Shown here piece by piece: positions 1-52,010 of a stretch of 52,010 nucleotides of DNA (within the stretch, counting starts at the first letter, position 1; every line of letters starts with the position of its first letter). Origin of the DNA: ANME-2 cluster archaeon (GTDB lineage Archaea; Halobacteriota; Methanosarcinia; Methanosarcinales; Methanocomedenaceae); NCBI GenBank assembly GCA_014237145.1, contig JAAXOC010000101.1:1-52010 (forward strand), in the 5' to 3' direction. The position numbers and the translations under genes were made by a program. The notes below the pieces were generated by a model that did no database searches, was not told where the DNA came from, and saw nothing but the letters and a program-made list of their open reading frames with translations.

Positions 1-108
1 GGTAGTCATTAATAGCGCAACGTTTGATGTGAAGATAAATTCAGGCTATCTAAAAAAAACAGATAGTTTCTTAAGTCAAAATGCTAATTTGACGGTTTCC
101 ACATGCTC

Positions 109-759
109 TTACAATACAGATAATATCTCATCTGCAATCTGCTTTGCACCCGCCTCCGGGTCGTCTGCCTGGTAGATACTCCTGCCCACAATCACATAAT
201 CAGCCCCGGCCCGGATAGTATCGTCGGCACTGCCGCCCTGCACACCCACACCCGGCGAGATGATCACAAGGTCACCCACAACATCCCGTATCGTCTTCAC
301 ACGCTCAGGCCGTGTGGCGGGTGCCACCACACCAGTAACACCACAACCAGCAGCCATTCTTGCCATGTCCTCGGCCGGGTCTACCATGAAATCAGCCGCA
401 CCCGGATGACTCATTTCGGTTACTGCAAACACATCACGGTTCCATTTTGCAGCCTCTGCAACACAGGCCTCAAGGCTGTCCCGGCCCGTGAAAGCATGCA
501 CTATCACTGCCGCAGCCCCGGCCCGGTAAGCCTGCTGCAAAATCAGGCGGCCGGTATTGGGAATATCAGCCACCTTGAAATCGGCAATTACCGGAGCGAA
601 CCTGGACATTTCACTTATGATATCCACACCAGCCACCAGTACCAGCGGGTACCCTACCTTCACAGCATCCAGGTATGGCGCTGTTTTCTCTGCAATGTCC
701 AGGGCGGCATCCCTGTCTGTTACATCCATGGCCAGTATCAATCGCGTATCCTTTTTCAT
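109..759 (-). CDS. pyrF: Orotidine 5'-phosphate decarboxylase
   Basis: Catalyses decarboxylation of OMP to UMP, the last step of de novo pyrimidine synthesis, in the cytosol. The 216-residue protein has the family's early AMDVT strand and the catalytic Asp-Lys-Asp region ([11 protein letters not shown]), followed by the phosphate-binding GVGVQGG and VGRSIYQA segments near the C-terminus. Its length fits archaeal PyrF. I chose the ATG at 759 because a strong GAGGAGG Shine-Dalgarno sequence lies just upstream (about 763-772). The frame stays open for 26 further codons upstream, but those are low-complexity and Lys/Arg-rich and unlike the family. It appears monocistronic, and the next stretch upstream is repeat-rich. 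Confidence 0.95.
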
Positions 760-881
760 GTTACTCCTCCTCCTCTTCCGAGACTTATTATTATTTAGCA
801 TGAAAGTACCCTTGGGTTCTTTCATTTTTTTGTGCATGCTATTCGAAGAATTTCATGTACGTTTTCTGGGACGATTCGAAA

Positions 882-944
882 AACCGCAGAGGGACGCAGA
901 GTAAAATAACGACCCTCTGCGGTCCTCCGCGTCCTCTGCGGTGA
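882..944. repeat. Dispersed GC-rich hairpin repeat (CGCAGAG family)
   Basis: The left arm (ACCGCAGAGGGACGCAGAG) pairs with the right arm (CTCTGCGG...CCTCTGCGGT) around a short AT spacer. A degenerate relative of the motif occurs near 27388-27442. It lies between pyrF and a decayed VapBC locus. This is one of several short hairpin families in the window, and nothing in it suggests coding. Confidence 0.6.
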
Positions 945-979
945 ATCTTTTTTGCCACGATTCATTTATCCAGAATAAA

Positions 980-1030
980 TTAATAAGTCACGATAAGAGC
1001 AACTAAATAATCAGTATCCAGTATTGTCAT
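980..1030 (-). pseudogene. VapC-type PIN toxin, N-terminal remnant
   Basis: Directly after the VapB-like stop, with an ATGA overlap, a new ATG opens a 16-codon frame reading MTILDTDYLVALI and then stopping. This matches the start of VapC PIN-domain toxins, including the first catalytic Asp in the LDTD segment. The rest of the toxin (about 110 residues) is gone and is followed by AT-rich sequence and a hairpin repeat. I infer a truncated toxin from a decayed type II toxin-antitoxin pair. Confidence 0.55.
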
Positions 1031-1257
1031 AATTTTGCACGCTCTGAACGGGATATATCAGTTCCAATGGACCTAATTTCAATGGCAGCCTTTTCAAATT
1101 CATCGTCTTTTAATCTTTCGGCAAATTCTTTTAACGACTTTCTTCTAACAATTCCTGTTGTACGATTTATGAGGGCTGTAAAGCTTTCCCCCTCTTTTTT
1201 TAGCTGCACAAGGCTTTTGTAAGTTTCTTATGAGATAGTTAATGTTTTATGAGCCAT
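1027..1257 (-). pseudogene. VapB-like (DUF217) antitoxin with in-frame stop
   Basis: Reading from the ATG at 1257, the frame gives MAHKTLTIS, then a TAA at 1228-1230, then continues without further breaks to 1027. The continuation includes LVQLKKEGESFTALI, EFAERL and the charged EIRSIG tail. This is the layout of DUF217/VapB antitoxins (N-terminal DNA-binding arm, then helical tail), normally about 75 residues with no stop. Codon 10 is normally an acidic or polar codon, so one substitution explains the TAA. A 60-residue product could still start internally but would lack the DNA-binding N-terminus. It is partnered with the truncated VapC just downstream. Confidence 0.6.
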
Positions 1258-1748
1258 ATGTTTAAGTGTATTTAAATGTGCCTGCAATTTTCATTCCTTA
1301 CGTCTATCGTTAATATGGAATGATTTCAGTCCCTGCATCACAGCACTTTCCCGCCGCCCCGGCATCTGCACTTTGCCCTGCCACTGCAGCCCGTTATGGC
1401 GGCAGGTGGTAGCCAGCCTTGTGGATTCATGCGAGCTTCGAACCGCGGATATACGCGAATGAACGTACATATTGCAGCTAAAATCATATTGTATTTGAAT
1501 TTATACTGCATAATTTAAATTAAAAACCATAATTACCGTTATCTGCGTTCATCTGTGTTTATCTGCGGTTAATAATAAAATTAAAATAATTATAGCCAGT
1601 TTCATCCCCTCAACTCCCATGCTGCTCTTCTTAACTAATCCACTTGGTCACCAGGAAAAAATTAACAGGAAAATGAACTAAAACAAGCAAGTTGATAGAA
1701 ATACAAACATCCATTTTTCGGAAGTACTCCACTAACGCGGCGCGCCCC
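1258..1748. other. Intergenic region with repeat copies
   Basis: No convincing gene. Positions 1340-1432 are an inverted, diverged copy of sequence at 27246-27340. Positions 1539-1570 are one copy of the ATCTGCGTTCATCTGTG family that recurs around 28.7-29.8 kb. A related CCGCGGATATACGCGAATGAACG segment lies near 1442-1466. The remainder is AT-rich and unremarkable. Confidence 0.5.
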
Positions 1749-2546
1749 TTACTTACCCAGCCCCAGCACATCAGCCATACCGTACACCCCGGCCCCCTGC
1801 TCCATCACCCAAAGTGCAGCCCTCACAGCCCCGCCGGCAAACGCCTGCCTGCTGTGGGCCTGGTGCCGTATCTCGATACGCTCACCATCGCCAAAGAATA
1901 ACACAGTATGATCACCCACCACATCGCCGCCCCTTACAGCATGAATACCGATCTCATCACCCCTTGGCGCAAGTCCCTGCCGCCCGTACACATAATCCCT
2001 GCCACCCAGCACCTCACTGATAACCTGCGCCGCCTTAACCGCAGTGCCGCTTGGTGCGTCCTTCTTCTTATTGTGGTGGGCCTCGATGATCTCCACATCA
2101 AACCCGTCCAGGGACCCGGCAGCCTCGTTTAGTAGTTCCCAGAAAATATTAACGCCCACAGCAAAATTGGGCGATATGACCGCAGCCACGCCATTATCAC
2201 TGATGGCCTTGTGCATCTCACGCATCTGCTCCTCGCTAAAACCAGTAGTGCCCACCACTAGGTTTGCCCCGGCATTGGCTGCCCTGACCACATTTCCAGT
2301 CGCAGCCGCAGCTATCGTAAAATCGATCACGACCTGTGTCCCAGTCTCCTTAATCACGGATTCCATATCGGCGGGGTCTGATACCGGCACACCCAGGTGC
2401 CTTGTCCCGATGGCCTCGCCCACATCCCTGCCGATATTAGCAATATCAAATGCCGCAGAAAGTTCCATATCCCCACTGCCCAGGATATTCTGGATGATCA
2501 GGGTGCCCATCCTGCCGCATGCACCGGTAACGGCAGTGCGTATCAT
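1749..2546 (-). CDS. dapB: 4-hydroxy-tetrahydrodipicolinate reductase
   Basis: Reduces the DapA product to tetrahydrodipicolinate with NAD(P)H in lysine/diaminopimelate synthesis. The 265 residues begin with the Rossmann motif GACGRMG and carry the family signature EAHHNKKKDAPSGTA around residues 155-170, which includes the catalytic His pair and the substrate-binding Lys. The length is normal. dapA ends one base upstream (TAG T ATG), so the two are surely co-transcribed and probably translationally coupled. The 3' end is followed by a repeat-rich gap. Confidence 0.96.
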   Translation of the reverse strand: MIRTAVTGACGRMGTLIIQNILGSGDMELSAAFDIANIGRDVGEAIGTRHLGVPVSDPADMESVIKETGTQVVIDFTIAAAATGNVVRAANAGANLVVGTTGFSEEQMREMHKAISDNGVAAVISPNFAVGVNIFWELLNEAAGSLDGFDVEIIEAHHNKKKDAPSGTAVKAAQVISEVLGGRDYVYGRQGLAPRGDEIGIHAVRGGDVVGDHTVLFFGDGERIEIRHQAHSRQAFAGGAVRAALWVMEQGAGVYGMADVLGLGK

Positions 2547-2547
2547 A

Positions 2548-3420
2548 CTACAGCGCCCCGATTGCTTTTAATTCAGCCACCAGCTTTGCCTCGTTCCCTG
2601 AGTCCAGCGGCGCAAGGGGCAGCCTCAAGTGTCCCGCAGCAAGACCGACCAGTTCGGCCGCCTTTTTCACAGGTATGGGATTGGTCTCAAGGAACAATGC
2701 CTCGATAAGTGGTGCAAGCTGTACTTCCAGCCGCTTTGCCTCATCCAGGTCCCCTTCATTAAAAGCCGTTAACATAGCCGTCATCTTTCCAGGTGCGATA
2801 TTTGCCACCACACTAATCACACCAGCACCACCAAGTTCCATAATTGGCAATGTCATGGCATCATCTCCTGATAACAAAATAAAATCTTCATCCTGCGTCA
2901 GCCTGATAATTTCAGATATCTGGTCCAGGGAACCACTGGCCTCCTTTATTCCAATAACATTGGGATGGCCTGCAAGATGAGCAGTAATCTTAGGCTTCAT
3001 GTTAAGGCATGTCCGGCTTGGCACATTATATAATATCTGCGGAATATCCGCATTATCAGCTATCTTAGTAAAATGTTTAATCAACCCCTCATCATTGGGC
3101 TTGTTATAATAGGGTGTGATCAATAGTGCTGCATCAGCCCCTACATCAGCAGCATATTTAGTTAATTCCAGGGCTTCGACTGTGCTGTTGGACCCTGTGC
3201 CGGCAACAACCGGCACCTGGCTATACTCCACAGTTATATCAATGATCTCCTTATGTTCCTGGAATGTAAGAGTAGCAGACTCTCCTGTCGTCCCTGAGGG
3301 CACGACGCCTGAAATTCCTCCCTCTACCAGAAAATCCAGGTTGGACTGCATACCCCATTTGTCAATCCTGTCATCAGGAGTAAAAGGTGTTATCAATGCA
3401 GCCAGTACGCCATCCAGCAT
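2548..3420 (-). CDS. dapA: 4-hydroxy-tetrahydrodipicolinate synthase
   Basis: Condenses pyruvate with aspartate semialdehyde, the first committed step of the DAP/lysine route. The 290-residue TIM-barrel protein shows the pyruvate-binding GTTGES segment, the TPYYNKP motif with the catalytic Tyr, and the Schiff-base Lys in VIGIKEASG. It lies between rps17e (24 bases upstream) and dapB (one base downstream) as a tight minus-strand operon. No abnormality is visible. Confidence 0.97.
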   Translation of the reverse strand: MLDGVLAALITPFTPDDRIDKWGMQSNLDFLVEGGISGVVPSGTTGESATLTFQEHKEIIDITVEYSQVPVVAGTGSNSTVEALELTKYAADVGADAALLITPYYNKPNDEGLIKHFTKIADNADIPQILYNVPSRTCLNMKPKITAHLAGHPNVIGIKEASGSLDQISEIIRLTQDEDFILLSGDDAMTLPIMELGGAGVISVVANIAPGKMTAMLTAFNEGDLDEAKRLEVQLAPLIEALFLETNPIPVKKAAELVGLAAGHLRLPLAPLDSGNEAKLVAELKAIGAL

Positions 3421-3444
3421 AGCAGGATCACCTACATTATAATA

Positions 3445-3633
3445 TTATTTTGTCTGTCGGTTCTTCTTCCTTGTGATGTATCCGGCAATCCGGTTCCTTA
3501 TAACCTTGCTCCGAACATTGGTGAACTGGGTGACAAGAGGTTTATTATCCTCAAAATCACCAGTGAACTGGTCGCCTTTTTCATTTATTAATTGGAGTGC
3601 AAGAGTCTTGATATAACTTGGTCTGATTCCCAT
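3445..3633 (-). CDS. rps17e: 30S ribosomal protein S17e
   Basis: Archaeal/eukaryotic small-subunit protein of 62 residues, the usual archaeal size. It starts MGIRPSYIK and ends with the conserved RNRIAGYITRKK tail. I chose the ATG at 3633 because it matches the family's N-terminus; the frame stays open for ten more codons upstream with no family similarity. It heads the dapA-dapB operon, a ribosomal/lysine gene order I recall from Methanosarcinales. Confidence 0.92.
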   Translation of the reverse strand: MGIRPSYIKTLALQLINEKGDQFTGDFEDNKPLVTQFTNVRSKVIRNRIAGYITRKKNRQTK

Positions 3634-3770
3634 TTTTATGCTCCTATATTTTATGACCTGCATACTACCCCACTATTCATATATGTTTCCTTCAACAGCA
3701 CAAGTATGTAATGTTATCCATCAAATGCAATAAGAAAATTATTTACATCCGGTGAATAATATATAATATT

Positions 3771-4331
3771 ATGACCGATATCGGACTGCTATGGGATACA
3801 AAACTGCTTTTTGAAAAGTTTTTTACCGAGCACGGTTTTGATTGCAAGTTAATACATCCCGCATCCCTTGGCACGCCGTTTTTACCTGAATTCAAACTAT
3901 TGATCATACCAACCGGTTTCGCCAATACTGATTATTCCAGCACATTATCCTCTCTGATGCGCAGCAGTCACAGGATAGAGAAATTTATTAAAAACGGGGG
4001 TATGCTGCTGGTGTACGGTGCCCTGACAGAATCACATAATTATGAATGGCTGCCAGTCAACCTTGAATATATACAGCGGTATGGTCCTGTTGAACTGTTC
4101 CCGCGCTGCCAGAGCGATGTATCACTTTTAGCAGGTGACACATCACTGGATTGCGACGGCTTCTTCTGCTCGGCAGATGGTGAATGTATTTTTCTCAATG
4201 ATTTAAATGAGGTAGTATTAGTAGAGATCAAGTACAAAAAGGGTATGATAATCGCCACGACCATACATGAATTTCCCACACCTGAATTTATCAGGTGGGC
4301 ACTAAAACATTCGACTCATGCCAGTATATAG
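3771..4331 (+). CDS. Conserved archaeal protein, possible class I glutamine-amidotransferase-like fold
   Basis: I do not recognise a named family. The 186 residues begin with a beta strand and helix (IGLLWDTKLLFEKFF), then alternate hydrophobic strands (FKLLIIPTG, GGMLLVYGAL, VVLVEIKYKKGMIIATT) in a Rossmann/flavodoxin-like order. This resembles stand-alone class I amidotransferase-like domains, but no Cys-His-Glu triad is evident. An AT-rich TATA-like stretch (AATATATAATATT) abuts the ATG, so transcription could be nearly leaderless or start elsewhere. It converges on the DUF1894 gene, six bases apart. It may belong functionally to the methanogenesis-marker cluster, but that is only positional. 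Confidence 0.7.
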   Translation: MTDIGLLWDTKLLFEKFFTEHGFDCKLIHPASLGTPFLPEFKLLIIPTGFANTDYSSTLSSLMRSSHRIEKFIKNGGMLLVYGALTESHNYEWLPVNLEYIQRYGPVELFPRCQSDVSLLAGDTSLDCDGFFCSADGECIFLNDLNEVVLVEIKYKKGMIIATTIHEFPTPEFIRWALKHSTHASI

Positions 4332-4336
4332 AGGTT

Positions 4337-4621
4337 TTACTTTACTGGTTCGCCCATTTTTTTGATTTTCTCCACTTCTTCAGGACTGGTAATTGTGAGC
4401 AAAAAGGTACCGTGACATGGCTTTGTATATGGAAATATGATATTATCGCCGTCTACTGCCACATAGATTGGCGGAACACCAATAATGAACACATTCATCA
4501 TATGATACCCTGGCTGGACTTGGTAATATTCATCATAGTTTGAGCTGATGAATGACGAGCATTCCTTGAATCTAGCCCTGGCTAGTAAAATCTCATATTT
4601 CAACTGTTCGATGCAGCCCAA
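4337..4621 (-). CDS. DUF1894 family protein
   Basis: A 94-residue soluble protein of the DUF1894 family, found essentially in methanogens and relatives; its function is unknown. Recognisable features are the N-terminal helix MGCIEQLKYEILL, the central VQPGYHMMNVFIIGVPP segment, and the PCHGTFLLTI strand. Its start overlaps the end of the upstream DUF1890 gene by 22 bases, and the pair sits behind methanogenesis marker 14 on the same strand. I recall this linkage from Methanosarcina genomes. Confidence 0.8.
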   Translation of the reverse strand: MGCIEQLKYEILLARARFKECSSFISSNYDEYYQVQPGYHMMNVFIIGVPPIYVAVDGDNIIFPYTKPCHGTFLLTITSPEEVEKIKKMGEPVK

Positions 4622-5076
4622 CGTTCTACCTCCATGATTACTTTTGATATTATTGGTTTTGGATTATGCACAGCTCCGGCCCAGATATTTTCCAAGCTTG
4701 CATCATCACACTGCTGTGCCAGGGCCATGGCATCGTTCCCGAATATTATCCCCACGGCCTCACCGCTTATTAATGCGGCTGCCGTGGCAAGATATGACAC
4801 CCCTGTATCGTTATGGATGAATACGTAACATATGTCAGCATCAACCTTTTTTTCGGCAAGACCGCCAATAGTAGCATCAAGGTCAGCCGTTTCTTTTATA
4901 TAATGCCTGGCAGGGTCGGCCGTACGGACCAGTCCAAGTGCTGCATTGTTACCTGCAATGGTTACCATGGCACCGCTTTTTACCAGCAGGTCCAGGGTAT
5001 AGATAGCCAGGCTGGTCTGCACCGGGACTTCAGGGCAGCCTAACATTAACAATGCCTTTTTGCGTTTATCTTTCAA
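4600..5076 (-). CDS. DUF1890 family protein
   Basis: A 158-residue protein of DUF1890, a methanogen-restricted family of unknown role with a Rossmann-like pattern: LLMLGCPEVPVQTSLAIY, then GAMVTIAGNNAAL, then ICYVFIHND. The start is TTG at 5076, preceded by GGAAG as ribosome-binding site. The junction with the upstream marker-14 gene is unusual. A 32-bp unit holding a stop, a ribosome-binding site and a TTGAA start is present three times in tandem (5072-5167), so two nine-codon mini-frames precede this gene. It overlaps DUF1894 downstream. Confidence 0.82.
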   Translation of the reverse strand: MKDKRKKALLMLGCPEVPVQTSLAIYTLDLLVKSGAMVTIAGNNAALGLVRTADPARHYIKETADLDATIGGLAEKKVDADICYVFIHNDTGVSYLATAAALISGEAVGIIFGNDAMALAQQCDDASLENIWAGAVHNPKPIISKVIMEVERWAASNS

Positions 5077-5167
5077 GATTATTCTTCCTTATGCTGATAA
5101 TAGTTCAAGATTACTTTTCCTTATGCTGATGATAGTTCAAGATCATTCTCCTTTATGCTGATGATCG
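5072..5167 (-). repeat. Three tandem copies of a 32-bp stop/RBS/start unit
   Basis: Units occupy 5136-5167, 5104-5135 and 5072-5103. On the minus strand each reads roughly CGATCATCAGCATAA, then AGGAGA or GGAAAA/GGAAGA, then a few bases, then ATCTTGAA. The first unit contains the natural stop of marker 14 (5153-5155). The last provides the TTG start of DUF1890. The two inner units create nine-codon frames (TTG AAC TAT...), each ending in TAA just before the next start. Confidence 0.85.
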
Positions 5168-6685
5168 TTTAACCTGTGCCTCTTCGGCAGTCATTTTTTT
5201 CATCTCTTTTTCATCCATGTTCCCACCCTGGAGCTTCATGCGTTCCCGCAGGACACATTTTCCATATCTGGAACCACCCAGGGGATTTTTTGGCGTACCA
5301 AGTGAATTCATACACCTGGCCATTACCGCAGCTCCCCGGGCAAGACCATCATCGATAAATACAATATGTTCCTCAGGTGAATCGAATATGCCCAGTTTTT
5401 TTATCTGGCTGAGTATTAATCTTGGTTTGCATCCGGTAATGGCTGCCCTTCCCGTCAAACCCAAGGCAGTCCTCTCTGTGACAAGGTTCTCATCCGATGC
5501 AACTTTCACCAGCCGTTTCACCATGATAGCACACACCATATCCACTATAGCGAACAGTGTCTCCAACCCATATTTTTCATACACTTTGCCCCCTATCTTT
5601 GATAGTTTTTCCAGGTCAGAACCGTTTTTGCCCACATCACACCCTATCAGGGTGACCCCGATTTCCTTTGCTGTTTTCGGGCTGACCGGTACGCTGCCGT
5701 ACTTGTCCACATTTTCGGGAATCACCTCAATTGATATCAGTTCATGTATCTTATTGGTATACTCTTTGATAACCTTCCCCCGCTTCATCCAGGTGAGTAG
5801 TCCCACTGGTTTGTTTTTAAACAGGTCAAGGGCAGTACCTACCTTTTCATCCACAAGATGTGTGCCCTGGATAATGGCATCCGGAATGGCACCGGCATAC
5901 CCTGCAAAATTCCCGGTAACCCTGGCATATGGGGTATCGTCATTTGTGATGCGACCATCCAGCGTTGTGCCGAAGTCTATGGAGAGACAGGGATTCCTAA
6001 AATCAATGCCCGCCCATTTTGCACCTTCCTTAATACCGGCGGTGGCCAGTTCACCTTCCATCTCATTGGCGACCACCTCAAGTCCCGAGGCACCCACAGG
6101 GGGAAGTACGCCACCCACCGCACCTGTGAACACGATCTTTTCTATCAAGCTGAATTTCCTGAAGCGCTGTGGCACGTTCTCTATGGACATGGCAGGGATC
6201 ATGTGTTTGGGCGGTACCCCGGCCATCATGCACCCGTCTGCCAGAGCCTTGACGAAATGGCCTACTTCGTCAGGCGAATCAAAACCGGCAACAACCCCGG
6301 TGGAGCGTACCACAAAGTGCAGGTCCTCTTTAATATCAAGGTTAGCTGTACACAGCGATTCCTGCAGAGTATCACGCACCAGTTCGGCTACAGATTCCTT
6401 GGTAAGTGAAATGCCTGTAAGTGTTTTACCAAAAATCTCTTCGTTTGGCCTGGGGCTCCTGACGTCCCGTGTCATATTTACAGTTTTATTGACAAGGCTG
6501 GTCTTGCCATCCTCCAGGTTAGTAGCTGTCAGTATGCATTTAGTTGTAGTGTTGCCTACTTCTACCGAGGCTACAATGAAATAAGGCTTTGACTTCAGGT
6601 CCAAAAGCCTGACATAAGGGCTATCTGAGATTCTTGGTTTTGGCCCGAATGTATTTTTTTTTAGTATTTTTACCGGATTGGTCAT
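5153..6685 (-). CDS. Methanogenesis marker protein 14
   Basis: About 510 residues; I recognise it as methanogenesis marker protein 14 (the TIGR03285 family). Its actin/ASKHA-like fold includes VASVEVGNTTTKCI near the N-terminus and a second phosphate loop, LSIDFGTTLDGRI, mid-protein. These resemble activators of corrinoid or redox proteins. The family is confined to methanogens and close relatives and its precise role is not established. I took the ATG at 6685; the frame also offers TTG at 6694, and no clear ribosome-binding site decides between them. DUF1890 and DUF1894 follow on the same strand through the 32-bp tandem repeat. Confidence 0.9.
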   Translation of the reverse strand: MTNPVKILKKNTFGPKPRISDSPYVRLLDLKSKPYFIVASVEVGNTTTKCILTATNLEDGKTSLVNKTVNMTRDVRSPRPNEEIFGKTLTGISLTKESVAELVRDTLQESLCTANLDIKEDLHFVVRSTGVVAGFDSPDEVGHFVKALADGCMMAGVPPKHMIPAMSIENVPQRFRKFSLIEKIVFTGAVGGVLPPVGASGLEVVANEMEGELATAGIKEGAKWAGIDFRNPCLSIDFGTTLDGRITNDDTPYARVTGNFAGYAGAIPDAIIQGTHLVDEKVGTALDLFKNKPVGLLTWMKRGKVIKEYTNKIHELISIEVIPENVDKYGSVPVSPKTAKEIGVTLIGCDVGKNGSDLEKLSKIGGKVYEKYGLETLFAIVDMVCAIMVKRLVKVASDENLVTERTALGLTGRAAITGCKPRLILSQIKKLGIFDSPEEHIVFIDDGLARGAAVMARCMNSLGTPKNPLGGSRYGKCVLRERMKLQGGNMDEKEMKKMTAEEAQVKRSSA

Positions 6686-6777
6686 AGTTCGCAAACTTCT
6701 ATAGGGATTGTAATAGATATATTTTGTTTTCTACTATTCTGCATAATATGTGCACACCCATGAACCTATTGCTAAGT

Positions 6778-7938
6778 CTACCTTCTGTCATTGAGGTCAC
6801 GTAATAATATATTGATCTGCTCAAGCCCTGCATCTGTCTTGAACCCTGTTCCTGTAAAATGGGTGCGTGAAGCGTAAAATCCTGCAGATACGAGTGCCTC
6901 TATCAGTCCATCAATAGATCCGGGCGAGATTTTATTTTTTTTGCACAGCCAATGCTGGTCGTAGTAGGTCACAACATCTATTTCACCACGACAAAATTCA
7001 ACAATCTTTACTGCCTGCTCCCATTTGCCCGGCTTCCTGGTTTCCAGTTCGACAAGCACTGCCTTACAGAAATCCCGCTCCTGGATACTTCCCAGCCAAA
7101 GTGGTCCGGCAGGTTGGAGTGTCCCTTTGCAGTGGGGGCAGATCGAATCCAACTGTGCAGCCAGCCCATATTTCCATGACCTGTATCCGCAATTTTGGCA
7201 GTGAGTGATAAAACCCATTTTTTCCAGGGCATCATCGGCAGAGGACACACCCTTTATGATCTCAATATATACCCTGACATAGTGTCGTGTGGCATGGGTC
7301 AACAGCACCTTTACACCTTTATCCCGGCGCACCAGTGCCCTTACTGCCGCACCCAGCAGGATGCGTGCCCCCATCTCCCTGTGGTATTCGGTGTTCAACG
7401 GCACTGCCGCATACTTGCGCATTCCCGATTTCAGGTGGGCACCGCACAGGGGAGCAGTATCTGTGGCAGTGATGCACAGCAGCCTGCGGGCCGAGCGGGC
7501 AGCAGCATCCAGAAACGGGGCAGGTGAGCCAAAGGGGTCAAGGTCAACAATGTCAAAATACTTTCTATGCATGAGAGTATTGGCGTTCTGCCCGGAGGAG
7601 ATGCAGATATCTTCCAGACCGTTCAGCATTATATTTTTTTGAATCAGTTCATAAGCATCCTGTTTCCAGTCGTTCAGGCAGCACTTGGATCCCACCTCGG
7701 CTGCCATACGTATGCCCCTGATGCCTGAGGCTGACATAACATCAGCGTAGGAAAGTGTTTTAGTGTCAAGGCCATGATCTTTTATAAAACCCGCAACAGC
7801 AGAAATGGTAATATCGCGGTTTAATTCCATTTCAGAGTTATAGAACACACTTGCAGAAGAAGATGGAATAGATGATGGATCACCGGGAAGGGGAACCTCA
7901 ATTCGGACACCCCCTTCACTGATGACCTTGCGATTCAT
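6778..7938 (-). CDS. trm1: tRNA (guanine(26)-N(2))-dimethyltransferase
   Basis: Uses SAM to form N2,N2-dimethylguanosine at G26 of tRNA. The 386-residue protein has the N-terminal VFYNSEMELNRDI, the SAM-site segment MSASGIRGIR, the catalytic-type DLDPFGSPAPFLDAA, and a zinc-ribbon-like Cys pair set (CQNCGY ... CPHCKG) in the C-terminal half, as in archaeal Trm1. The length is normal. Seven bases separate it from the upstream lipoprotein gene on the same strand. Confidence 0.95.
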   Translation of the reverse strand: MNRKVISEGGVRIEVPLPGDPSSIPSSSASVFYNSEMELNRDITISAVAGFIKDHGLDTKTLSYADVMSASGIRGIRMAAEVGSKCCLNDWKQDAYELIQKNIMLNGLEDICISSGQNANTLMHRKYFDIVDLDPFGSPAPFLDAAARSARRLLCITATDTAPLCGAHLKSGMRKYAAVPLNTEYHREMGARILLGAAVRALVRRDKGVKVLLTHATRHYVRVYIEIIKGVSSADDALEKMGFITHCQNCGYRSWKYGLAAQLDSICPHCKGTLQPAGPLWLGSIQERDFCKAVLVELETRKPGKWEQAVKIVEFCRGEIDVVTYYDQHWLCKKNKISPGSIDGLIEALVSAGFYASRTHFTGTGFKTDAGLEQINILLRDLNDRR

Positions 7939-7944
7939 TATTTA

Positions 7945-8409
7945 TTAAACCACAGTAATGGTTAATACCTTTGTATCCCTGCCTTTCAGGTAGAAAGTAT
8001 ATTCACCGGTTTCATTGAAGGTATGGCTTACATACCGCATATAAGGAAGATATTGTTCTTCTTCCCATATACCATTCTCATTAACCAGATATCTTGCTTG
8101 CTTGCTATTTTCGAAGTTCCTCCATTTAATTGTGTCGCCCACGTTTATTTCTTTATCCCCTACAGGTATGAACATGTAACTCGTGATCCTGATCAAATAT
8201 TCCTGGGGTACTGCAGTTGATGTGGGTGTTACTTCAGTTGGCTCAGGGGTTACGGTGGCTGTAGCGTTGGGTGTTGCTGTGGGTGTTGCTGTATCTTCAA
8301 TATAAGGTTCAGGTTTAATATCAGTGCATCCTGCAGCAAATATTGATATTGCCAACAATGTTGTTACAATAAAAATTGAAAAAGCTTTCTTTGGTTCCAA
8401 AATTATCAT
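7945..8409 (-). CDS. Predicted lipoprotein with cupredoxin-like domain
   Basis: About 155 residues. A hydrophobic N-terminal segment ends in the lipobox AAGC, so the mature protein should be anchored outside the membrane. A Thr/Pro-rich linker (repeated TPTATPNATATVTPEP type) follows, typical of archaeal surface proteins. The C-terminal ~85 residues resemble a cupredoxin (VGDTIKWRN, HTFNETGEYTFYLKGRD). The usual Cys and Met copper ligands are absent and only the His of SHTF is in a plausible place, so copper binding is doubtful. GTG (8412), ATG (8409) or TTG (8400) could start translation; the last has the best spacing from AAGGTG. Confidence 0.75.
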   Translation of the reverse strand: MIILEPKKAFSIFIVTTLLAISIFAAGCTDIKPEPYIEDTATPTATPNATATVTPEPTEVTPTSTAVPQEYLIRITSYMFIPVGDKEINVGDTIKWRNFENSKQARYLVNENGIWEEEQYLPYMRYVSHTFNETGEYTFYLKGRDTKVLTITVV

Positions 8410-8484
8410 CACCTTAATAGTCTTATGATTTACAATTATTTCATTCTATAAGTTATTAATACTATCGTAAAGATTTGAACAAAA

Positions 8485-8808
8485 TTATTCCTTATCCTTC
8501 AACTTGACAGCCGTACCATATGCCAGTATCTCGGCTGCCCCTGCCATTACCATTGAGGTCATGAACCTAACATTTATTACGGCGTCAGCACCCATCTTTT
8601 CGGCATCCTGTACCATGCGGTTAATGGCTTTCTCCCTGGCCTCCTCAAGCATCTTTGAGTATTCTGTCAGTTCACCGCCTACGATGGTGCGCAGACCTGC
8701 CAGTATGTCCTTGCCGATATGCTTGGCCTGGATAGTACTGCCACGGGCCATGCCGAGGGTCTGTGTGATCTCTTTTCCTGCTATGGTATCTGTGTTCACG
8801 ATTATCAT
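8485..8808 (-). CDS. YbjQ/UPF0145 family protein (heavy-metal-binding-domain type)
   Basis: A 107-residue protein of the YbjQ family. It shows the typical order: an N-terminal strand, GLARGSTIQAKHIGKDI-like region, EEAREKAINRMVQDAEKMGADAVINVRF, and a C-terminal AYGTAVKL strand. Members form pentameric rings; a role in metal binding or stress is suggested but not proven. The small membrane protein gene ends ten bases upstream on the same strand, so the two are probably one unit. Confidence 0.88.
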   Translation of the reverse strand: MIIVNTDTIAGKEITQTLGMARGSTIQAKHIGKDILAGLRTIVGGELTEYSKMLEEAREKAINRMVQDAEKMGADAVINVRFMTSMVMAGAAEILAYGTAVKLKDKE

Positions 8809-8817
8809 GTTCTTGCC

Positions 8818-9039
8818 TCAGTATTTCCTTTCAATCTCAGTATCCTTTGTCCCTATTCTTTCCTTTATCAAAGACAATAACGCTACTATTATACCTAATA
8901 TAATGGCTGCAAAGGATAATTTAAGTATCAGGTTGCTCTCTATGGTTAAAATATTATAGAAAACGTATCCTACCAGCAGGATGATACCTATGACGGCCAT
9001 GCCTATGCCCAGATTTCGCACTGCTGTGTTATTATCCAT
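8818..9039 (-). CDS. Small two-helix membrane protein
   Basis: Seventy-three residues with two predicted membrane helices (GIGMAVIGIILLVGYVFY and LSFAAIILGIIVALLSLI), a short polar link and a charged C-terminus (KERIGTKDTEIER). No family recognised. It lies immediately upstream of the YbjQ-like gene on the same strand and is divergent from the Hsp20/AAA chimera. The RBS (GGGGTGA) 8 bases before the ATG supports it as a real gene. Confidence 0.7.
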   Translation of the reverse strand: MDNNTAVRNLGIGMAVIGIILLVGYVFYNILTIESNLILKLSFAAIILGIIVALLSLIKERIGTKDTEIERKY

Positions 9040-9095
9040 TTCACATCACCCCGGATCTCTAAGAATATAGGCTGTTTCTTGTACATAAATAGATT

Positions 9096-9728
9096 ATGAA
9101 TAATTTGATTGTGCACGAACAGTTCGGAAATATCAGGCCATCTGCTTCCGGTATAATTAGCGGGGATGTGAGAGAACCATACTCGTGCAACATCATTGAC
9201 AGTGAAAAGAAAAACTTGTGTATAACTGCCGAGATGCCTGGCATTACACCCACCAGGGGCCAGAGTTTTGACAGTCATGTAACTGAAAGGGTAATCAGCC
9301 AGTTCCTTGCCGAACTGGACGGACTGGAAGAACTGCATGGTGTGGTTGCCATTGCCGCAACAAACAGGATTGATATGATAGACAGGGCACTGCTTCGGCC
9401 TGGCAGGTTTGACAAGATGGTGGAAGTTCCGCTGCCTGATGAGGCCGCGTGGCGGGAGATACTCAGGATATATATGAATAATAAGCCGTTTACCGACGAT
9501 GTTGATGTTCAAAAACTGGTTAAGGAGACTGCAAACTATTCTGGTGCCGATATTGCGGGAATTGTACGGGAAAGCATAATGCTGGCCATCAGGGAATACG
9601 TGCAGTCAGGCAAGTTGGTAGATGATGATGAAGAGATGCAAAAGTACAGGGTTACAGGTAATCATATCAAAAAAGCCAGGGAGAAAGTGAAACCAGAGAA
9701 AGAACGTGATATTGGAATATACACGTAA
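9096..9728 (+). CDS. Chimeric ORF: Hsp20-like start joined to the second half of a Cdc48/VAT-type AAA domain
   Basis: The 210-residue frame is intact but composite. Residues ~25-50 ([20 protein letters not shown], then EMPGI) resemble the start of an alpha-crystallin domain. From ~51, [20 protein letters not shown] runs into the AAA second-region-of-homology: [10 protein letters not shown] (sensor 1), LLRPGRFD (arginine fingers), SGADIAGIV and a Cdc48-D2-like C-terminus. Walker A and Walker B are both missing, so it cannot hydrolyse ATP alone. The join lies near 9240, where AAA proteins normally have DEIDSIAPTRG. I infer a deletion fusing an hsp20 gene to a downstream cdc48 gene. It may be a pseudogene or a dominant partner subunit. 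Confidence 0.7.
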
Positions 9729-9774
9729 CTTCCCTTCCCCCGGTCATCCGGAGGGACCCAGTGGTATTATTTAC

Positions 9775-9790
9775 GATATATATTTAAGCC
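9775..9790 (+). promoter_or_regulatory. TATA box upstream of aIF5A
   Basis: GATATATATTTAAG is a good archaeal TATA element about 70 bases before the aIF5A start, predicting transcription from about 9805 and a short leader. GGAGG at 9834-9838 precedes the ATG at 9848 with suitable spacing. Confidence 0.55.
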
Positions 9791-9847
9791 CCAACGATAT
9801 TAAGTTCGTGATATTAGCTATGTCTATTTACCGGAGGAACTTATCCC

Positions 9848-10234
9848 ATGAAAGAGCAGACCGAAGTCCGTACATTAAAAGAAGGAAGATATGTTATAAT
9901 CGATGATGAACCCTGCGTGATCAAATCACTCTCACATTCAAAACCAGGAAAACACGGAAGTGCCAAAGCCAGGGTAGACGCTGTTGGTATATTTGACAAC
10001 CAGAAACGTTCCATTATATCGCCTGTTACACAGAAGATCTACGTTCCCCTTGTGGAAAGGAAGAACGGGCAGGTTATCTCTATCTCTGGTGATGTGGTAC
10101 AGTTAATGGACATGGGCGATTATTCCACTATCGAGCTTGCCCTACCGGATGAGTATAAGGATAAGATCGAGGTTGGAAAGGATCTCCAGTATCTGGTTGC
10201 CATGGGGAAGATGAAAATCGATATGCGACTCTGA
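9848..10234 (+). CDS. eif5a: Translation initiation factor 5A (aIF5A)
   Basis: A 128-residue factor that binds the ribosomal E/P sites and relieves stalling, especially at proline runs. The N-terminal SH3-like domain contains the hypusination loop SKPGKHGSAK, whose Lys is modified by deoxyhypusine synthase. The C-terminal OB fold ends at KMKIDMRL. The length matches archaeal aIF5A. An agmatinase-family gene follows on the same strand; because hypusine derives from spermidine, this pairing with a polyamine enzyme makes functional sense and is common in archaea. Confidence 0.96.
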   Translation: MKEQTEVRTLKEGRYVIIDDEPCVIKSLSHSKPGKHGSAKARVDAVGIFDNQKRSIISPVTQKIYVPLVERKNGQVISISGDVVQLMDMGDYSTIELALPDEYKDKIEVGKDLQYLVAMGKMKIDMRL

Positions 10235-10239
10235 GCCTG

Positions 10240-10261
10240 TATTTTTTTTTAATTTTTTTTA
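10240..10261 (+). terminator. T-rich terminator after aIF5A
   Basis: A run of nine T, two A and eight T follows the aIF5A stop, typical of archaeal oligo-T termination. It lies just upstream of the agmatinase ATG (10273), so some read-through would be needed for co-transcription. Confidence 0.45.
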
Positions 10262-10272
10262 GGAATGTTCGC

Positions 10273-11268
10273 ATGGGTGGGGAACTTTTTTTTGCAGATG
10301 CCGATTCTAATTATTCTGATGCTAAATTCGTGATCTTCGGTGCACCTTTCGACGGTACATCCTCTTTCAGGAAGGGCAGCCGGTTTGCCCCTGATGCCAT
10401 ACGCGAAGCTTCGTATAACTTTGAGACCTACAACCCTTACTTCGATATCGACCTTGCTGACATACCCTTCCATGATGCGGGGGATGTGGACATACCCTTC
10501 CATAATGCAGGAGATGTGGACATACCCTTCCATGATGCTGGAGATGTGGACATACCCTTCCATGATGCTGGAGATGTGGACATACCCTTTCATGATGCAA
10601 GAGATGTGGACATACCTGATAATTGCACAGTAGAACAGGCCCAGGCTGCGGTTGGTGACATGGTAACCGGCATCCTTAGTGATGGTAAGATTCCCGTAAT
10701 GCTGGGTGGTGAACATTCACTTACGGTGCCGTGTGTCAGGGGATCAAAGAGCTATTTCAATGACCTGGGTGTGGTGGTGCTGGATGCCCATTTTGACCTG
10801 CGGCAGGAATATGAGGGGCAGGTCAACAGTCATGCCTGTGTGAGCCGCCGTATCATCGAAGACATTACAGGCAATTATGTATCCATAGGCATACGAAGCG
10901 GCACCAGGGATGAATACTCACTTGCCAGGTCCCGTGGTATTACCTACTATCCGGCAGATCTTGTAGAGGATAAAGGCATCCCACATGTTCTTGCAGAACT
11001 TTCCAGGCACCTTGACCTTGGTACAAGTCACCTGTACCTGTCACTAGATATGGATGTCCTGGATCCGGCATATGCTCCTGCACTGGGTACACCCGAACCC
11101 TTCGGACTAACTGACAGGCAGGTGCTTTCACTTATCAGGCGGCTGGCCCCCCGGTCTGTTGGTTTCGATCTGGTGGAGATCGCTCCCGGGTTCGATAGCG
11201 GAAATACCGCACTTCTGGGCGCAAAATTCGTATGTGAGTTCATAGCATCTGCCTGGGCTTCACGATAA
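10273..11268 (+). CDS. speB: Agmatinase/ureohydrolase family enzyme with an internal tandem expansion
   Basis: Hydrolyses agmatine (or a related guanidino compound) to putrescine and urea in polyamine synthesis. The metal ligands are intact: GGEHSLTVP, LDAHFDLR and SLDMDVLDP. So are the fold's GTSSFRKGSRFAP start and VEIAPGFDSGNTA end. At 331 residues it is about 40 longer than usual. The excess is a tandem array at residues 63-112 of five copies of DIPFHDAGDV, encoded by 30-bp units, where relatives have one. The array lies before the catalytic core, probably in a surface loop, so activity may persist. Annotation as agmatinase rather than another ureohydrolase rests on family and context. 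Confidence 0.9.
   Translation: MGGELFFADADSNYSDAKFVIFGAPFDGTSSFRKGSRFAPDAIREASYNFETYNPYFDIDLADIPFHDAGDVDIPFHNAGDVDIPFHDAGDVDIPFHDAGDVDIPFHDARDVDIPDNCTVEQAQAAVGDMVTGILSDGKIPVMLGGEHSLTVPCVRGSKSYFNDLGVVVLDAHFDLRQEYEGQVNSHACVSRRIIEDITGNYVSIGIRSGTRDEYSLARSRGITYYPADLVEDKGIPHVLAELSRHLDLGTSHLYLSLDMDVLDPAYAPALGTPEPFGLTDRQVLSLIRRLAPRSVGFDLVEIAPGFDSGNTALLGAKFVCEFIASAWASR
10459..10608 (+). repeat. Five 30-bp tandem repeats inside speB
   Basis: Units start at 10459, 10489, 10519, 10549 and 10579, and a partial sixth begins at 10609. Each encodes D-I-P-F-H-(D/N)-A-(G/R)-D-V. Differences are few: GCGGGG, GCAGGA and GCTGGA in the Ala-Gly region, AAT for GAT in unit 2, and AGA for GGA in unit 5. The near identity points to recent slippage or unequal crossing-over. 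Confidence 0.95.
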
Positions 11269-11620
11269 CATCAATTGTTCCAAGCTTTAAATGTGTGGAT
11301 TGTATCTTTAGTATTATATGTACTGGCCTTGCACAAGATCTGTGACGAAATAGAACCGGTCAATGTGATCGAACACAATACCAATCCTGACCCCCCCTCA
11401 AATCGTTGTTGCTTTTGTTGTTGACCAGAAAGGCGTACTTGTTACATATAGCGTATGGCCGGGCAACCAAACTGATGCTACAAGTCTTGAACCTGTTGAC
11501 ACATGCCTCAGAGATAAATTTTGGTTAGAAGCTCCCTGAGTTCTGGATTCCTACAAAATAAGAGATCAGATAAAAAAACGGCTATACCAACGCATTATAA
11601 ATATTGTCAAAATTGAATTA
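11269..11620. other. Gap after speB holding a transposase remnant
   Basis: Apart from the decayed transposase fragment at 11396-11539 this stretch has no gene I can support. Positions ~11310-11395 read LALHKICDEIEPVNVIEHNT in another frame and end at a run of seven C. They may be the preceding part of the same transposase, knocked out of frame. Confidence 0.4.
11396..11539 (+). pseudogene. IS1634/IS4-type transposase fragment
   Basis: Forty-seven codons without a start read PQIVVAFVVDQKGVLVTYSV and then WPGNQTDATSLEPV before a stop. The order 'IV-fVVd-GvPv-y-vwPGNtsD-tsl' is the conserved core of IS1634/IS4-family DDE transposases. Both ends are missing and no terminal inverted repeats were seen. 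I regard it as an insertion-sequence relic. Confidence 0.6.
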
Positions 11621-12049
11621 TCACCCTTTTTTTCCGCGACGGCCAATGCCACCACTACGACTGCCACCACTACGACTGCCACCACTACGACCACTGCCAC
11701 TACTGCGACCACGACCACGACCACGACCGCCACCGCGCCCCATACTATCTCGACGAGTTCCGTTAGTGGCGCTGTTATTCGTATACCGTTTGATGGCGTC
11801 TCTAACAGATCCTATGGCAGTTGTAATCCCGGATGCAATTGCGGCGGGCATGGACACATTCTCCTGCACTATTTCATCCGGCACTTCGATAATTGCCTCT
11901 TTCTTGCATATGTTGACACAGGCTCCGCAGCCAGTGCAGAGGTCGTTATCGATATGTGCCGCATCTGATAGTGTTATCGCACTTACCGGACATGCATTGA
12001 TGCATAATCCACATCCTGTACATAGCGATTCATCGATTTTGCACTTCAT
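11621..12049 (-). CDS. 2[4Fe-4S] ferredoxin with Gly/Arg/Ser-rich tail
   Basis: The first ~60 residues are a classic bacterial-type dicluster ferredoxin: CTGCGLCINACP and CTGCGACVNICK. They should carry two [4Fe-4S] clusters and transfer electrons at low potential. The tail is unusual. From about residue 105 to the C-terminus (142) it is nearly all Gly, Arg and Ser (GGGRGRGRGRSSGSGRSGGS-like), suggesting RNA, polyphosphate or protein contacts. Its ATG overlaps the stop of the NifX-like gene (ATGA), so the two are translationally coupled. That neighbour is also Gly/Arg/Met-rich. Confidence 0.88.
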   Translation of the reverse strand: MKCKIDESLCTGCGLCINACPVSAITLSDAAHIDNDLCTGCGACVNICKKEAIIEVPDEIVQENVSMPAAIASGITTAIGSVRDAIKRYTNNSATNGTRRDSMGRGGGRGRGRGRSSGSGRSGGSRSGGSRSGGIGRRGKKG

Positions 12050-12642
12050 TTTTTCAGTTCTTCCAGCTTTGCTTTGATCTCTATCATCTTACTTTCCAAA
12101 GCTTGTATCTCTTCATCTAACGTCTGTGCAGGCTGGGACGGTACTGGAGGAGTAGGTGTTACCGGAGCTGCCAAGCCCATTCCTTGTCCCATTCCTCGTC
12201 CCATACCTCCACCCATTCCGCGACCGCCGCCACGGCCACCGCCGCGTCCCATACCTCTTCCCATGCCTGCACCAGGCATACCGGTAGCAGGCATACCGGG
12301 GGCAGGCGCACCGGGGGCTGCCTGCAGTTGGCCGCTCTTGTACTGCTCGATCGCATCGCTGACAGTGCCGCTTGCACCAGTCACGATCGAGATATTAGTA
12401 GCACCGAGCGTCTGGATCGCATTCGGTCCCACCTGTCCGGTGATAACAACGCCGGCGCCTTTGTCTGCAACGGTCTGTGCCGCCTGTATTCCAGCACCGC
12501 TCGAAGCACCTATACTTGGATTCGGCATTGCTTCATACTCCATAGTTTCCGAGTTCACGAAAACGAAGTACTGGCATCTTCCAAATCTTGGATCTACGGA
12601 CGCATCCATGTTTGGTCCGGTTGAGGTTACGCATATCTTCAT
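12046..12642 (-). CDS. NifX/NifB-family iron-molybdenum cluster-binding-like protein with Gly-rich linker
   Basis: Residues 1-110 form the dinitrogenase iron-molybdenum cofactor biosynthesis domain (MKICVTSTGP, VDPRFGRCQYFV, GAGVVITGQVGPNAIQTL). It is followed by a Pro/Gly/Met/Arg low-complexity linker (PGMPATGMPGAGMGRGMGRG type) and a C-terminal coiled coil (LDEEIQALESKMIEIKAKLEE). Such stand-alone proteins bind Fe-S or Fe-Mo clusters; a nitrogenase role is not implied. I use the ATG at 12642, preceded by AAGGAGA; a TTG three codons earlier is less likely. The operon order is DUF134 regulator, this gene, ferredoxin. Confidence 0.88.
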   Translation of the reverse strand: MKICVTSTGPNMDASVDPRFGRCQYFVFVNSETMEYEAMPNPSIGASSGAGIQAAQTVADKGAGVVITGQVGPNAIQTLGATNISIVTGASGTVSDAIEQYKSGQLQAAPGAPAPGMPATGMPGAGMGRGMGRGGGRGGGRGMGGGMGRGMGQGMGLAAPVTPTPPVPSQPAQTLDEEIQALESKMIEIKAKLEELKK

Positions 12643-12692
12643 ATTTATCAATCTCCTTTTACAAAATGATCTACATTGTCAATTTCACAATC

Positions 12693-13154
12693 TTACCGCA
12701 TACCATGTCTGCCACGTCCGGCTCTGGCATAGCCACGATCGTCCTCAGCCCTGTGTATATTCACGCTTTTACACTCCGGGCAGTTCTGGGGTCTTCCTGT
12801 GCCATGTACCACTTCCCATACATGCTTGCAGTCATAGCACTGGAACTTACGTAGTTGAGTTATTGCCATCTCGTACATCCCTCCATGAATTCGTATCGCT
12901 TTGCCACAGACCAGGGCGCACCCGATCTTTCTTCTTGCTTCGGTCAGTATCCTGTGGAATGTTGGCTGCGAGACTTTCATATGATCTGCCGCCTCACGTT
13001 GATCCATTCCAAGATAATCCTTCAGCCGTATGCTCTCCATCTCTTCCATCTTCAGGACCACTTCACCTATGTCCTGCAGACAGGTTGTACACGGTTTGAA
13101 ATAATTGTAATCAAATGACGACCGTATATACCGGTGGCGTCTTGGTCTTGGCAT
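12693..13154 (-). CDS. DUF134 family helix-turn-helix protein
   Basis: About 153 residues starting MPRPRRHRYI, the family's standard start; the frame stays open 32 codons upstream with unrelated sequence. A sigma-70 region-4-like HTH (LGMDQREAADHMKVSQPTFHRI) is preceded by an acidic helix (EEMESIRLKDY). The C-terminus holds a Cys-rich ribbon (CYDCKHVW ... CPECKSV), so DNA binding may respond to metal or cluster state. It heads the NifX-ferredoxin operon and is divergent from rpl18a, and a perfect palindrome sits just before its ATG. Autoregulation is an inference. Confidence 0.88.
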   Translation of the reverse strand: MPRPRRHRYIRSSFDYNYFKPCTTCLQDIGEVVLKMEEMESIRLKDYLGMDQREAADHMKVSQPTFHRILTEARRKIGCALVCGKAIRIHGGMYEMAITQLRKFQCYDCKHVWEVVHGTGRPQNCPECKSVNIHRAEDDRGYARAGRGRHGMR

Positions 13155-13156
13155 TA

Positions 13157-13172
13157 ATGAATATATATTCAT
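13157..13172. promoter_or_regulatory. Palindrome in the DUF134/rpl18a divergent region
   Basis: ATGAATATATATTCAT is a perfect 16-bp palindrome ending two bases before the DUF134 start. A second small inverted pair (TGCAAG ... CTTGCA) lies near 13199-13229. Either could be an operator or contain the TATA box for the divergent promoters. Confidence 0.4.
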
Positions 13173-13276
13173 AATAAACTTAAAGCTTATGGTGGTAGTG
13201 CAAGGTTTGAATAAACTATTTAACTTGCAAATGGAATTAGGGTACATCATATTATAGGATTAATGTAGACACAATC

Positions 13277-13480
13277 ATGAGCATGATCAAGGAGTTCGAA
13301 GAGATGGAAAATTATATTATTTCAGGTAGATTCAAAGCAGGTATTTCATGGGAGAAATTTACCAAGAAAGTAACCAGCCAAAATGAGAAAAACGCAGAAG
13401 ACAAAGTCTATTCTCTTATTGGTAGTGAACACGGCCTGAAACGCATTTTAATACAACTGGAATCCACAACAAAGGAGTGA
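13277..13480 (+). CDS. rpl18a: 50S ribosomal protein L18a (LX)
   Basis: A 67-residue archaeal L18a/LX (L20e) protein, here starting [10 protein letters not shown]... and carrying [20 protein letters not shown] and the conserved [13 protein letters not shown]. It starts the rpl18a-pfdA-ftsY operon, a widely conserved archaeal order linking the ribosome, a chaperone and protein targeting. A second in-frame ATG three codons in is also possible. Confidence 0.9.
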
Positions 13481-13486
13481 ATAAGC

Positions 13487-13966
13487 TTGTCTTCTAATCA
13501 AGAACTATCAAAAGAGGACATCCAGAAAATGTCAAATCAGTTCCAGCAATTGCAATACCAGTCAGATGCACTATCACAACAATTGAACATGGTCAGTGCT
13601 TCTTTAGCCGAATCCGAGAAGGCCATCAATACCATAACTGAGATTGAAGGAACAGAAGACGGACACGAAATCCTGATTCCTATCGGTTCGGGTACTAATA
13701 TCATGGCAAAACTGTTAAAACCAGATACTGTGATCATGGAAATTGGTGCAGGTATCAGTATGGAAAAGGATTTGGACAATGCTAAAAAAAGCCTGGAAAT
13801 CCAGAAAGAAGAGCTTACCAAGTTCCATCAAACCACCCAGAACAACCTGGAGCAGATCGTAACAAAGATGCATGAGATCGAGTCCGTTGTGACAACTGCA
13901 ATAAAAGGACAGCAGGCAGGTCAAATAGCACAGCAGACAAATCAAGGTCCAATACAGGGTTTGTAG
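13487..13966 (+). CDS. pfdA: Prefoldin alpha subunit
   Basis: A 159-residue subunit of the hexameric prefoldin chaperone that hands unfolded proteins to the thermosome. Two long coiled-coil helices (residues 10-50 and 100-145) flank a beta-hairpin region (EILIPIGSGTNIMAKL ... VIMEIGAGISMEKD). The start is TTG at 13487, with AAGGAG about ten bases upstream; no ATG suits. It lies six bases after rpl18a, and its TAG abuts the ftsY ATG directly. Confidence 0.94.
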   Translation: MSSNQELSKEDIQKMSNQFQQLQYQSDALSQQLNMVSASLAESEKAINTITEIEGTEDGHEILIPIGSGTNIMAKLLKPDTVIMEIGAGISMEKDLDNAKKSLEIQKEELTKFHQTTQNNLEQIVTKMHEIESVVTTAIKGQQAGQIAQQTNQGPIQGL

Positions 13967-15004
13967 ATGTTCAATAGTTTAAAAAAGAAACTCAGCAGCT
14001 TCAAAAATTCATTTGGTGACATACTGGATCAACAGGCTGAAGAAGCATCTGAAGACATCCAGCAGGAAGGGTCAGGTGGTGTCACTAAAGAAGAAAAAAA
14101 AGAGACACCATCAGTAGCAGTTGGAATCAAACAGAAGGCTAAAGCACTGCTGCTTAGTCGTGAGTTCATAATAAGTGAAAAATCGCTGGAAGAACCTTTA
14201 TGGGACCTGGAAGTGGCACTTCTTGAAAGTGATGTTGCCCTGGAAGTTGCGGAAGAGATAGTGGGATATGTGAAGTCGGAACTGGCTGGAACCAACTATA
14301 AGATCGGTGGGAACAAAAAGGATATTGTAGAACAGGCTCTCAGAAAAGCGCTTATCAGTGTATTGAACGTAGATACCCTGGATTTTGATGACTTTATTGA
14401 ACAGGCAAATAAACCTGTCAATATTGCATTTGTCGGCGTGAACGGCACCGGTAAGACCACCACTATCTCCAAGATAGCCAAGCGGCTTAAAGACAGGGGA
14501 TATTCGGTGGTACTGGCGGCCGGCGATACATTCAGGGCTGGTGCCATTGACCAGCTGCAGCGTCATGCAGATAACCTGGGATTGAAGATGATCAAACACC
14601 AGGAAGGCGGCGACCCGGCTGCTGTGATATATGATTCGGTGGAGTATGCCAAAGCCCGGAAAATAGATGTGGTGCTGGCAGATACGGCTGGCAGGATGCA
14701 TACAAATATCAACCTGATGGACCAGTTAAAGAAGATATGCAGGGTATCCCCCCCTGACCTTGTGATATTCGTGGACGAGGCAATTGCTGGCAACGATGCA
14801 GTGGAACGTGCCCATCTATTCAACCAGACAGTACCGATAAGCGGAAGCATATTGACCAAGTCTGATGCAGATTCCAAAGGCGGCGCAGCTATTTCCATAG
14901 CACATACCACAGGTAAACCCATACTGTTCTTCGGAGTGGGCCAGGAATACGACGATATTGTTAAGTTCGATCCCCAGTGGCTGGTGGACAGGCTGTTCGA
15001 GTGA
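13967..15004 (+). CDS. ftsY: Signal recognition particle receptor FtsY
   Basis: SRP receptor GTPase that docks ribosome-SRP complexes at the membrane. Residues 1-55 are acidic and charged, followed by the N domain (KALLLSREFIISEKSLEEP) and the SRP GTPase domain with GVNGTGKTTTISKIA (P-loop), AAGDTFRAGAIDQL (G2), ADTAGRMHTN (G3) and TKSDADSKGG (G4). At 345 residues the length is normal. The ATG follows the pfdA stop with no gap. A T-rich run (15040-15048) may terminate the operon. Confidence 0.97.
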   Translation: MFNSLKKKLSSFKNSFGDILDQQAEEASEDIQQEGSGGVTKEEKKETPSVAVGIKQKAKALLLSREFIISEKSLEEPLWDLEVALLESDVALEVAEEIVGYVKSELAGTNYKIGGNKKDIVEQALRKALISVLNVDTLDFDDFIEQANKPVNIAFVGVNGTGKTTTISKIAKRLKDRGYSVVLAAGDTFRAGAIDQLQRHADNLGLKMIKHQEGGDPAAVIYDSVEYAKARKIDVVLADTAGRMHTNINLMDQLKKICRVSPPDLVIFVDEAIAGNDAVERAHLFNQTVPISGSILTKSDADSKGGAAISIAHTTGKPILFFGVGQEYDDIVKFDPQWLVDRLFE

Positions 15005-15315
15005 GGTCTGCTGGTTATATTACGGGTTGTTTGGCCTAATTTTTTTTTCATTAGTAATCGGTTAAGGAGTTTGACTGGCTCGATTGGTATTGTTTTCCAA
15101 ATAACCAATGATTTTTTATGATTAATCAATTTAGTTTGAATAGAACATAGATGACACGGATTAGACGGATTTTCACGGATTTATTTTCGTATCCTCGCAC
15201 ATCCGTGTCATCTGTGCAATCCACGTTCTATCACAATATTACTCTTAACTGATGACACATTAATTTTTTTTAGCCCTAATGGTTGTTCAGCTTGCCGGTA
15301 TTTTTATCCAGAAGT
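15005..15315. other. Intergenic region with a long imperfect hairpin
   Basis: It holds the oligo-T run after ftsY and a dispersed inverted repeat (15139-15232), followed by a second T-run near 15267. No gene is visible between the convergent ftsY and larE. Confidence 0.5.
15139..15232. repeat. Long inverted repeat (ATGACACGGAT family)
   Basis: The left arm AGAACATAGATGACACGGAT pairs imperfectly with the right arm ATCCGTGTCATCTGTGCAAT followed by CCACGTTCTAT, around a ~35-base centre. It is non-coding and hairpin-forming. It resembles short dispersed repeats seen in many bacterial and archaeal genomes. Confidence 0.7.
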
Positions 15316-16188
15316 TTATCTTAATTCAGCCCGGGTCCCGGTTTTTATAGCGATATCAAAACTTCCGCTCCTGAAGCCCTCCAGGTCAAGGGTGATATAG
15401 GTATAACCAAGTTCTTTAAAAACACTCACAATATCATCCCTGTACTTCAGTATAATATGAAGATCATCCCCTGATACTTCAATACGTGCAATGTCTTCAT
15501 GGTCTCGTACCCTGCACTGGCTGACCCCGAGATTAAAAAGATAATCCTCTGCCTTCTCCACCTTTTGAAGTCCCTGAACTGTAATAGTCCGTCCGTAAGG
15601 GAACCTGCTGGACAGGCATGCCAGTTGAGGTTTATCCCATATTGATAATCCAAGATACTTTGCCATCTGCCGTATCTCGTTTTTGTTAATACCAAGGTCT
15701 GCAAAAGGTGTAAGTATCCCGTTTTCAATCGCTGCCTTGTGGCCAGGCCTGTGTCCTGTTAGTTCTGAAGCATTAGTCCCTTCAGCTACAGCTTCCAATC
15801 CCATTTCACTGGCCAGTTTCTTCAATTCCCTGAACAGGCCATTTTTACAATGGTAGCATCTATCAACCGGGTTATTGGCAAATTCCGGCTCATCCAGCTC
15901 ATTATAGGGGATAATGATATGCCTGATACCTAATGATCTGGCTGTACTTCTGGAACTTTCCAGTTCCCGTGCCGGCAGGGTCTGGCCCTCAGCGGTAACG
16001 GCAACGCACCGCTCTCCAAGTGCCATATGTGCCAGTGCTGCCAGTGTACTGCTGTCCACTCCGCCGCTGTATGCCACAAGCACACCATTGATGTTTTTGA
16101 GATATTCAACCACTTGGTCTATTCTTTCCTCAGTGGAGTGATGACCGGGAACTGTGCTTTCATTCATTTGCGGTATTTTATCTGTCAA
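15316..16188 (-). CDS. larE: ATP-dependent sulfur transferase of the LarE family, three-cysteine type
   Basis: LarE inserts sulfur into the nickel-pincer cofactor precursor used by lactate racemase-like enzymes. The 290 residues carry the PP-loop SGGVDSS (41-47) and the family's NASELTGHRPGH region. Three cysteines are placed as in the cluster-dependent class: C111 and C114 (CYHC) and C191 (LACLSSRFPYG). Single-Cys LarE proteins sacrifice that last Cys, whereas three-Cys types bind a [4Fe-4S] cluster and act catalytically. LarB, LarC and LarA are not in this window, so the true target is open; other family roles in thiolation are possible. Confidence 0.88.
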   Translation of the reverse strand: MTDKIPQMNESTVPGHHSTEERIDQVVEYLKNINGVLVAYSGGVDSSTLAALAHMALGERCVAVTAEGQTLPARELESSRSTARSLGIRHIIIPYNELDEPEFANNPVDRCYHCKNGLFRELKKLASEMGLEAVAEGTNASELTGHRPGHKAAIENGILTPFADLGINKNEIRQMAKYLGLSIWDKPQLACLSSRFPYGRTITVQGLQKVEKAEDYLFNLGVSQCRVRDHEDIARIEVSGDDLHIILKYRDDIVSVFKELGYTYITLDLEGFRSGSFDIAIKTGTRAELR

Positions 16189-16239
16189 TGTAGTAAGCCT
16201 TTTGCCATGTAAGTTACCTTTTGTGTACTGGTTGCAGAA

Positions 16240-17196
16240 ATGGATAAGATAATTGACGTTGCTAAAAAGATACGGAATATGGAAATACGCGGAGCCGGTA
16301 CCATTGCCAGGGCAGCGGCACAGGCTCTAAAGGACTATGCCCTTGTACAGGAAACCACTGTAAAGCAAGAGTTTGACAGCCAGTTATCCAGGGCGGCAGA
16401 AATACTTGTATCAACAAGACCCACTGCGGTATCTTTGCCAAATGCTGTCAGGATAGTAATGGCATACAAGGGAGGATCAGTAGATGAGGCAAGATCTGAT
16501 CTGGTAAGGCTGGCCGATGAGTTCATTTCCACATCAAAGGAAGCAACCAGGCGGATCGGTCTGATCGGCAGTCAGCGCATAGGCGATGGCGATACAATTA
16601 TGACCCACTGCAACAGCCAGGCTGCCTTATCAGTAATAGCCGAAGCTCATCGCAGCGGGAAAAATATCAAAGTAATAGCTACAGAGAGCAGGCCCAGGTT
16701 GCAGGGTCATTTAACAATTCAACAACTTAACGAGCTGGGCATAGAGACCACACTGATCGTTGATTCGGCAGTCAGGTACTTTATGAAGGATGTGGACCTG
16801 GTGGTGGTAGGAGCAGATGCAGTGACAACAAATGGGTCGGTCATTAATAAAATTGGTACATCCCAATTGGCACTGGCAGCCCACGAGGGCAGGACAAACC
16901 TGATAGTGGCGGCAGAGACTTATAAGTTCAGTCCACGCACACTGCTTGGTGAAATGATAGAAATTGAAGAGCGGGATACAGGGGAGGTCATTGACCCTGA
17001 AAAACTATCAGGCATGAAACATGTCAGAGTAAAAAATCCGGCTTTTGATGTCACCCCTTCAAGCTATATTGACCTTATCTGTACTGAAGCGGGAGCGATC
17101 TCACCTGAAATGAGCTATATTATCATCCGTGACATCCTGGGATGGGATGTAAGAGATATGCAGGAAATTATAGAAAATTCAAATAAAAAAAGATGA
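16240..17196 (+). CDS. Ribose 1,5-bisphosphate isomerase
   Basis: Converts ribose 1,5-bisphosphate to ribulose 1,5-bisphosphate in the archaeal AMP pathway that feeds type III RuBisCO. The 318 residues match this eIF2B-related family: IRGAGTIARAAAQAL, GSQRIGDGDTIMTHCNSQ with the catalytic Cys, ATESRPRLQGHL, and VVGADAVTTNGSVINKIGTS with the catalytic Asp. It differs from methylthioribose-phosphate isomerase by length and the N-terminal helical region. AMP phosphorylase and RuBisCO are not nearby. The gene is divergent from larE, 51 bases apart. Confidence 0.92.
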   Translation: MDKIIDVAKKIRNMEIRGAGTIARAAAQALKDYALVQETTVKQEFDSQLSRAAEILVSTRPTAVSLPNAVRIVMAYKGGSVDEARSDLVRLADEFISTSKEATRRIGLIGSQRIGDGDTIMTHCNSQAALSVIAEAHRSGKNIKVIATESRPRLQGHLTIQQLNELGIETTLIVDSAVRYFMKDVDLVVVGADAVTTNGSVINKIGTSQLALAAHEGRTNLIVAAETYKFSPRTLLGEMIEIEERDTGEVIDPEKLSGMKHVRVKNPAFDVTPSSYIDLICTEAGAISPEMSYIIIRDILGWDVRDMQEIIENSNKKR

Positions 17197-17274
17197 ATGA
17201 TATGAATTGGATAAATGAAATGTTTGAGATGAATGAAATGTTCGAGATGCATATATAATATTGGAGGGAAAAAT

Positions 17275-17436
17275 ATGGAGAAAAATATAGAATTAGAACT
17301 TATTGTTGATGGAAAGGATATAACGATTAACAAATTTGTGCAGAAGGTTATTGCAGGTATTGTGGGCGGTGCAGTAGAACCCCTTGAGGGTGTGGAAAAG
17401 GACTGGACAGATATTGAATTGACAATTAAGCGATAA
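17275..17436 (+). CDS. Small conserved archaeal protein
   Basis: Fifty-three residues, MEKNIELELIVDGKDITINK with a C-terminus ending in DWTDIELTIKR. The fold looks like beta-helix-beta, with two strands around a Gly-rich helix (VIAGIVGGAVEPL). I place the start at 17275 because TTGGAGGG precedes it with good spacing; the open frame continues 14 codons upstream without similarity. I recall similar tiny proteins in methanogens but know no function. It lies 78 bases after the R15P isomerase, on the same strand. Confidence 0.75.
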   Translation: MEKNIELELIVDGKDITINKFVQKVIAGIVGGAVEPLEGVEKDWTDIELTIKR

Positions 17437-17456
17437 TTATCAGCTCTGTTTATTTG

Positions 17457-18128
17457 TCAACTCTTTTTTTTCAGGTTAAGTTTACCAGTTTTGGTATCAA
17501 GTGATATTCCGACAGACCTGAGATAATCTGCTGCCCTGCCCTGCCCGTGTATCAGTAGTTCTACCAGGTCATCGGGTTCATCCATATCAGTGCTGACCAA
17601 AAAGGAATCATACACATCCACAGTCAGGCCAGCCTCTTTTGCAATCTTTAAGTGGTCAAGGAAACTGGTACCGTAATAATCCACATGGAATTTTTCCTGA
17701 TTTCGTATCAGCAAGGCATTGGTCCCGCCACCCGAACCCGGGGCTATTACCACGTCTGCTGTCTTATTTGTAAGTTCGATAACCTGTTTTTCAGTAACCA
17801 ACGGCATATCAGCCATGATGATAAACACAGTACCATCCCAGTGTTCGGCCGATTTTTTGAGATATTCGTTCAATGCATCGTTCAAGTTTTTCTCATTTAG
17901 CAGGATATTGATATTTAACGGAAACTCAGTATTCATTATGCTGGAAAATGAAGAATTCAAAATATCGATCTCATCGAATTTCCCTGACTTTTCCAGTGCA
18001 CTTATAACATCAAATAACATACAAAGAGCAAGCTTTTGCCTCTGGGTTTCGGAAAGTACTTCCGATAGTCTTGATTTTGCATTCTCTTTTTTAAAGGGGA
18101 TTACAGCTCTTATTGTATCATCGGTCAT
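17457..18128 (-). CDS. cofC: 2-phospho-L-lactate guanylyltransferase
   Basis: Activates 2-phospholactate (or phosphoenolpyruvate) with GTP in coenzyme F420 synthesis. The 223 residues have a nucleotidyltransferase start, RAVIPFKKENAKSRLSEVLS, the metal-binding MADMPLV strand, and VIAPGSGGGTNALLI followed by the STDMDEPDDL region, all typical of CofC. F420 is the hydride carrier of methanogens and related archaea. It is co-directional with the ADP-ribosylglycohydrolase gene, 17 bases apart. Confidence 0.92.
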   Translation of the reverse strand: MTDDTIRAVIPFKKENAKSRLSEVLSETQRQKLALCMLFDVISALEKSGKFDEIDILNSSFSSIMNTEFPLNINILLNEKNLNDALNEYLKKSAEHWDGTVFIIMADMPLVTEKQVIELTNKTADVVIAPGSGGGTNALLIRNQEKFHVDYYGTSFLDHLKIAKEAGLTVDVYDSFLVSTDMDEPDDLVELLIHGQGRAADYLRSVGISLDTKTGKLNLKKKS

Positions 18129-18145
18129 GGTCTGGAATCATAGAC

Positions 18146-19099
18146 TCACTCTTTCATATTATGTCTGCCGATTTCCCATAGTTCCAGGGCAAGTGATTCG
18201 ATCTCATCATGGTTCTCAAGCCCATCCAGCCATTTTTTTGGAATAGCGTCAATTCCAAGATATGCGCCGCAGATAGCACCTGTAACAGCAGCAATAGAAT
18301 CAGTATCCCCACCTGCATTAATAGCAGTAATCATGGCACTTGAAAAATCCAGCGGATTTTTAGAAAAACAATAGAATGCCGAAGGTACTACATCCCGTGT
18401 CATCAGGGAAGTGCCTATTGTGGAGAATGCATTGAGCTCTGGCATATATCTCATTTTTTCAATGGAAAAGATTTTGTTGCCCAGCACATGGTCGTACTTT
18501 TTAGCCAGGCTGCTGGCAGTCTTTAAAATAATATCAGGGCTGGTGTTTGTTATTGCAAGAGAAACTGCAGATGCTACGGTCACTGCGCCAGCGATGGATT
18601 CGGGATGTCTGTGGGTTGGTAATGATGAATCTACTGCCGTTCTTTCAACTTGTTCTAAGTTATCCGGATAGAGCAGTCCGATCGGGGATATACGCATTGA
18701 TGAGCCGCATGTGGGTGAATCACCACCGGATTCATTCCATAGGGTGCCGGATTGTAACCGCTTGCAGGAATCAAGACTTGTACGGCCCCAACCTCTGTTT
18801 GATCCGGGGTCTGATACGATCATTGCATAATGTTCAACAAGTTTCTTTGAGAAAAGCACAGGGTCGAATTTACCAGCTTCCAAGATACTACGTGCAAGGA
18901 TCAGTGTTTGTTCAGTATCATCAGTATACTGCCCAGCTCTAAGTTTTTCGTTAGGAGTTCCTGGCATGCCTGGTCCGTAATCAAACACGATATTGAATTT
19001 TTGTTTTATCTCACCAGGACTCATGCCTTCTGTTTGCATTCCCAGTGCATCCCCCACAGCACTTCCCAGCAAGCACCCGGTATATTTATTTCTATACAT
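18146..19099 (-). CDS. ADP-ribosylglycohydrolase (DraG-like)
   Basis: A 317-residue all-helical hydrolase that removes ADP-ribose from modified proteins or nucleic acids. The dinuclear Mg site is evident: GQYTDDTEQTLIL early (the TDDT motif) and NAGGDTDSIAAVTGAICGAY at the C-terminal end. The GSAVGDALG start is characteristic. The target is unknown, and no ADP-ribosyltransferase (DraT or DarT) is seen here. It lies next to the very AT-rich gap. Confidence 0.93.
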   Translation of the reverse strand: MYRNKYTGCLLGSAVGDALGMQTEGMSPGEIKQKFNIVFDYGPGMPGTPNEKLRAGQYTDDTEQTLILARSILEAGKFDPVLFSKKLVEHYAMIVSDPGSNRGWGRTSLDSCKRLQSGTLWNESGGDSPTCGSSMRISPIGLLYPDNLEQVERTAVDSSLPTHRHPESIAGAVTVASAVSLAITNTSPDIILKTASSLAKKYDHVLGNKIFSIEKMRYMPELNAFSTIGTSLMTRDVVPSAFYCFSKNPLDFSSAMITAINAGGDTDSIAAVTGAICGAYLGIDAIPKKWLDGLENHDEIESLALELWEIGRHNMKE

Positions 19100-20302
19100 C
19101 TTTTATCGATAGCGATTTCATTTGAAATAAATTATTTGGTATTATTCTCACAACAAAATGTTATCAGTATTTCAATTTTATTTTATTAATATGTCAGTTA
19201 TAGAATAATAATAATACTATATTTAAAATATTATTTACCAACACAATATATATAATAATATATTTACTATTTATTATTTATTATTTATTATTTATTCTAT
19301 ATAGAATAGTATATATAATATTTAGATTATAATTTTTTATAATTTATTTATTAGTTATATATATTTAAACATTATTTTTAATATATTTTATACTATACTA
19401 TTTTACAATATATCTAAATAACTCATACTTATATATTATTTATAAAAAGTAGTATGATTTTTCATTTTTATTAGCCTATATTTATATATAGTAAATGTTA
19501 CTAAAAAACATACCCTATATATGTAAAATATGGTGTTTAAAACATAGGCAGAAATTGCAAAACTGTTGAAATAAAGTATTGTTGTTATATATGTTCAGTC
19601 CTATATGATGTAGTAATACTTCAAACACATAATACCGTATATCCAGAGAATTATATTTTATGTGGATCATCCTGGGGTTTTGTGTCCCAAACATCATATT
19701 CCCATAGTATATGTAATTCCGGATGTTACAAAAATATAGCAAAATATGTTCACGTGAATCAAGGACTATATATTATAGGAATATTTATGAAAAATAAAGA
19801 CCAATCCCAAAACAAAACCAAAAATCAAACAAATTCTACGATGAAATAACTATTAGTTATATTATTTTCAATATTTATTATCATGTACTGATATTTTTAA
19901 ACTAATACAGATTTTCAAATTAATATATCTCAAATAATATTATATTAATAAAATGGTAATTATAAAATACCGTCACATCTCAAATAATATTGTACTAATA
20001 AAATGTTAATCAAAAAATACTAATATATTAAAAAATTGTTTTGTATGTTGTCACATTTATATTTCATGTGAAAATTTGTTTGAAGTAATAATATTGTCAA
20101 TCACTTGATAAAAATTTGTAATGAAACCGGTTTAAGATGAACTAATGAAAATATGATAAAAAAAGTGAGAGATACTAATGATGAGTGACTCTGGAATTTT
20201 TGTACACAGTGATAAGTAGAAACATATATATATTAAAACTGCGAGAATTAATGCATTATTATTTGTAACAGATGATAAATTTTCTTCAATGGAGCGCATG
20301 TT
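19100..20302. other. 1.2-kb extremely AT-rich non-coding region
   Basis: The composition is strikingly AT-rich compared with flanking genes. It contains TTATTTA microsatellite-like runs near 19268-19295, many TATATA tracts, and two ~44-bp direct repeats (19927-19970 and 19977-20020, 50-bp period). No convincing ORF; short frames here lack ribosome-binding sites. It could be a replication origin-like or nucleoid-protein-bound region, or a long regulatory region for the winged-helix gene at 20303. No orc1/cdc6 gene is in this window. Confidence 0.6.
19927..20020. repeat. Two direct repeats, 50-bp period
   Basis: ATCTCAAATAATATTATATT followed by AATAAAATGGTAAT recurs 50 bases later with a few substitutions (TGTACT for TATATT; GTTAATC for GGTAATT). 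They sit in the AT-rich gap ~280 bases before the DUF2551 gene and might be protein-binding iterons. Confidence 0.7.
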
Positions 20303-20617
20303 ATGGGATCCCTCAAAAGAAGAATCAAGGAACGGTTAGAAAAGTATCTTGAACTTGATACTGTAGGAATAAGAAATACTCTCCTGAACATCTTCCTTGA
20401 AATAAAAGAGGCTACTGTTGATACAATTCATAAAATCCTTTCTAAGAAATATGATGTCTCACATAATATGGTAGCATCAATGATAGGCTATGTGCATTCA
20501 AAACTGGGGATACTCAGAGCACGTAAAGAGTCCTATAAAACACCAACAGTATACACACTAAAAGATGATTACGTAGAATTGGTGAAATCTGCATTAATAA
20601 AGCCTAAGCCCACTTAA
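20303..20617 (+). CDS. DUF2551 winged-helix-type protein
   Basis: A 104-residue protein of the DUF2551 family, methanogen-associated and probably DNA-binding. Helices around residues 25-60 (VRNTLL-like, VDTIHKILSKKYDVSHNMVA) have winged-helix spacing, followed by a wing-like YTLKDDYVELV. It has an archaeal ribosome-binding site (GGAGCG) before the ATG. Upstream is the AT-rich gap, which may hold its operators. Another small winged-helix gene follows on the same strand. Confidence 0.75.
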   Translation: MGSLKRRIKERLEKYLELDTVGIRNTLLNIFLEIKEATVDTIHKILSKKYDVSHNMVASMIGYVHSKLGILRARKESYKTPTVYTLKDDYVELVKSALIKPKPT

Positions 20618-20682
20618 GTATCGCATTTGCTAACGTTTTATTGATAAGTAAAATTCCAATAGCGCAGCATGGAATAAAATAA

Positions 20683-21084
20683 ATGACCCTTGTAAAAGAT
20701 GCTCCAAGAACCTCAACTACAATACTAGTAAGGTCAGAATCAAATACCCGGATAAGCCGTTCCAGGGACCCTTATTATGATCTGATGCGGCGTATCTTCC
20801 AGGAAGAAAGAACTGCTGCAAGGGGTCAAAAATTTCTAATACTTATAGAAGAACGGCAGAAAAACAAAGACCCGGTAAGAACAAATGAATGGAAAGAGAT
20901 CGCAGAAGAATTGGGTGTGGGAAAAGCTTCATTCTATTCAATGAGGAATAAACTACTTGGAGCTGGCTTTATAAGCAACAAGAACGGTGAATACAGACTT
21001 TCCGGGCAATTCAGCAAAGACCTTAAGGACATGGCAGAATGGTGGTGGAGTGCAGTATTGAAAAACGATCCCGAAAACCTTTAG
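20683..21084 (+). CDS. Winged-helix DNA-binding-like protein
   Basis: About 133 residues. The N-terminal third is basic and polar ([20 protein letters not shown]). The centre is an HTH ([20 protein letters not shown]) followed by a wing ([16 protein letters not shown]) and a Trp-rich C-terminus (MAEWWWSAV). The fold assignment comes from sequence pattern; I know no named family. It lies 65 bases after DUF2551 and converges on the HD-domain gene, overlapping it by four bases. Confidence 0.75.
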
Positions 21085-21596
21085 TCGATCATATTTTCAA
21101 TCTCATTGTTCAAGTGGATAATTTTTTCGATGATATGTTCCTCACGCCCTTTTTTTCTGAGGATTTCCACCTTTTCGAAGATCGAGACTCTCGTTTCATC
21201 CTCAACCAGATTATCTGCATGGGCCACGATCTTTTCTTCCAGGGTTAAAGGAATATACCTATCTGGCGGCAGACCCAACGAAACAGTATCTTCAGGTGTT
21301 ATTCCTGCACCGATATGTGTCCTGATAATTCCGGCTATCTTATCATCAAGCCCAAAATCCTTTGCCAGAATGACCCCCTCCACCCCATGCCTGATGTCGT
21401 GTGTTCGTGACCGGCCGACATCGTGAAGTAATGCTCCAATCTGCACAAGTTCTATATCTACGGCATACCCGTTATGATAAATTTTCTCAGCCATCTCCCT
21501 GGCACAATCTGAAACCACTTTGCAGTGATTTATCACGTTGTCACTGCATCCGGCAAGCTTAAGCAATTCAATAGCAGCGTTTTTATCCGGTATCAA
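21081..21596 (-). CDS. HD-domain protein, TIGR00295-type
   Basis: A 171-residue HDIG-type phosphohydrolase-like protein. Metal ligands are visible: the first His ([13 protein letters not shown]), the HD pair ([21 protein letters not shown]), and the later IIRTHIGAG and AHADNLV. The family is common in euryarchaea and its substrate is unknown; relatives hydrolyse nucleotides or phosphoesters. It follows tfe closely on the same strand (two bases), so co-transcription is likely. Confidence 0.88.
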
Positions 21597-21598
21597 GC

Positions 21599-22087
21599 TT
21601 ACGTCAACTCATTGATCCGCTTTTTCAAAGTCTGCCTGATAAGTTCATTGTCATCAAAGATCACATCCTCACCACAATTGGGACATAAGAACTCTAACTC
21701 AGCCACAGTATCAAATACGAATCGACCACAGTTGTTCTTGCAAACATAGAACATATTATCATTTTCAAATTCAAATTTGGTCTTGAGATTCCGGATAAAT
21801 TTTTTAGTTTCAGCTTCAAGCAATTCATTAATGCCATTAAGGTCTATTTTCCACAAGTATGTAAGCCAGCCACTGTCCTTATTCCTTTCACGCCTGTATG
21901 TGGCAAGCCTATTCTCAAAAAGAATATAGAGGGTTCGCCTTACAATGTTTAACGGGACGTTCGTTATCTCAGCTACTCCATCATCAGTAATCTCCCCATC
22001 AGGCATGTTCAGGACAACGTCCATTCCATCTTCTCCAACCAAATTAAATAAAAGACCTTGAATTACCGGATCATCCAGGTTTACCAA
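21599..22087 (-). CDS. tfe: Transcription factor E (TFE alpha)
   Basis: Archaeal homologue of TFIIE-alpha that helps RNA polymerase open promoters. The 162 residues comprise an N-terminal extended winged helix (GEITDDGVAEITNVPLNIVR) and a C-terminal zinc ribbon (CKNNCGRFVF ... FLCPNCGED). The length is typical. It is followed at once by the HD-domain gene, and an ATP-grasp gene precedes it 39 bases upstream on the same strand. Confidence 0.95.
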   Translation of the reverse strand: MVNLDDPVIQGLLFNLVGEDGMDVVLNMPDGEITDDGVAEITNVPLNIVRRTLYILFENRLATYRRERNKDSGWLTYLWKIDLNGINELLEAETKKFIRNLKTKFEFENDNMFYVCKNNCGRFVFDTVAELEFLCPNCGEDVIFDDNELIRQTLKKRINELT

Positions 22088-22126
22088 ATTTATTCACCTA
22101 CACCCTAATTGTGTGCTACAAAGACA

Positions 22127-23302
22127 TTAAACTTCCGTGTGGATATCTTCAATAATATCAGTTAGACCATTAACAAGCTGCTCTACCTGCCTGACAACTT
22201 CCATCCTGCTGTTGCCTTCTGATAAGAACGATACCACTGGTTCATCCTTTTCACACACAGTTCCTTTGGAAGGAACATCGGCAGTCGTACCTTTATTGTA
22301 ACATTGCACTAAATAATCATATTCCTTTTTTTCCACCACAAGCCTTCGCGGGGCAAAGAATATTGTCTTGATGGAAAAGCACTGGCTATCCCCGCACACG
22401 GACAGCTTTCCCTGGAATGATTCATGGTGCAGCCGGAAAATGTTGAGCCCGGTGGACCTTTCAACTGTATCGATGCTTCCCTGGAACCGGGGGTTGATTT
22501 CAAGGACGACAGGTCCTTTGTCAGTTATTATGAAATCCACCCCGTTCGAGCCGAACAATTCCAGTTCCACGGCCAGGTTCATAGAGGTTTCACGCATCCA
22601 GTCATTGTGTTCAGATACGTATGGTGTGATGTTACCACAATATGCAAAGGGCATCCCTGTGAGTGTATCAATCCCGGCAAGCTGTTCATTAACAGCAATA
22701 GCAACAGCTTGCTTACCTGTAGATATAATAGATACGCTTGCCACAGTGCCCTTAATGTATTCCTGAAGCAGGTACTGTCCACACTCAAGCACGGCCATTG
22801 TCATTTTAAGGTCTTTTAAATCACTTATCAACCTGTTTTCCATTCCACCGGCCCCGACCCTTGGTTTAATGATGGCCGGATAGCCACCACTCCAGTCCTC
22901 AGGAGTGTTAAGGGAATCAAGTAAGACTGTAAAAGGGTGGGGCAGGTTCAGGACCTTTAACTTACCTGCCAGCCAGGCCTTATCAGAAATTCTTGTAAAT
23001 ATATGGGGAGGATTATTGAGCACAGGAATATTTCCCTGGGTTATTTCTTCCACCCAGTTGCCCAGGTGTTCGAACCCGGGCCCCAACACAATGAAATCAA
23101 TAGGGAGAAGTGTCCTGATAAGTGGTGCAAGTTTTGGTAGTTCCAGGTCAATGACATCAGACATGTCGTGAATTACTGACTTCTCAGAACAGACTTTCAG
23201 ATCCACATCATTGAACCTGCCAAGTGTATATACCGTATACCCGGCCCGGCTGGCAGAACAGGCTATGTGGCGCGTGTTGACCCCTATTACCAGAACTTTC
23301 AT
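22127..23302 (-). CDS. ATP-grasp ligase, COG2232-like
   Basis: A 391-residue ATP-grasp protein. An N-terminal Rossmann-like pre-ATP domain (MKVLVIGVNTRHIACSA) is followed by ATP-binding strands (AIIKPRVGAGG, LLQEYIKGT) and the metal-binding VLEINPRFQGSIDTVE. This matches the archaeal carboxylate-amine ligases related to biotin carboxylase, often found in methanogens. The substrate is unknown; relatives make peptide-like cofactor bonds. It lies between tfe and the antiporter on the same strand, about 14 bases after the antiporter stop. Confidence 0.85.
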   Translation of the reverse strand: MKVLVIGVNTRHIACSASRAGYTVYTLGRFNDVDLKVCSEKSVIHDMSDVIDLELPKLAPLIRTLLPIDFIVLGPGFEHLGNWVEEITQGNIPVLNNPPHIFTRISDKAWLAGKLKVLNLPHPFTVLLDSLNTPEDWSGGYPAIIKPRVGAGGMENRLISDLKDLKMTMAVLECGQYLLQEYIKGTVASVSIISTGKQAVAIAVNEQLAGIDTLTGMPFAYCGNITPYVSEHNDWMRETSMNLAVELELFGSNGVDFIITDKGPVVLEINPRFQGSIDTVERSTGLNIFRLHHESFQGKLSVCGDSQCFSIKTIFFAPRRLVVEKKEYDYLVQCYNKGTTADVPSKGTVCEKDEPVVSFLSEGNSRMEVVRQVEQLVNGLTDIIEDIHTEV

Positions 23303-23316
23303 ACTTAACCACTAGC

Positions 23317-25158
23317 TTACTGCATGATACTGGCAGTTTCTGATGCTGCTCCTAAACGACCGATAATAGTAATTTGGTCGCCGTCTTCAAGTATAGTGTC
23401 CCCATGGGCGATAATAGATTGATCCCCACGTTGTATCAGCACGATGAGACTATTTTTTGGGACATTTATATCTTTGATAGCCTTGCCTACGATCTTGGGA
23501 TTGCTTATTGTGGCCTCTATGATATCACCTTCCGTACCTACTTCGCACATTGTGAAAAGGTCATGGCGTCCAACCATGTTCTCAAGAATAATAGCTGCGG
23601 AATTTATAGGACTCATAGACCTGATCCCCATCTCAGAGAACAGTGGGATGTTATTCGGGTCGTTCACCCTGGCAACCAGCATGTTACTGGAAAAACCGAA
23701 TTTGCTTTTCGCTATCTGGCATGCCAGCAGATTAACATTATCCTTATCCGTAGTTGCCACTATATATTTGGCATGCCTGATGCCGGCCTTTTCAAGTACA
23801 TTCAGGTCATTGCCGTCGCCCTGGACTGCCTTTATTCCCAGTTCCATGACCTTTTGGCAGTTACTTTCATCAGTATCAACTATTACCACATTTTCACCGC
23901 GTTTATCAAATCTCTGGGAGAGCTCTCTGCCCACCCCTCCTCCTCCTATGATCAATATCTCCATTGGTATCACTCCTAATTTTCTTGCAAGGGTTCCGGC
24001 AAAGATGCCGGGCAGCAGGACCGAGAAGATCACAGTCAGGAATACCAGTCCTACAAGCACATCCACCCCGTCTGTAGTGCTGTTCAATCCCTTAATACGT
24101 ATGGCAAAATAAGTAACCATGGATGCAGTTACAACGCCACGGGGTGATATAACTGAAATAAAGGTTTTTTCCTTAAACGATAGCATGGAATTAACGGTAG
24201 ATGCCATGATCGCTGTGGGCCTGATCACAAATAATAATATCAGGATCACTGCAACTCCCATTATGCCGATATTCCAGATATATTCAAAACGTATCATGGC
24301 GGCCAGAAGAATGAAGATTATGGAAAGCAGTATTATCACCAGGTCACCCTTGAACTCCTTGATAGATTCTTTATGGGCAATTTCTGTGGAACCTATGATC
24401 AGGCCAAGTATGGCCACGGCAAGTATTCCGGAACCTTCTCCAAATATCTCGGCAAACGTGAATGTAAGTAGTACCATTGTCAAAGTGAATAGACGGGCAT
24501 ACTGGGCTGTGATCATAGAAAAGTTTTGCAGGATATATGCAAGTACTATTCCTCCGAACAGTCCAAGAATCGAGCCCATGCCAATTCTAACGGCCATGTA
24601 TCCCAGTGCACTTATTCCTGATTTGTCCAGTAGTATCCATTCAAATATCAATGCTGCCAGAATTACACTGATGGGATCGTTCAGTACACCCTCTGTCTCA
24701 AGTATCTTGCTGATCTTCTGGTTTACATGGATTTGCTTTACCAGTGGCGTTATGACCGTGGGACCGGTGGCACAGACCAGTGCACCGAATAACATAGCCA
24801 TGCCTGGCTCTATTTCCAAAAGATAATAAGCTGTGATCGATGCCCCGGTGAATGTGATCAATACTCCGATGGTTATTATGTTAAGAATGTTCCTCTGCAG
24901 TTTCCTGATATGCCTGACATTTATCTGCAGTCCACCATCGAATATTATTATTGCCACGGAAAGCGCAACGATGGCTTCCAGTTCATTTTCAAAACCGGTC
25001 ATATCCACTATTTTCAGTCCTTCCGGTCCCAGGATTATGCCGAAAAGTAGCAGGAAAACTATACTGGGCATCTTCAGGAACCGGGCAAAAAGCTGGGCTC
25101 CAATACCCATTAAAAGGACGACAGCCAGGATGCTAAGAATATATGTGGCTTCAGGCAT
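23317..25158 (-). CDS. CPA-type cation/proton antiporter with RCK domains
   Basis: A 613-residue protein. Residues 1-395 form about 12 membrane helices with the antiporter core, including the ion-binding Asn-Asp pair N160-D161 in GVLNDPISV and an upstream CATGPTV loop. The ND pair suggests CPA1-like, electroneutral Na+ or K+/H+ exchange. A TrkA-N/RCK domain follows (MEILIIGGGGVGRELSQRF), then a TrkA-C domain to the end. These regulatory domains bind nucleotides and gate the transporter. It probably handles intracellular K+/Na+ and pH. Thirty-five bases separate it from the upstream M42 peptidase gene. Confidence 0.92.
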   Translation of the reverse strand: MPEATYILSILAVVLLMGIGAQLFARFLKMPSIVFLLLFGIILGPEGLKIVDMTGFENELEAIVALSVAIIIFDGGLQINVRHIRKLQRNILNIITIGVLITFTGASITAYYLLEIEPGMAMLFGALVCATGPTVITPLVKQIHVNQKISKILETEGVLNDPISVILAALIFEWILLDKSGISALGYMAVRIGMGSILGLFGGIVLAYILQNFSMITAQYARLFTLTMVLLTFTFAEIFGEGSGILAVAILGLIIGSTEIAHKESIKEFKGDLVIILLSIIFILLAAMIRFEYIWNIGIMGVAVILILLFVIRPTAIMASTVNSMLSFKEKTFISVISPRGVVTASMVTYFAIRIKGLNSTTDGVDVLVGLVFLTVIFSVLLPGIFAGTLARKLGVIPMEILIIGGGGVGRELSQRFDKRGENVVIVDTDESNCQKVMELGIKAVQGDGNDLNVLEKAGIRHAKYIVATTDKDNVNLLACQIAKSKFGFSSNMLVARVNDPNNIPLFSEMGIRSMSPINSAAIILENMVGRHDLFTMCEVGTEGDIIEATISNPKIVGKAIKDINVPKNSLIVLIQRGDQSIIAHGDTILEDGDQITIIGRLGAASETASIMQ

Positions 25159-25193
25159 CCTTTAAGTCACCTTTATGTTTTTCAGTTAATATT

Positions 25194-26249
25194 TTAAAAG
25201 AATTTTGCAGCACTTTCCACAGCCCTGGCCAGGAGCTCAGCTCCTTTTTTGATATCCTCAAGGTCTACTATTTCTACAGGTGAATGGATGTATCTTGAAG
25301 GAACACTTATTACTGAAGAAGGGATGCCGCACTTGGTCAAGTGTATGGCTGTTGCATCTGTGGTCCCGCCGTCAGCCACTTCAGGCTGGATGTCGATGTT
25401 GTGCTGTTTTGCGGTCTCTTTTAACCACTTGATGACCTTTTCTGTAGCAATGAGTCCCCTGCCTCCAGCATCGGATATGGTGATCGCCGGACCTTTTCCT
25501 ATTTCAATTGCGCTGTGCTTTTTTTCTATACCTGGGTGGTCACCTGAGACTGTAACATCAGTGACCAGGGCTAGATCAGGGTCAAGACCGAAAGCACTGG
25601 TTCTGGCACCTTTAAGGCCGACTTCTTCCTGGACTGTACCCACTGCATATACTGTTGATCTTACGTCCAGTTCACTTATGATGCGCATGGCTTCGATCAT
25701 GAGCACGCAGCCGGCCCTATCGTCAAATGATTTGCCTGTGACCCTGTTATTGGCAAGGCGGGCATACTCGCGGTCCAGGGTGATGGGGACTCCTGGGATG
25801 ACTCCCATGGCTTCGGCATCTTTGTCGTCTTTGGCACCTATATCAATGAACATGTTTTCGGCTTCTACCATTTTTTTCCGTTCTTCTTCCTTCATCGCAT
25901 GGGGGGGTTTGGCCCCGATGACGCCGTAAATATCTCCTTTTTCGGTATGTAGTATTACCCGCTGGCTGTGCAGGGTCTGGTCGAACCAGCCGCCCAGTTT
26001 TACGAAGTGGACGAAGCCTTTGTCATCTATGTACTTGGACATTAGTCCTATTTCGTCCATGTGTGCTGCTATCATGATAGAAGGAGAGCTACCGTTTCGT
26101 GTTGTGATGAGGTTGCCAAGCTTGTCAACTTTGATATCGTCAACGTATGGTTTTAATTTGTCTTCGAGTAATTGCCTGATATTGCCTTCGTAACCGGAAA
26201 CTCCGTGAGCATTTGAGAAAAGTTGAAGATTTTCATTTATCTGTTTCAT
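25194..26249 (-). CDS. M42 family metallo-aminopeptidase (TET-like)
   Basis: About 351 residues, forming large tetrahedral peptidase particles that trim peptides released by the proteasome. Zinc ligands and catalytic residues are intact: AAHMDEIGLM, SFDDRAGCVL, VQEEVGLKGA, TDVTVSGDHPG and the C-terminal SRYIHSPVEIV. I use the ATG at 26249, five bases after an AGGTGA ribosome-binding site; GTG at 26258 would overlap that site. No anomaly seen. Downstream lies the antiporter. Confidence 0.94.
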   Translation of the reverse strand: MKQINENLQLFSNAHGVSGYEGNIRQLLEDKLKPYVDDIKVDKLGNLITTRNGSSPSIMIAAHMDEIGLMSKYIDDKGFVHFVKLGGWFDQTLHSQRVILHTEKGDIYGVIGAKPPHAMKEEERKKMVEAENMFIDIGAKDDKDAEAMGVIPGVPITLDREYARLANNRVTGKSFDDRAGCVLMIEAMRIISELDVRSTVYAVGTVQEEVGLKGARTSAFGLDPDLALVTDVTVSGDHPGIEKKHSAIEIGKGPAITISDAGGRGLIATEKVIKWLKETAKQHNIDIQPEVADGGTTDATAIHLTKCGIPSSVISVPSRYIHSPVEIVDLEDIKKGAELLARAVESAAKFF

Positions 26250-26339
26250 ATAATTCACCTGATGTTAGTTTAAAAGGGGTTTTTCAAGATTTAAGATTAT
26301 CCTTGTTTGGTGTTAAAATATCTTGGCTGTGGAGTTATG

Positions 26340-26637
26340 GGTGGTTGTAATGGGAATTGATGGTTGAGTTGTGGGTGCCGGGAGTTTGGGGTGATACTCC
26401 TTTTTTGCTGGTCTTTCCTATGGTGTAGACTATGTCCTCTTCCTTCGCCTTGCAATTTTTTGATTTCACCCATTCTCTTCCACCACCTTTTATCTGCTCT
26501 GTCAGCCCATACAAATCATGAACCAGCCTGTCAATCTGGGCGCCAATAATTTTTATCTGCAGTTCATCGAATTCACCGAAAAGTTCGCAAAGCTATTGCT
26601 GCATTGACTTTGCATGCTTTGTGGCATAGTATTTCAT
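26340..26637 (-). pseudogene. Decayed copy of the restriction-enzyme C-terminal-tail ORF
   Basis: From an ATG at 26637 the frame reads MKYYATKHAKSMQQ, then TAG, then LCELFGEFDELQIKIIGAQI followed by DRLVHDLYGLTEQIKG and ~45 further codons. The second part matches the two intact small ORFs at 30330-30572 and 31207-31434 (QI..vd.QIdrLVYDLYgLTeeEI). It is therefore a third, broken member of that family. The natural ending is replaced by unrelated sequence. Confidence 0.6.
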
Positions 26638-26654
26638 AAATTATATATTTTTAC

Positions 26655-26730
26655 AGCCATGACCGCTGCCGGCAGCACATTCCACAATTCAATCCCGTGC
26701 CCCACACTCAGCGCATGAGCACCCGCAGGG
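26655..26730. repeat. Dispersed GC-rich repeat, copy 1
   Basis: AGCCATGACCGCTGCCGGCA and the following CACATTCCACAATTCAAT... CTCAGCGCATGAGCACC match 27176-27249 at roughly three-quarters of positions, in the same orientation. Both copies follow an AT-rich TTATATATTTT-type or toxin sequence, and the second copy truncates a toxin gene. The remaining stretch to the antitoxin (26731-26879) has no gene that I can see. Confidence 0.55.
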
Positions 26731-26879
26731 AGGCAAACCAGACTGTCTATGGTCGGGCAGATACATCGTTAACATAATGGAAGTTGGTGGCAAAGTTCTC
26801 ACATTAATGAGATTATGAGGCAACCTATTGCATAGTATTAATATTAATTAATTCAGTTTCTATAACAGGAGGCAAGATA

Positions 26880-27125
26880 ATGGCAGTTCATGTAGTTAAT
26901 TATAAAAGAAAAGCAATTGAAAAGTTGGATGTCTTATCACCTGATAGATTAAAAGTAGTTCTCGATTTTATCGAATATCTCGAACAAAAAGAAGAACTTG
27001 ATGCTACCCTTGAAATTCTTGCTGATGAAGAGTCAATGCGAAATATTAGAACTGCTGAACAGGCATGGGAGCGGGGAAGGATGCAGGAATTCACTTCATG
27101 GAACAAAGTGAAACGCCATGTATGA
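26880..27125 (+). CDS. Antitoxin-like protein (partner of truncated RelE-type toxin)
   Basis: An 81-residue acidic protein: short N-terminal arm, LSPDRLKVVLDFIEYLEQKE helix, then a charged helix (DATLEILADEESMRNIRTAE) and a basic Trp-containing end. This is the usual layout of small archaeal antitoxins paired with RelE/ParE toxins. AGGAGG lies nine bases before the ATG. Its TGA overlaps the ATG of the toxin frame at 27118, typical of toxin-antitoxin coupling. The toxin is truncated, so the antitoxin is an orphan. Confidence 0.75.
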   Translation: MAVHVVNYKRKAIEKLDVLSPDRLKVVLDFIEYLEQKEELDATLEILADEESMRNIRTAEQAWERGRMQEFTSWNKVKRHV

Positions 27126-27177
27126 AATCTTTCTTCACGATCAAGTCGTTAAATTCTATAACAAACTCGATGATAAC
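27118..27177 (+). pseudogene. RelE/ParE-type toxin, truncated after ~20 codons
   Basis: The frame begins MYEIFLHDQVVKFYNKLDD, the usual start of RelE/ParE-superfamily mRNA interferases or gyrase inhibitors. Sequence similarity then stops at 27175-27180, where a GC-rich dispersed repeat begins. The frame continues to 27345 but reads repeat sequence. The toxin is surely inactive. Confidence 0.65.
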
Positions 27178-27345
27178 CATGGCCACCACCGGCAGCACAC
27201 TCCACTATTCACGTCTTTATCCCATACTCAGCGAATGGACACCTGCACGAATCCACAAGGCTGGCTGCCACACTGCCGCCCTTGCGGGCTGCGGTGGCAG
27301 GGTAAAGTGCAGATGCCGGAACGGCGGGAGAGTGTGGAAGTGTGA
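27176..27345. repeat. Dispersed GC-rich repeat, copy 2, joined to an inverted copy of 1340-1432
   Basis: Positions 27176-27249 match 26655-26730 directly. Positions 27246-27340 (ATCCACAAGGCTGGCTGCCA ... AAGTGCAGATGCCGGAACGG) match the reverse complement of 1340-1432. The element thus has two modules that also occur separately. No ORF is conserved between copies. Confidence 0.6.
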
Positions 27346-27707
27346 GAACGGGGTAGGGGCTGGACAGCATTTCACTGTGAACCGTGGAGGGCGCTGAGGC
27401 ACGCAGAGTAAGGGAAAAAACGATCTGTGTGCCTCTGTAGCTTAGAATAGCACAAATTATATATTTTAACTGTTGGCGGCGGCAACAATTCAATATACAC
27501 AGACGATGCAACGTATCCACTTCAAATCTAAGGGTAATTTAAAAATTATTAGACAGGATTAACAAGATCGACAGGATATACTGCAACGTCAACATCCTGT
27601 AAATCCGGTCAAAATACCATGCTTTTTGAAGTAGATACGATGCAACCTGAAATCCATATCTTAAAAAAACCTTGAAAATGATACAATGTCCCTTTTTATA
27701 TTTAGAA
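27346..27707. other. Repeat-rich gap
   Basis: It contains a partial CGCAGAG-family repeat (27388-27442), an AT-rich stretch and a nested inverted repeat (27504-27646). No gene is supported. Confidence 0.5.
27504..27646. repeat. Nested inverted repeat
   Basis: The outer arms CGATGCAACGTATCCACTTC (27504 onward) and TTTGAAGTAGATACGATGCA (27625-27644) are inverted copies with few mismatches. Inner arms of the ACAGGATTAACAAGATCGAC type pair with ATCCTGTAAATCCGGTC. It should fold as a long hairpin and lies 60 bases from the HD gene stop. Confidence 0.7.
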
Positions 27708-28511
27708 TCAGGAATCACCTATCTTTTCCAGATATTCGTTTAAATGGTTCTGAATTTTTCGTATATCTTCAGTATCGGGCAGGGTGGTAATGATTTTCTC
27801 AATGATCTGCCTTTGTTGAATATAACGGAATGTCCGGGTAAAATTAATGTCAAATATCCAACCCAGTTGCAGGAGTTTCAAATCATTATATGTTTTCAGG
27901 GCATGGGAATTTGAAACCTGGTTGTTAAGGATATCTTCGACAAAACAAAGTGAATATCCGGATGTGTCAGGAAGTTCAAGTTCTAATGCAGGGTTGCGGT
28001 GCTTATGACGTTGTGCATAATAAGTTGTCACAACCAGCCATACATCCAATTTGTCCGCATCCCGTAATAATTTCGAATACAGTAAACAATCAGGTTTTTC
28101 ATCTGCGGGGTCGGGAAGTTTGAGTACATTGTGATATCCTATGGCTTTATAAGCGATTGAGCGTTGCGTTTTTGTGAGCCGGCTTAATACGTTTGTTTCT
28201 TCTAAAACCTTCAGCCCGAGAGTTGCGTGGTTTTCCGATACCTTATCATTAAAAGTGCCATAGGTTTTGAATTGTTCAAAGCGACCTATGTCGTGAAATA
28301 ATGCAATGGTCTTCGCCAGATGAAGTGCATTTTTATTAAGGTCCAGGGCTTTGCCTAACCCAAGGATCTCCTTACAAACACGTAATGAGTGTTCTTCTTT
28401 AAGTCTGATATTCTCCTGGATTTTTGGATCTTTAGAGTAAAAACCTTTTACGTAATTTCGAAACCATGAATGGAAAAAGGCAGTGTCGATGGTATTCTCT
28501 ATTATGTTTAT
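27708..28511 (-). CDS. HD-domain protein with no standard start codon
   Basis: An uninterrupted frame of ~268 codons runs from just after a TAA at 28524-28526 down to 27708. It contains an HD phosphohydrolase: EEHSLRVCKEILGLG, TIALFHDIGRFEQF (HD pair), VSENHATLGLKVL, AYKAIGYHNVLKL and SKLLRDADKLDVWLV. The protein is complete by family standards, yet no ATG, GTG or TTG occurs until a TTG at 28049, which would drop the HD motif. A GAGGG site at about 28513-28517 is followed by ATA AAC ATA ATA GAG, so the start is probably ATA or a mutated ATG. The substrate is unknown. Confidence 0.72.
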   Translation of the reverse strand: MNIIENTIDTAFFHSWFRNYVKGFYSKDPKIQENIRLKEEHSLRVCKEILGLGKALDLNKNALHLAKTIALFHDIGRFEQFKTYGTFNDKVSENHATLGLKVLEETNVLSRLTKTQRSIAYKAIGYHNVLKLPDPADEKPDCLLYSKLLRDADKLDVWLVVTTYYAQRHKHRNPALELELPDTSGYSLCFVEDILNNQVSNSHALKTYNDLKLLQLGWIFDINFTRTFRYIQQRQIIEKIITTLPDTEDIRKIQNHLNEYLEKIGDS

Positions 28512-28526
28512 CCCTCTTGTTGTTTA

Positions 28527-28643
28527 GCTGTTTTCATTTACACTTCTTGTAGTCATTACCGTCATCAGACGGTGCAGCCGGACCGTGGATGTTACGCGTA
28601 GCCTGGTCATGATAAAGTCTACCTGCCCTGAATTTAGGGCTTA
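28527..28643 (-). pseudogene. PemK/MazF-type toxin, C-terminal fragment
   Basis: A minus-strand frame reads ALNSGQVDFIMTRLRVTSTV followed by RLHRLMTVMTTRSVNENS, then TAA. The LRVTSTVRLHRLMTV segment is the conserved end of MazF/PemK mRNA interferases. It has no start of its own. The matching N-terminal part lies 1.2 kb upstream on the same strand (29842-30033), so both look like halves of one gene split by an insertion. Confidence 0.6.
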
Positions 28644-28700
28644 CTTGAGAATAACCGGTCAAAATCAATTTATAATCTCCCGATAGATATATAAGAGAAT

Positions 28701-28731
28701 TCGAACCGCAGATAAACGCAAATGAACCGCG
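28701..28731. repeat. CAGAT-family repeat, outer left copy
   Basis: CGAACCGCAGATAAACGCAA followed by ATGAACCGCGG is the reverse complement of the type at 29722-29755 (TATCTGCGTTTATCCGCGTT...). Together they bracket the GxxExxY/Cas6-like segment. Confidence 0.65.
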
Positions 28732-28790
28732 GGTGTTGAGTACGAGTTGCATGATTATTATTGTATCTGTTTTTCTGGCTTTTTGGTAAA

Positions 28791-28825
28791 TTAACCACAG
28801 ATAAACACAGATGAACACAGATACG
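28791..28825. repeat. CAGAT-family repeat, inner left copy
   Basis: TTAACCACAGATAAACACAG followed by ATGAACACAGATACG lies 37 bases past the GxxExxY stop. The copy at 29273-29308 has the same orientation and the copy at 29399-29428 the opposite. Confidence 0.7.
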
Positions 28826-28861
28826 GAATTTGCTGTACCTATTGAATCTTACTGATATTTT

Positions 28862-29236
28862 TCAATTCATTATTCTTCTAATTTCTACTTTCGGTTTACT
28901 GAAATTAATAAGCAGGCAGAGTTTAAGTCCGGTAATTTTAAGGTAATTCAAACATTGTGCTAAATGAATGGAATCTAACTCTTTGACGGTTTTTATTTCG
29001 ATGATGATCTTGTCTTCTGCGAGGATATCGGCAAAGTAATCTCCGACCAATTCGCTTTTATAATAGACTTTTAAAGGTGCCTGTTGTTGGGTTTTGATTT
29101 CTCTTTTATTTAGTTCAATATTTAATGCATTCTCATATACTTTCTCAAGAAAACCCGCTCCAAGTACATTACTTACTTCAAAGGCAGCTCCAATAATTTT
29201 CTCGGATAATTTATTTAATTCTTGATTTGCTTCCAT
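28862..29236 (-). CDS. GxxExxY family protein (PD-(D/E)XK nuclease-like)
   Basis: A 124-residue protein of the GxxExxY family, named for the motif seen here as GAGFLEKVYENAL. The second half has the nuclease-like strand order GDYFADILAEDKIIIEIKTV (D...E-x-K) and the ending LKLCLLINF. A nuclease role is inferred from the fold, not proven. Genes of this family often lie beside CAGATNNAC-type repeats, and here copies flank it on both sides (28791-28825 and 29273-29308). The whole unit seems inserted in a mazF gene. Confidence 0.88.
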   Translation of the reverse strand: MEANQELNKLSEKIIGAAFEVSNVLGAGFLEKVYENALNIELNKREIKTQQQAPLKVYYKSELVGDYFADILAEDKIIIEIKTVKELDSIHLAQCLNYLKITGLKLCLLINFSKPKVEIRRIMN

Positions 29237-29272
29237 CTGATATTTGTCTTCTATTGATGATTCTTTTATGAA

Positions 29273-29428
29273 TTAACCATAGGTGAACACAAATAAACAC
29301 AGATGCGAAGAGGGGGAAAACGGATGGTTTTGAATGTAGTGTTTTCTAATTTAATCTCTATACTCTGTGTAGGTCTGATTCACCTGCTTTTCAACAATAT
29401 CTGTGTTCATCTGTGTTTATCTGTGGTT
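29273..29428. repeat. CAGAT-family inverted pair upstream of GxxExxY
   Basis: TTAACCATAGGTGAACACAA and the following ATAAACACAGATGCG (29273-29308) pair with TATCTGTGTTCATCTGTGTT followed by TATCTGTGGTT (29399-29428). They could form a stem with a ~90-base loop that carries a short hydrophobic frame of doubtful meaning. Confidence 0.65.
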
Positions 29429-29710
29429 CTTATTTTCTCCTTGATCTTTACTTTCTCTAATAACAGCCCCGAACCCCCTGGATGCCGATTTCCCCACACC
29501 GAGATAGTCAGGGATGAGGAAATTAACCGAAAAGGTCCCGGTGAATATCATTATATTGGTGTCCTTTTGCCTGCTTTTGTGTATCCTGACATCTGTCTCA
29601 CAGTTTATTCTGTCCGGGACCTGATAGTCCAGTGATTTGGACATTGAGAGTATATTGCCAATGGGGGTTTTGCTCAACAGTTCTTGTTCTTTTTGTGGAA
29701 TGAATGCAGA
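29429..29710 (-). pseudogene. Cas6-like CRISPR endoribonuclease, C-terminal fragment
   Basis: A minus-strand frame reads FIPQKEQELLSKTPIGNILS, continues through YQVPDRINCETDVRIHKSRQ, and reaches GTFSVNFLIPDYLGVGKSAS then RGFGAVI. The 'NF-IPDYlGiGKs-SRGFG' ending matches the Gly-rich C-terminal motif of Cas6/Cas6b endoribonucleases as I remember them. The N-terminal half is absent and both ends run into dispersed repeats. No CRISPR array or other cas gene is present here. The family call is moderate; another RAMP-like protein is possible. Confidence 0.45.
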
Positions 29711-29721
29711 TTTGCGGCATT

Positions 29722-29755
29722 GTATCTGCGTTTATCCGCGTTCATCTGCGGTTAA
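29722..29755. repeat. CAGAT-family repeat, outer right copy
   Basis: TATCTGCGTTTATCCGCGTT followed by CATCTGCGGTTAA is the inverted partner of 28701-28731. It marks the right side of the segment that splits mazF. Confidence 0.65.
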
Positions 29756-29841
29756 ATTTTTATTGATTGTTAACTAGCAAACTGTATTCATATTGCCGTA
29801 TGTGCTGTATATCTTCATAAATCATCTGATAAATTTACCAA

Positions 29842-30033
29842 CTAATTTATTGGCACTCCTTTAGTATTAAGTCTGTTTCCAGTTGATCGATTGACATCCG
29901 GCTGCTGATAAAGGCCATAATAACATGGCGATGTGGACCGACGGGATCTTATCAGGCAGACTGCGGGTCGTACTTTGGTCGTCGAAAGATCATCGAACGG
30001 AAAAGGCACCAGGACGACTTTACCCTTCATCAT
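29842..30033 (-). pseudogene. PemK/MazF-type toxin, frameshifted N-terminal part
   Basis: From the ATG at 30033 the frame reads MMKGKVVLVPFPFDDLSTTK then VRPAVCLI, a clear MazF/PemK start. It then loses similarity because of a one-base shift near 29945. The neighbouring frame continues properly as DPVGPHRHVIMAFISSRMSI then DQLETDLIL before both stop. The C-terminal third is found at 28527-28643. The start overlaps the antitoxin stop by 14 bases, as in MazEF-type pairs. The toxin is doubly broken. Confidence 0.75.
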
Positions 30034-30274
30034 AGAACGGTCTCCCGTCGGAAAGTGTGTAGATATCCTCTTCAGAATCTTTCAGGAAATAGAAGGCTGG
30101 GTTAGCGGCTGCTGCCTGAAGCCATTCAGTTTCATTTATGTCAGAGTCTTCAGGGACCAGGATGATTACACGGACACGAGTCGGTCCGGTGATAGGCAGC
30201 ACCCCATCCAGAACAAGATGGTGCTGGGCGTCAATCATTCCTGTCGTTTCGATAGCTTTTGTTGCGGTTTGCAC
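30020..30274 (-). CDS. Antitoxin of the broken MazF-type pair
   Basis: An 84-residue acidic protein: a small beta-rich N-terminus (MIDAQHHLVLDGVLPITGPT, VRVIILVPED) that may bind DNA, then INETEWLQAAAANPAF and a DE-rich end (FLKDSEEDIYTLSDGRPFYD). This is the standard partner found before archaeal and cyanobacterial MazF-like toxins. It is intact while its toxin is frameshifted and split, so it is an orphan or serves other toxins. Confidence 0.78.
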   Translation of the reverse strand: MQTATKAIETTGMIDAQHHLVLDGVLPITGPTRVRVIILVPEDSDINETEWLQAAAANPAFYFLKDSEEDIYTLSDGRPFYDEG

Positions 30275-30329
30275 TTTGTTTTTTCTCCTATTTTATGCAT
30301 ATTGATCTAATCTTTCCGGCATTGGCGTT

Positions 30330-30572
30330 TTATTCATCTTCCACAATCCCAATCTCATCATCCGTCAGCCCATACAAATCATAAACCAGCCTTTCAATCT
30401 GCGCATCAACAACTTTTATTTGCCGCTCGTAAAGCTCATTATCTCGCTCCATTTTCACTTCGCAATATAGCTTTGAGAGTTCAAGCATGTTATCCACTAA
30501 AGCTTCAAATTTATCGTGCTGAGTTTTTTCAGATGGGTTTGAGAAATCTTGATGTGGATTGAACGTTTTCAT
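30330..30572 (-). CDS. Small ORF resembling the C-terminal tail of type IIG restriction-methylases, copy A
   Basis: Eighty residues. The body KFEALVDNMLELSKLYCEVK and YERQIKVVDAQIERLVYDLY followed by GLTDDEIGIVEDE is nearly the C-terminal helical tail of Eco57I/TaqI-type enzymes (QIeatDrqIDkLVYeLYgLTeeEI-iVE), but no methylase or nuclease domain is present upstream. Its ATG overlaps the stop of a 39-codon ORF (ATGA). Paralogous copies are at 31207-31434 (intact) and 26340-26637 (broken). It may be a free-standing coiled-coil partner rather than a fragment. Confidence 0.75.
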   Translation of the reverse strand: MKTFNPHQDFSNPSEKTQHDKFEALVDNMLELSKLYCEVKMERDNELYERQIKVVDAQIERLVYDLYGLTDDEIGIVEDE

Positions 30573-30688
30573 TCTTGGTCAATCTCTTTATTTGCGAATA
30601 CCATTACAGTTCCTTTAATTCCTTTAATCGGTTTAACTTCTAATGGCTCAACTTGTTCTGAGCTTGTTTCTTTATCCTCTTCAGGCAT
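30569..30688 (-). CDS. Small 39-residue ORF with strong RBS
   Basis: MPEEDKETSSEQVEPLEVKP then IKGIKGTVMVFANKEIDQE. A strong GGAGGTGA lies about six bases before the ATG, and its TGA overlaps the ATG of the next ORF (copy A), so it is translationally coupled. I do not recognise it. It might be an antitoxin-like or leader peptide in this four-gene unit. Confidence 0.6.
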   Translation of the reverse strand: MPEEDKETSSEQVEPLEVKPIKGIKGTVMVFANKEIDQE

Positions 30689-30692
30689 ATAT

Positions 30693-31214
30693 TCACCTCC
30701 ATATTATATTTTTTATTATTAAGATTATAAATATGAGATTAGCCACAATAAACGTGTATAGAGCGACAGTAAAACGCCATATCCGTTTTTCATGTTTATC
30801 GACATTGTATCTATATGCTTCTTTAAGATAATATAAAAAATGTGAGTGAAGTTCTTTTTCAGAGTTGGATATTAACATACCAAATGTGTTTTTCTCAAAC
30901 ACATTTAAATCCTTATAATCGGTTGGATGAAAAATTGAGATGTTTATGACCAATGAAATGACTAAAAGAAGAATGAAAGCGATTAATAAGAAGATATCTA
31001 CAATCGAAGGTTGTCACCCTTTTTGAAGCAGATATAGTACAAGTGTTAAAACAATCGAAAGAATGGGTAAAATAATGCCAATAAATGCTATGTTTCGACT
31101 ATTAAAATTTAAAATATTTTGCTGCATCCTTCCAAAAACTTCAGTTCCACGATCAATAAGTAATTTATATCGTTTTCTTTCTTCTTCTCCTGGCAATTTT
31201 TTCATCTCATCCAC
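30693..31214 (-). pseudogene. Three-helix membrane protein interrupted by an in-frame TGA
   Basis: From ATG 31214 the frame gives MDEMKKLPGEEERKRYKLLI, then FGRMQQNILNFNSRNIAFIG and a membrane helix ending LVLYLLQKG, then TGA (31014-31016). The same frame continues QPSIVDIFLLIAFILLLVIS (second helix), a soluble part (NTFGMLISNSEKELHSHFLY) and a third helix (FTVALYTFIVANLIFIILII) to 30693. One TGG-to-TGA change explains the break; the two parts could also be made separately. Layout, with an N-terminal coil and three helices, resembles small membrane effectors in defence islands, but that is inference. Confidence 0.65.
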
Positions 31215-31434
31215 TTTCTTCCACCACCTTTATCTCTTCCTCCGTCAGCTCATACAAATCATAAACCAGCCTGTCAATCTGTTCATCAACAATATTTATC
31301 TGCCGCTCGTAAAGCTCCTTATCTCGCTCCATTCTCACCTCGTGGTATTTCTTCTGGAGTTCGAGCATATCATCTACCAGAGAAACAAGTTTATCATGCT
31401 TTGCTTCTTCTTTCATTTCATCTTTGGACATCAT
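31207..31434 (-). CDS. Small ORF resembling restriction-methylase C-terminal tail, copy B
   Basis: Seventy-five residues: MMSKDEMKEEAKHDKLVSLV then DDMLELQKKYHEVRMERD, YERQINIVDEQIDRLVYDLY and ELTEEEIKVVEESG. It is about two-thirds identical to copy A. Its end overlaps the start of the membrane-protein gene by eight bases, so the order is copy B, membrane protein, 39-codon ORF, copy A. This repeated coupling to a membrane protein argues for a partner role. Confidence 0.75.
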   Translation of the reverse strand: MMSKDEMKEEAKHDKLVSLVDDMLELQKKYHEVRMERDKELYERQINIVDEQIDRLVYDLYELTEEEIKVVEESG

Positions 31435-32208
31435 AGTGAACTATGTAAGATACACTTATTATATTTGCTATAATTTTGCGAGTGTATGTCTTAGATCAGA
31501 TTGGGCGTGTGGTCTGATGTAGTTTTGTAGGGCCAGCTGCCATCGGCCTGGCTATGTGCGCTGACCCGGGGCTGGCCTTCAGGGATATCCGTTTCCTGGC
31601 ATATCTGCCGGTAAGAGCTCAGGCCTAATCCCAAGACTGTCATGCTTAAAGGTGTGTGTTGCAGGTCCGGCCTTTGGTTGAATGGGAGTGCTGCCGGCGG
31701 GTAGAGGGCGGTAATTTCGAAATAGTGTCATCATTACCATGACAAGCATTATATAATTATTATTATAATTTCCAGTGGAAATAAGGGGCGACTCACGGAA
31801 TATAATTAGTTATCTTGCAATATTTTCACACAAAACCCTATATATATACAGCCATTTACCCAAGCGCCAATCAGCAGGATACTAAGGACTTACTGCAGCT
31901 GGCCAGGGGATATCCGGGTCCCGAGATATCTGCCAGGTAGAAGCTCCGGCCTAATCCCAAGACTGTCATGCTTCAAGGTGTATGCTGCTGGTCCGGTCTT
32001 CGGTTGATTGAGGGGCTGCCGGCGGGTGGGGGGCGCTGCCCCCCTGCCTGCCTGCGTGTCTTGATGTAAAGCCACGATTTGTGGGGCATTACAAGAAAAC
32101 TGTTAAAAATTTTATTGAAGATGGGATTGATTCAGGAAAATATAATAAGATAAACAATTAATAATCTTTAATGAAAATAAATCCATTAGAAAACAGGTGG
32201 TAAGTAAT
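31435..32208. other. Gap with two long direct repeats
   Basis: No gene supported. It contains direct repeats at 31571-31711 and 31897-32030, each with GGCCTAATCCCAAGACTGTC and GCCGGCGGGT, separated by an AT-rich spacer. The 3' end holds the leader of the DUF169 gene. Confidence 0.5.
31571..32030. repeat. Two ~140-bp imperfect direct repeats, ~325-bp offset
   Basis: Copy 1 (31571-31711) and copy 2 (31897-32030) share GGGATATCCG, the core CCTAATCCCAAGACTGTCAT followed by GCTT, the AGGTGT segment and a GCTGCCGGCGGGT end. They are GC-rich in an AT-rich context. No frame is conserved between them, so a non-coding element or structured RNA is possible. Confidence 0.7.
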
Positions 32209-32910
32209 ATGGAATATTCTGAAATGTCAAGAAAATTAGTAGATATCCTGAAGTTAAATGGAAAACCAATCGCAGTTTCGCTTTTAACAAGAAAAGAAGA
32301 CATTCCTGAAGGAATGGAAGAAATTAAAGAACCAGTTAGATATTGTCAAATGTTACAAAATGCCAGGTTCAATGATGCAATAACATTAGCAGCCGAAGAA
32401 CAACATTCATGCAAAGGGGGCGCGGCTGCCATTGGACTTCGAGATTATCCTGAAAATATCTCAAGCGGAGCACTCTATTATAATAAACTCGGTAAAGAAA
32501 TATCCCTCGGTATTGCCAAACGAGTGGTAGATAATATGCCCAGGCCCACACCCGGGTCAATAGTCAATACCATAGTTGCCCCGCTTGATAACACCCCGAC
32601 ACAACCCGATGTTATAGTGGTTATGACTGATGTTCTTGCTGCAAGACGTATCGTTCATGCTGTAATATATAGACACGGTGGACGGGTGACCGCAAACTTT
32701 GCAGGTATCCAATCAACATGTGCTGATGCTACAGGTTCACCTTATACAACCGGTGAATTAAATGTCTCCGTTGGCTGTGATGGAGCTGCTAAGAATGCAG
32801 GTCTTAAAGATAGTGAATTGGTTGTTGGCATCCCAGCAGAACTATTAGAAGATATTGTGAACATTTTAGATTCCAAGGCCCAGGATTGGGATGACTGGAT
32901 GAGGTCTTAA
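32209..32910 (+). CDS. DUF169 family protein
   Basis: About 233 residues of DUF169, common in methanogens and some anaerobes; function not established. Typical features are GKPIAVSLLTRKEDIPEGME, the Cys residues in RYCQMLQNAR and EEQHSCKGGAAAIGL, and TNFAGIQSTCADATGSPYTT-like end with NVSVGCDGAAKNAGL. Conserved cysteines hint at metal or cofactor binding. I prefer ATG 32209, eight bases after AGGTGG; GTG 32197 lies inside that site. Confidence 0.85.
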   Translation: MEYSEMSRKLVDILKLNGKPIAVSLLTRKEDIPEGMEEIKEPVRYCQMLQNARFNDAITLAAEEQHSCKGGAAAIGLRDYPENISSGALYYNKLGKEISLGIAKRVVDNMPRPTPGSIVNTIVAPLDNTPTQPDVIVVMTDVLAARRIVHAVIYRHGGRVTANFAGIQSTCADATGSPYTTGELNVSVGCDGAAKNAGLKDSELVVGIPAELLEDIVNILDSKAQDWDDWMRS

Positions 32911-33023
32911 CCCCCTGAAGAAATACAATATTTTTCAAATTTCTGAAAACTGAATAATTCCGACATGCTTAATACGAGATAGTCGGTAAACCCTTATTCG
33001 AAGAATTCAGAAATCTCACTTAC

Positions 33024-33536
33024 ATGACAAACAACTATATTCCACTTCACCTGTACCACGCCAACCAGTGCGACCCAAAGAAATGCACAGGTAAAAAACT
33101 GGCCAAATTCAAACTTGCCCACCTGCATAAGACACCACGCAAGCTGCCCTCAGGCGCCATATTCCTAAATCCTATGGCGCAGCAGGCACTCTCCCGGGCA
33201 GATAATTATAACCGGGGCATAATTGTACTGGACTGCTCATGGGAAGAAGTAGAGAGAATCTTTCCCATGCTGCAAAAGCTGCGCCTTGAACACCGGGCAC
33301 TACCGTACCTGCTGGCTGCAAACCCAGTTAACTTTGGGAAACCTTTCAAATTGGGAACTGTGGAAGCTTTTGCTGCGGCACTATATATCCTTGATCATAA
33401 AAAGCAGGCAGAAGATATCCTCAACAAGTTCAAATGGGGACATACATTCCTGGAATTAAACCACGAACCTCTGGACGCTTACTCAAAGGCCAGAAACAGT
33501 ACGGAAGTGGTAAATATCCAGAACGAATTTATGTGA
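33024..33536 (+). CDS. tsr3: 18S/16S rRNA aminocarboxypropyltransferase Tsr3 (DUF367)
   Basis: Transfers the aminocarboxypropyl group of SAM to a hypermodified base of small-subunit rRNA. The 170 residues show the family's N-terminal [18 protein letters not shown], the [13 protein letters not shown] segment, and [20 protein letters not shown] followed by [13 protein letters not shown]. The length is typical for archaea. It converges on the KaiC-like gene with no gap. A short AT leader precedes the ATG. Confidence 0.93.
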
Positions 33537-34301
33537 TCAAAGTACTCTTGTGGTTGTTTCCAGTTCGATACCATTACGAGTGATATCAAAACTGATGGAT
33601 TTGTTTGGTACGATCATGCCCCGCATCTTTCTAATAAGAAGACCCCTTTCGATCTGTGACCCCCTTTCCTTAACATAGAATTCAATCATACCATCTGTCA
33701 GGTATTTGACTGTATTTAAAGTAATATCATCATGCAGTCCCGCACCAATCACTATCAGGTGTATGCCACCAGTGAGTTTACCTATGGAAGACATGAGCTC
33801 AATGACCTCGATCACACTGTTAAGATCATATGCCCTGAGGAAATAAGAAATAGAATCAATGACCCCCCTGTATCTGGACTCACGATTCTGGCTGACAGTG
33901 GTCTTTAACTGATTAAACGGATCGAATCCAGCTTTAAGGAACTCCTTTGCAGACATCTTACTACGTAGTTCCGGAGGGAGGATATTGACAAATCTTGGTG
34001 TGTATGCATCAGTGAATTCGATCTTATTCGTTTCTTCATATTTGCTGACATCCCACCCGAAATGATCCATGTCAGCTTTGACCTCCGCAATTGAACGATC
34101 AGAAGAAAAATAAAAGGCAGATTCACCACTATTAAGTCCACCATACAAGAATTGTTTTGTGAAGATCTCAGCCCCAGCCCCCGATTCGGCAATCAACAGA
34201 AGTGTTGTCCCGATAGGTATACCACCACCTAACTGCACATCCAATCCTGTTATTCCAGTGGTTACAAGTTGATTATCTAATGAGTCAAAACTAAAATCCA
34301 T
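33537..34301 (-). CDS. KaiC/RecA-superfamily protein with a degenerate Walker A
   Basis: About 254 residues with the archaeal KaiC-like layout: TTGITGLDVQLGGGIPIGTT, an expected P-loop, then FTKQFLYGGLNSGESAFYFS and later ITLNTVKYLTDGMIEFYVKE with RKMRGM. The P-loop reads AESGAGAE, where active members have GxSGxGKT, so the nucleotide-binding Lys and Thr are missing. It is probably a non-hydrolysing or regulatory paralogue. The first ATG (34301) is used; a TTG six codons earlier exists. Related proteins act in signalling or with archaellum motors; no partner is nearby. Confidence 0.8.
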   Translation of the reverse strand: MDFSFDSLDNQLVTTGITGLDVQLGGGIPIGTTLLLIAESGAGAEIFTKQFLYGGLNSGESAFYFSSDRSIAEVKADMDHFGWDVSKYEETNKIEFTDAYTPRFVNILPPELRSKMSAKEFLKAGFDPFNQLKTTVSQNRESRYRGVIDSISYFLRAYDLNSVIEVIELMSSIGKLTGGIHLIVIGAGLHDDITLNTVKYLTDGMIEFYVKERGSQIERGLLIRKMRGMIVPNKSISFDITRNGIELETTTRVL

Positions 34302-34413
34302 GATGACACTCTTATTCAATATTTAATGATACAACATAATTAAACGATATGGTATTATAATCTTTATCTATACGTATAAAATTATTTCCTATTAACCTTT
34401 TTGTTTTGTGAAA

Positions 34414-36117
34414 TCAAAAACCATGTGCCAGCTTAGGTGCAATGATCATAAATACCAGTGAGGCCAGCATGAGTATTGCAAAGCCAGTGGCAACCTTTCC
34501 TGCAATCATACCCATACGTTCTTCATTACCGAAGAACCGTGCCAGAATGGAATGAAGAGTGTCCCTGAACACATGCCCCCCGTCAAGGGGCAACATGGGC
34601 AGGCAGTTGAACAATCCCACATAGAAATTCATCCATCCTATCCAGAGCAGTGAATTAGCAAGCCAGAATACGCCCACACCCAGTGGTATGGCCCATCCTA
34701 TGGGTTCATAGAACATATAGATGGAGGTATTGAAACCCGCGAAGCTTCCAATGAAAGGATTAGGGAAAGGCAATATCAATAATATGATCCAGCCGACTAT
34801 GCCCATCATCATATACGGTATATTCTGCAGGAAATGCAGCAATTCCTTTGCAGGGTATTCCCCTACAAAGACCCCGATGGACCTTGACACAACGAAAGTC
34901 GAAAAACCTCTGACACCCATAAATCCCTTTTCTCCACCTGACGGGTTACTGGCCAGGGTAATAGAATAATTGATCTCCTCATTGGCAACGAGGGTGTGAA
35001 TTATTATTTCCTGGTCAGGTGTGGTGTTTGCCATAAAATCAAAGAAATCCTGGATATCATATATTGGCACATCATCGATCCTGATGATCATTGTGTCCCC
35101 CACAAGTCCAGCTTTTTCAGCAGGCATCCCGGGTTCAATCTCCTTGAATTTCACTCCGCTGATGATACCATTTTTCTCAACATCAGGCTTCAGCAGCACT
35201 TCACTGGTCTTGCCATCTTTTCTGATCCCAAGCCTCAGGACTTCATCAACAGGAAGTGATGCAATATGTGTGTAGAAAACTGATCCGTTCTCGATTTTAT
35301 TATCGTTTATGTGGGTTATCACGGTCATCTTAGTCAATCCGATATCATCGGCAGGTGATCCCGGAACCACATCAGTAATTACCACATTGGACACTGGTGC
35401 AATGCTACCTATCACAATAAAGAATAGTACGAACGCCACAAATGCAGTAACAAAATTTGCCATTACACCGGCTGTCAGTATCCTGATCCTTTGCCTGCGG
35501 GTTGCAGTCTTTTGGTCAGATGTTACTTCATTTTCGCGTTCCTTATGCCCATCCCGTGTCCCGAACAGTTGTTCTTCATCGGGTTCTGCAAACCCTCCGA
35601 TTGGTATCAGTACAAGGATAATCCCCATTGACTTGACCCTGATATCCTCGGCCTTGCTCATAATAGCATGGGAGAATTCATGGACCACCAGGGTAACGAT
35701 CAATCCGATAATGCCCCAGACAAATGGAATGAACTTATTTATGCCTGGAATAAGGAATATATTCCTGAGTTCATGTATCTCACTGGGGGTTTGCATGGTC
35801 TGTTCATATAACGAGGTCACCATGATGATATCAGAAAGTATGATCAAGGCGAACATCAAAAACATTCCTAGTAGCATCAACGGAATGCCTGCATCTCCAA
35901 ATAGCCTCCAGAAACCTTTTGCGCTGGCAACCTTGTCAAGGAACTTCTGTCCCTTTGTAGTTCGTATCATCAATAACGGGCCATGGTTGGTGATATTGAA
36001 CCGTTCAAGTATCCCATACCGCTTCAGGATCAATATGGACTGCCAGTATACTGCAAATATCAGCAAAATCTTCCAATAAGATTCAATAAATGATAAAAAG
36101 GGGTTTACCTCGCTCAA
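34414..36117 (-). CDS. Site-2-type membrane metalloprotease (M50) with PDZ domains
   Basis: A 567-residue integral membrane protease for regulated intramembrane proteolysis. N-terminal helices precede the zinc motif HEFSH (146-150). A ~230-residue central soluble part contains one or two PDZ-like domains (VVPGSPADDIGL and MPAEKAGLVGDTMI), and the second catalytic motif, LPMLPLDGGHVFRD, is near residue 505. Active-site residues are complete. The start appears to be TTG at 36117. Divergent from cutA. Its substrate cannot be inferred from context. Confidence 0.93.
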   Translation of the reverse strand: MSEVNPFLSFIESYWKILLIFAVYWQSILILKRYGILERFNITNHGPLLMIRTTKGQKFLDKVASAKGFWRLFGDAGIPLMLLGMFLMFALIILSDIIMVTSLYEQTMQTPSEIHELRNIFLIPGINKFIPFVWGIIGLIVTLVVHEFSHAIMSKAEDIRVKSMGIILVLIPIGGFAEPDEEQLFGTRDGHKERENEVTSDQKTATRRQRIRILTAGVMANFVTAFVAFVLFFIVIGSIAPVSNVVITDVVPGSPADDIGLTKMTVITHINDNKIENGSVFYTHIASLPVDEVLRLGIRKDGKTSEVLLKPDVEKNGIISGVKFKEIEPGMPAEKAGLVGDTMIIRIDDVPIYDIQDFFDFMANTTPDQEIIIHTLVANEEINYSITLASNPSGGEKGFMGVRGFSTFVVSRSIGVFVGEYPAKELLHFLQNIPYMMMGIVGWIILLILPFPNPFIGSFAGFNTSIYMFYEPIGWAIPLGVGVFWLANSLLWIGWMNFYVGLFNCLPMLPLDGGHVFRDTLHSILARFFGNEERMGMIAGKVATGFAILMLASLVFMIIAPKLAHGF

Positions 36118-36197
36118 ATAAAAGGCTCTCCATATTAGATATTATTATTAATCATAAGTTTTTTAAACTTAAATACGCAGTTTAGAATGGGATTATC

Positions 36198-36554
36198 ATG
36201 TTCTCAATAGTATATATCACCACTGGCAGTATGGAAGAGGCAAAACAAATCGCAAGAAGGCTTTTGAAGGAAAAACTGGCCGCTTGCGTAAATATGTTTC
36301 CGATTACTTCTATCTACAGGTGGGACGGTGTCCAGGAAGATAACGAGGTGGCTATGATCATAAAAACCACATATGAACAGCTTGAGAACATTGAAAACAC
36401 GGTCAAGGAAATGCACAGTTATACTGTACCGTGTATAATATCATTCAGCATTGACGGGGGTTCAAGGGATTACCTTGACTGGATCGATGATTGCGTGCTG
36501 CCGGTTAGAACAACAAGAAAAGATGATATCTCAAAGGATGATATTTTAAACTGA
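36198..36554 (+). CDS. cutA: CutA1 divalent-cation tolerance protein
   Basis: A 118-residue trimeric signal-transduction-like protein: MFSIVYITTGSMEEAKQIAR, then LLKEKLAACVNMFPITSIYR with the WDG(V)Q-type strand and EVAMIIKTTYEQL. This matches CutA1 throughout. It has been linked to copper tolerance, though the mechanism is uncertain. Monocistronic, divergent from the M50 protease. Confidence 0.94.
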   Translation: MFSIVYITTGSMEEAKQIARRLLKEKLAACVNMFPITSIYRWDGVQEDNEVAMIIKTTYEQLENIENTVKEMHSYTVPCIISFSIDGGSRDYLDWIDDCVLPVRTTRKDDISKDDILN

Positions 36555-36560
36555 ACCCGT

Positions 36561-36686
36561 TCATAGTTCAAATATAGGCATCTCTCTCACGGGTCCGATC
36601 ATCATATCCCTGGAACCATTTCTTAAGCCTAAAGGGAGGGATGTTTCATTATTGATCTCTGAAACAGCCACACCAAGTCGTTTCAT
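36561..36686 (-). CDS. Possible 41-residue ORF
   Basis: MKRLGVAVSEINNETSLPLG then LRNGSRDMMIGPVREMPIFE-L. It lies in the gap between cutA and the thermosome gene on the opposite strand. No Shine-Dalgarno sequence and no family recognised; it might be a real small protein or a leftover end of a larger gene. Confidence 0.3.
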   Translation of the reverse strand: MKRLGVAVSEINNETSLPLGLRNGSRDMMIGPVREMPIFEL

Positions 36687-36775
36687 ATTTTCTGTGATAA
36701 TACATAATAGTTACAGATATTTTATGGAACTTTCCATTAGCAGTATAACATTTAATAAAAATCCATTAAACAAAA

Positions 36776-36826
36776 GTTTTTTATAGAACTACAAACACTC
36801 AGTAGCACCTAATCTAATAAGGAGGT
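36776..36826 (+). promoter_or_regulatory. Thermosome promoter and RBS
   Basis: TTTTTTATAGA (36776-36786) is a plausible TATA box, and AAGGAGG (36819-36825) is a strong ribosome-binding site 11 bases before the ATG at 36837. No obvious heat-shock operator was recognised. Confidence 0.5.
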
Positions 36827-36836
36827 TAATCAGATT

Positions 36837-38498
36837 ATGGCAGCACAATTAGGTGGACAGCCGATATTTATATTAAGAGAAGGGACCGAGCGTTCCAAGG
36901 GCAGAGAAGCCCAGAACAATAACATTATGGCAGCTAAGGCAGTGGCCAATGCCGTGAGGACTACCCTCGGACCGAAGGGCATGGATAAAATGCTTGTGGA
37001 CGGCCTGGGAGATGTGGTAATTACCAATGATGGTGTTACGATCCTAAGAGAAATGGATATAGAACATCCAGCAGCCAAGATGGTCGTAGAAGTAGCCAAG
37101 ACCCAGGACGATGAAGTGGGCGACGGCACCACGACTGCCGCTGTACTGGCTGGAGAACTTCTAAAGGTAGCAGAGGACCTGCTGGACCAGAATGTACATT
37201 CTACCATAATTGCCAGTGGATACAGACTGGCAGCCGACAAGGCATCCGAGATACTGAAAACCATTGAGAGAACAGTAACAGAGGACGATGAAGACCTGCT
37301 CTTTAAGATCTCTGAAACTGCGATGACGGGCAAAGGCGCTGAGAGCTCCAAGGATAAATTGTCAAAACTTGTGGTCAAGGCAGTAAAATCCATTGTTGAG
37401 GTAGAGGGCGGCAAGAAAGTAGTTGATATTGATAACATCAAGGTCGAGAAAAAGGTCGGCGGCAGCATTGAGGACTCGGAACTGATCGAGGGCATGGTCA
37501 TTGATAAAGAGCGTGTGCATCCCAATATGCCTAAAGTGGTGAAAGATGCAAAAATAGCCATGATCAGTGAACCTGTAGAGTTCAAGAAGACCGAAGTGGA
37601 TGCAGAGATCAATATCACATCTCCTGACCAGCTCCAGTTGTTCCTGGACCAGGAAGAAAAAATGCTTAAGAACATGGTGGATAAGATCATTAATTCCGGT
37701 GCCAACGTAGTGGTCTGCCAGAAAGGTATTGATGATATGGCACAGCATTATATGTCCAAGGCCGGGATACTGGCTGTAAGGCGTGTCAAGAAGAGTGACA
37801 TGGAGAAATTATCCAGGGCATCTGGCGGTGTTGTGGTCACTAATATTGATGAGATCTCTGAATCAGACCTGGGATATGCAGGCCTGGCAGAAGAGAAGAA
37901 GACAGGCGGCGATAGCATGCTTTTCATCACAGGTTGTAAGAACCCCAAGGCAGTAAGCATTGTAATCCGCGGCGGTACAGAACATGTAGTGGATAGTCTG
38001 GAACGCGCACTTGAAGATGCACTGCGTGTGGTCGGTGTTACCATCGAAGATGAGAAACTGGTCGCAGGCGGCGGCAGTCCTGAAGTAGAACTGTCCCTTA
38101 GGCTGAGTGAGTATGCTGCCACACTGAAAGGCAGGGAACAACTGGCAGTAACTCAATTCGCAAACGCATTGGAAGTCATTCCCCGGACCCTTGCAGAAAA
38201 TGCCGGACTGGACCCCATCGACATGATGGTGGAACTGAAGTCCCAGCATGAAAAAGGTAACAAGAATGCAGGTCTGGACGTGTATACCGGTGATGTCATT
38301 GACATGATGGAAAAAGGTGTTGTTGAGCCTCTCAGGGTAAAGACCCAGGCAATAAACAGCGCTACTGAATCGGCAGTCATGATACTGAGGATCGATGATG
38401 TCATTGCATCCACTGGCGGCGGAGAAGGCGAGATGCCACCAGAGATGATGGGCGGCGGTATGCCACCTGGTATGGGCGGAATGCCCCCCATGATGTAA
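36837..38498 (+). CDS. Thermosome subunit (group II chaperonin)
   Basis: A 553-residue subunit of the double-ring archaeal chaperonin that folds proteins with ATP. It starts [20 protein letters not shown] and carries the ATP-site motifs [11 protein letters not shown] and GDGTT (95-99), with [20 protein letters not shown] in the apical-to-intermediate region and [11 protein letters not shown] near the end. The C-terminal Gly/Met-rich tail ([16 protein letters not shown]) projects into the cavity. Prefoldin alpha elsewhere in the window is its partner. A rho-independent-like terminator follows. Confidence 0.97.
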
Positions 38499-38516
38499 GT
38501 GTAAATATACAATAAA

Positions 38517-38551
38517 GCGTACCCTGTGGGGTACGTTCAATTCTTTTTTTT
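38517..38551 (+). terminator. Hairpin terminator after the thermosome gene
   Basis: GCGTACCCTGTGGGGTACGT forms a 7-8 bp stem, then TTCAATTC and a run of seven to eight T. Such stem-plus-T structures occur behind highly expressed archaeal genes. Confidence 0.65.
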
Positions 38552-38695
38552 GTTGATGGGAATATCAACTGAATTCCTGTTAATTCCGCCTGGGATTATC
38601 GATTTTTTCAACGTATAGGAAAGTATATACTTACCTGTAGGCTTAGAAAATGCGAACGAAGTGAGCATTTTCTTGATTATTTTTTATTCTCGCAC

Positions 38696-38719
38696 CGAGA
38701 CTTTTTATTATTTCCTGAT
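38696..38719 (+). repeat. Inverted repeat, left arm
   Basis: CGAGACTTTTTATTATTTCC followed by TGAT, exact reverse complement of 39566-39589. A partial third copy, TTAAAAAGTCTC, sits at about 38775-38786 just before the phosphoesterase ATG and could pair with this arm. Confidence 0.9.
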
Positions 38720-38792
38720 CACCACTTAAGTATTTCGCGAACTATATAACTAAGTATGGCATTTCCAGAATAAATTAAAAAGTCTCTGTAAT

Positions 38793-39557
38793 ATGACCAT
38801 AATAGCAATATCGGACACACATATTGGCACATCAGAAGCTGACACACCGGCAACGCTCCGGTTCCTGCATAGCGTCGAGCAGCGCGCTGGAGACGTGACT
38901 GACCTCGTACTATGTGGTGACATCTTAGACTTTTGGAGATGCGACGCAATGGATATGGTTCTCGAATCATCGCGGTTCATGAGCGCGCTAATTAACATGG
39001 CAGATGCGGGCGTTAACATCCACTACATTGCCGGAAATCACGACTACGTCATGCGCAAGGCAAAGAGCAGTCACAAGCGCATCAAGTTCTCGACCGATCT
39101 GGAACTTAAGCAGGATGGGTGCATCTGGGATTTCATACACGGCTGGGAGTTCGATAAGTTCATGAAACACGCATACTTCGATGCGTTCTGTTATACAAAT
39201 ATAACACGCGGAGATGCAATCTGTAAGACCTACAATATGTATCTGCGCTTCTTGCAACCGATTGAGGGGTTTCTTGCAAGGATCAGAGGACATTTCATTC
39301 AGAACGACATGAAGCAGATGATACGGCAACATGATAAAACCAAACTACTGAAAAACCAGATACCGCATGGTGGTGATCCACTCGGTAGCGTAGACTTTCC
39401 AGATGGCGGCCTGATCTTCGGGCATCTACATATGCCATATTTAAACGCAGCGGAGCGGATGGCGAACTGCGGCTCATGGCACAAGTCACATCCGATCCAC
39501 AACACATATATTGAGATTGATGAAAGCATGGTACACCTACGGCGAGAGTTCGAATGA
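38793..39557 (+). CDS. Metallophosphoesterase (calcineurin-like)
   Basis: A 254-residue dinuclear metallophosphatase. Motifs are complete: ISDTHIG (D-x-H), CGDILDFW (GD), IAGNHDYVMR (GNHD), FIHGWEFDKF (H) and LIFGHLHMPY (GHxH). The layout resembles UDP-2,3-diacylglucosamine hydrolase-like enzymes, but archaea lack lipid A, so the substrate is unknown; phosphodiesters or nucleic acid ends are possible. It lies alone between inverted repeats, and its codon use looks richer in CGC and GCG than its neighbours, hinting at transfer. Confidence 0.9.
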   Translation: MTIIAISDTHIGTSEADTPATLRFLHSVEQRAGDVTDLVLCGDILDFWRCDAMDMVLESSRFMSALINMADAGVNIHYIAGNHDYVMRKAKSSHKRIKFSTDLELKQDGCIWDFIHGWEFDKFMKHAYFDAFCYTNITRGDAICKTYNMYLRFLQPIEGFLARIRGHFIQNDMKQMIRQHDKTKLLKNQIPHGGDPLGSVDFPDGGLIFGHLHMPYLNAAERMANCGSWHKSHPIHNTYIEIDESMVHLRREFE

Positions 39558-39565
39558 AACTATTA

Positions 39566-39589
39566 ATCAGGAAATAATAAAAAGTCTCG
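39566..39589 (+). repeat. Inverted repeat, right arm
   Basis: ATCAGGAAATAATAAAAAGT followed by CTCG begins eight bases after the phosphoesterase stop. It matches the left arm at all 24 positions. The rest of 39590-39847 carries only a small hairpin (TTCGGA...TCCGAA) and the outer direct repeat. Confidence 0.9.
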
Positions 39590-39847
39590 TCAAAGAAGCC
39601 CTTCTAACTTGGAATAGGTTCGGATATACCACGTTATATGAAATTCCGAACCCTGCCTTTGAAAAAGAAAGATGTTTATACAGAAAATGAAAGATAAAAA
39701 AATTATTGCAGGTTAACGAAAGGAGACTTACCATGCGCAATTATTGCAAAATGCCAAGCACTGAATTTAATGTCAATTAATTCCACCCAAGATTATTGAT
39801 TTTTTCAAAGAATCATGAGCATCCTCCCTCTTAGGTCACAGGTGGCC

Positions 39848-40912
39848 CTACAACCATCTTTTTTTCTTGGTATAAATCATCATTCCGAGTCCTATGATCA
39901 ACATAACCAGGAGGATCATGGGATAACCATATCGCCATTCGAGTTCCGGCATATACCTGAAGTTCATCCCGTAAACCCCTGCTATAAAAGTCAGGGGGAT
40001 GAATATTGTGGCAATAATCGTTAACACCTTCATAACTTCGTTCATCTTATTGCTGATACTCGAGATATAGAGGTCAAGCATTCCGGAAAGCATATCACGA
40101 AATGTATCTATTGTGTCGATCACATGGATCGTATGATCGTAAACATCACGAAGATATAGCTCGGTTGACTCCCTGAACAGATCCGATTCTCCTCTTTCCA
40201 ATTTGCTTAACACCTCACGCAGGGGCCAGACCGACTTGTGAAAAAGCAGCATTTCTCTTTTTAAATTATGAATAGAATGCATGGTTTTTGGTCCTGGTTC
40301 ATCTATGAGTTCTTCTTCCAGATCTTCTATCTTGTCTCCAATTTTCTCAAGGATTAAAAAATAGCCATCGACGATCACGTCCGTCAAAGCATAAGTAAGA
40401 TAATCAGCCCCCATCTTTCTTATACGTCCTTTTCCGTTTATGATTCTTCGTCTCACCGGATCAAAAACATTCCCATCTCCCTCCTGGAACGAAATAACGA
40501 AATTCGAGCCAATAATCAAACCAACCTGGTCCACCTTTATCTTCATGTCCTTTTCCTCAAAACAGAGGTTCTTCAATATGAGAAAGATGTAATCATCAAA
40601 ATCCTCCATCTTAGGACGTTGTTCTGTATTGGCAATATCTTCTAAGATAAGAGGGTGGATATTGAAGTGCTTGCCAACCTTCTCTATGATCTCTAACTGA
40701 TGAAGACCTTCTATGTTTATCCAGGTGATGGTTGGTGTATCCCTAAATGGAAAAGATTCCTCGATCGTCTCCAGTTCCCTTTCCTGGAATTGTGTCTCAT
40801 CATAATCAATGATCGTAATTCTTTCTTTTACGGCTTTTCTCTCCCCTATGTGGACGAGAGTCCCGGGAGGGAGTCCCACTTTCTCTGACCTCTTTCTAAA
40901 AAGTCTGTGCAT
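39848..40912 (-). CDS. corA: CorA-family Mg2+/Co2+ channel
   Basis: A 354-residue pentameric divalent-cation channel. A large N-terminal cytosolic domain is followed by two C-terminal membrane helices. The signature GMN is at 315-317 (VYGMNFRYMPE), and the tail ends in the basic KKKRW. It is the last gene of a six-gene minus-strand run and lies 34 bases after mscS. The pairing with MscS suggests joint ion and osmotic homeostasis. Confidence 0.95.
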   Translation of the reverse strand: MHRLFRKRSEKVGLPPGTLVHIGERKAVKERITIIDYDETQFQERELETIEESFPFRDTPTITWINIEGLHQLEIIEKVGKHFNIHPLILEDIANTEQRPKMEDFDDYIFLILKNLCFEEKDMKIKVDQVGLIIGSNFVISFQEGDGNVFDPVRRRIINGKGRIRKMGADYLTYALTDVIVDGYFLILEKIGDKIEDLEEELIDEPGPKTMHSIHNLKREMLLFHKSVWPLREVLSKLERGESDLFRESTELYLRDVYDHTIHVIDTIDTFRDMLSGMLDLYISSISNKMNEVMKVLTIIATIFIPLTFIAGVYGMNFRYMPELEWRYGYPMILLVMLIIGLGMMIYTKKKRWL

Positions 40913-40946
40913 TACAATCCACCTGATACTGCCTTATAGATCGAAT

Positions 40947-41795
40947 TCAGCTAACTTCCTGTTTCTGAAGTTCATTGGCAAACCAAACCGTTCGCTGTGG
41001 GAAGGCGATTTCGATTCCGTTTTCTTCCAGATCCTTCTTTATCTTCCACAGCATCTCCATTTTAAGATCGTACCACTCAGTGGGAGGTGCCCAGATCCTA
41101 ACAATGATATTGACTGCGTTATCTCCGAGATTATCAACAAAAACCGTTGGTGATGGATCTTTAAGGGCAATAGGATGCTCTTCGATAAGGTCTTCAATGA
41201 TCTCAATAGCATCATCAGCATCATCGCTGTACCGTATTCCAACAACATACTCAAATCGTCTTGCAGTATTGGCAACATAATTCGTAATCTTGTTTGTAAA
41301 TACCTTCTCATTTGGTATCCTGACATACAGTCCTTCATAAGTTCTAATTATGGTCGAGACTGTGTGAATGTCCTCTACAAATCCTGAAGTTCCATCGATA
41401 TCTACCTGATCACCGATCTTAATCGGTCTCTCAAACATCAGGAAAAGCCCGGAAACCAGGTTACCTACTATACTCTGTGTTGCAAAACCTATCACTATAC
41501 CAATTATACCCCCTGCAACGAGTAAACCTGAAAGATCAATCTGGAGATCTTTGAGGCTAAATAATACAGCAATGACAATGATCGTGTAATAAGTAACTTT
41601 AATAACTATCTCCATAAGGTCTCTGCTCATCCTATCCTTTAGAGACCTTCTGAGGTAGATTACTACTACTCTGGCTATTAAGACAGCAATTATTAAAAAT
41701 ACTATTATCTTGAGAAGATCGAAACCGGTGACGTTTCCATAAATAACTCTATCCAGAACTGTGAAATTTCCATAAATAACTGTATCAAAAATCAT
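40947..41795 (-). CDS. mscS: MscS-family mechanosensitive channel
   Basis: A 282-residue small-conductance channel that opens on hypo-osmotic shock. N-terminal membrane helices lead to the pore-lining TM3 (GLLVAGGIIGIVIGFATQSI) and the beta domain (RPIKIGDQVDIDGTSGFVED). The C-terminal alpha-beta part ends IAFPQRTVW, as in archaeal MscS. Its ATG overlaps the DUF432 stop (ATGA), so both are translationally coupled. It could release solutes made or recycled by the upstream enzymes. Confidence 0.94.
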   Translation of the reverse strand: MIFDTVIYGNFTVLDRVIYGNVTGFDLLKIIVFLIIAVLIARVVVIYLRRSLKDRMSRDLMEIVIKVTYYTIIVIAVLFSLKDLQIDLSGLLVAGGIIGIVIGFATQSIVGNLVSGLFLMFERPIKIGDQVDIDGTSGFVEDIHTVSTIIRTYEGLYVRIPNEKVFTNKITNYVANTARRFEYVVGIRYSDDADDAIEIIEDLIEEHPIALKDPSPTVFVDNLGDNAVNIIVRIWAPPTEWYDLKMEMLWKIKKDLEENGIEIAFPQRTVWFANELQKQEVS

Positions 41796-42514
41796 ATACC
41801 TTCTTCCATAAGAAACTTTGTTGCAATCATAGGAATCTTTATCGAGGTATAAAGTTCTAAGGACCTTTTCATCCCTTTCCCAAGATGAGAGCCGATAAAA
41901 CCGATTTCTGCGACCTTCTTGCTCAAAATCTTCATATTCGCTTTCATAGAGACCATATCATCACTGTAGTAAATCTTCATTCCGTATGCATTAAAGACCG
42001 CTTTTGTTACTTCCACCCACCTCTTGGTTGTGTTTGTCATGCTAAGTTCTATTACCCCTTCGTAAACTGGATTTATATCAGGCATCGTGAAATAAACATC
42101 ACTCTTCCAGTACTTGCATATAATACCACTTTTAACAGAACCATATAAAGTAAACTTCTGCTTAGCCAGAGAGAGAATATCAATGATCTGATAATCCTTT
42201 TTTCCATGCACGAAAACACCGATCTCGACTGGAAATTTTATAAAGATTATTTTTCTTGCCGTAGGTTCGATAAAAATTGATTTTTCAAACTCTATAAGGA
42301 GATATGGAGTCAGCTCTTTGGGCATGTGCAATGGCTCAATAGGATTAATAAGGACTTTACTGTTACTTGACAGAAAAACATTCTCTACTTCCTCATCCAT
42401 GCACTTTCTTTTGTAAAAGAGACCTCCTTTATCCCTCTCAATAGAAAGAGAGATCCCTTCTCTTACAATACTCAAAGGAATATCATGTAAGCCGAAGATG
42501 CCAGGTACTTTCAT
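41792..42514 (-). CDS. DUF432 family protein
   Basis: A 240-residue DUF432 protein, beta-rich, no membrane helix. Landmarks: IVREGISLSIERDKGGLFYK, ITPYLLIEFEKSIFIEP-like strand and KIIFIKFPVEIGVFV. The family is archaeal and often lies beside mscS genes, as here, suggesting an accessory or regulator of the channel; no function is proven. It overlaps mscS by four bases and follows the amidohydrolase gene three bases downstream. Confidence 0.82.
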   Translation of the reverse strand: MKVPGIFGLHDIPLSIVREGISLSIERDKGGLFYKRKCMDEEVENVFLSSNSKVLINPIEPLHMPKELTPYLLIEFEKSIFIEPTARKIIFIKFPVEIGVFVHGKKDYQIIDILSLAKQKFTLYGSVKSGIICKYWKSDVYFTMPDINPVYEGVIELSMTNTTKRWVEVTKAVFNAYGMKIYYSDDMVSMKANMKILSKKVAEIGFIGSHLGKGMKRSLELYTSIKIPMIATKFLMEEGI

Positions 42515-42517
42515 TAT

Positions 42518-43321
42518 TTATCTACCTCTCATAGCAAATCCCTCAATAATAGCGTTGAATATCTTTCTTCTTAGTACTATAATTATCTCCGTCTTCACTC
42601 TTAATTTCTCTGGATTAAAATAAGCTTCGTTCAGATAGAGCTCACGATTGATCTCCACCTGGATCCAGGGTATCTTATTTCGCCCGTAATGAAACTGTGA
42701 GATATACCCGCCGGAAAACGGATCATTTATTGCAATTTCGCCTTCATCAGCAAATGCATGCCTGAAAGATTCTGCCAATGCACATATCCACTCAGGAGGA
42801 CAGGTTACAGGACCATTTTCCCTGAGCATTCCCTGGCCATCACCCCGATTGCTCAAACATATCAGTGGTCTGGGCTCTCCAGAGTTATCACTGATCGGTG
42901 GTGACCTGGGCAGCATACTATGACAGTCAAGAGCCAGTCTGATATTGCGACTCTCCAGGAGATCATCCAGCTTTTCGTGATATGGAAAGTAATATCTCTG
43001 TAATAATATATCGATAAGAGCAACGTCAGGAAACCTGCCTTTCTTATAGATAGGTGTGCCGTTTGTGGTCATGGTTTTTATAACACCATCCGGGTTTTGC
43101 AAAGGACGATCATCTGGAGCCCGGTTCACATCCACGATCGCCCTTGCGATGGGCATTTCGATGAAAGCCTCCACACTGTTCCTGAAATCGTATATCTTGC
43201 GGGTCAGGGAGTCACTATCATAGAAAATATCCCTTTTTGTAATATCAACCAAATCTTTCACTTCAGGCGGGATGATATCACCACCATGAGGTATGGATAT
43301 TAATAAGGGATATCTGATAAT
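42518..43321 (-). CDS. N-formylglutamate amidohydrolase-like protein with apparent ATT/ATC start
   Basis: Zinc-dependent hydrolase family that removes formyl or acyl groups from glutamate derivatives. The conserved start, YPLLISIPHGGDIIPPEV, is encoded in frame upstream of the first GTG (43261). The only possible initiators there are ATT (43321) or ATC (43318), five to eight bases after GGGAGGG. Further motifs are DCHSMLPRSPP and INDPFSGGYISQFHYG. Starting at GTG would delete the metal-binding His of PHGG. The gene overlaps the GGT stop by one base and is followed by DUF432. The substrate may be a gamma-glutamyl or acyl product of this operon. Confidence 0.83.
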   Translation of the reverse strand: MIRYPLLISIPHGGDIIPPEVKDLVDITKRDIFYDSDSLTRKIYDFRNSVEAFIEMPIARAIVDVNRAPDDRPLQNPDGVIKTMTTNGTPIYKKGRFPDVALIDILLQRYYFPYHEKLDDLLESRNIRLALDCHSMLPRSPPISDNSGEPRPLICLSNRGDGQGMLRENGPVTCPPEWICALAESFRHAFADEGEIAINDPFSGGYISQFHYGRNKIPWIQVEINRELYLNEAYFNPEKLRVKTEIIIVLRRKIFNAIIEGFAMRGR

Positions 43322-44946
43322 TAGTACCCTCCCGCAGTTCCGTCCCTTCTGATTTCAGCTACTCCTTGAAAGCCAGTGTCATCATGCTTTTTCATTACTG
43401 CATGTATTTCGCCCAAATAAAATGAAAATGCTTCCCTTTTATCGATCCTGTAACCTTTCTGTTCAAAGAATGTTATAAGTTCTTCAGGAAAACGTTCTGC
43501 TTCAAGGCTTATCCGTCCTCCCAGCGAACAGTGCAGACGCGGGGCTCGCATAGCCTCACCAATCGATTGATGTTCATCAACTACATGGATCAAAAACTGG
43601 GCAATAGATGAAAATATCCGTTCACTGCCCGGACTACCGACTGCCATCCATATCTTCTTATTACAGAAAATTAGGGTTGGTGCTACCGTAGCCCATGGAA
43701 CCGCATTCGGACGCAGATAAAACGGATGAGAGAATATCTTATATTCATAATCCTTAAGGTAATTATTATAAAGAAAACCAAGCCCATCTGCTGCAGCTTT
43801 ACTCCCGTATGCCCTTTCGATCGACTGGGTCAGGCTGACTGCTGTTCCTGAGCTGTCTATTACTGATAGATGAGTGGTATCTCCTGATACTTCATCTTCA
43901 GTTTCGTGGATAGGCATATGTATTTCTGTTTCACGGGTGATTTTATGGATGCATTTATGGACAAAAGAGCGTTTGATCATATCCTTTTCTGCTACCTGGG
44001 GATAATAATTCGGATCAAAAGGTCTGTCTGAGCTTTCCAGCAGAGCATTTCTAAAAATCTCCACCAACAGCAGTGCCCTGTTGAATTCGTCTCTATTCAG
44101 GTGCCTGGATTTTATCATATTGATTGCCATCAAGGTGAACAACAGGCTTCTTCCTGCACTCGGTGGATGCATACTGTAAACGGTTAAGCCTCGGAATTTC
44201 CGGTGTAGAGGGTTGCGGATGATGGGCCATGGGATTAAAGCAAGGTCGTCATATCTGAGCAAACCGCCATTCTCACGCATATCTGCGTCTATCTGCTTGG
44301 CGATCGTTCCCTGATAGAATTCTTCTATACCCTTTTTGGTAAGTATCTTCAGCATTCTTGCAAGATCAGGCTGGCAGAACCTTTCTCCGATGGGATAAGG
44401 TTCTCCATCCTTTAGAAAGTATTTTTTACCTGATCCGTGCTCAACCCTGTCAAAGTTCTTTAGCTCGCGTTTCTGGAGCTGGTGCTGCAAAGGAGTGATC
44501 GCGTATCCATCCTCAGCTATATGGATAGCAGGTTCAAGTATCTGTTCCCACGGGAGTTTTCCATAATGTTTATTGACGTACCATAGAGTGGCAGGTGTGC
44601 TGGGCACAGTAGTAGCACGATAACCATAGGAACGATCATATTCATAAATAGCACCAATGTGGGCAAGTGATGGAGCCCTGGATGAGCCGTCAACTGCCAG
44701 TACCTTCCCATTTAAATGGATAAGCATCATGGTCTGTCCCCCCATACCACTACTCTGGGGCTCACAGACCCCAAGTGCTAAAGCCGCAGCACAGGCAGCA
44801 TCTACAGCGTTACCTCCCTGCTTTAGTATCTCTACTCCGGCAGAAGTTGCATCAGGAAAGGCAGTAGAGACCATACCGTTCTCTGCCTTGGCACACTTGC
44901 CATCTTCAGTAGGCTGAAAGCCCGATTCAATCTCTTTCAAATCCAT
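43321..44946 (-). CDS. Gamma-glutamyltransferase (GGT) family protein
   Basis: A 541-residue Ntn-hydrolase that cleaves or transfers gamma-glutamyl groups after self-processing. The autocatalytic Thr is present at GDTTHLSVID (near residue 357), with GSGGMGGQ-like CEPQSSGMGGQTMML early and GSPGSERIFSS late. No signal peptide is apparent, so it is probably cytosolic, unlike many bacterial GGTs. I use ATG 44946, four bases after the preceding stop; an ATG at 44973 lies inside the previous gene. Part of the ATP-grasp/M20-GGT-amidohydrolase run. Confidence 0.9.
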   Translation of the reverse strand: MDLKEIESGFQPTEDGKCAKAENGMVSTAFPDATSAGVEILKQGGNAVDAACAAALALGVCEPQSSGMGGQTMMLIHLNGKVLAVDGSSRAPSLAHIGAIYEYDRSYGYRATTVPSTPATLWYVNKHYGKLPWEQILEPAIHIAEDGYAITPLQHQLQKRELKNFDRVEHGSGKKYFLKDGEPYPIGERFCQPDLARMLKILTKKGIEEFYQGTIAKQIDADMRENGGLLRYDDLALIPWPIIRNPLHRKFRGLTVYSMHPPSAGRSLLFTLMAINMIKSRHLNRDEFNRALLLVEIFRNALLESSDRPFDPNYYPQVAEKDMIKRSFVHKCIHKITRETEIHMPIHETEDEVSGDTTHLSVIDSSGTAVSLTQSIERAYGSKAAADGLGFLYNNYLKDYEYKIFSHPFYLRPNAVPWATVAPTLIFCNKKIWMAVGSPGSERIFSSIAQFLIHVVDEHQSIGEAMRAPRLHCSLGGRISLEAERFPEELITFFEQKGYRIDKREAFSFYLGEIHAVMKKHDDTGFQGVAEIRRDGTAGGY

Positions 44947-44950
44947 AATG

Positions 44951-47113
44951 TTACTTCCTCTGCCTGATATCATTCAGCAGCAGTGCAAGTAAAGCAGCTC
45001 TGTCCAGCAGGCTATGCCGCAATATATATTCTTCATTATCATGCGGGGCATCCCCGATAGGGCCAAGACCGTCTATCCTTGCAATATCCTGACGTACTGA
45101 ACATATATCAGATGAACTCCACCTGTGCTCTTTGAGAACCCTTATGTCCAGTCTATTACCGATATCCTTCACACGCTGATAGAGCTCATCTGTTTTTTGA
45201 TTATATGCCATAGGGAGCCGACGGATACCCCCTTCGATCTGGAAACGGGTTTTGCTGCTGTTCGTTTTCTTTATGATCTGATGTATCTTTTGATTGAATG
45301 CATCACCTTGTTCCTGGTTATCAAATCTCACACTCAGTGCTGCTTCACAATATGCACACAGGGTTGCAATACTCGATTTCATCTTCACTTTTCGAGGAAT
45401 TACCACCCCACCATCCACCTCATTGGAAAGTCTGGTCAAACTTGTCAGCAGACTGCTAAAGGAAGCAGTTGCTCTGGCAACATCTCCTGCATTTTCTGCA
45501 TTTATGAGATTCATCTGGCAGTTGTATACTGCAGCTCCTGAACGGGAGGTGATAACAGTTCCATCCAGGGATGCTCCGCTCAATCCTATCACAACCTCTG
45601 CCCTTTGCAGGATTTCCTGTATACTGTTGCTGGTATTCTTTCCATGAAAGGTATTATCGGTGGTCAGCAATATTCCTATCTTCATCTTTCTTAAAAGGCG
45701 GACAAATCGTAAGGCGCGTAATGCTGCAATCATCACTGCTAATCCGCCATTGCTGTCCCATACAGCAGTTCCATAAAGCTTTTGTTCAGTTTCATGGTAA
45801 TGGCTCTGCCGTGTGAATGAAGTGGAATTATCCAGATGGCCAAGAAGCAGCACATCATATTTATTTTCATTTGAATTGCTGAACAGCAGGATGTTCCCAA
45901 TTTCAACCATGGGGATGACCTGATGCGAAAAACCAAGAGGACTGAGCTGCTGCCAGATGAGTGTGCCAAGTTTATTGACACCCTCCACATTCCGTACATA
46001 GGAATTGATAGTGGTCATCTTTTTAAGCAGTTTTTCTATCTCCTCCTGTTTCATTCTTAGAAACCCGCGAATACGTATCGGCAATGGTAAGTGTTCTTTG
46101 CCATATCCAGTTATTTTTTCCTGGAATATTAAATTATCAGAAAAATATCTAACTGCTGCAACATCTACAATTCTATTTACCAATCTGGTATAGTCATAAC
46201 CAGCAACTTTAGCAGCATTAACAAAAGAACCAGTGGGACCAAGACTTGCCATTGAATTGATCTCCAGCAAATAAATATTCTCATCCTCATCCATACGAAT
46301 ATCGACACGTGCAAAATCCCTGAGTCCTAATGCATTGAAAGCATCTTTACACATCCTGACCATTTCATCTGCCAGTTCCCGGGAGATCATTGCAGGACAT
46401 ATCTTTTCCCTGGGTTTTTCCTTTTTGTCATCTACGGTCTGTATAGCGTCCGGATCGTTTTCAAGATCGATCTCCAGAACCGGGAATGCCTCAGGATTGC
46501 CATTTCCTAATAACCCTACACAGAATTCCCTGCCACGGATGAACTGCTCTACCAGGGCTTGTTGTTTAAATTCCGAGATTACGAATTTAACTGCATCACG
46601 CAGGTCAGCTTCATTATACACAACTTTGATGCCATAAGAGACCGCCTCCATTTTGGGTTTTATAATGACCGGGTACCTGACATTACCCATATCCTCATCA
46701 CCTGTGGAAAACACCCAATATTCAGGAGTAGGAATACCATTTTTCTGCAAAATTATCTTCGTGATCACCTTATCAAGGGCAAGTGAATGTCCTTCTGGCC
46801 CTGAGCCCACATAAGGGATTCCAACCATCTCCAGCATAGCCGGAAGATGTGTATAACGGCTTTCACCCTGGATACCATAAGCCATGTTGAAAACCATGCC
46901 CATTCGCTCGCCTTCGATTACACTGGGCATGAATTCTTTTAGCTTTTCAATAATGTACATATTCCCTTCGGCAATTCTGACATTATGCCCACTTTTTTCA
47001 AGTGCATAAGCAACTTTTTTGACAGTCTCCGGGTTGTATATCTCCTTGTTCTGCATACCGAACTGATTGATAACACCAGTCATATCCTTGTTATATATTA
47101 TAGCAACCTTCAT
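44951..47113 (-). CDS. Fusion of D-Ala-D-Ala ligase-like ATP-grasp and M20-type peptidase-like domain
   Basis: A 720-residue two-domain protein. Residues 1-320 are an ATP-grasp ligase (NMAYGIQGESRYTHLPAMLE, PYVGSGPEGHSLALDK, VIIKPKMEAVSYGI, VDIRMDEDENIYLLEINSMA). Residues ~345-720 resemble an M20 carboxypeptidase, with a GHLD zinc motif, GTAVWDSNGGLAVMIAAL and a final APHDNEEY. The catalytic Glu-Glu of M20 enzymes is replaced (LLTTDNTFHGKN), so hydrolysis is doubtful. Such a fusion may build or hold an amide or peptide. First gene of a six-gene run ending with mscS and corA. Confidence 0.88.
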   Translation of the reverse strand: MKVAIIYNKDMTGVINQFGMQNKEIYNPETVKKVAYALEKSGHNVRIAEGNMYIIEKLKEFMPSVIEGERMGMVFNMAYGIQGESRYTHLPAMLEMVGIPYVGSGPEGHSLALDKVITKIILQKNGIPTPEYWVFSTGDEDMGNVRYPVIIKPKMEAVSYGIKVVYNEADLRDAVKFVISEFKQQALVEQFIRGREFCVGLLGNGNPEAFPVLEIDLENDPDAIQTVDDKKEKPREKICPAMISRELADEMVRMCKDAFNALGLRDFARVDIRMDEDENIYLLEINSMASLGPTGSFVNAAKVAGYDYTRLVNRIVDVAAVRYFSDNLIFQEKITGYGKEHLPLPIRIRGFLRMKQEEIEKLLKKMTTINSYVRNVEGVNKLGTLIWQQLSPLGFSHQVIPMVEIGNILLFSNSNENKYDVLLLGHLDNSTSFTRQSHYHETEQKLYGTAVWDSNGGLAVMIAALRALRFVRLLRKMKIGILLTTDNTFHGKNTSNSIQEILQRAEVVIGLSGASLDGTVITSRSGAAVYNCQMNLINAENAGDVARATASFSSLLTSLTRLSNEVDGGVVIPRKVKMKSSIATLCAYCEAALSVRFDNQEQGDAFNQKIHQIIKKTNSSKTRFQIEGGIRRLPMAYNQKTDELYQRVKDIGNRLDIRVLKEHRWSSSDICSVRQDIARIDGLGPIGDAPHDNEEYILRHSLLDRAALLALLLNDIRQRK

Positions 47114-47372
47114 GATTTTTCCACTATGTGATTTTACTATGCTGTAAAATAGTTATTTACGATGTAATTGTCGGAAAAGGTCATAATCTTTCCCAAATCC
47201 ACTTAATCTTCAACCCTAATTTTAGATTAACATCAAACGTTGCAACATTAATAACTACCAGATAAAATTGATTTTGGCTTTTTCTATTCTGCCACAGAGC
47301 ACACTTAAGAGCACAGACAACAATTGATGATACAGTTAATTTTATAGTTTAACAAGTACCACTATTTAGAGG

Positions 47373-47909
47373 ATGTATAAGATTCGCATACACGGTAGAG
47401 GAGGCCAGGGTGCAAAAAAAGCTGCCAAGATGGTAGGCCTGGCTGCTTTTAAGATGGGCAAACAGGTCCAGGATTTTGCATTGTACGGTGCAGAACGGCG
47501 CGGCGCACCTGTAATGAGTTTTGTCAGGATAAACGATGACCCCATACTGGAGCGGGGGTATGTGGACGACCCTGATGTGGTCCTGGTACTTGACAGGACA
47601 TTGCTGGACCTGGTCAATGTGGCTGACGGGCTGTCTGAGAACGGTGTGCTGCTGGTGAACTCGGAACATGAACCTGACATTGACACGCCTGCTGAGGTAA
47701 AAAATGTGGATGCCACAAGTATTGCCCTTGATACTATCGGCAAACCGATATTCAATACAACAATGCTGGGTGCCCTGGCAAAATTCACGAATATCATTTC
47801 AATCGATGCACTGAACTGGGCCATTGAAGAAGAGCTTTCCAAGTATCCCAAAGAGCTGATCGAAGCAAATAAAACCGCTGTTAGAAAATGCTATGAGGTG
47901 GCAAAGTGA
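47373..47909 (+). CDS. porG: Pyruvate:ferredoxin oxidoreductase, gamma subunit
   Basis: Gamma subunit (178 residues) of the CoA-dependent oxidoreductase that interconverts pyruvate with acetyl-CoA, CO2 and reduced ferredoxin. The start MYKIRIHGRGGQGAKKAAKM is the family hallmark, and NTTMLGALAKFTNIISIDAL is the later conserved part. A TATA-like TTTTATAG lies ~30 bases before the ATG, suggesting a very short leader with AGAGG as RBS. First gene of porGDAB, overlapping porD by four bases. Confidence 0.95.
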   Translation: MYKIRIHGRGGQGAKKAAKMVGLAAFKMGKQVQDFALYGAERRGAPVMSFVRINDDPILERGYVDDPDVVLVLDRTLLDLVNVADGLSENGVLLVNSEHEPDIDTPAEVKNVDATSIALDTIGKPIFNTTMLGALAKFTNIISIDALNWAIEEELSKYPKELIEANKTAVRKCYEVAK

Positions 47910-48190
47910 GGGAGGAAGATATACCTTATAAAGGGATTGAGGGTATTCCCATTATCAGAGAGCCGGGCAGTGCAGCAAAGGTCAACAGGGGTTCATGGAG
48001 ACTGGTAAGACCAGTACATCATAGTGAAAAATGTACCAAATGCAAGATATGTTATATTTACTGTCCTGATGCTGCTATTAACTGGACTCCTGATGGTCCC
48101 GAAATCAACCTGACCTCGTGTAAGGGCTGCATGATATGTGCGGAAGAGTGTCCAACCGGTGCCATGACAGAAGAGAAGGAGGGAGCATGA
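47906..48190 (+). CDS. porD: Pyruvate:ferredoxin oxidoreductase, delta (ferredoxin) subunit
   Basis: A 94-residue 2[4Fe-4S] subunit with motifs CTKCKICYIYCP and CKGCMICAEECP, which passes electrons to external ferredoxin. The start is GTG at 47906, overlapping the porG stop (GTGA). An N-terminal ~45-residue extension (IPIIREPGSAAKVNRGSWRL) is typical of PorD. It ends four bases inside the start region of porA. Confidence 0.95.
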   Translation: MREEDIPYKGIEGIPIIREPGSAAKVNRGSWRLVRPVHHSEKCTKCKICYIYCPDAAINWTPDGPEINLTSCKGCMICAEECPTGAMTEEKEGA

Positions 48191-49356
48191 AACAGACACT
48201 TGTTACCGGCAACGAAGCCGCAGCATGGGGTGCAAGGCTGGTCAGGGCCAAGTATATCCCAAATTTCCCTATCACGCCCCAGACCGAGTGTATCGAGACC
48301 CTGGCCCGGTGGAGTGCGGACGGGGAACTACCTGGAACTTATTTTGACAGAATGGAATCAGAGCATTCGGTCATGAGTGCGGCTGTGGGTGCGGCAGCCG
48401 TAGGAAGTCGGGTATTTACTGCGACTTCGTCCCAGGGGCTGTTACTGATGCATGAGGTGTTGTACATTGCGGCCGGGATGCGCCTTCCTATTGTGATGGC
48501 AACCATTTCAAGGGGGCTGGCTGCGCCTGTTACCCTGTGGTCAGACCACAACGATTTCCTTGACCAGAGGGATAGCGGCTGGCTCATGTTCCATGCAGAG
48601 AACAACCAGGAAGTGCTGGATATGGTGCTGCAGGCATATCGCATTGCTGAGGACCCGCGGGTGCTGCTGCCAGCCATGGTCAATATGGACGGATATGTGC
48701 TATCATTCACAGATGAACCCATCATCATCCCTTCACCTGAACAGGTGGAGGAATTCCTGCCAGGATATGATCCGGTCCATACAATAGCAAAGAACAGGCC
48801 TGTCACTGTGGGTCCACCGGTGCTGGATGAGTACTCGATATTCCGGGCGCAGAATCATGTGGCATCCCGCAATGCCCTCACGGTCATTGAAGAGGTACAG
48901 GATGATTTTGAGAAGATTTTCGGCAGGAGGTACCATCTGGTGGATGAGTTTATGCTGGAAGATGCCGAGCTGGTGCTTGTGACCCAGGGTTCCATGAGTA
49001 CCACAGCAAAGGCTGCCATTCTGGAGATGAGGGATGAAGGTATCAAGGTAGGATTGTTAAGACTCAGGGTAATACGCCCGTGGCCCAATGAAGCAGTGGC
49101 CGGGGCATTGAAAGGTGCAAAGGCAATAGCAGTGATCGACCGCAACGTAGCACCGGGCAAGGGTGGTATCATGTTCCCGGAAATAATTGAAACGCTGTAC
49201 AATCTGGACAAACGACCCATTGTGTCCGGTTTTGTGGTGGGATTGGGGGGAAATCCGCAGACAGAAAGTAAGGTAAAGGAGATCACCCATAAACTCATGG
49301 ATGACTTGGCAACGGGACGTCCCAGGATGGAATGGAACGATCTGGAGGAGATCTGA
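48187..49356 (+). CDS. porA: Pyruvate:ferredoxin oxidoreductase, alpha subunit
   Basis: About 389 residues of the alpha chain (pyrimidine and transketolase-C-like domains), starting MKQTLVTGNEAAAWGARLVR. Conserved parts are FPITPQTECIETLA, MESEHSVMSAAVGAAAVGSR, TSSQGLLLMHEVLYIAAGMR and DRNVAPGKGGIMFPE. I take ATG 48187, seven bases after GGAGGGA. It overlaps porD by four bases, and its TGA overlaps the porB ATG (TGATG). Confidence 0.96.
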   Translation: MKQTLVTGNEAAAWGARLVRAKYIPNFPITPQTECIETLARWSADGELPGTYFDRMESEHSVMSAAVGAAAVGSRVFTATSSQGLLLMHEVLYIAAGMRLPIVMATISRGLAAPVTLWSDHNDFLDQRDSGWLMFHAENNQEVLDMVLQAYRIAEDPRVLLPAMVNMDGYVLSFTDEPIIIPSPEQVEEFLPGYDPVHTIAKNRPVTVGPPVLDEYSIFRAQNHVASRNALTVIEEVQDDFEKIFGRRYHLVDEFMLEDAELVLVTQGSMSTTAKAAILEMRDEGIKVGLLRLRVIRPWPNEAVAGALKGAKAIAVIDRNVAPGKGGIMFPEIIETLYNLDKRPIVSGFVVGLGGNPQTESKVKEITHKLMDDLATGRPRMEWNDLEEI

Positions 49357-50261
49357 TGCAGGAGTTCAAGAGTTTAAAGGATATACCAAAACAAGATAAT
49401 TTCACCGGCGGATCATCTGCATGTGCGGGCTGCGGCCCGTCCCTTGGTTTGAAACTTGCATTAAAAGTACTTGGTCTTGACACCATTATTATCAATTCTG
49501 CCGGGTGCATGACCTTGCTGCCCCTGTATCCCAACACACCGTTAAAAGCAAGCTGGATACATAATGCCATTGAGAATGCGGCATCAACTGCAGCCGGGGC
49601 CAGGCACGGCCTGGACAACCTGGGGAACGAGGATATGAATGTAGTGGTGTATGCCGGAGATGGGGCCACCTATGATATCGGCTTTGCTTCCCTGTCAGCA
49701 GCAGCGGCCAAGAACGAGCGCATCATCTACATCTGCTACAACAACCAGTCATATGGCAATACGGGTTTCCAGTGGTCAACGGCAACACCTTACGGCAGTG
49801 AGACCAAAACCACGCCAAGGGGGAAGGAAAATCCCACCGGGACTAATATTGTCAACAAGGACATGCTCAAGATCATGGGTGCCCATAGGGTATATGCAGC
49901 CACTGCATCCCTGGCCTATCCTGTGGATTTCCTGAATAAACTGAGCAGGGCAAAAGAGAGGGATGGTTTTTCATATATTGAACTATTGGGGGCATGTACT
50001 GCCGGGTGGAACTACGATCCCAGATTGACTATCAAGATATCCAAACTTGCTGTGCGCTGCGGAATGTGGCCCCTGTATGAAATAGAGCACGGGATGCTGA
50101 CCCTGAACAAGGATTTCAGTGAACTTAAGCCAATTGATGAATTCCTGAAAATGCAGGGACGCTACCGGGCGCTGCCCCCGGATGGTGTGGACCGGCTTCA
50201 GGCGCTTATTAATGAGCACTGGGCTGAACTGAAGGAATATAACAAGCAGCGGTACGTTTAG
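49356..50261 (+). CDS. porB: Pyruvate:ferredoxin oxidoreductase, beta subunit
   Basis: About 301 residues with the thiamine-diphosphate-binding part: FTGGSSACAGCGPSLGLKLA, YAGDGATYDIGFASLSAAAA (GDG...N motif) and CYNNQSYGNTGFQWS. Cysteines in CAGCG and later positions supply a [4Fe-4S] cluster. The start overlaps porA; a second possible ATG is 24 bases earlier. This completes the archaeal four-subunit operon. In methanogens Por makes pyruvate from acetyl-CoA for biosynthesis. Confidence 0.96.
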   Translation: MQEFKSLKDIPKQDNFTGGSSACAGCGPSLGLKLALKVLGLDTIIINSAGCMTLLPLYPNTPLKASWIHNAIENAASTAAGARHGLDNLGNEDMNVVVYAGDGATYDIGFASLSAAAAKNERIIYICYNNQSYGNTGFQWSTATPYGSETKTTPRGKENPTGTNIVNKDMLKIMGAHRVYAATASLAYPVDFLNKLSRAKERDGFSYIELLGACTAGWNYDPRLTIKISKLAVRCGMWPLYEIEHGMLTLNKDFSELKPIDEFLKMQGRYRALPPDGVDRLQALINEHWAELKEYNKQRYV

Positions 50262-50339
50262 TACATTCAGTATTTCAGTACGCACAATATTTCAGTTTGT
50301 TCAGTACGTTTAGTATTTCAGTACGTTTAATACAGGTTT

Positions 50340-51095
50340 TCAATCCGGAATGCGTATTTTAAATTTGCAGTGGTTGTGACCTGTACCGAAACATTCCACT
50401 TCTTTTGCTCTTACCTGCAGTTTAAGGCTTGCTTCGAAGATACCCTCAATAATTCCCTCAACCAGTGCACACAGGGTCCGCCCCACATCCGGCATATCCG
50501 AACAGTCAAAACAGTCATGTACGACCAGGGTCAGCGGATCGAGGTTGTCTATCTCGATCTCACCAAGACCATGTAATTGCCAGAATCCGGCCAATTCTGG
50601 TAATAGTTCCTCAATGGAGCCGGCGCCAAAGAACCTGTCCATTTTCTGTCCAATATCGTTGCCTATCTTCTTGAAAACCGGTTTTGGGTTCATTCCATAG
50701 GCTTCCAGGCCGTACCTGATAGTGTGGCATAAAGTCCTGAAAAATTCCATTTCAGAATTGTCAGAATCGACTGTATCCATCAACTTGTCAATTATTCGAT
50801 TATAGCAATTCTGCATCGGCATCTGGGAATATGCTATGAACTGGGAGTTTAAGGAATAGTACTTCTTTCTCTTGTCAGATTGGTCCTTTTGTTCCAAAAT
50901 AATATCCTGCATAACCAGGTCTTTCAGATGTACCGAAATTGTGGATTTAGCTTTACAGCACTCGTTTACAACTTCTTCAAATGATTTGGACTGACCGTGG
51001 ATAAAATCAAGTATTTTGAGTTTGACCGGACTGTCCAGTGCAACCATCCCGTTTTCAGTGGAATAAATAATAGTTATATTGTTTTTTGGCAGCAT
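50340..51095 (-). CDS. ArsR-like HTH regulator with C-terminal V4R domain
   Basis: A 251-residue predicted transcription factor. Residues ~15-85 form a winged helix (PVKLKILDFIHGQSKSFEEV, CCKAKSTISVHLKDLVMQDI). The C-terminal V4R domain, ~160-250, carries HDCFDCSDMPDVGRTLCALV and a Cys-His end (VECFGTGHNHCKFKI) that may bind metal or a small ligand. Such HTH-V4R proteins regulate metabolism in Methanosarcina. It converges on porB, so porGDAB regulation is possible but unproven. Confidence 0.88.
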   Translation of the reverse strand: MLPKNNITIIYSTENGMVALDSPVKLKILDFIHGQSKSFEEVVNECCKAKSTISVHLKDLVMQDIILEQKDQSDKRKKYYSLNSQFIAYSQMPMQNCYNRIIDKLMDTVDSDNSEMEFFRTLCHTIRYGLEAYGMNPKPVFKKIGNDIGQKMDRFFGAGSIEELLPELAGFWQLHGLGEIEIDNLDPLTLVVHDCFDCSDMPDVGRTLCALVEGIIEGIFEASLKLQVRAKEVECFGTGHNHCKFKIRIPD

Positions 51096-51416
51096 TTTAT
51101 TGTAAAGTAATAAAATAATTATACATATATAAAATATTCGTTTTTGGATGCAATTATGCCTTTAGTATAAACGACACAGTATAATTCCAGTTATTTTTCA
51201 GATACGGATTTGCACGTATCAACACTGATTTGATTTTTATTAAATACCTTCCATCACAAACTTAATAGAATCGTATGATATCGACCCCAATAACCTTAAG
51301 ATTGATAATTACAAACCATGTAGATCCGTGTCTATGTAATTATCAATTTCAATAATCCTAGATTGAAATAACTGGTTTTTGGGATAGTGCCAGTATAAAC
51401 AACAAAACCGCAGGAA
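51096..51416. other. AT-rich gap without a gene
   Basis: It contains the promoter of the HTH-V4R gene and possible short repeats (GATCCGTGTCTATGTAATTA, GATACGGATTTGCACG-type). I see no ORF and no stable structure. Confidence 0.5.
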
Positions 51417-52010
51417 TTATATCTTTCCCTTGCGGCGGTCGCTTTTATATTCTTCTACCAGTTTATCCAGCAGATGTTCTTTCTCTTTTTTTTTCTTTGA
51501 AGTCAGTTCTTCATTAAAACGTTTCTCTAAAGCGTTTAATTCTTCCGGGTCCACTACACCGAAATCGTCCACATACTGCACAGGCAATGAGTTTACGCTG
51601 AAGAATGGCAATTCCCTTTTATAGAACTCTTCCACAGCATTATGTGCGGGTTCACCCCTGAAGATAACTGCCCTGACCCGAAGGTCGGCCAGAATATCCA
51701 CACCGGCAGGTCCGCCGCCGCTGGCGTCTTTGAAGAACAGTACATCTCCGGGATTGATGCCGTACTGCTGTGCAGTAGTAGCAATTGCCTCCCTGGTAAA
51801 TCCCTGGACTACTTTGACAGGAGTCGTACGTCCGCTGATCTCCAGTGAACGCACCCGTTTTAGTTCTTCCACCTGCAGCTTGAGTTCCTCGATCGTACAC
51901 TCCTTTTCCTTAACTGTTGATTTAAGCTGGCGTATCCTGTTCTCACGGATGCGCAGTTCCTTGTACTTACGTATTTTCGAATATGTTCCGGCCTTAAGAC
52001 TCCTGATATT
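51417..52010 (-). CDS. DUF460 family protein (COG2433), C-terminal part; 5' end beyond the window
   Basis: The frame is open to the right edge (198 codons here). The upstream part is a coiled coil (IRKYKELRIRENRIRQLKST, VKEKECTIEELKLQ). A globular C-terminal segment follows (RTTPVKVVQGFTREAI, GINPGDVLFFKDASGGGPAG, VDILADLRVRAVIF), and a charged Lys/Glu/Arg tail ends the protein. This matches the C-terminus of DUF460 proteins, whose missing N-terminal half has an RNase H-like fold. Function unknown; a nuclease role is proposed for the family. Confidence 0.82.
   Translation of the reverse strand, partial: NIRSLKAGTYSKIRKYKELRIRENRIRQLKSTVKEKECTIEELKLQVEELKRVRSLEISGRTTPVKVVQGFTREAIATTAQQYGINPGDVLFFKDASGGGPAGVDILADLRVRAVIFRGEPAHNAVEEFYKRELPFFSVNSLPVQYVDDFGVVDPEELNALEKRFNEELTSKKKKEKEHLLDKLVEEYKSDRRKGKI

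Follow-up and report, generated by a model that had tools for sequence, protein, structure and literature searches.

The short reading frames ahead of the DUF1890 gene of an ANME-2 cluster archaeon are, in all likelihood, by-products of a duplicated gene start. We analysed a stretch of 52,010 nucleotides from this organism (the window), together with the corresponding locus in related genomes. The reading that we hold to be probable is that the start junction of DUF1890 has undergone recurrent tandem duplication across the genus, that the last copy is the functional one and that the mini-ORFs arose as a side effect of the repeated unit.

A repeated translational junction ahead of DUF1890

Three 32-bp units lie head to tail on the - strand, from 5167 to 5072, and connect the 3' end of marker 14 with the TTG at which DUF1890 starts. 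The array and the genes around it comprise the following features:

5153..6694, - strand: methanogenesis marker 14 gene (DUF2114 / TIGR03285), matching PF09887 (E 4.5e-225) and TIGR03285 (E 7.5e-206)
5136..5167, - strand: unit 1, with the end of marker 14, its stop TAA, the Shine-Dalgarno-like run AAAGGAG and TTG
5111..5140, - strand: mini-ORF 1 (TTG...TAA), nine codons, MNYHQHKEK*
5104..5135, - strand: unit 2, with TAAGGAAAAG and TTG
5079..5108, - strand: mini-ORF 2 (TTG...TAA), nine codons, MNYYQHKEE*
5072..5103, - strand: unit 3, with the Shine-Dalgarno-like run TAAGGAAG and the TTG that starts DUF1890
4600..5076, - strand: DUF1890 protein gene with a TTG start at 5076, matching PF09001 (E 2.8e-45)
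4337..4621, - strand: DUF1894 protein gene, next in the cluster, matching PF08979 (E 8e-37)

Tandem Repeats Finder reported the array at 5072-5169 with a period of 32, 3.1 copies and a score of 147. The units read CGATCATCAGCATAAAGGAGAATGATCTTGAA, CTATCATCAGCATAAGGAAAAGTAATCTTGAA and CTATTATCAGCATAAGGAAGAATAATCTTGAA on the - strand, and their pairwise identities are 26/32, 27/32 and 29/32 (81-91%). When shifted by 32 positions the array matches itself at 57 of 66 positions, while in 20 shuffled versions of the whole window, which preserved base composition only and not dinucleotides, no lag from 15 to 80 gave more than 36 of 66. Both results bear out the sequence-only reading, which had described a unit of stop, ribosome-binding site and start that occurs three times in tandem. 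It had also described two nine-codon TTG...TAA mini-cistrons, each ending just ahead of the next start, and this too holds: both stops lie 2 nt before the following TTG. The profile matches agree with its gene names, marker 14 (DUF2114/TIGR03285) followed by DUF1890 and then DUF1894; its label of a 'core methanogenesis cluster' has no basis beyond those family names. A literature search returned no paper mentioning DUF1890 and none on repeats at ribosome-binding sites.

The stop of marker 14 (TAA, 5155-5153) falls inside unit 1. From there, the links to mini-ORF 1, on to mini-ORF 2 and on to DUF1890 measure +12, +2 and +2 nt; counted directly, the stop and the DUF1890 start are 76 nt apart. 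The sequence-only reading overlooked an ATG at 5146 that precedes the TTG of mini-ORF 1 in frame (MILNYHQHKEK*). As this ATG follows the GGAG by only ~1 nt, it is not the likelier start.

Short tandem repeats can be mis-assembled, and we considered whether the three-unit array is an assembly artefact. The array spans only ~98 bp, and this explanation has hardly any chance of being correct because all units differ from each other and independent MAGs of other species carry two or three units at the corresponding position. Reading the 32-bp unit as a dispersed repeat was rejected, since no other occurrence was found in the examined genus genomes at up to three mismatches. The RNA of the array was predicted to be less stable than the majority of shuffled versions (z +1.14), which argues against reading it as a structured leader RNA.

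The junction in relatives

The genus, which named records place among the ANME-2 cluster archaea, was sampled with the window genome and five others. Four of these five contain the locus (G001, G002, G003 and G005); in the sixth genus genome, G004, neither marker 14 nor DUF1890 had a match, so that it is uninformative on copy number. Copy number in relatives had been named as a check on the original observation, and across species it supports the repeat: all five species with the locus have more than one unit, namely two in G003, G005 and G001 and three in the window genome and G002. At the readable loci of the family's other genera (locus L094 reads N at the junction), the junction is single: the stop is followed by a TTG after ~10 nt, usually accompanied by a GGAG-like run. 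Because the junction is single there and present in two or three units here, the duplication belongs to the genus.

The DUF1890 TTG occupies the same position in the relatives examined, and the final unit retains its Shine-Dalgarno-like run and TTG in five of five genus species, as no other unit does. The upstream units have decayed in different ways. The first-unit Shine-Dalgarno run is lost in G003, the inner start reads CTG instead of TTG in G005, the second inner start reads CTA in G002, and the first unit is split by an insert in both G001 and G002. A mini-ORF that is intact with its own Shine-Dalgarno run and TTG was seen only in the window genome, a comparison of low power with five species. 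At fourfold sites of marker 14 the relatives diverge from the window genome by 0.09-0.19, and in five species of such modest divergence weak selection on the mini-ORFs could easily escape notice. The segment CTATCATCAGCATAAGG is almost invariant in four genomes, which could reflect constraint or recent conversion.

The inserts are of two different kinds, 138 and ~158 bp long, and occur at the same junction in one species each (loci L003 and L005). Their ends are inverted repeats (TATAGTCAAGAAC...GTTCTTGACTATA and TGAGACTTTTTA...TAAAAAGTCTCA) and both families are multi-copy in all six genus genomes, so we regard them as MITE-like. They leave marker 14 and DUF1890 intact at distances of 180 and 238 nt in G001 and G002.

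Proposed origin of the array and possible role of the mini-ORFs

We propose a tandem duplication of the 32 bp that make up the translational junction of marker 14 with DUF1890, probably in the ancestor of the genus. Slippage or recombination would have taken place between two short direct repeats 32 bp apart, one in the terminal part of marker 14 (TTAAACGAT) and one where DUF1890 starts (TTGAACGAT). Both sequences are seen at unit edges in relatives, all of the five genus genomes with the locus being duplicated; the second unit of G001 begins with CTTGAACGATCAT, as the short-repeat model predicts. The third copy would have been added later in the lineage of the window. It is probably a duplicate of the second unit because units 2 and 3 both begin with CTAT, a beginning they share with the final units of G003, G005 and G002. 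As 32 is not a multiple of three and each unit contains a stop, the upstream copies would turn into the 5' leader of DUF1890. DUF1890 would then be initiated from the Shine-Dalgarno run and TTG of the last copy, largely independently of marker 14, a step suggested by that unit being the conserved one. Mini-ORFs would follow automatically, each unit providing a TTG whose frame is closed by the TAA or TGA of the next unit just ahead of the following TTG. Low-level translation of these frames is possible, and nothing in the sequences indicates that they are maintained.

Of the two possibilities raised by the sequence-only reading, tuning by re-initiation or a recent harmless duplication, the harmless duplication is thus better supported, although its recency is only partly right: the two-unit state is common to all five genus species with the locus, while the third unit looks lineage-specific and like a copy of the second.

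We wondered whether the mini-cistrons might instead carry ribosomes across the array. Since DUF1890 now lies 76 nt from the stop of marker 14, terminating ribosomes could cross in hops of +12, +2 and +2 nt, and such a relay would restore or damp the coupling of the two genes. In Haloferax experiments, coupling fell sharply with a distance of 13 nt and was lost at 22 nt (PMC10666635). If these limits are carried over, which is an assumption because Haloferax is not an ANME archaeon, direct coupling over 76 nt is unlikely while the short hops could couple. The geometry therefore permits re-initiation in the window genome, where both mini-ORFs are intact. We searched for paths of mini-ORFs that lead to DUF1890, allowing gaps from -8 to +20 nt. 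Permitted chains exist in the window genome, in G003 (with a last link of -4) and in G005 (in another frame), but G001 has none and that of G002 runs only via the inserted element. Moreover, 14-48% of shuffled gaps contained a chain, and a chain like that of the window genome survived random substitution of 6-10% in 68-79% of trials. Being frequent in shuffles and usually robust to substitution, a chain is weak evidence for a relay; the path test has little power, and it lends selection on a relay no support. The losses of inner starts and Shine-Dalgarno runs in G003, G005 and G002, together with the split first units, speak against conservation of the arrangement. The stop ahead of each TTG (TRATC) does not speak for it, as it is also found in first units, where it closes no mini-ORF. 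Tuning by the mini-ORFs is thus unproven and, judging from these comparisons, unlikely to be conserved, and we regard the relay as an unlikely explanation of the array.

The number of units itself might matter if gain and loss of units in populations set the translation of DUF1890 through the number of ribosome-binding sites, in the manner of a variable-number leader repeat. Species do differ in having two or three units, and other arrays of the genome vary between species too, for example in an agmatinase-like gene. However, the units within the array differ at 3-6 of 32 bases, which indicates that they are not turning over fast. We hold tuning by copy number to be highly improbable.

Tandem arrays elsewhere in the genus and related systems

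Tandem duplication in this genus extends beyond the DUF1890 junction. We surveyed ~0.84 Mb (837 kb) of the window genome, the window included, for arrays with periods of 15-80 and found 40 (4.8 per 100 kb). G003 contained 11 in 251 kb (4.4 per 100 kb) and a genome of a sister genus 8 in 400 kb (2.0 per 100 kb). Periods divisible by three were seen in 17 of 18 arrays inside genes versus 8 of 22 outside in the surveyed part of the window genome, the expected outcome of widespread duplication with removal of duplications that break the frame. The agmatinase-like (arginase/agmatinase-family) gene at 10273-11268 carries such an in-frame array near its N-terminus (30-bp unit, 10459-10616, + strand), with DIPFHDAGDV-like repeats that vary from ~1 to 7 across the genus. 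Eight of the 40 arrays overlap a called gene start; the ORF calls are crude and several starts doubtful, and we claim no enrichment.

The clear gene-start case in the window genome lies where an AAA/adenylate-kinase-like gene, matching Pfam AAA_18, follows an aminotransferase gene (L119, G000:C7, 8185-8407, - strand). Its 29-bp unit, present 7.7 times, carries an ATG and the first codons of the gene and thereby generates mini-ORFs of about ten codons, for example MIIALTGTPL*, which are partly joined by ATGA overlaps. At the same junction G005 has a plain 4-nt ATGA gene overlap with no repeats, and other relatives have a few copies. In G003 and G001 an insert that resembles the first MITE-like kind (family assigned by eye) sits upstream of the copies. 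A broader reading of these two junctions would be that, across the genus, gene starts duplicated again and again give rise to series of mini-cistrons serving as translational relays, both at DUF1890 and, as a longer chain, at the AAA/adenylate-kinase-like gene. Such chains would let ribosomes re-initiate over gaps too long for coupling, and copy number would set expression. We consider this quite unlikely. A relay path at the AAA/adenylate-kinase-like junction was not found in G001, G002 or G004.

The proposed duplication of the start junction resembles minisatellites that arise by slippage or at short repeats: the copies are ~30 bp long and head to tail, their number varies between relatives, a short direct repeat may mark the proposed breaks and the genome contains many other arrays. 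Unlike in an ordinary minisatellite, the unit here is a whole stop/Shine-Dalgarno/start junction, and each extra copy is a complete mini-cistron. The 2-nt distance from each mini-ORF stop to the next start is within that permissive for termination-reinitiation in Haloferax (PMC6728339, PMC10666635), a system in which the commonest natural coupled pairs are 4-nt overlaps (PMC6728339, PMC10666635). In contrast to the Haloferax pairs, the cistrons that might be coupled here have nine codons and are not conserved as a set. As short ORFs that immediately precede a gene on its own strand they also recall the general class of regulatory leader mini-ORFs, but they encode no conserved peptide with an obvious function in sensing, lack significant RNA structure and have lost their starts in relatives.

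Between the same two genes, the genomes thus offer a natural series of one, two and three junction copies as well as versions split by inserts. With this series one can ask what spacing, and what number of ribosome-binding sites, is tolerated in an archaeal operon. It also cautions that short mini-ORFs in front of a gene can arise as side effects of start-site duplication.

Three more arrays were noted. A 41-bp unit present 3.9 times (L161, G000:C52, 15447-15604, - strand) lies just upstream of a RuBisCO large-chain-family gene and extends into its called start, the position of which is uncertain. Within the window, a 15-/30-bp low-complexity array at 11647-11728 falls within the C-terminal tail of a ferredoxin-like ORF (11621-12049), a tail that is Gly/Arg/Ser-rich on the - strand. 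In G003, a 35-bp unit present 2.2 times (L167, G003:C216, 10772-10849, - strand) spans a gene start; it contains a purine-rich run and an ATG and, by eye, forms a 12-codon mini-ORF that ends in an ATGA overlap.

Follow-up and report, generated by a model that had tools for sequence, protein, structure and literature searches.

Homing genes are located within introns or inteins or between conserved genes, and they cleave alleles that lack them. The layout nearest to the one described below is that of the REPtron, which consists of a RAYT gene and its flanking REP palindromes (PMC3733652). The RAYT protein, a HUH tyrosine transposase, belongs to the IS200/IS605 group, and REPs bear a GTAG tag (PMC3733652). 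As for GxxExxY proteins, the open-access literature knows them by name only, one mention being merely an annotation beside a CRISPR-associated gene. We found no relevant match when the repeat sequences described here were searched in open-access papers, and open-access work on multicopy sequences in Geobacter refers to families of palindromes without naming a nuclease.

The window analyzed here, 52,010 nucleotides long, is contig C101 of an archaeal genome of 2.97 Mb (G000), whose relatives are methanotrophic Methanosarcinales (ANME-2, Methanoperedens). It contains a mazF-type toxin gene in two parts, separated by a GxxExxY gene and several repeats. We consider it probable that a MITE-like element entered mazF and that a GxxExxY segment was later acquired by the core of this element; GxxExxY genes would form units with repeats of their own, which the nuclease cuts and which repair then copies.

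The split mazF gene and its MITE-like insert

Uninterrupted alleles of the toxin gene were sought and four were found: a copy on contig C3 of the same genome (L120) and those of G011 (L121), G028 (L122) and G024 (L366). The two toxin halves, which were aligned apart throughout and never joined, correspond to adjacent stretches of one gene that do not overlap except for 5 bp (TTTAG); the gene is thus truly split, as an earlier note on this DNA had claimed. At C3, the counterparts of window positions 29860-30280 (93%) and 28552-28637 (81%) adjoin each other and share 5 bp, the parts abut in the same manner in G011 and G028, and they are likewise contiguous in G024. The uninterrupted alleles of G028 and G024 have the same HD gene as neighbor that mazF has in the window, and they therefore represent orthologous insert-free sites (in G024, this gene and the mazF junction are on two contigs overlapping in the mazF C part). 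Since TTTAG is present at both borders in the window and the alleles overlap by the same 5 bp, the insert spans 28638-29859 and measures 1222 bp (Table 1). An assembly chimera was considered and dropped, as the same MITE occupies the same site in G010 and uninterrupted alleles exist at four loci.

Table 1. Features of the mazF locus and its insert (positions in the window)
Feature	Position	Strand	Remarks
mazF/PemK-type toxin, C-terminal remnant	28515-28637	-	ends early at ..VNENS*; aligned to uninterrupted alleles L120, L121, L122, L366
TTTAG, target-site duplication (5 bp), left copy	28633-28637		5-bp overlap at junction, four uninterrupted alleles
MITE left end (GGCTTACTTGAGAATAACC...)	28638-28703	+	same sharp edge in G000, G003, G005, G007, G010, G015
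MITE CAGAT palindromic core, left half (outer repeat of the earlier note)	28704-28727	+	contiguous with right half in compact L098 and in L096
Inner segment inside MITE core, between AAATGAAC and GCAGATTT	28728-29705		core uninterrupted here in G010 and compact MITEs
GxxExxY-bracketing inverted repeat, left arm (AACCACAGAT AAACACAGAT GAACACAGAT A)	28793-28823	+	perfect 31-nt inverted pair
GxxExxY (PDDEXK_3 / TIGR04256) nuclease gene, intact, 124 aa	28862-29236	-	D70, E80, K82, Q94, Y98 conserved
Further CAGAT repeat, decayed direct copy	29275-29304	+	equivalent palindrome arm beside cas6b in G004
GxxExxY inverted repeat, right arm	29398-29428	-	provides last codons NHR* of cas6b fragment
cas6b 3' fragment, C-terminal ~70 aa	29417-29677	-	Pfam Cas6b_C E=1.7e-23; 91% match to end of longer G004 cas6b frame
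MITE CAGAT palindromic core, right half (outer repeat of the earlier note)	29706-29753	-	contiguous with left half in compact L098 and in L096
MITE right end (..GGCA[GC]TCC)	29754-29859	+	same edge in G000, G001, G002, G003, G005, G007, G010, G015
TTTAG, target-site duplication (5 bp), right copy	29860-29864		same 5-bp junction overlap
mazF N-terminal part	29860-30033	-	frameshift after RPAVCL
Antitoxin gene, intact, 84 aa	30020-30274	-	RelN-like, under curated cut-off; 94% DNA match at C3

Both toxin parts described in the earlier note are present, with boundaries that need adjustment. The N part is present where it was placed (29842-30033), but its homologous stretch is 29860-30033, as 29842-29859 belongs to the insert, and the C part, placed at 28527-28643, retains mazF homology only up to 28637. 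The antitoxin behind which the toxin had been placed is indeed an intact ORF; it matches NF050107 with E=6.6e-11 and 42.7 bits, the cut-off being 70. A Pfam scan of the toxin halves gave no match, and the mazF/PemK name rests on sequence likeness. The window toxin is split, frameshifted and shortened, its C part stopping early relative to the intact C3 copy; a PemK/MazF pair has an intact toxin frame beside the antitoxin, and such a frame is found at C3. The HD gene (27708-28514) is apparently frameshifted in the window, which seems to reflect either real decay or an assembly error, and has an intact frame of ~271 aa in G002 and G008. We also observed a sequence of ~120 bp with two copies in the window, at 26438-26560 and at about 31180-31303, which are 83% identical; relatives contain this sequence too.

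Judging from its copies, the splitter of mazF is a MITE-like, transposase-less small element with the target CTWAG and a 5-bp duplication. Border sequences with the same edges recur in the own genome and in seven related genomes, and the copies examined (16 left ends and 13 right ends) combine these edges with unrelated flanks and carry no transposase. Compact copies (L098 of about 243 bp, L099, L100) consist of the left end, the CAGAT palindrome core and the right end, without GxxExxY, and GxxExxY-less copies found elsewhere range over ~245-430 bp. The flanking bases are CTWAG-like; the duplication is exact in the window (TTTAG) and in L100 (CTAAG), agrees at 4/5 bp in L099 and is not identical in L098. 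The termini GG-CTTACTTGAGAATAACC and GGACTGCCAAGAAATAAGTT show only weak similarity when compared by eye.

The reading that mazF was entered directly by a GxxExxY unit bounded by repeats, put forward in the earlier note, draws on the position of GxxExxY and the inverted repeats between the toxin halves. We find it scarcely credible, since the junctions and the target-site duplication are 66 bp (left) and ~106 bp (right) outside the CAGAT repeats, at MITE ends seen elsewhere without GxxExxY, and the same MITE is present in mazF of G010 with its core uninterrupted. What entered the toxin gene is thus the MITE-like element.

The cores of this element hold different sequences in relatives. Those of L097 (2820-4490), L100 (1196-1307) and L099 (2669-2891) nest a CACTCACCTCCTACGGAGTTGAGTG-type palindrome, a ACACGGAT palindrome and an RHH/PIN-like gene pair of G010, the last of which sits between two MITE core copies. 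A second MITE family, present in the own genome and in G004 (L031-L035, L024, L025, L027, L172), has the CAGAT palindrome mid-element, ends (GAGACCGTTACA.../...GGTCTC) that are unrelated to those of the mazF MITE, and 8-bp duplications, e.g., GATATATC and GGCTTAAA.

The GxxExxY/cas6b segment and the order of events

The GxxExxY gene, the Cas6 fragment and the CAGAT repeats described between the toxin halves are all present. The outer repeats do form an inverted pair, but their edges shift from 28701-28731 and 29722-29755 to 28704-28727 and 29723-29753. These outer repeats are the MITE's own core, and it is the inner, perfect 31-nt pair (28793-28823 and 29398-29428) that brackets GxxExxY. The own genome contains 67 matches of the CAGAT repeat and 0 of a reversed control pattern, so the repeat is not a chance occurrence.

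The order of events is indicated by G010, which belongs to another genus of the same family. In this genome, the mazF C part comes after the HD gene and gives way to the MITE left end exactly where it does in the window, to the base, and the MITE core runs uninterrupted through the point at which the window possesses an extra 978 bp. Because the core at the same mazF site is uninterrupted, the MITE came first and the GxxExxY segment later; both the nesting and the sequence of the two events are thus shown. In G004, this cas6b end adjoins a CAGAT palindrome as well, with no GxxExxY gene between or beside them. The right edge of the inner segment is inside cas6b and not in a repeat, and its entry was therefore not a clean repeat-to-repeat insertion of a unit. 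A Cas6-linked function was considered and dropped, the cas6b fragment being a 3' remnant that ends in the repeat, and an Rfam scan of the window detected no RNA family.

We propose that the MITE-like element (CTWAG target, 5-bp duplication) entered mazF prior to the split of the two genera represented by G000 and G010, or that it spread from one genus to the other. In the G000 lineage, a segment made up of the GxxExxY gene, the perfect 31-nt inverted pair of CAGAT repeats around it and the neighboring cas6b 3' end would then have been inserted into the CAGAT palindromic core of the MITE. The locus provides an example of ordered nesting, i.e., a MITE in a toxin gene and then a GxxExxY segment in the MITE.

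The inclusion of a cas6b fragment in the inserted segment is also what could be expected if GxxExxY were a passenger, with fragile CAGAT-type hairpins breaking, host repair adding filler DNA that includes GxxExxY, and the protein having an unrelated repair or defence role. The same explanation can draw on the MITE cores that hold other palindromes and foreign DNA (L097, L099, L100) and on the CAGAT palindromes situated mid-element in two unrelated MITE families. It has to be weighed, alongside our preferred reading of GxxExxY and its repeats as a unit, against the GxxExxY loci of other genomes.

GxxExxY proteins, their repeats and the mobility of the units

The GxxExxY protein of the window (motif GFLEKVY) matches Pfam PDDEXK_3 with E=1e-41 (142 bits, cut-off 22) and TIGR04256 of NCBIfam with E=6e-43 (146 bits, cut-off 35). 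The alignment shows no variation at residues D70, E80, K82, Q94 and Y98, and D, ExK and QxxxY are placed on an RE-type core, as is characteristic for PD-(D/E)XK nucleases. Its AF2 predicted fold has a pLDDT of 96 and finds SSO0001 (4ic1) as the best Foldseek match in the PDB (E 1.2e-4, TM 0.58), followed by nucleases of the lambda-exonuclease type, while a PDB search by sequence gave nothing convincing. Changes fall mostly at third codon positions, including those between the window gene and its relatives, and the protein is therefore maintained (purifying selection). On its modeled structure, it is a conserved PD-(D/E)XK nuclease with a Cas4/RecB fold.

A scan of one genome per species yielded 501 GxxExxY relatives, of which the best 80 were fetched, and bracketing was scored by comparing, in inverted orientation, the 300 bp on either side of the gene. 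A score of at least 16 was reached by 48 of 69 loci, compared with 2 of 1725 control placements taken from the same contigs. After addition of archaeal loci and removal of near-identical proteins, a score of at least 14 was reached by 77 of the 101 non-redundant loci vs. 17 of 1880 control placements, the latter excluding arm-containing stretches, which somewhat lowers the control score. The comparison of many loci suggested in the earlier note thus bore out that GxxExxY genes are bracketed by inverted repeats. Bracketed loci (~76%) span archaea and many bacterial phyla and come from isolates as well as metagenome bins (e.g., L211, L255, L263), a few bins being probably misnamed or mis-binned (L198, L202, L249, L261); about a quarter of the loci have no clear inverted pair. 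As these loci were collected through similarity to a single subfamily, plus archaeal relatives, the family as a whole may show other rates. Searches returned 1 GxxExxY locus among viral contigs and 8 plasmid records, which argues that phages and plasmids are not the main carriers.

Arms are typically composed of three units of ~10 nt, and the whole GxxExxY unit generally measures ~450-650 bp, with the nuclease gene between inverted arrays of these ~10-nt subfamily-specific units. One arm often overlaps or nears the start codon, and many GxxExxY genes open with the repeat as a coding stretch (L003:1423-1854, L157, L155, L136-L138, L145); the N-terminus encoded in this way is MEPQINADERRLN for CAGAT, and PQRTQRTQR or TENTESTEN for CAGAG-type repeats.

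We found that GxxExxY subfamilies differ in their arms, which include CAGAT, CAGAG, CAAAG, ACAGGAT, CGAAT and other classes. Protein identity is correlated with repeat similarity (Mantel r=0.50, reached by 0 of 2000 permutations), and repeat similarity follows the subfamily, being 0.28 (n=12) for different subfamilies of the same genome vs. 0.69 (n=119) for the same subfamily in different genomes. Among 31 genomes, repeat counts per genome are higher with the cognate gene, both for CAGAT (28 vs. 8, p=7e-4) and for CAGAG (39 vs. 12, p=1.6e-3), and repeats are also present without a GxxExxY match in G005, G054 and G071. These comparisons show a repeat-protein matching that holds even within one genome, and genome composition cannot explain it. 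The matching is shaped by common descent and is no proof of recognition; part of it could reflect joint inheritance of one DNA segment. It would also be accounted for if the repeats were operators or terminators for autoregulation by GxxExxY as a DNA-binding protein, and the arm at or near the start codon, which can encode the N-terminus, would agree with such a role. Yet, a regulatory function appears very improbable to us, as it leaves unexplained the second arm, the many gene-less palindromes and the occupied and empty sites described below.

Returning to GxxExxY units as mobile DNA, empty sites were sought and found for two of them. G002 and G005 (same genus; flank 93-95% identical) lack the CAGAG unit of own-genome contig C84 at the homologous site, as do G008, G009 and G010. 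In G006, a unit is situated between hsdM and hsdS that G007 lacks, and the direct-repeat copies flanking it correspond to the hsdM/hsdS junction, which is single at the empty site. Direct repeats of ~48-140 bp flank several GxxExxY units (L147, L151, L157, L252, L271) and may be target duplications. Around the Methanoperedens unit L158, no clean empty sites were detected, only syntenic or decayed units. For related units at unrelated sites, alignments end 0-40 bp past the repeats in the clearest pairs: 0 and 12 bp (L395/L398), 0 and 20 bp (L149/L387, both in G012), 40 and 0 bp (L001/L140), and 0 and 3 bp (L214/L233). Other pairs share longer flanks, through synteny or as larger units, and in the syntenic pairs L384/L389, L161/L390 and L249/L261 the units stay put and decay. 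Homologous-site comparisons thus show occupied and empty sites, and alignments across unrelated sites show unit edges at or near the repeats.

That GxxExxY is a passenger seems unlikely in view of these loci, as this would not account for the agreement of repeat class with protein subfamily, both in single genomes and across genomes, for the bracketing of ~76% of the loci in many phyla, or for the position of unit edges at the repeats. The proposal that GxxExxY and its repeats form a mobile unit, initially drawn from the mazF locus, gains its support from the bracketing, the repeat-protein matching, the unit edges and the occupied and empty sites at independent loci elsewhere, the part of the protein in this movement being presumed. 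Points that speak against it are the genomes with repeats and no GxxExxY match, the loci lacking a clear inverted pair, the syntenic units that do not move, the share that joint inheritance could have in the matching, and the right edge of the mazF segment in cas6b. As the nuclease and its own repeats recur across archaea and many bacterial phyla and at new places, they look like an undescribed kind of mobile unit. We envisage that the nuclease recognizes its own repeat, probably when this is extruded as a hairpin, and introduces a nick or a cut into it; that repair of the break copies the repeat-bounded unit, or a gene-less palindrome, to other places; and that existing cognate palindromes would be the preferred landing sites. 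We infer repeat binding and cutting by GxxExxY, its driving of the movement and the repair route from the arrangement of genes and repeats. It is possible, and we suggest it tentatively, that GxxExxY with subfamily-specific inverted repeats constitutes a new type of self-mobilizing element in archaea and bacteria, in which a Cas4/RecB-like nuclease cuts its own hairpin repeats and copies the unit or a gene-less palindrome elsewhere, sometimes with target duplications of ~50-140 bp.

Comparison with known systems

The mazF element resembles MITEs in its short gene-less copies, its sharp ends, which look weakly similar by eye, its 5-bp CTWAG duplication and its multiple copies across the genome family. 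It differs in that its core is formed by a CAGAT palindrome and in that the window copy alone contains a GxxExxY/cas6b segment; a by-eye look at a few flanks revealed no transposase for the element. The GxxExxY protein shares the fold and the motif order D, ExK, QxxxY with Cas4/RecB-type and lambda-exonuclease nucleases (4ic1, 3slp), but is a minimal domain of 124 aa without a CRISPR or helicase partner. Like homing endonuclease genes, including those of PD-(D/E)XK types, GxxExxY is a small nuclease gene present at some sites and absent at homologous ones; we know of no homing genes that are bracketed by their own dispersed inverted repeats.

The REPtron is similar in that a small gene is positioned between palindromic repeats that are also solitary in many genomic copies, in the matching of repeat and protein, and in the proposed mobilization of repeats (PMC3733652). 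Gene-flanking, genome-dispersed palindromic repeats are thus found with GxxExxY as well, whereas in place of a HUH tyrosine transposase both Pfam and the fold point to a PD-(D/E)XK nuclease only, and the repeat is an array of ~10-nt units. The GxxExxY family is widespread, and if each subfamily recognizes its own repeat, the family gains a testable substrate. In that case, a class of dispersed palindromes would also be explained as traces of nuclease-linked elements, and GxxExxY with its repeats would represent a PD-(D/E)XK counterpart to the REP/RAYT pair.

Follow-up and report, generated by a model that had tools for sequence, protein, structure and literature searches.

Perfect inverted repeats enclose a single phosphoesterase gene in the genome of an ANME-2 cluster archaeon, and a pair of imperfect direct repeats brackets the whole arrangement. 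The locus lies in contig JAAXOC010000101.1, of which positions 1 to 52,010 were analysed (this stretch of 52,010 nucleotides is referred to as the window throughout). It raises the question of what the repeats are, how the gene came to stand between them, and whether they contribute to its expression or its movement.

Layout of the locus

The inverted arms (38696-38719 and 39566-39589) pair with each other without a single mismatch (24/24 letters complementary). The window holds two matches to the arm at up to three mismatches, compared with none in 100 shuffles, which is not expected by chance. The left arm starts 97 nt before the ATG (38793), and a gap of 8 nt separates the stop codon (39557) from the right arm, confirming the first-pass annotation of a perfect 24-nt inverted repeat around one phosphoesterase gene. 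Its statement that the unit contains no transposase was likewise borne out by the ORFs present. The features of the locus are as follows:

38567-38616, plus strand: left outer direct repeat; a homologous sequence follows the thermosome gene in genome G004
38604-38677, plus strand: dispersed repeat of ~75 bp with two hairpins, between the left direct repeat and the MITE and separate from the latter
38696-38719, plus strand: left 24-nt arm, formed by a left-type end of the MITE family together with 1 and 2 letters of flanking sequence
38697-38786, plus strand: complete 90-bp MITE with its left end at 38697-38717 and its right end at 38766-38786, alignable over its full length with copies of 90-102 bp from several genomes
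38726-38749, plus strand: conserved TATA-like core of the MITE, with ACTATATAA at 38741-38749
38766-38786, plus strand: right-end type of the MITE family, previously read as a partial third copy of the arm
38793-39557, plus strand: gene for a 254-aa calcineurin-type (LpxH-like) metallophosphoesterase (Pfam Metallophos) with intact metal-ligand motifs
39566-39589, minus strand: stray MITE left end, facing inward, with no right-type end beside it as a partner
39764-39813, plus strand: right outer direct repeat, pairing with 38567-38616

The third arm copy had been proposed to form an alternative leader hairpin. The copy is real, but it is the other end of the complete 90-bp MITE and stops 6 nt upstream of the ATG. 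No right-type partner was found adjoining the downstream stray left end. The gene is therefore flanked by an entire MITE on one side and by an inverted stray end on the other, and the 892-bp unit consists of a left end, the gene and an inverted left end.

The arms are ends of a dispersed MITE family

The 24-mer arm has 12 matches in its own genome at up to three mismatches, the two arms included, and the left-type 21-nt core has 36, of which nine are exact (control 0 for both). The right-type 21-mer, represented by the third copy, also has 36 matches at up to three mismatches (control 1), and merging left and right ends gives 66 distinct ends in the genome. Extending the search to relatives, as the first-pass annotation had proposed, revealed the left end in 27 of the 40 genomes searched and in all six of the genus. 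The arms are thus ends of a dispersed MITE family, both of the left-end type. Their perfect identity is not special to the phosphoesterase gene, with the 21-nt core exact in 9/36 left-type matches; since the ends are dispersed in the genome, the inverted repeat represents two copies of a common transposon end and is not private to the gene. An integron-like cassette, another earlier suggestion, is not needed to explain arms that the MITE family accounts for.

Elements that are complete, pairing a left with a right end between duplicated 8-bp flanks, are frequent. In the fetched loci, at least 7 of the 8 flank letters match in 33 of the 49 elements of 135-160 bp. For elements longer than 105 bp the figure is 43/73 (0.0005 at random positions), compared with 1/13 in the 85-105-bp class that includes the window element (Fisher p 0.0006 versus the longer elements), both counts coming from loci picked by pattern matches and thus representing a biased sample rather than genome-wide rates. 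The flank counts exclude pairs too close to the end of a locus and further occurrences of an element with identical flanks, the size classes omit pairs shorter than 85 bp, and matches shorter than 55 nt were excluded from the search for relatives of the 90-bp element. Shifting the flanks added one clear case (L232, 8 of 9) and one weak case (L081, 7 of 9). At the window's 90-bp MITE, 0 of 8 flank letters match (CTCGCACC and TGTAATAT), and around the 892-bp unit 3 of 8 do so (CTCGCACC and GTCAAAGA); no target duplication appeared at either with shifted or 7-9-nt flanks.

In keeping with the definition of a MITE, the 90-bp element is short and dispersed, carries terminal inverted repeats and lacks a transposase ORF. 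Target duplication is seen in the family and not at the copy at 38697-38786, and an autonomous partner with matching ends is present in the same genome (G000:C2:10811-12540). The family looks undescribed, and a literature search found no paper on this MITE/IS family. At one further copy of the left end (L118 near 487, G000:C37), a sequence resembling by eye the start of a group II intron follows within ~50 nt.

A candidate transposase

The partner element in the window's own genome contains, between family ends, an undisrupted ORF of 409 aa that encodes a MULE-type domain. The ORF scored 26.8 bits against the Pfam MULE cut-off of 27.6, and with the IS256 and ISH6 models it reached 22.1 of 150 and 18.4 of 240 bits, below both cut-offs. 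An end-to-end copy of the element, 92% identical, occurs in the MAG HMMV-459A3 (ANME-2 cluster archaeon). Matching 8-bp flanks are absent at all three complete IS copies (G000:C2, G002:C150 and HMMV-459A3). The earlier suggestion of transposon ends served from elsewhere holds in this respect, as a transposase ORF with matching ends exists in the genome and could act in trans. In the best overall explanation, which we consider likely, the MITE family of the arms has as its relative an insertion sequence whose MULE-type transposase is distantly IS256/ISH6-like.

The phosphoesterase and its origin

The 254-aa protein matches Pfam Metallophos with an E-value of 7.4e-08, and among solved structures its closest sequence matches are LpxH enzymes (E 1.3e-05 over the N-terminal 90 residues). 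D8, H10, D43, N82, H83, H116, H211 and H213 are invariant in an alignment of seven proteins and are presumably the metal ligands of this family. The protein resembles LpxH in its N-terminal part and in these motifs, but with 38.2 bits against 134 it does not qualify as LpxH (UDP-2,3-diacylglucosamine hydrolase) by the curated (equivalog) cut-off. The proposal of a defence gene with regulatory stems is not supported: the match to PADLOC PDC-S10, an anti-phage defence candidate, is weak (E 2.8e-5, 21.5 bits, residues 1-118 only), and the left arm precedes the point at which transcription is predicted to begin.

Matches of any kind to the gene occur in 27 of 99 genomes. Besides the window, identity above 35% over most of the length is found only in G040 (58%) and G028 (56%), which belong to another family of the order, and the left end is absent from both homologue loci at up to four mismatches. 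The other five genomes of the genus contain no full-length relative above ~35% identity, the gene is single-copy in its own genome (next match 31%), and no relatives were confirmed in the contig collections (genome_contigs, viral_contigs). Codon use, which the first-pass annotation had singled out for comparison, is only mildly atypical, with the 7th lowest score of 41 ORFs and a third-position GC of 0.571. Acquisition is favoured because the close homologues (56-58%) sit in another family and lack the arms. Judged by this distribution, the gene was probably acquired, although loss elsewhere is also compatible with the data.

The MITE core as a candidate promoter

Of 13 aligned 85-105-bp elements, 12 have a core around TTAAGTATTTCGCAAACTATATAA, which we take to resemble an archaeal BRE/TATA box; the exception, L180, is of a different type. 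In the window, the centre of the TATA-like ACTATATAA is positioned 48 nt upstream of the ATG, and transcription would accordingly be expected to start at ~38770, giving a leader of ~23 nt. Since its conserved TATA-like core is suitably spaced from the ATG, the 90-bp MITE probably drives the phosphoesterase gene. It counts against a promoter role that no gene begins shortly after several copies of the 90-bp class. A sigma-70 scan returned 6 sites compared with a shuffle mean of 4.1, using a model that is not apt for archaea.

A 90-bp MITE is also found ~110-150 nt upstream of a different phosphoesterase, ~31% identical to that of the window, in two sister genomes (L098 near 4678, G004:C209; L097 near 663, G001:C169). 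No empty site for this element was recognized in G000 and G002, where the upstream regions do not align.

How the unit may have been assembled

The combined results point to a probably acquired phosphoesterase gene that came to have a complete 90-bp MITE in front of it and a stray left end, facing inward, behind it, with the TATA-like core of the MITE serving as its putative promoter. The tight fit and the missing duplications may be the result of transposition-linked adjacent deletions or of recombination, as adjacent deletions by replicative transposition would fuse the ends to new neighbours without leaving duplications. Taken as a whole, this combination of MITE/IS-related ends, acquired gene, MITE promoter and adjacent deletion or recombination is the best explanation, and we have reasonably good confidence in it. 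Against it stand the lack of target duplications at the 90-bp MITE and the 892-bp unit, at the three complete IS copies and at 12 of the 13 elements of 85-105 bp, as well as the only mildly atypical codon use. An inversion between the arms was considered as a cause of the missing duplications and rejected, since, reasoning from the flanks, it restores no flank match.

Alternatively, two unrelated MITE insertions could flank the gene by coincidence, followed by decay and with no role for the MITE in expression. In a random model placing 52 units in the intergenic space of a simulated genome, 67 of 300 runs gave at least one gene with units no more than 100 nt away on each side, a crude estimate with post hoc thresholds and orientation ignored, so that a loose bracketing of the gene could be due to chance. 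The MITE copies found where no gene start closely follows agree with such a view. However, both distances were 10 nt or less in 0/300 runs of the same model, and the TATA-like core is found where it would be expected relative to the ATG. Coincidence is in our judgement unlikely.

A further possibility is that the entire 892-bp segment is transporon-like, a non-autonomous, gene-carrying element that the MULE-type transposase moves in trans. The unit does enclose a cargo gene between two inward-pointing family ends; these ends are perfectly inverted, the gene lies within 10 nt of family sequence on both sides, and a transposase ORF is available in the same genome. Relatives with cargo add to the case. 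A 2199-bp family member (G010:C19:20382-22580; L224 2383-4581) has perfect 12-nt ends and an 8/8 duplication, and contains pieces of a transposase (MULE, E 9.2e-05), a second stretch resembling a right end, and cargo ORFs of 105, 157 and 125 aa, the last with a weak SpoIIM match below the cut-off. In G010:C198 (L232 2650-2739), a 90-bp MITE adjoins the second half of a MULE-type transposase gene as payload, with the opposite end 871 bp on. In G000:C77, a MITE of 152 bp that lacks a duplication is accompanied by an isolated opposite end, and the two span 3625 bp between their outer edges. These relatives make a gene-carrying unit in the window plausible, not proven. Counted against it are the missing outer target duplication, the single copy of the gene in the genome, the lack of arms at the G028 and G040 homologues, and the outer ends themselves, which are both left-type where paired elements normally have one of each. 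Neither a second copy of the unit nor an empty site was found, and the earlier suggestion of a unit that could move in one piece is not supported (3 of 8 flank letters, one copy, no empty site). We consider the transporon-like reading doubtful.

Two side observations concern these relatives. The 105-aa ORF of the G010:C19 element is small, glycine-rich and hydrophobic, and appears bacteriocin-like by eye. L291 (2267-3227) has the same architecture as the window unit and G010:C198, with a 90-bp MITE by a transposase second half and the opposite end ~870 bp on.

Outer direct repeats and the thermosome flank

The outer direct repeats (38567-38616 and 39764-39813) are 74% identical over 50 nt and 84% over 32 nt, and their joint consensus occurs nowhere else in the genome at up to three mismatches. 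In G004, both have their homologue in one and the same sequence next to the thermosome gene (84-86%). The stretch shared with G004 extends to about window position 38680, where another gene follows, and G004 has neither MITE nor phosphoesterase at this site. Being present by the G004 thermosome without the cassette, the left repeat is older than, or independent of, the latter. Between it and the MITE lies the separate ~75-bp dispersed repeat (38604-38677), which has 42 matches in the genome, the window copy included, and many in the genus; it has two palindromic hairpins, one AGGAAAGTATATACTTTCCT-like and one of the form AAAATGC...GCATTTT. Rfam gave no match in the window at gathering scores, and none in 38400-39900 at E <=1.

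The first-pass annotation was right that the direct repeats are real and bracket the unit, and the two are homologous, but insertion with a ~45-bp target duplication is highly improbable in view of the 8-bp duplications of the family, the cassette-free left copy in G004 and the dispersed repeat intervening before the MITE.

The relatives differ in what follows the thermosome gene on its 3' side, where other genes are found, and for this reason no clean empty site with one direct-repeat copy, as the earlier proposal would have it, could be identified in the relatives. A synteny search was equally negative, with CorA never adjoining the thermosome in the relatives' fetched loci. The region 3' of the thermosome (window 38500-39850, L151-L161) is a rearrangement hotspot with varied neighbours within the genus.

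Implications and comparison with known systems

The data suggest that small transposon remnants may supply a working promoter to a newly arrived gene in uncultured archaea of the methane cycle, and the locus defines a MITE/IS family with a testable transposase candidate. The wider points are modest, comprising the dispersal of the family in ANME-2-related genomes, a single relative that bears cargo, and a copy class without target duplications. A more speculative idea, to which we give little weight, is that the 90-bp class acts as a mobile archaeal promoter cassette, in which adjacent deletion or capture fuses TATA-core MITEs to foreign gene starts. Once an opposite end follows the gene, the result would be a gene-carrying unit that a MULE-type transposase can move in trans, and the window unit, the 2199-bp G010 element and the G010:C198 unit would be stages of this process.

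IS256 and ISH6 elements generate 8-bp target duplications. The system described here is similar in its 8-bp duplications at related MITEs, its MULE-type domain and its weak transposase match, but the transposase falls far under the curated cut-offs of both families.

Prokaryotic MITEs with outward promoters are known, among them Correia elements and MITEAba12 (PMC10969869, PMC6382973). The likeness lies in several features: the elements are short and non-autonomous, have inverted ends and family target duplications, and place promoter-like sequence by a gene. They differ in that the promoter-like sequence in the archaeon is a TATA-like core, a putative promoter, rather than a sigma-70 promoter, and in that the 90-bp class mostly lacks target duplications. 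According to the review, archaeal MITEs are less well known, and it names a few genera (PMC10969869). Genes bounded by two MITE copies also have a precedent, as MITEs flank class 1 integrons in Acinetobacter (PMC6382973). The unit in the window shares this bounding by MITE sequences with the Acinetobacter composites, and departs from them in having one whole MITE and one end, with no outer target duplication. MITEs with promoters and MITE-bounded gene sets are thus known in bacteria, and the family found here is an addition to a known arrangement.
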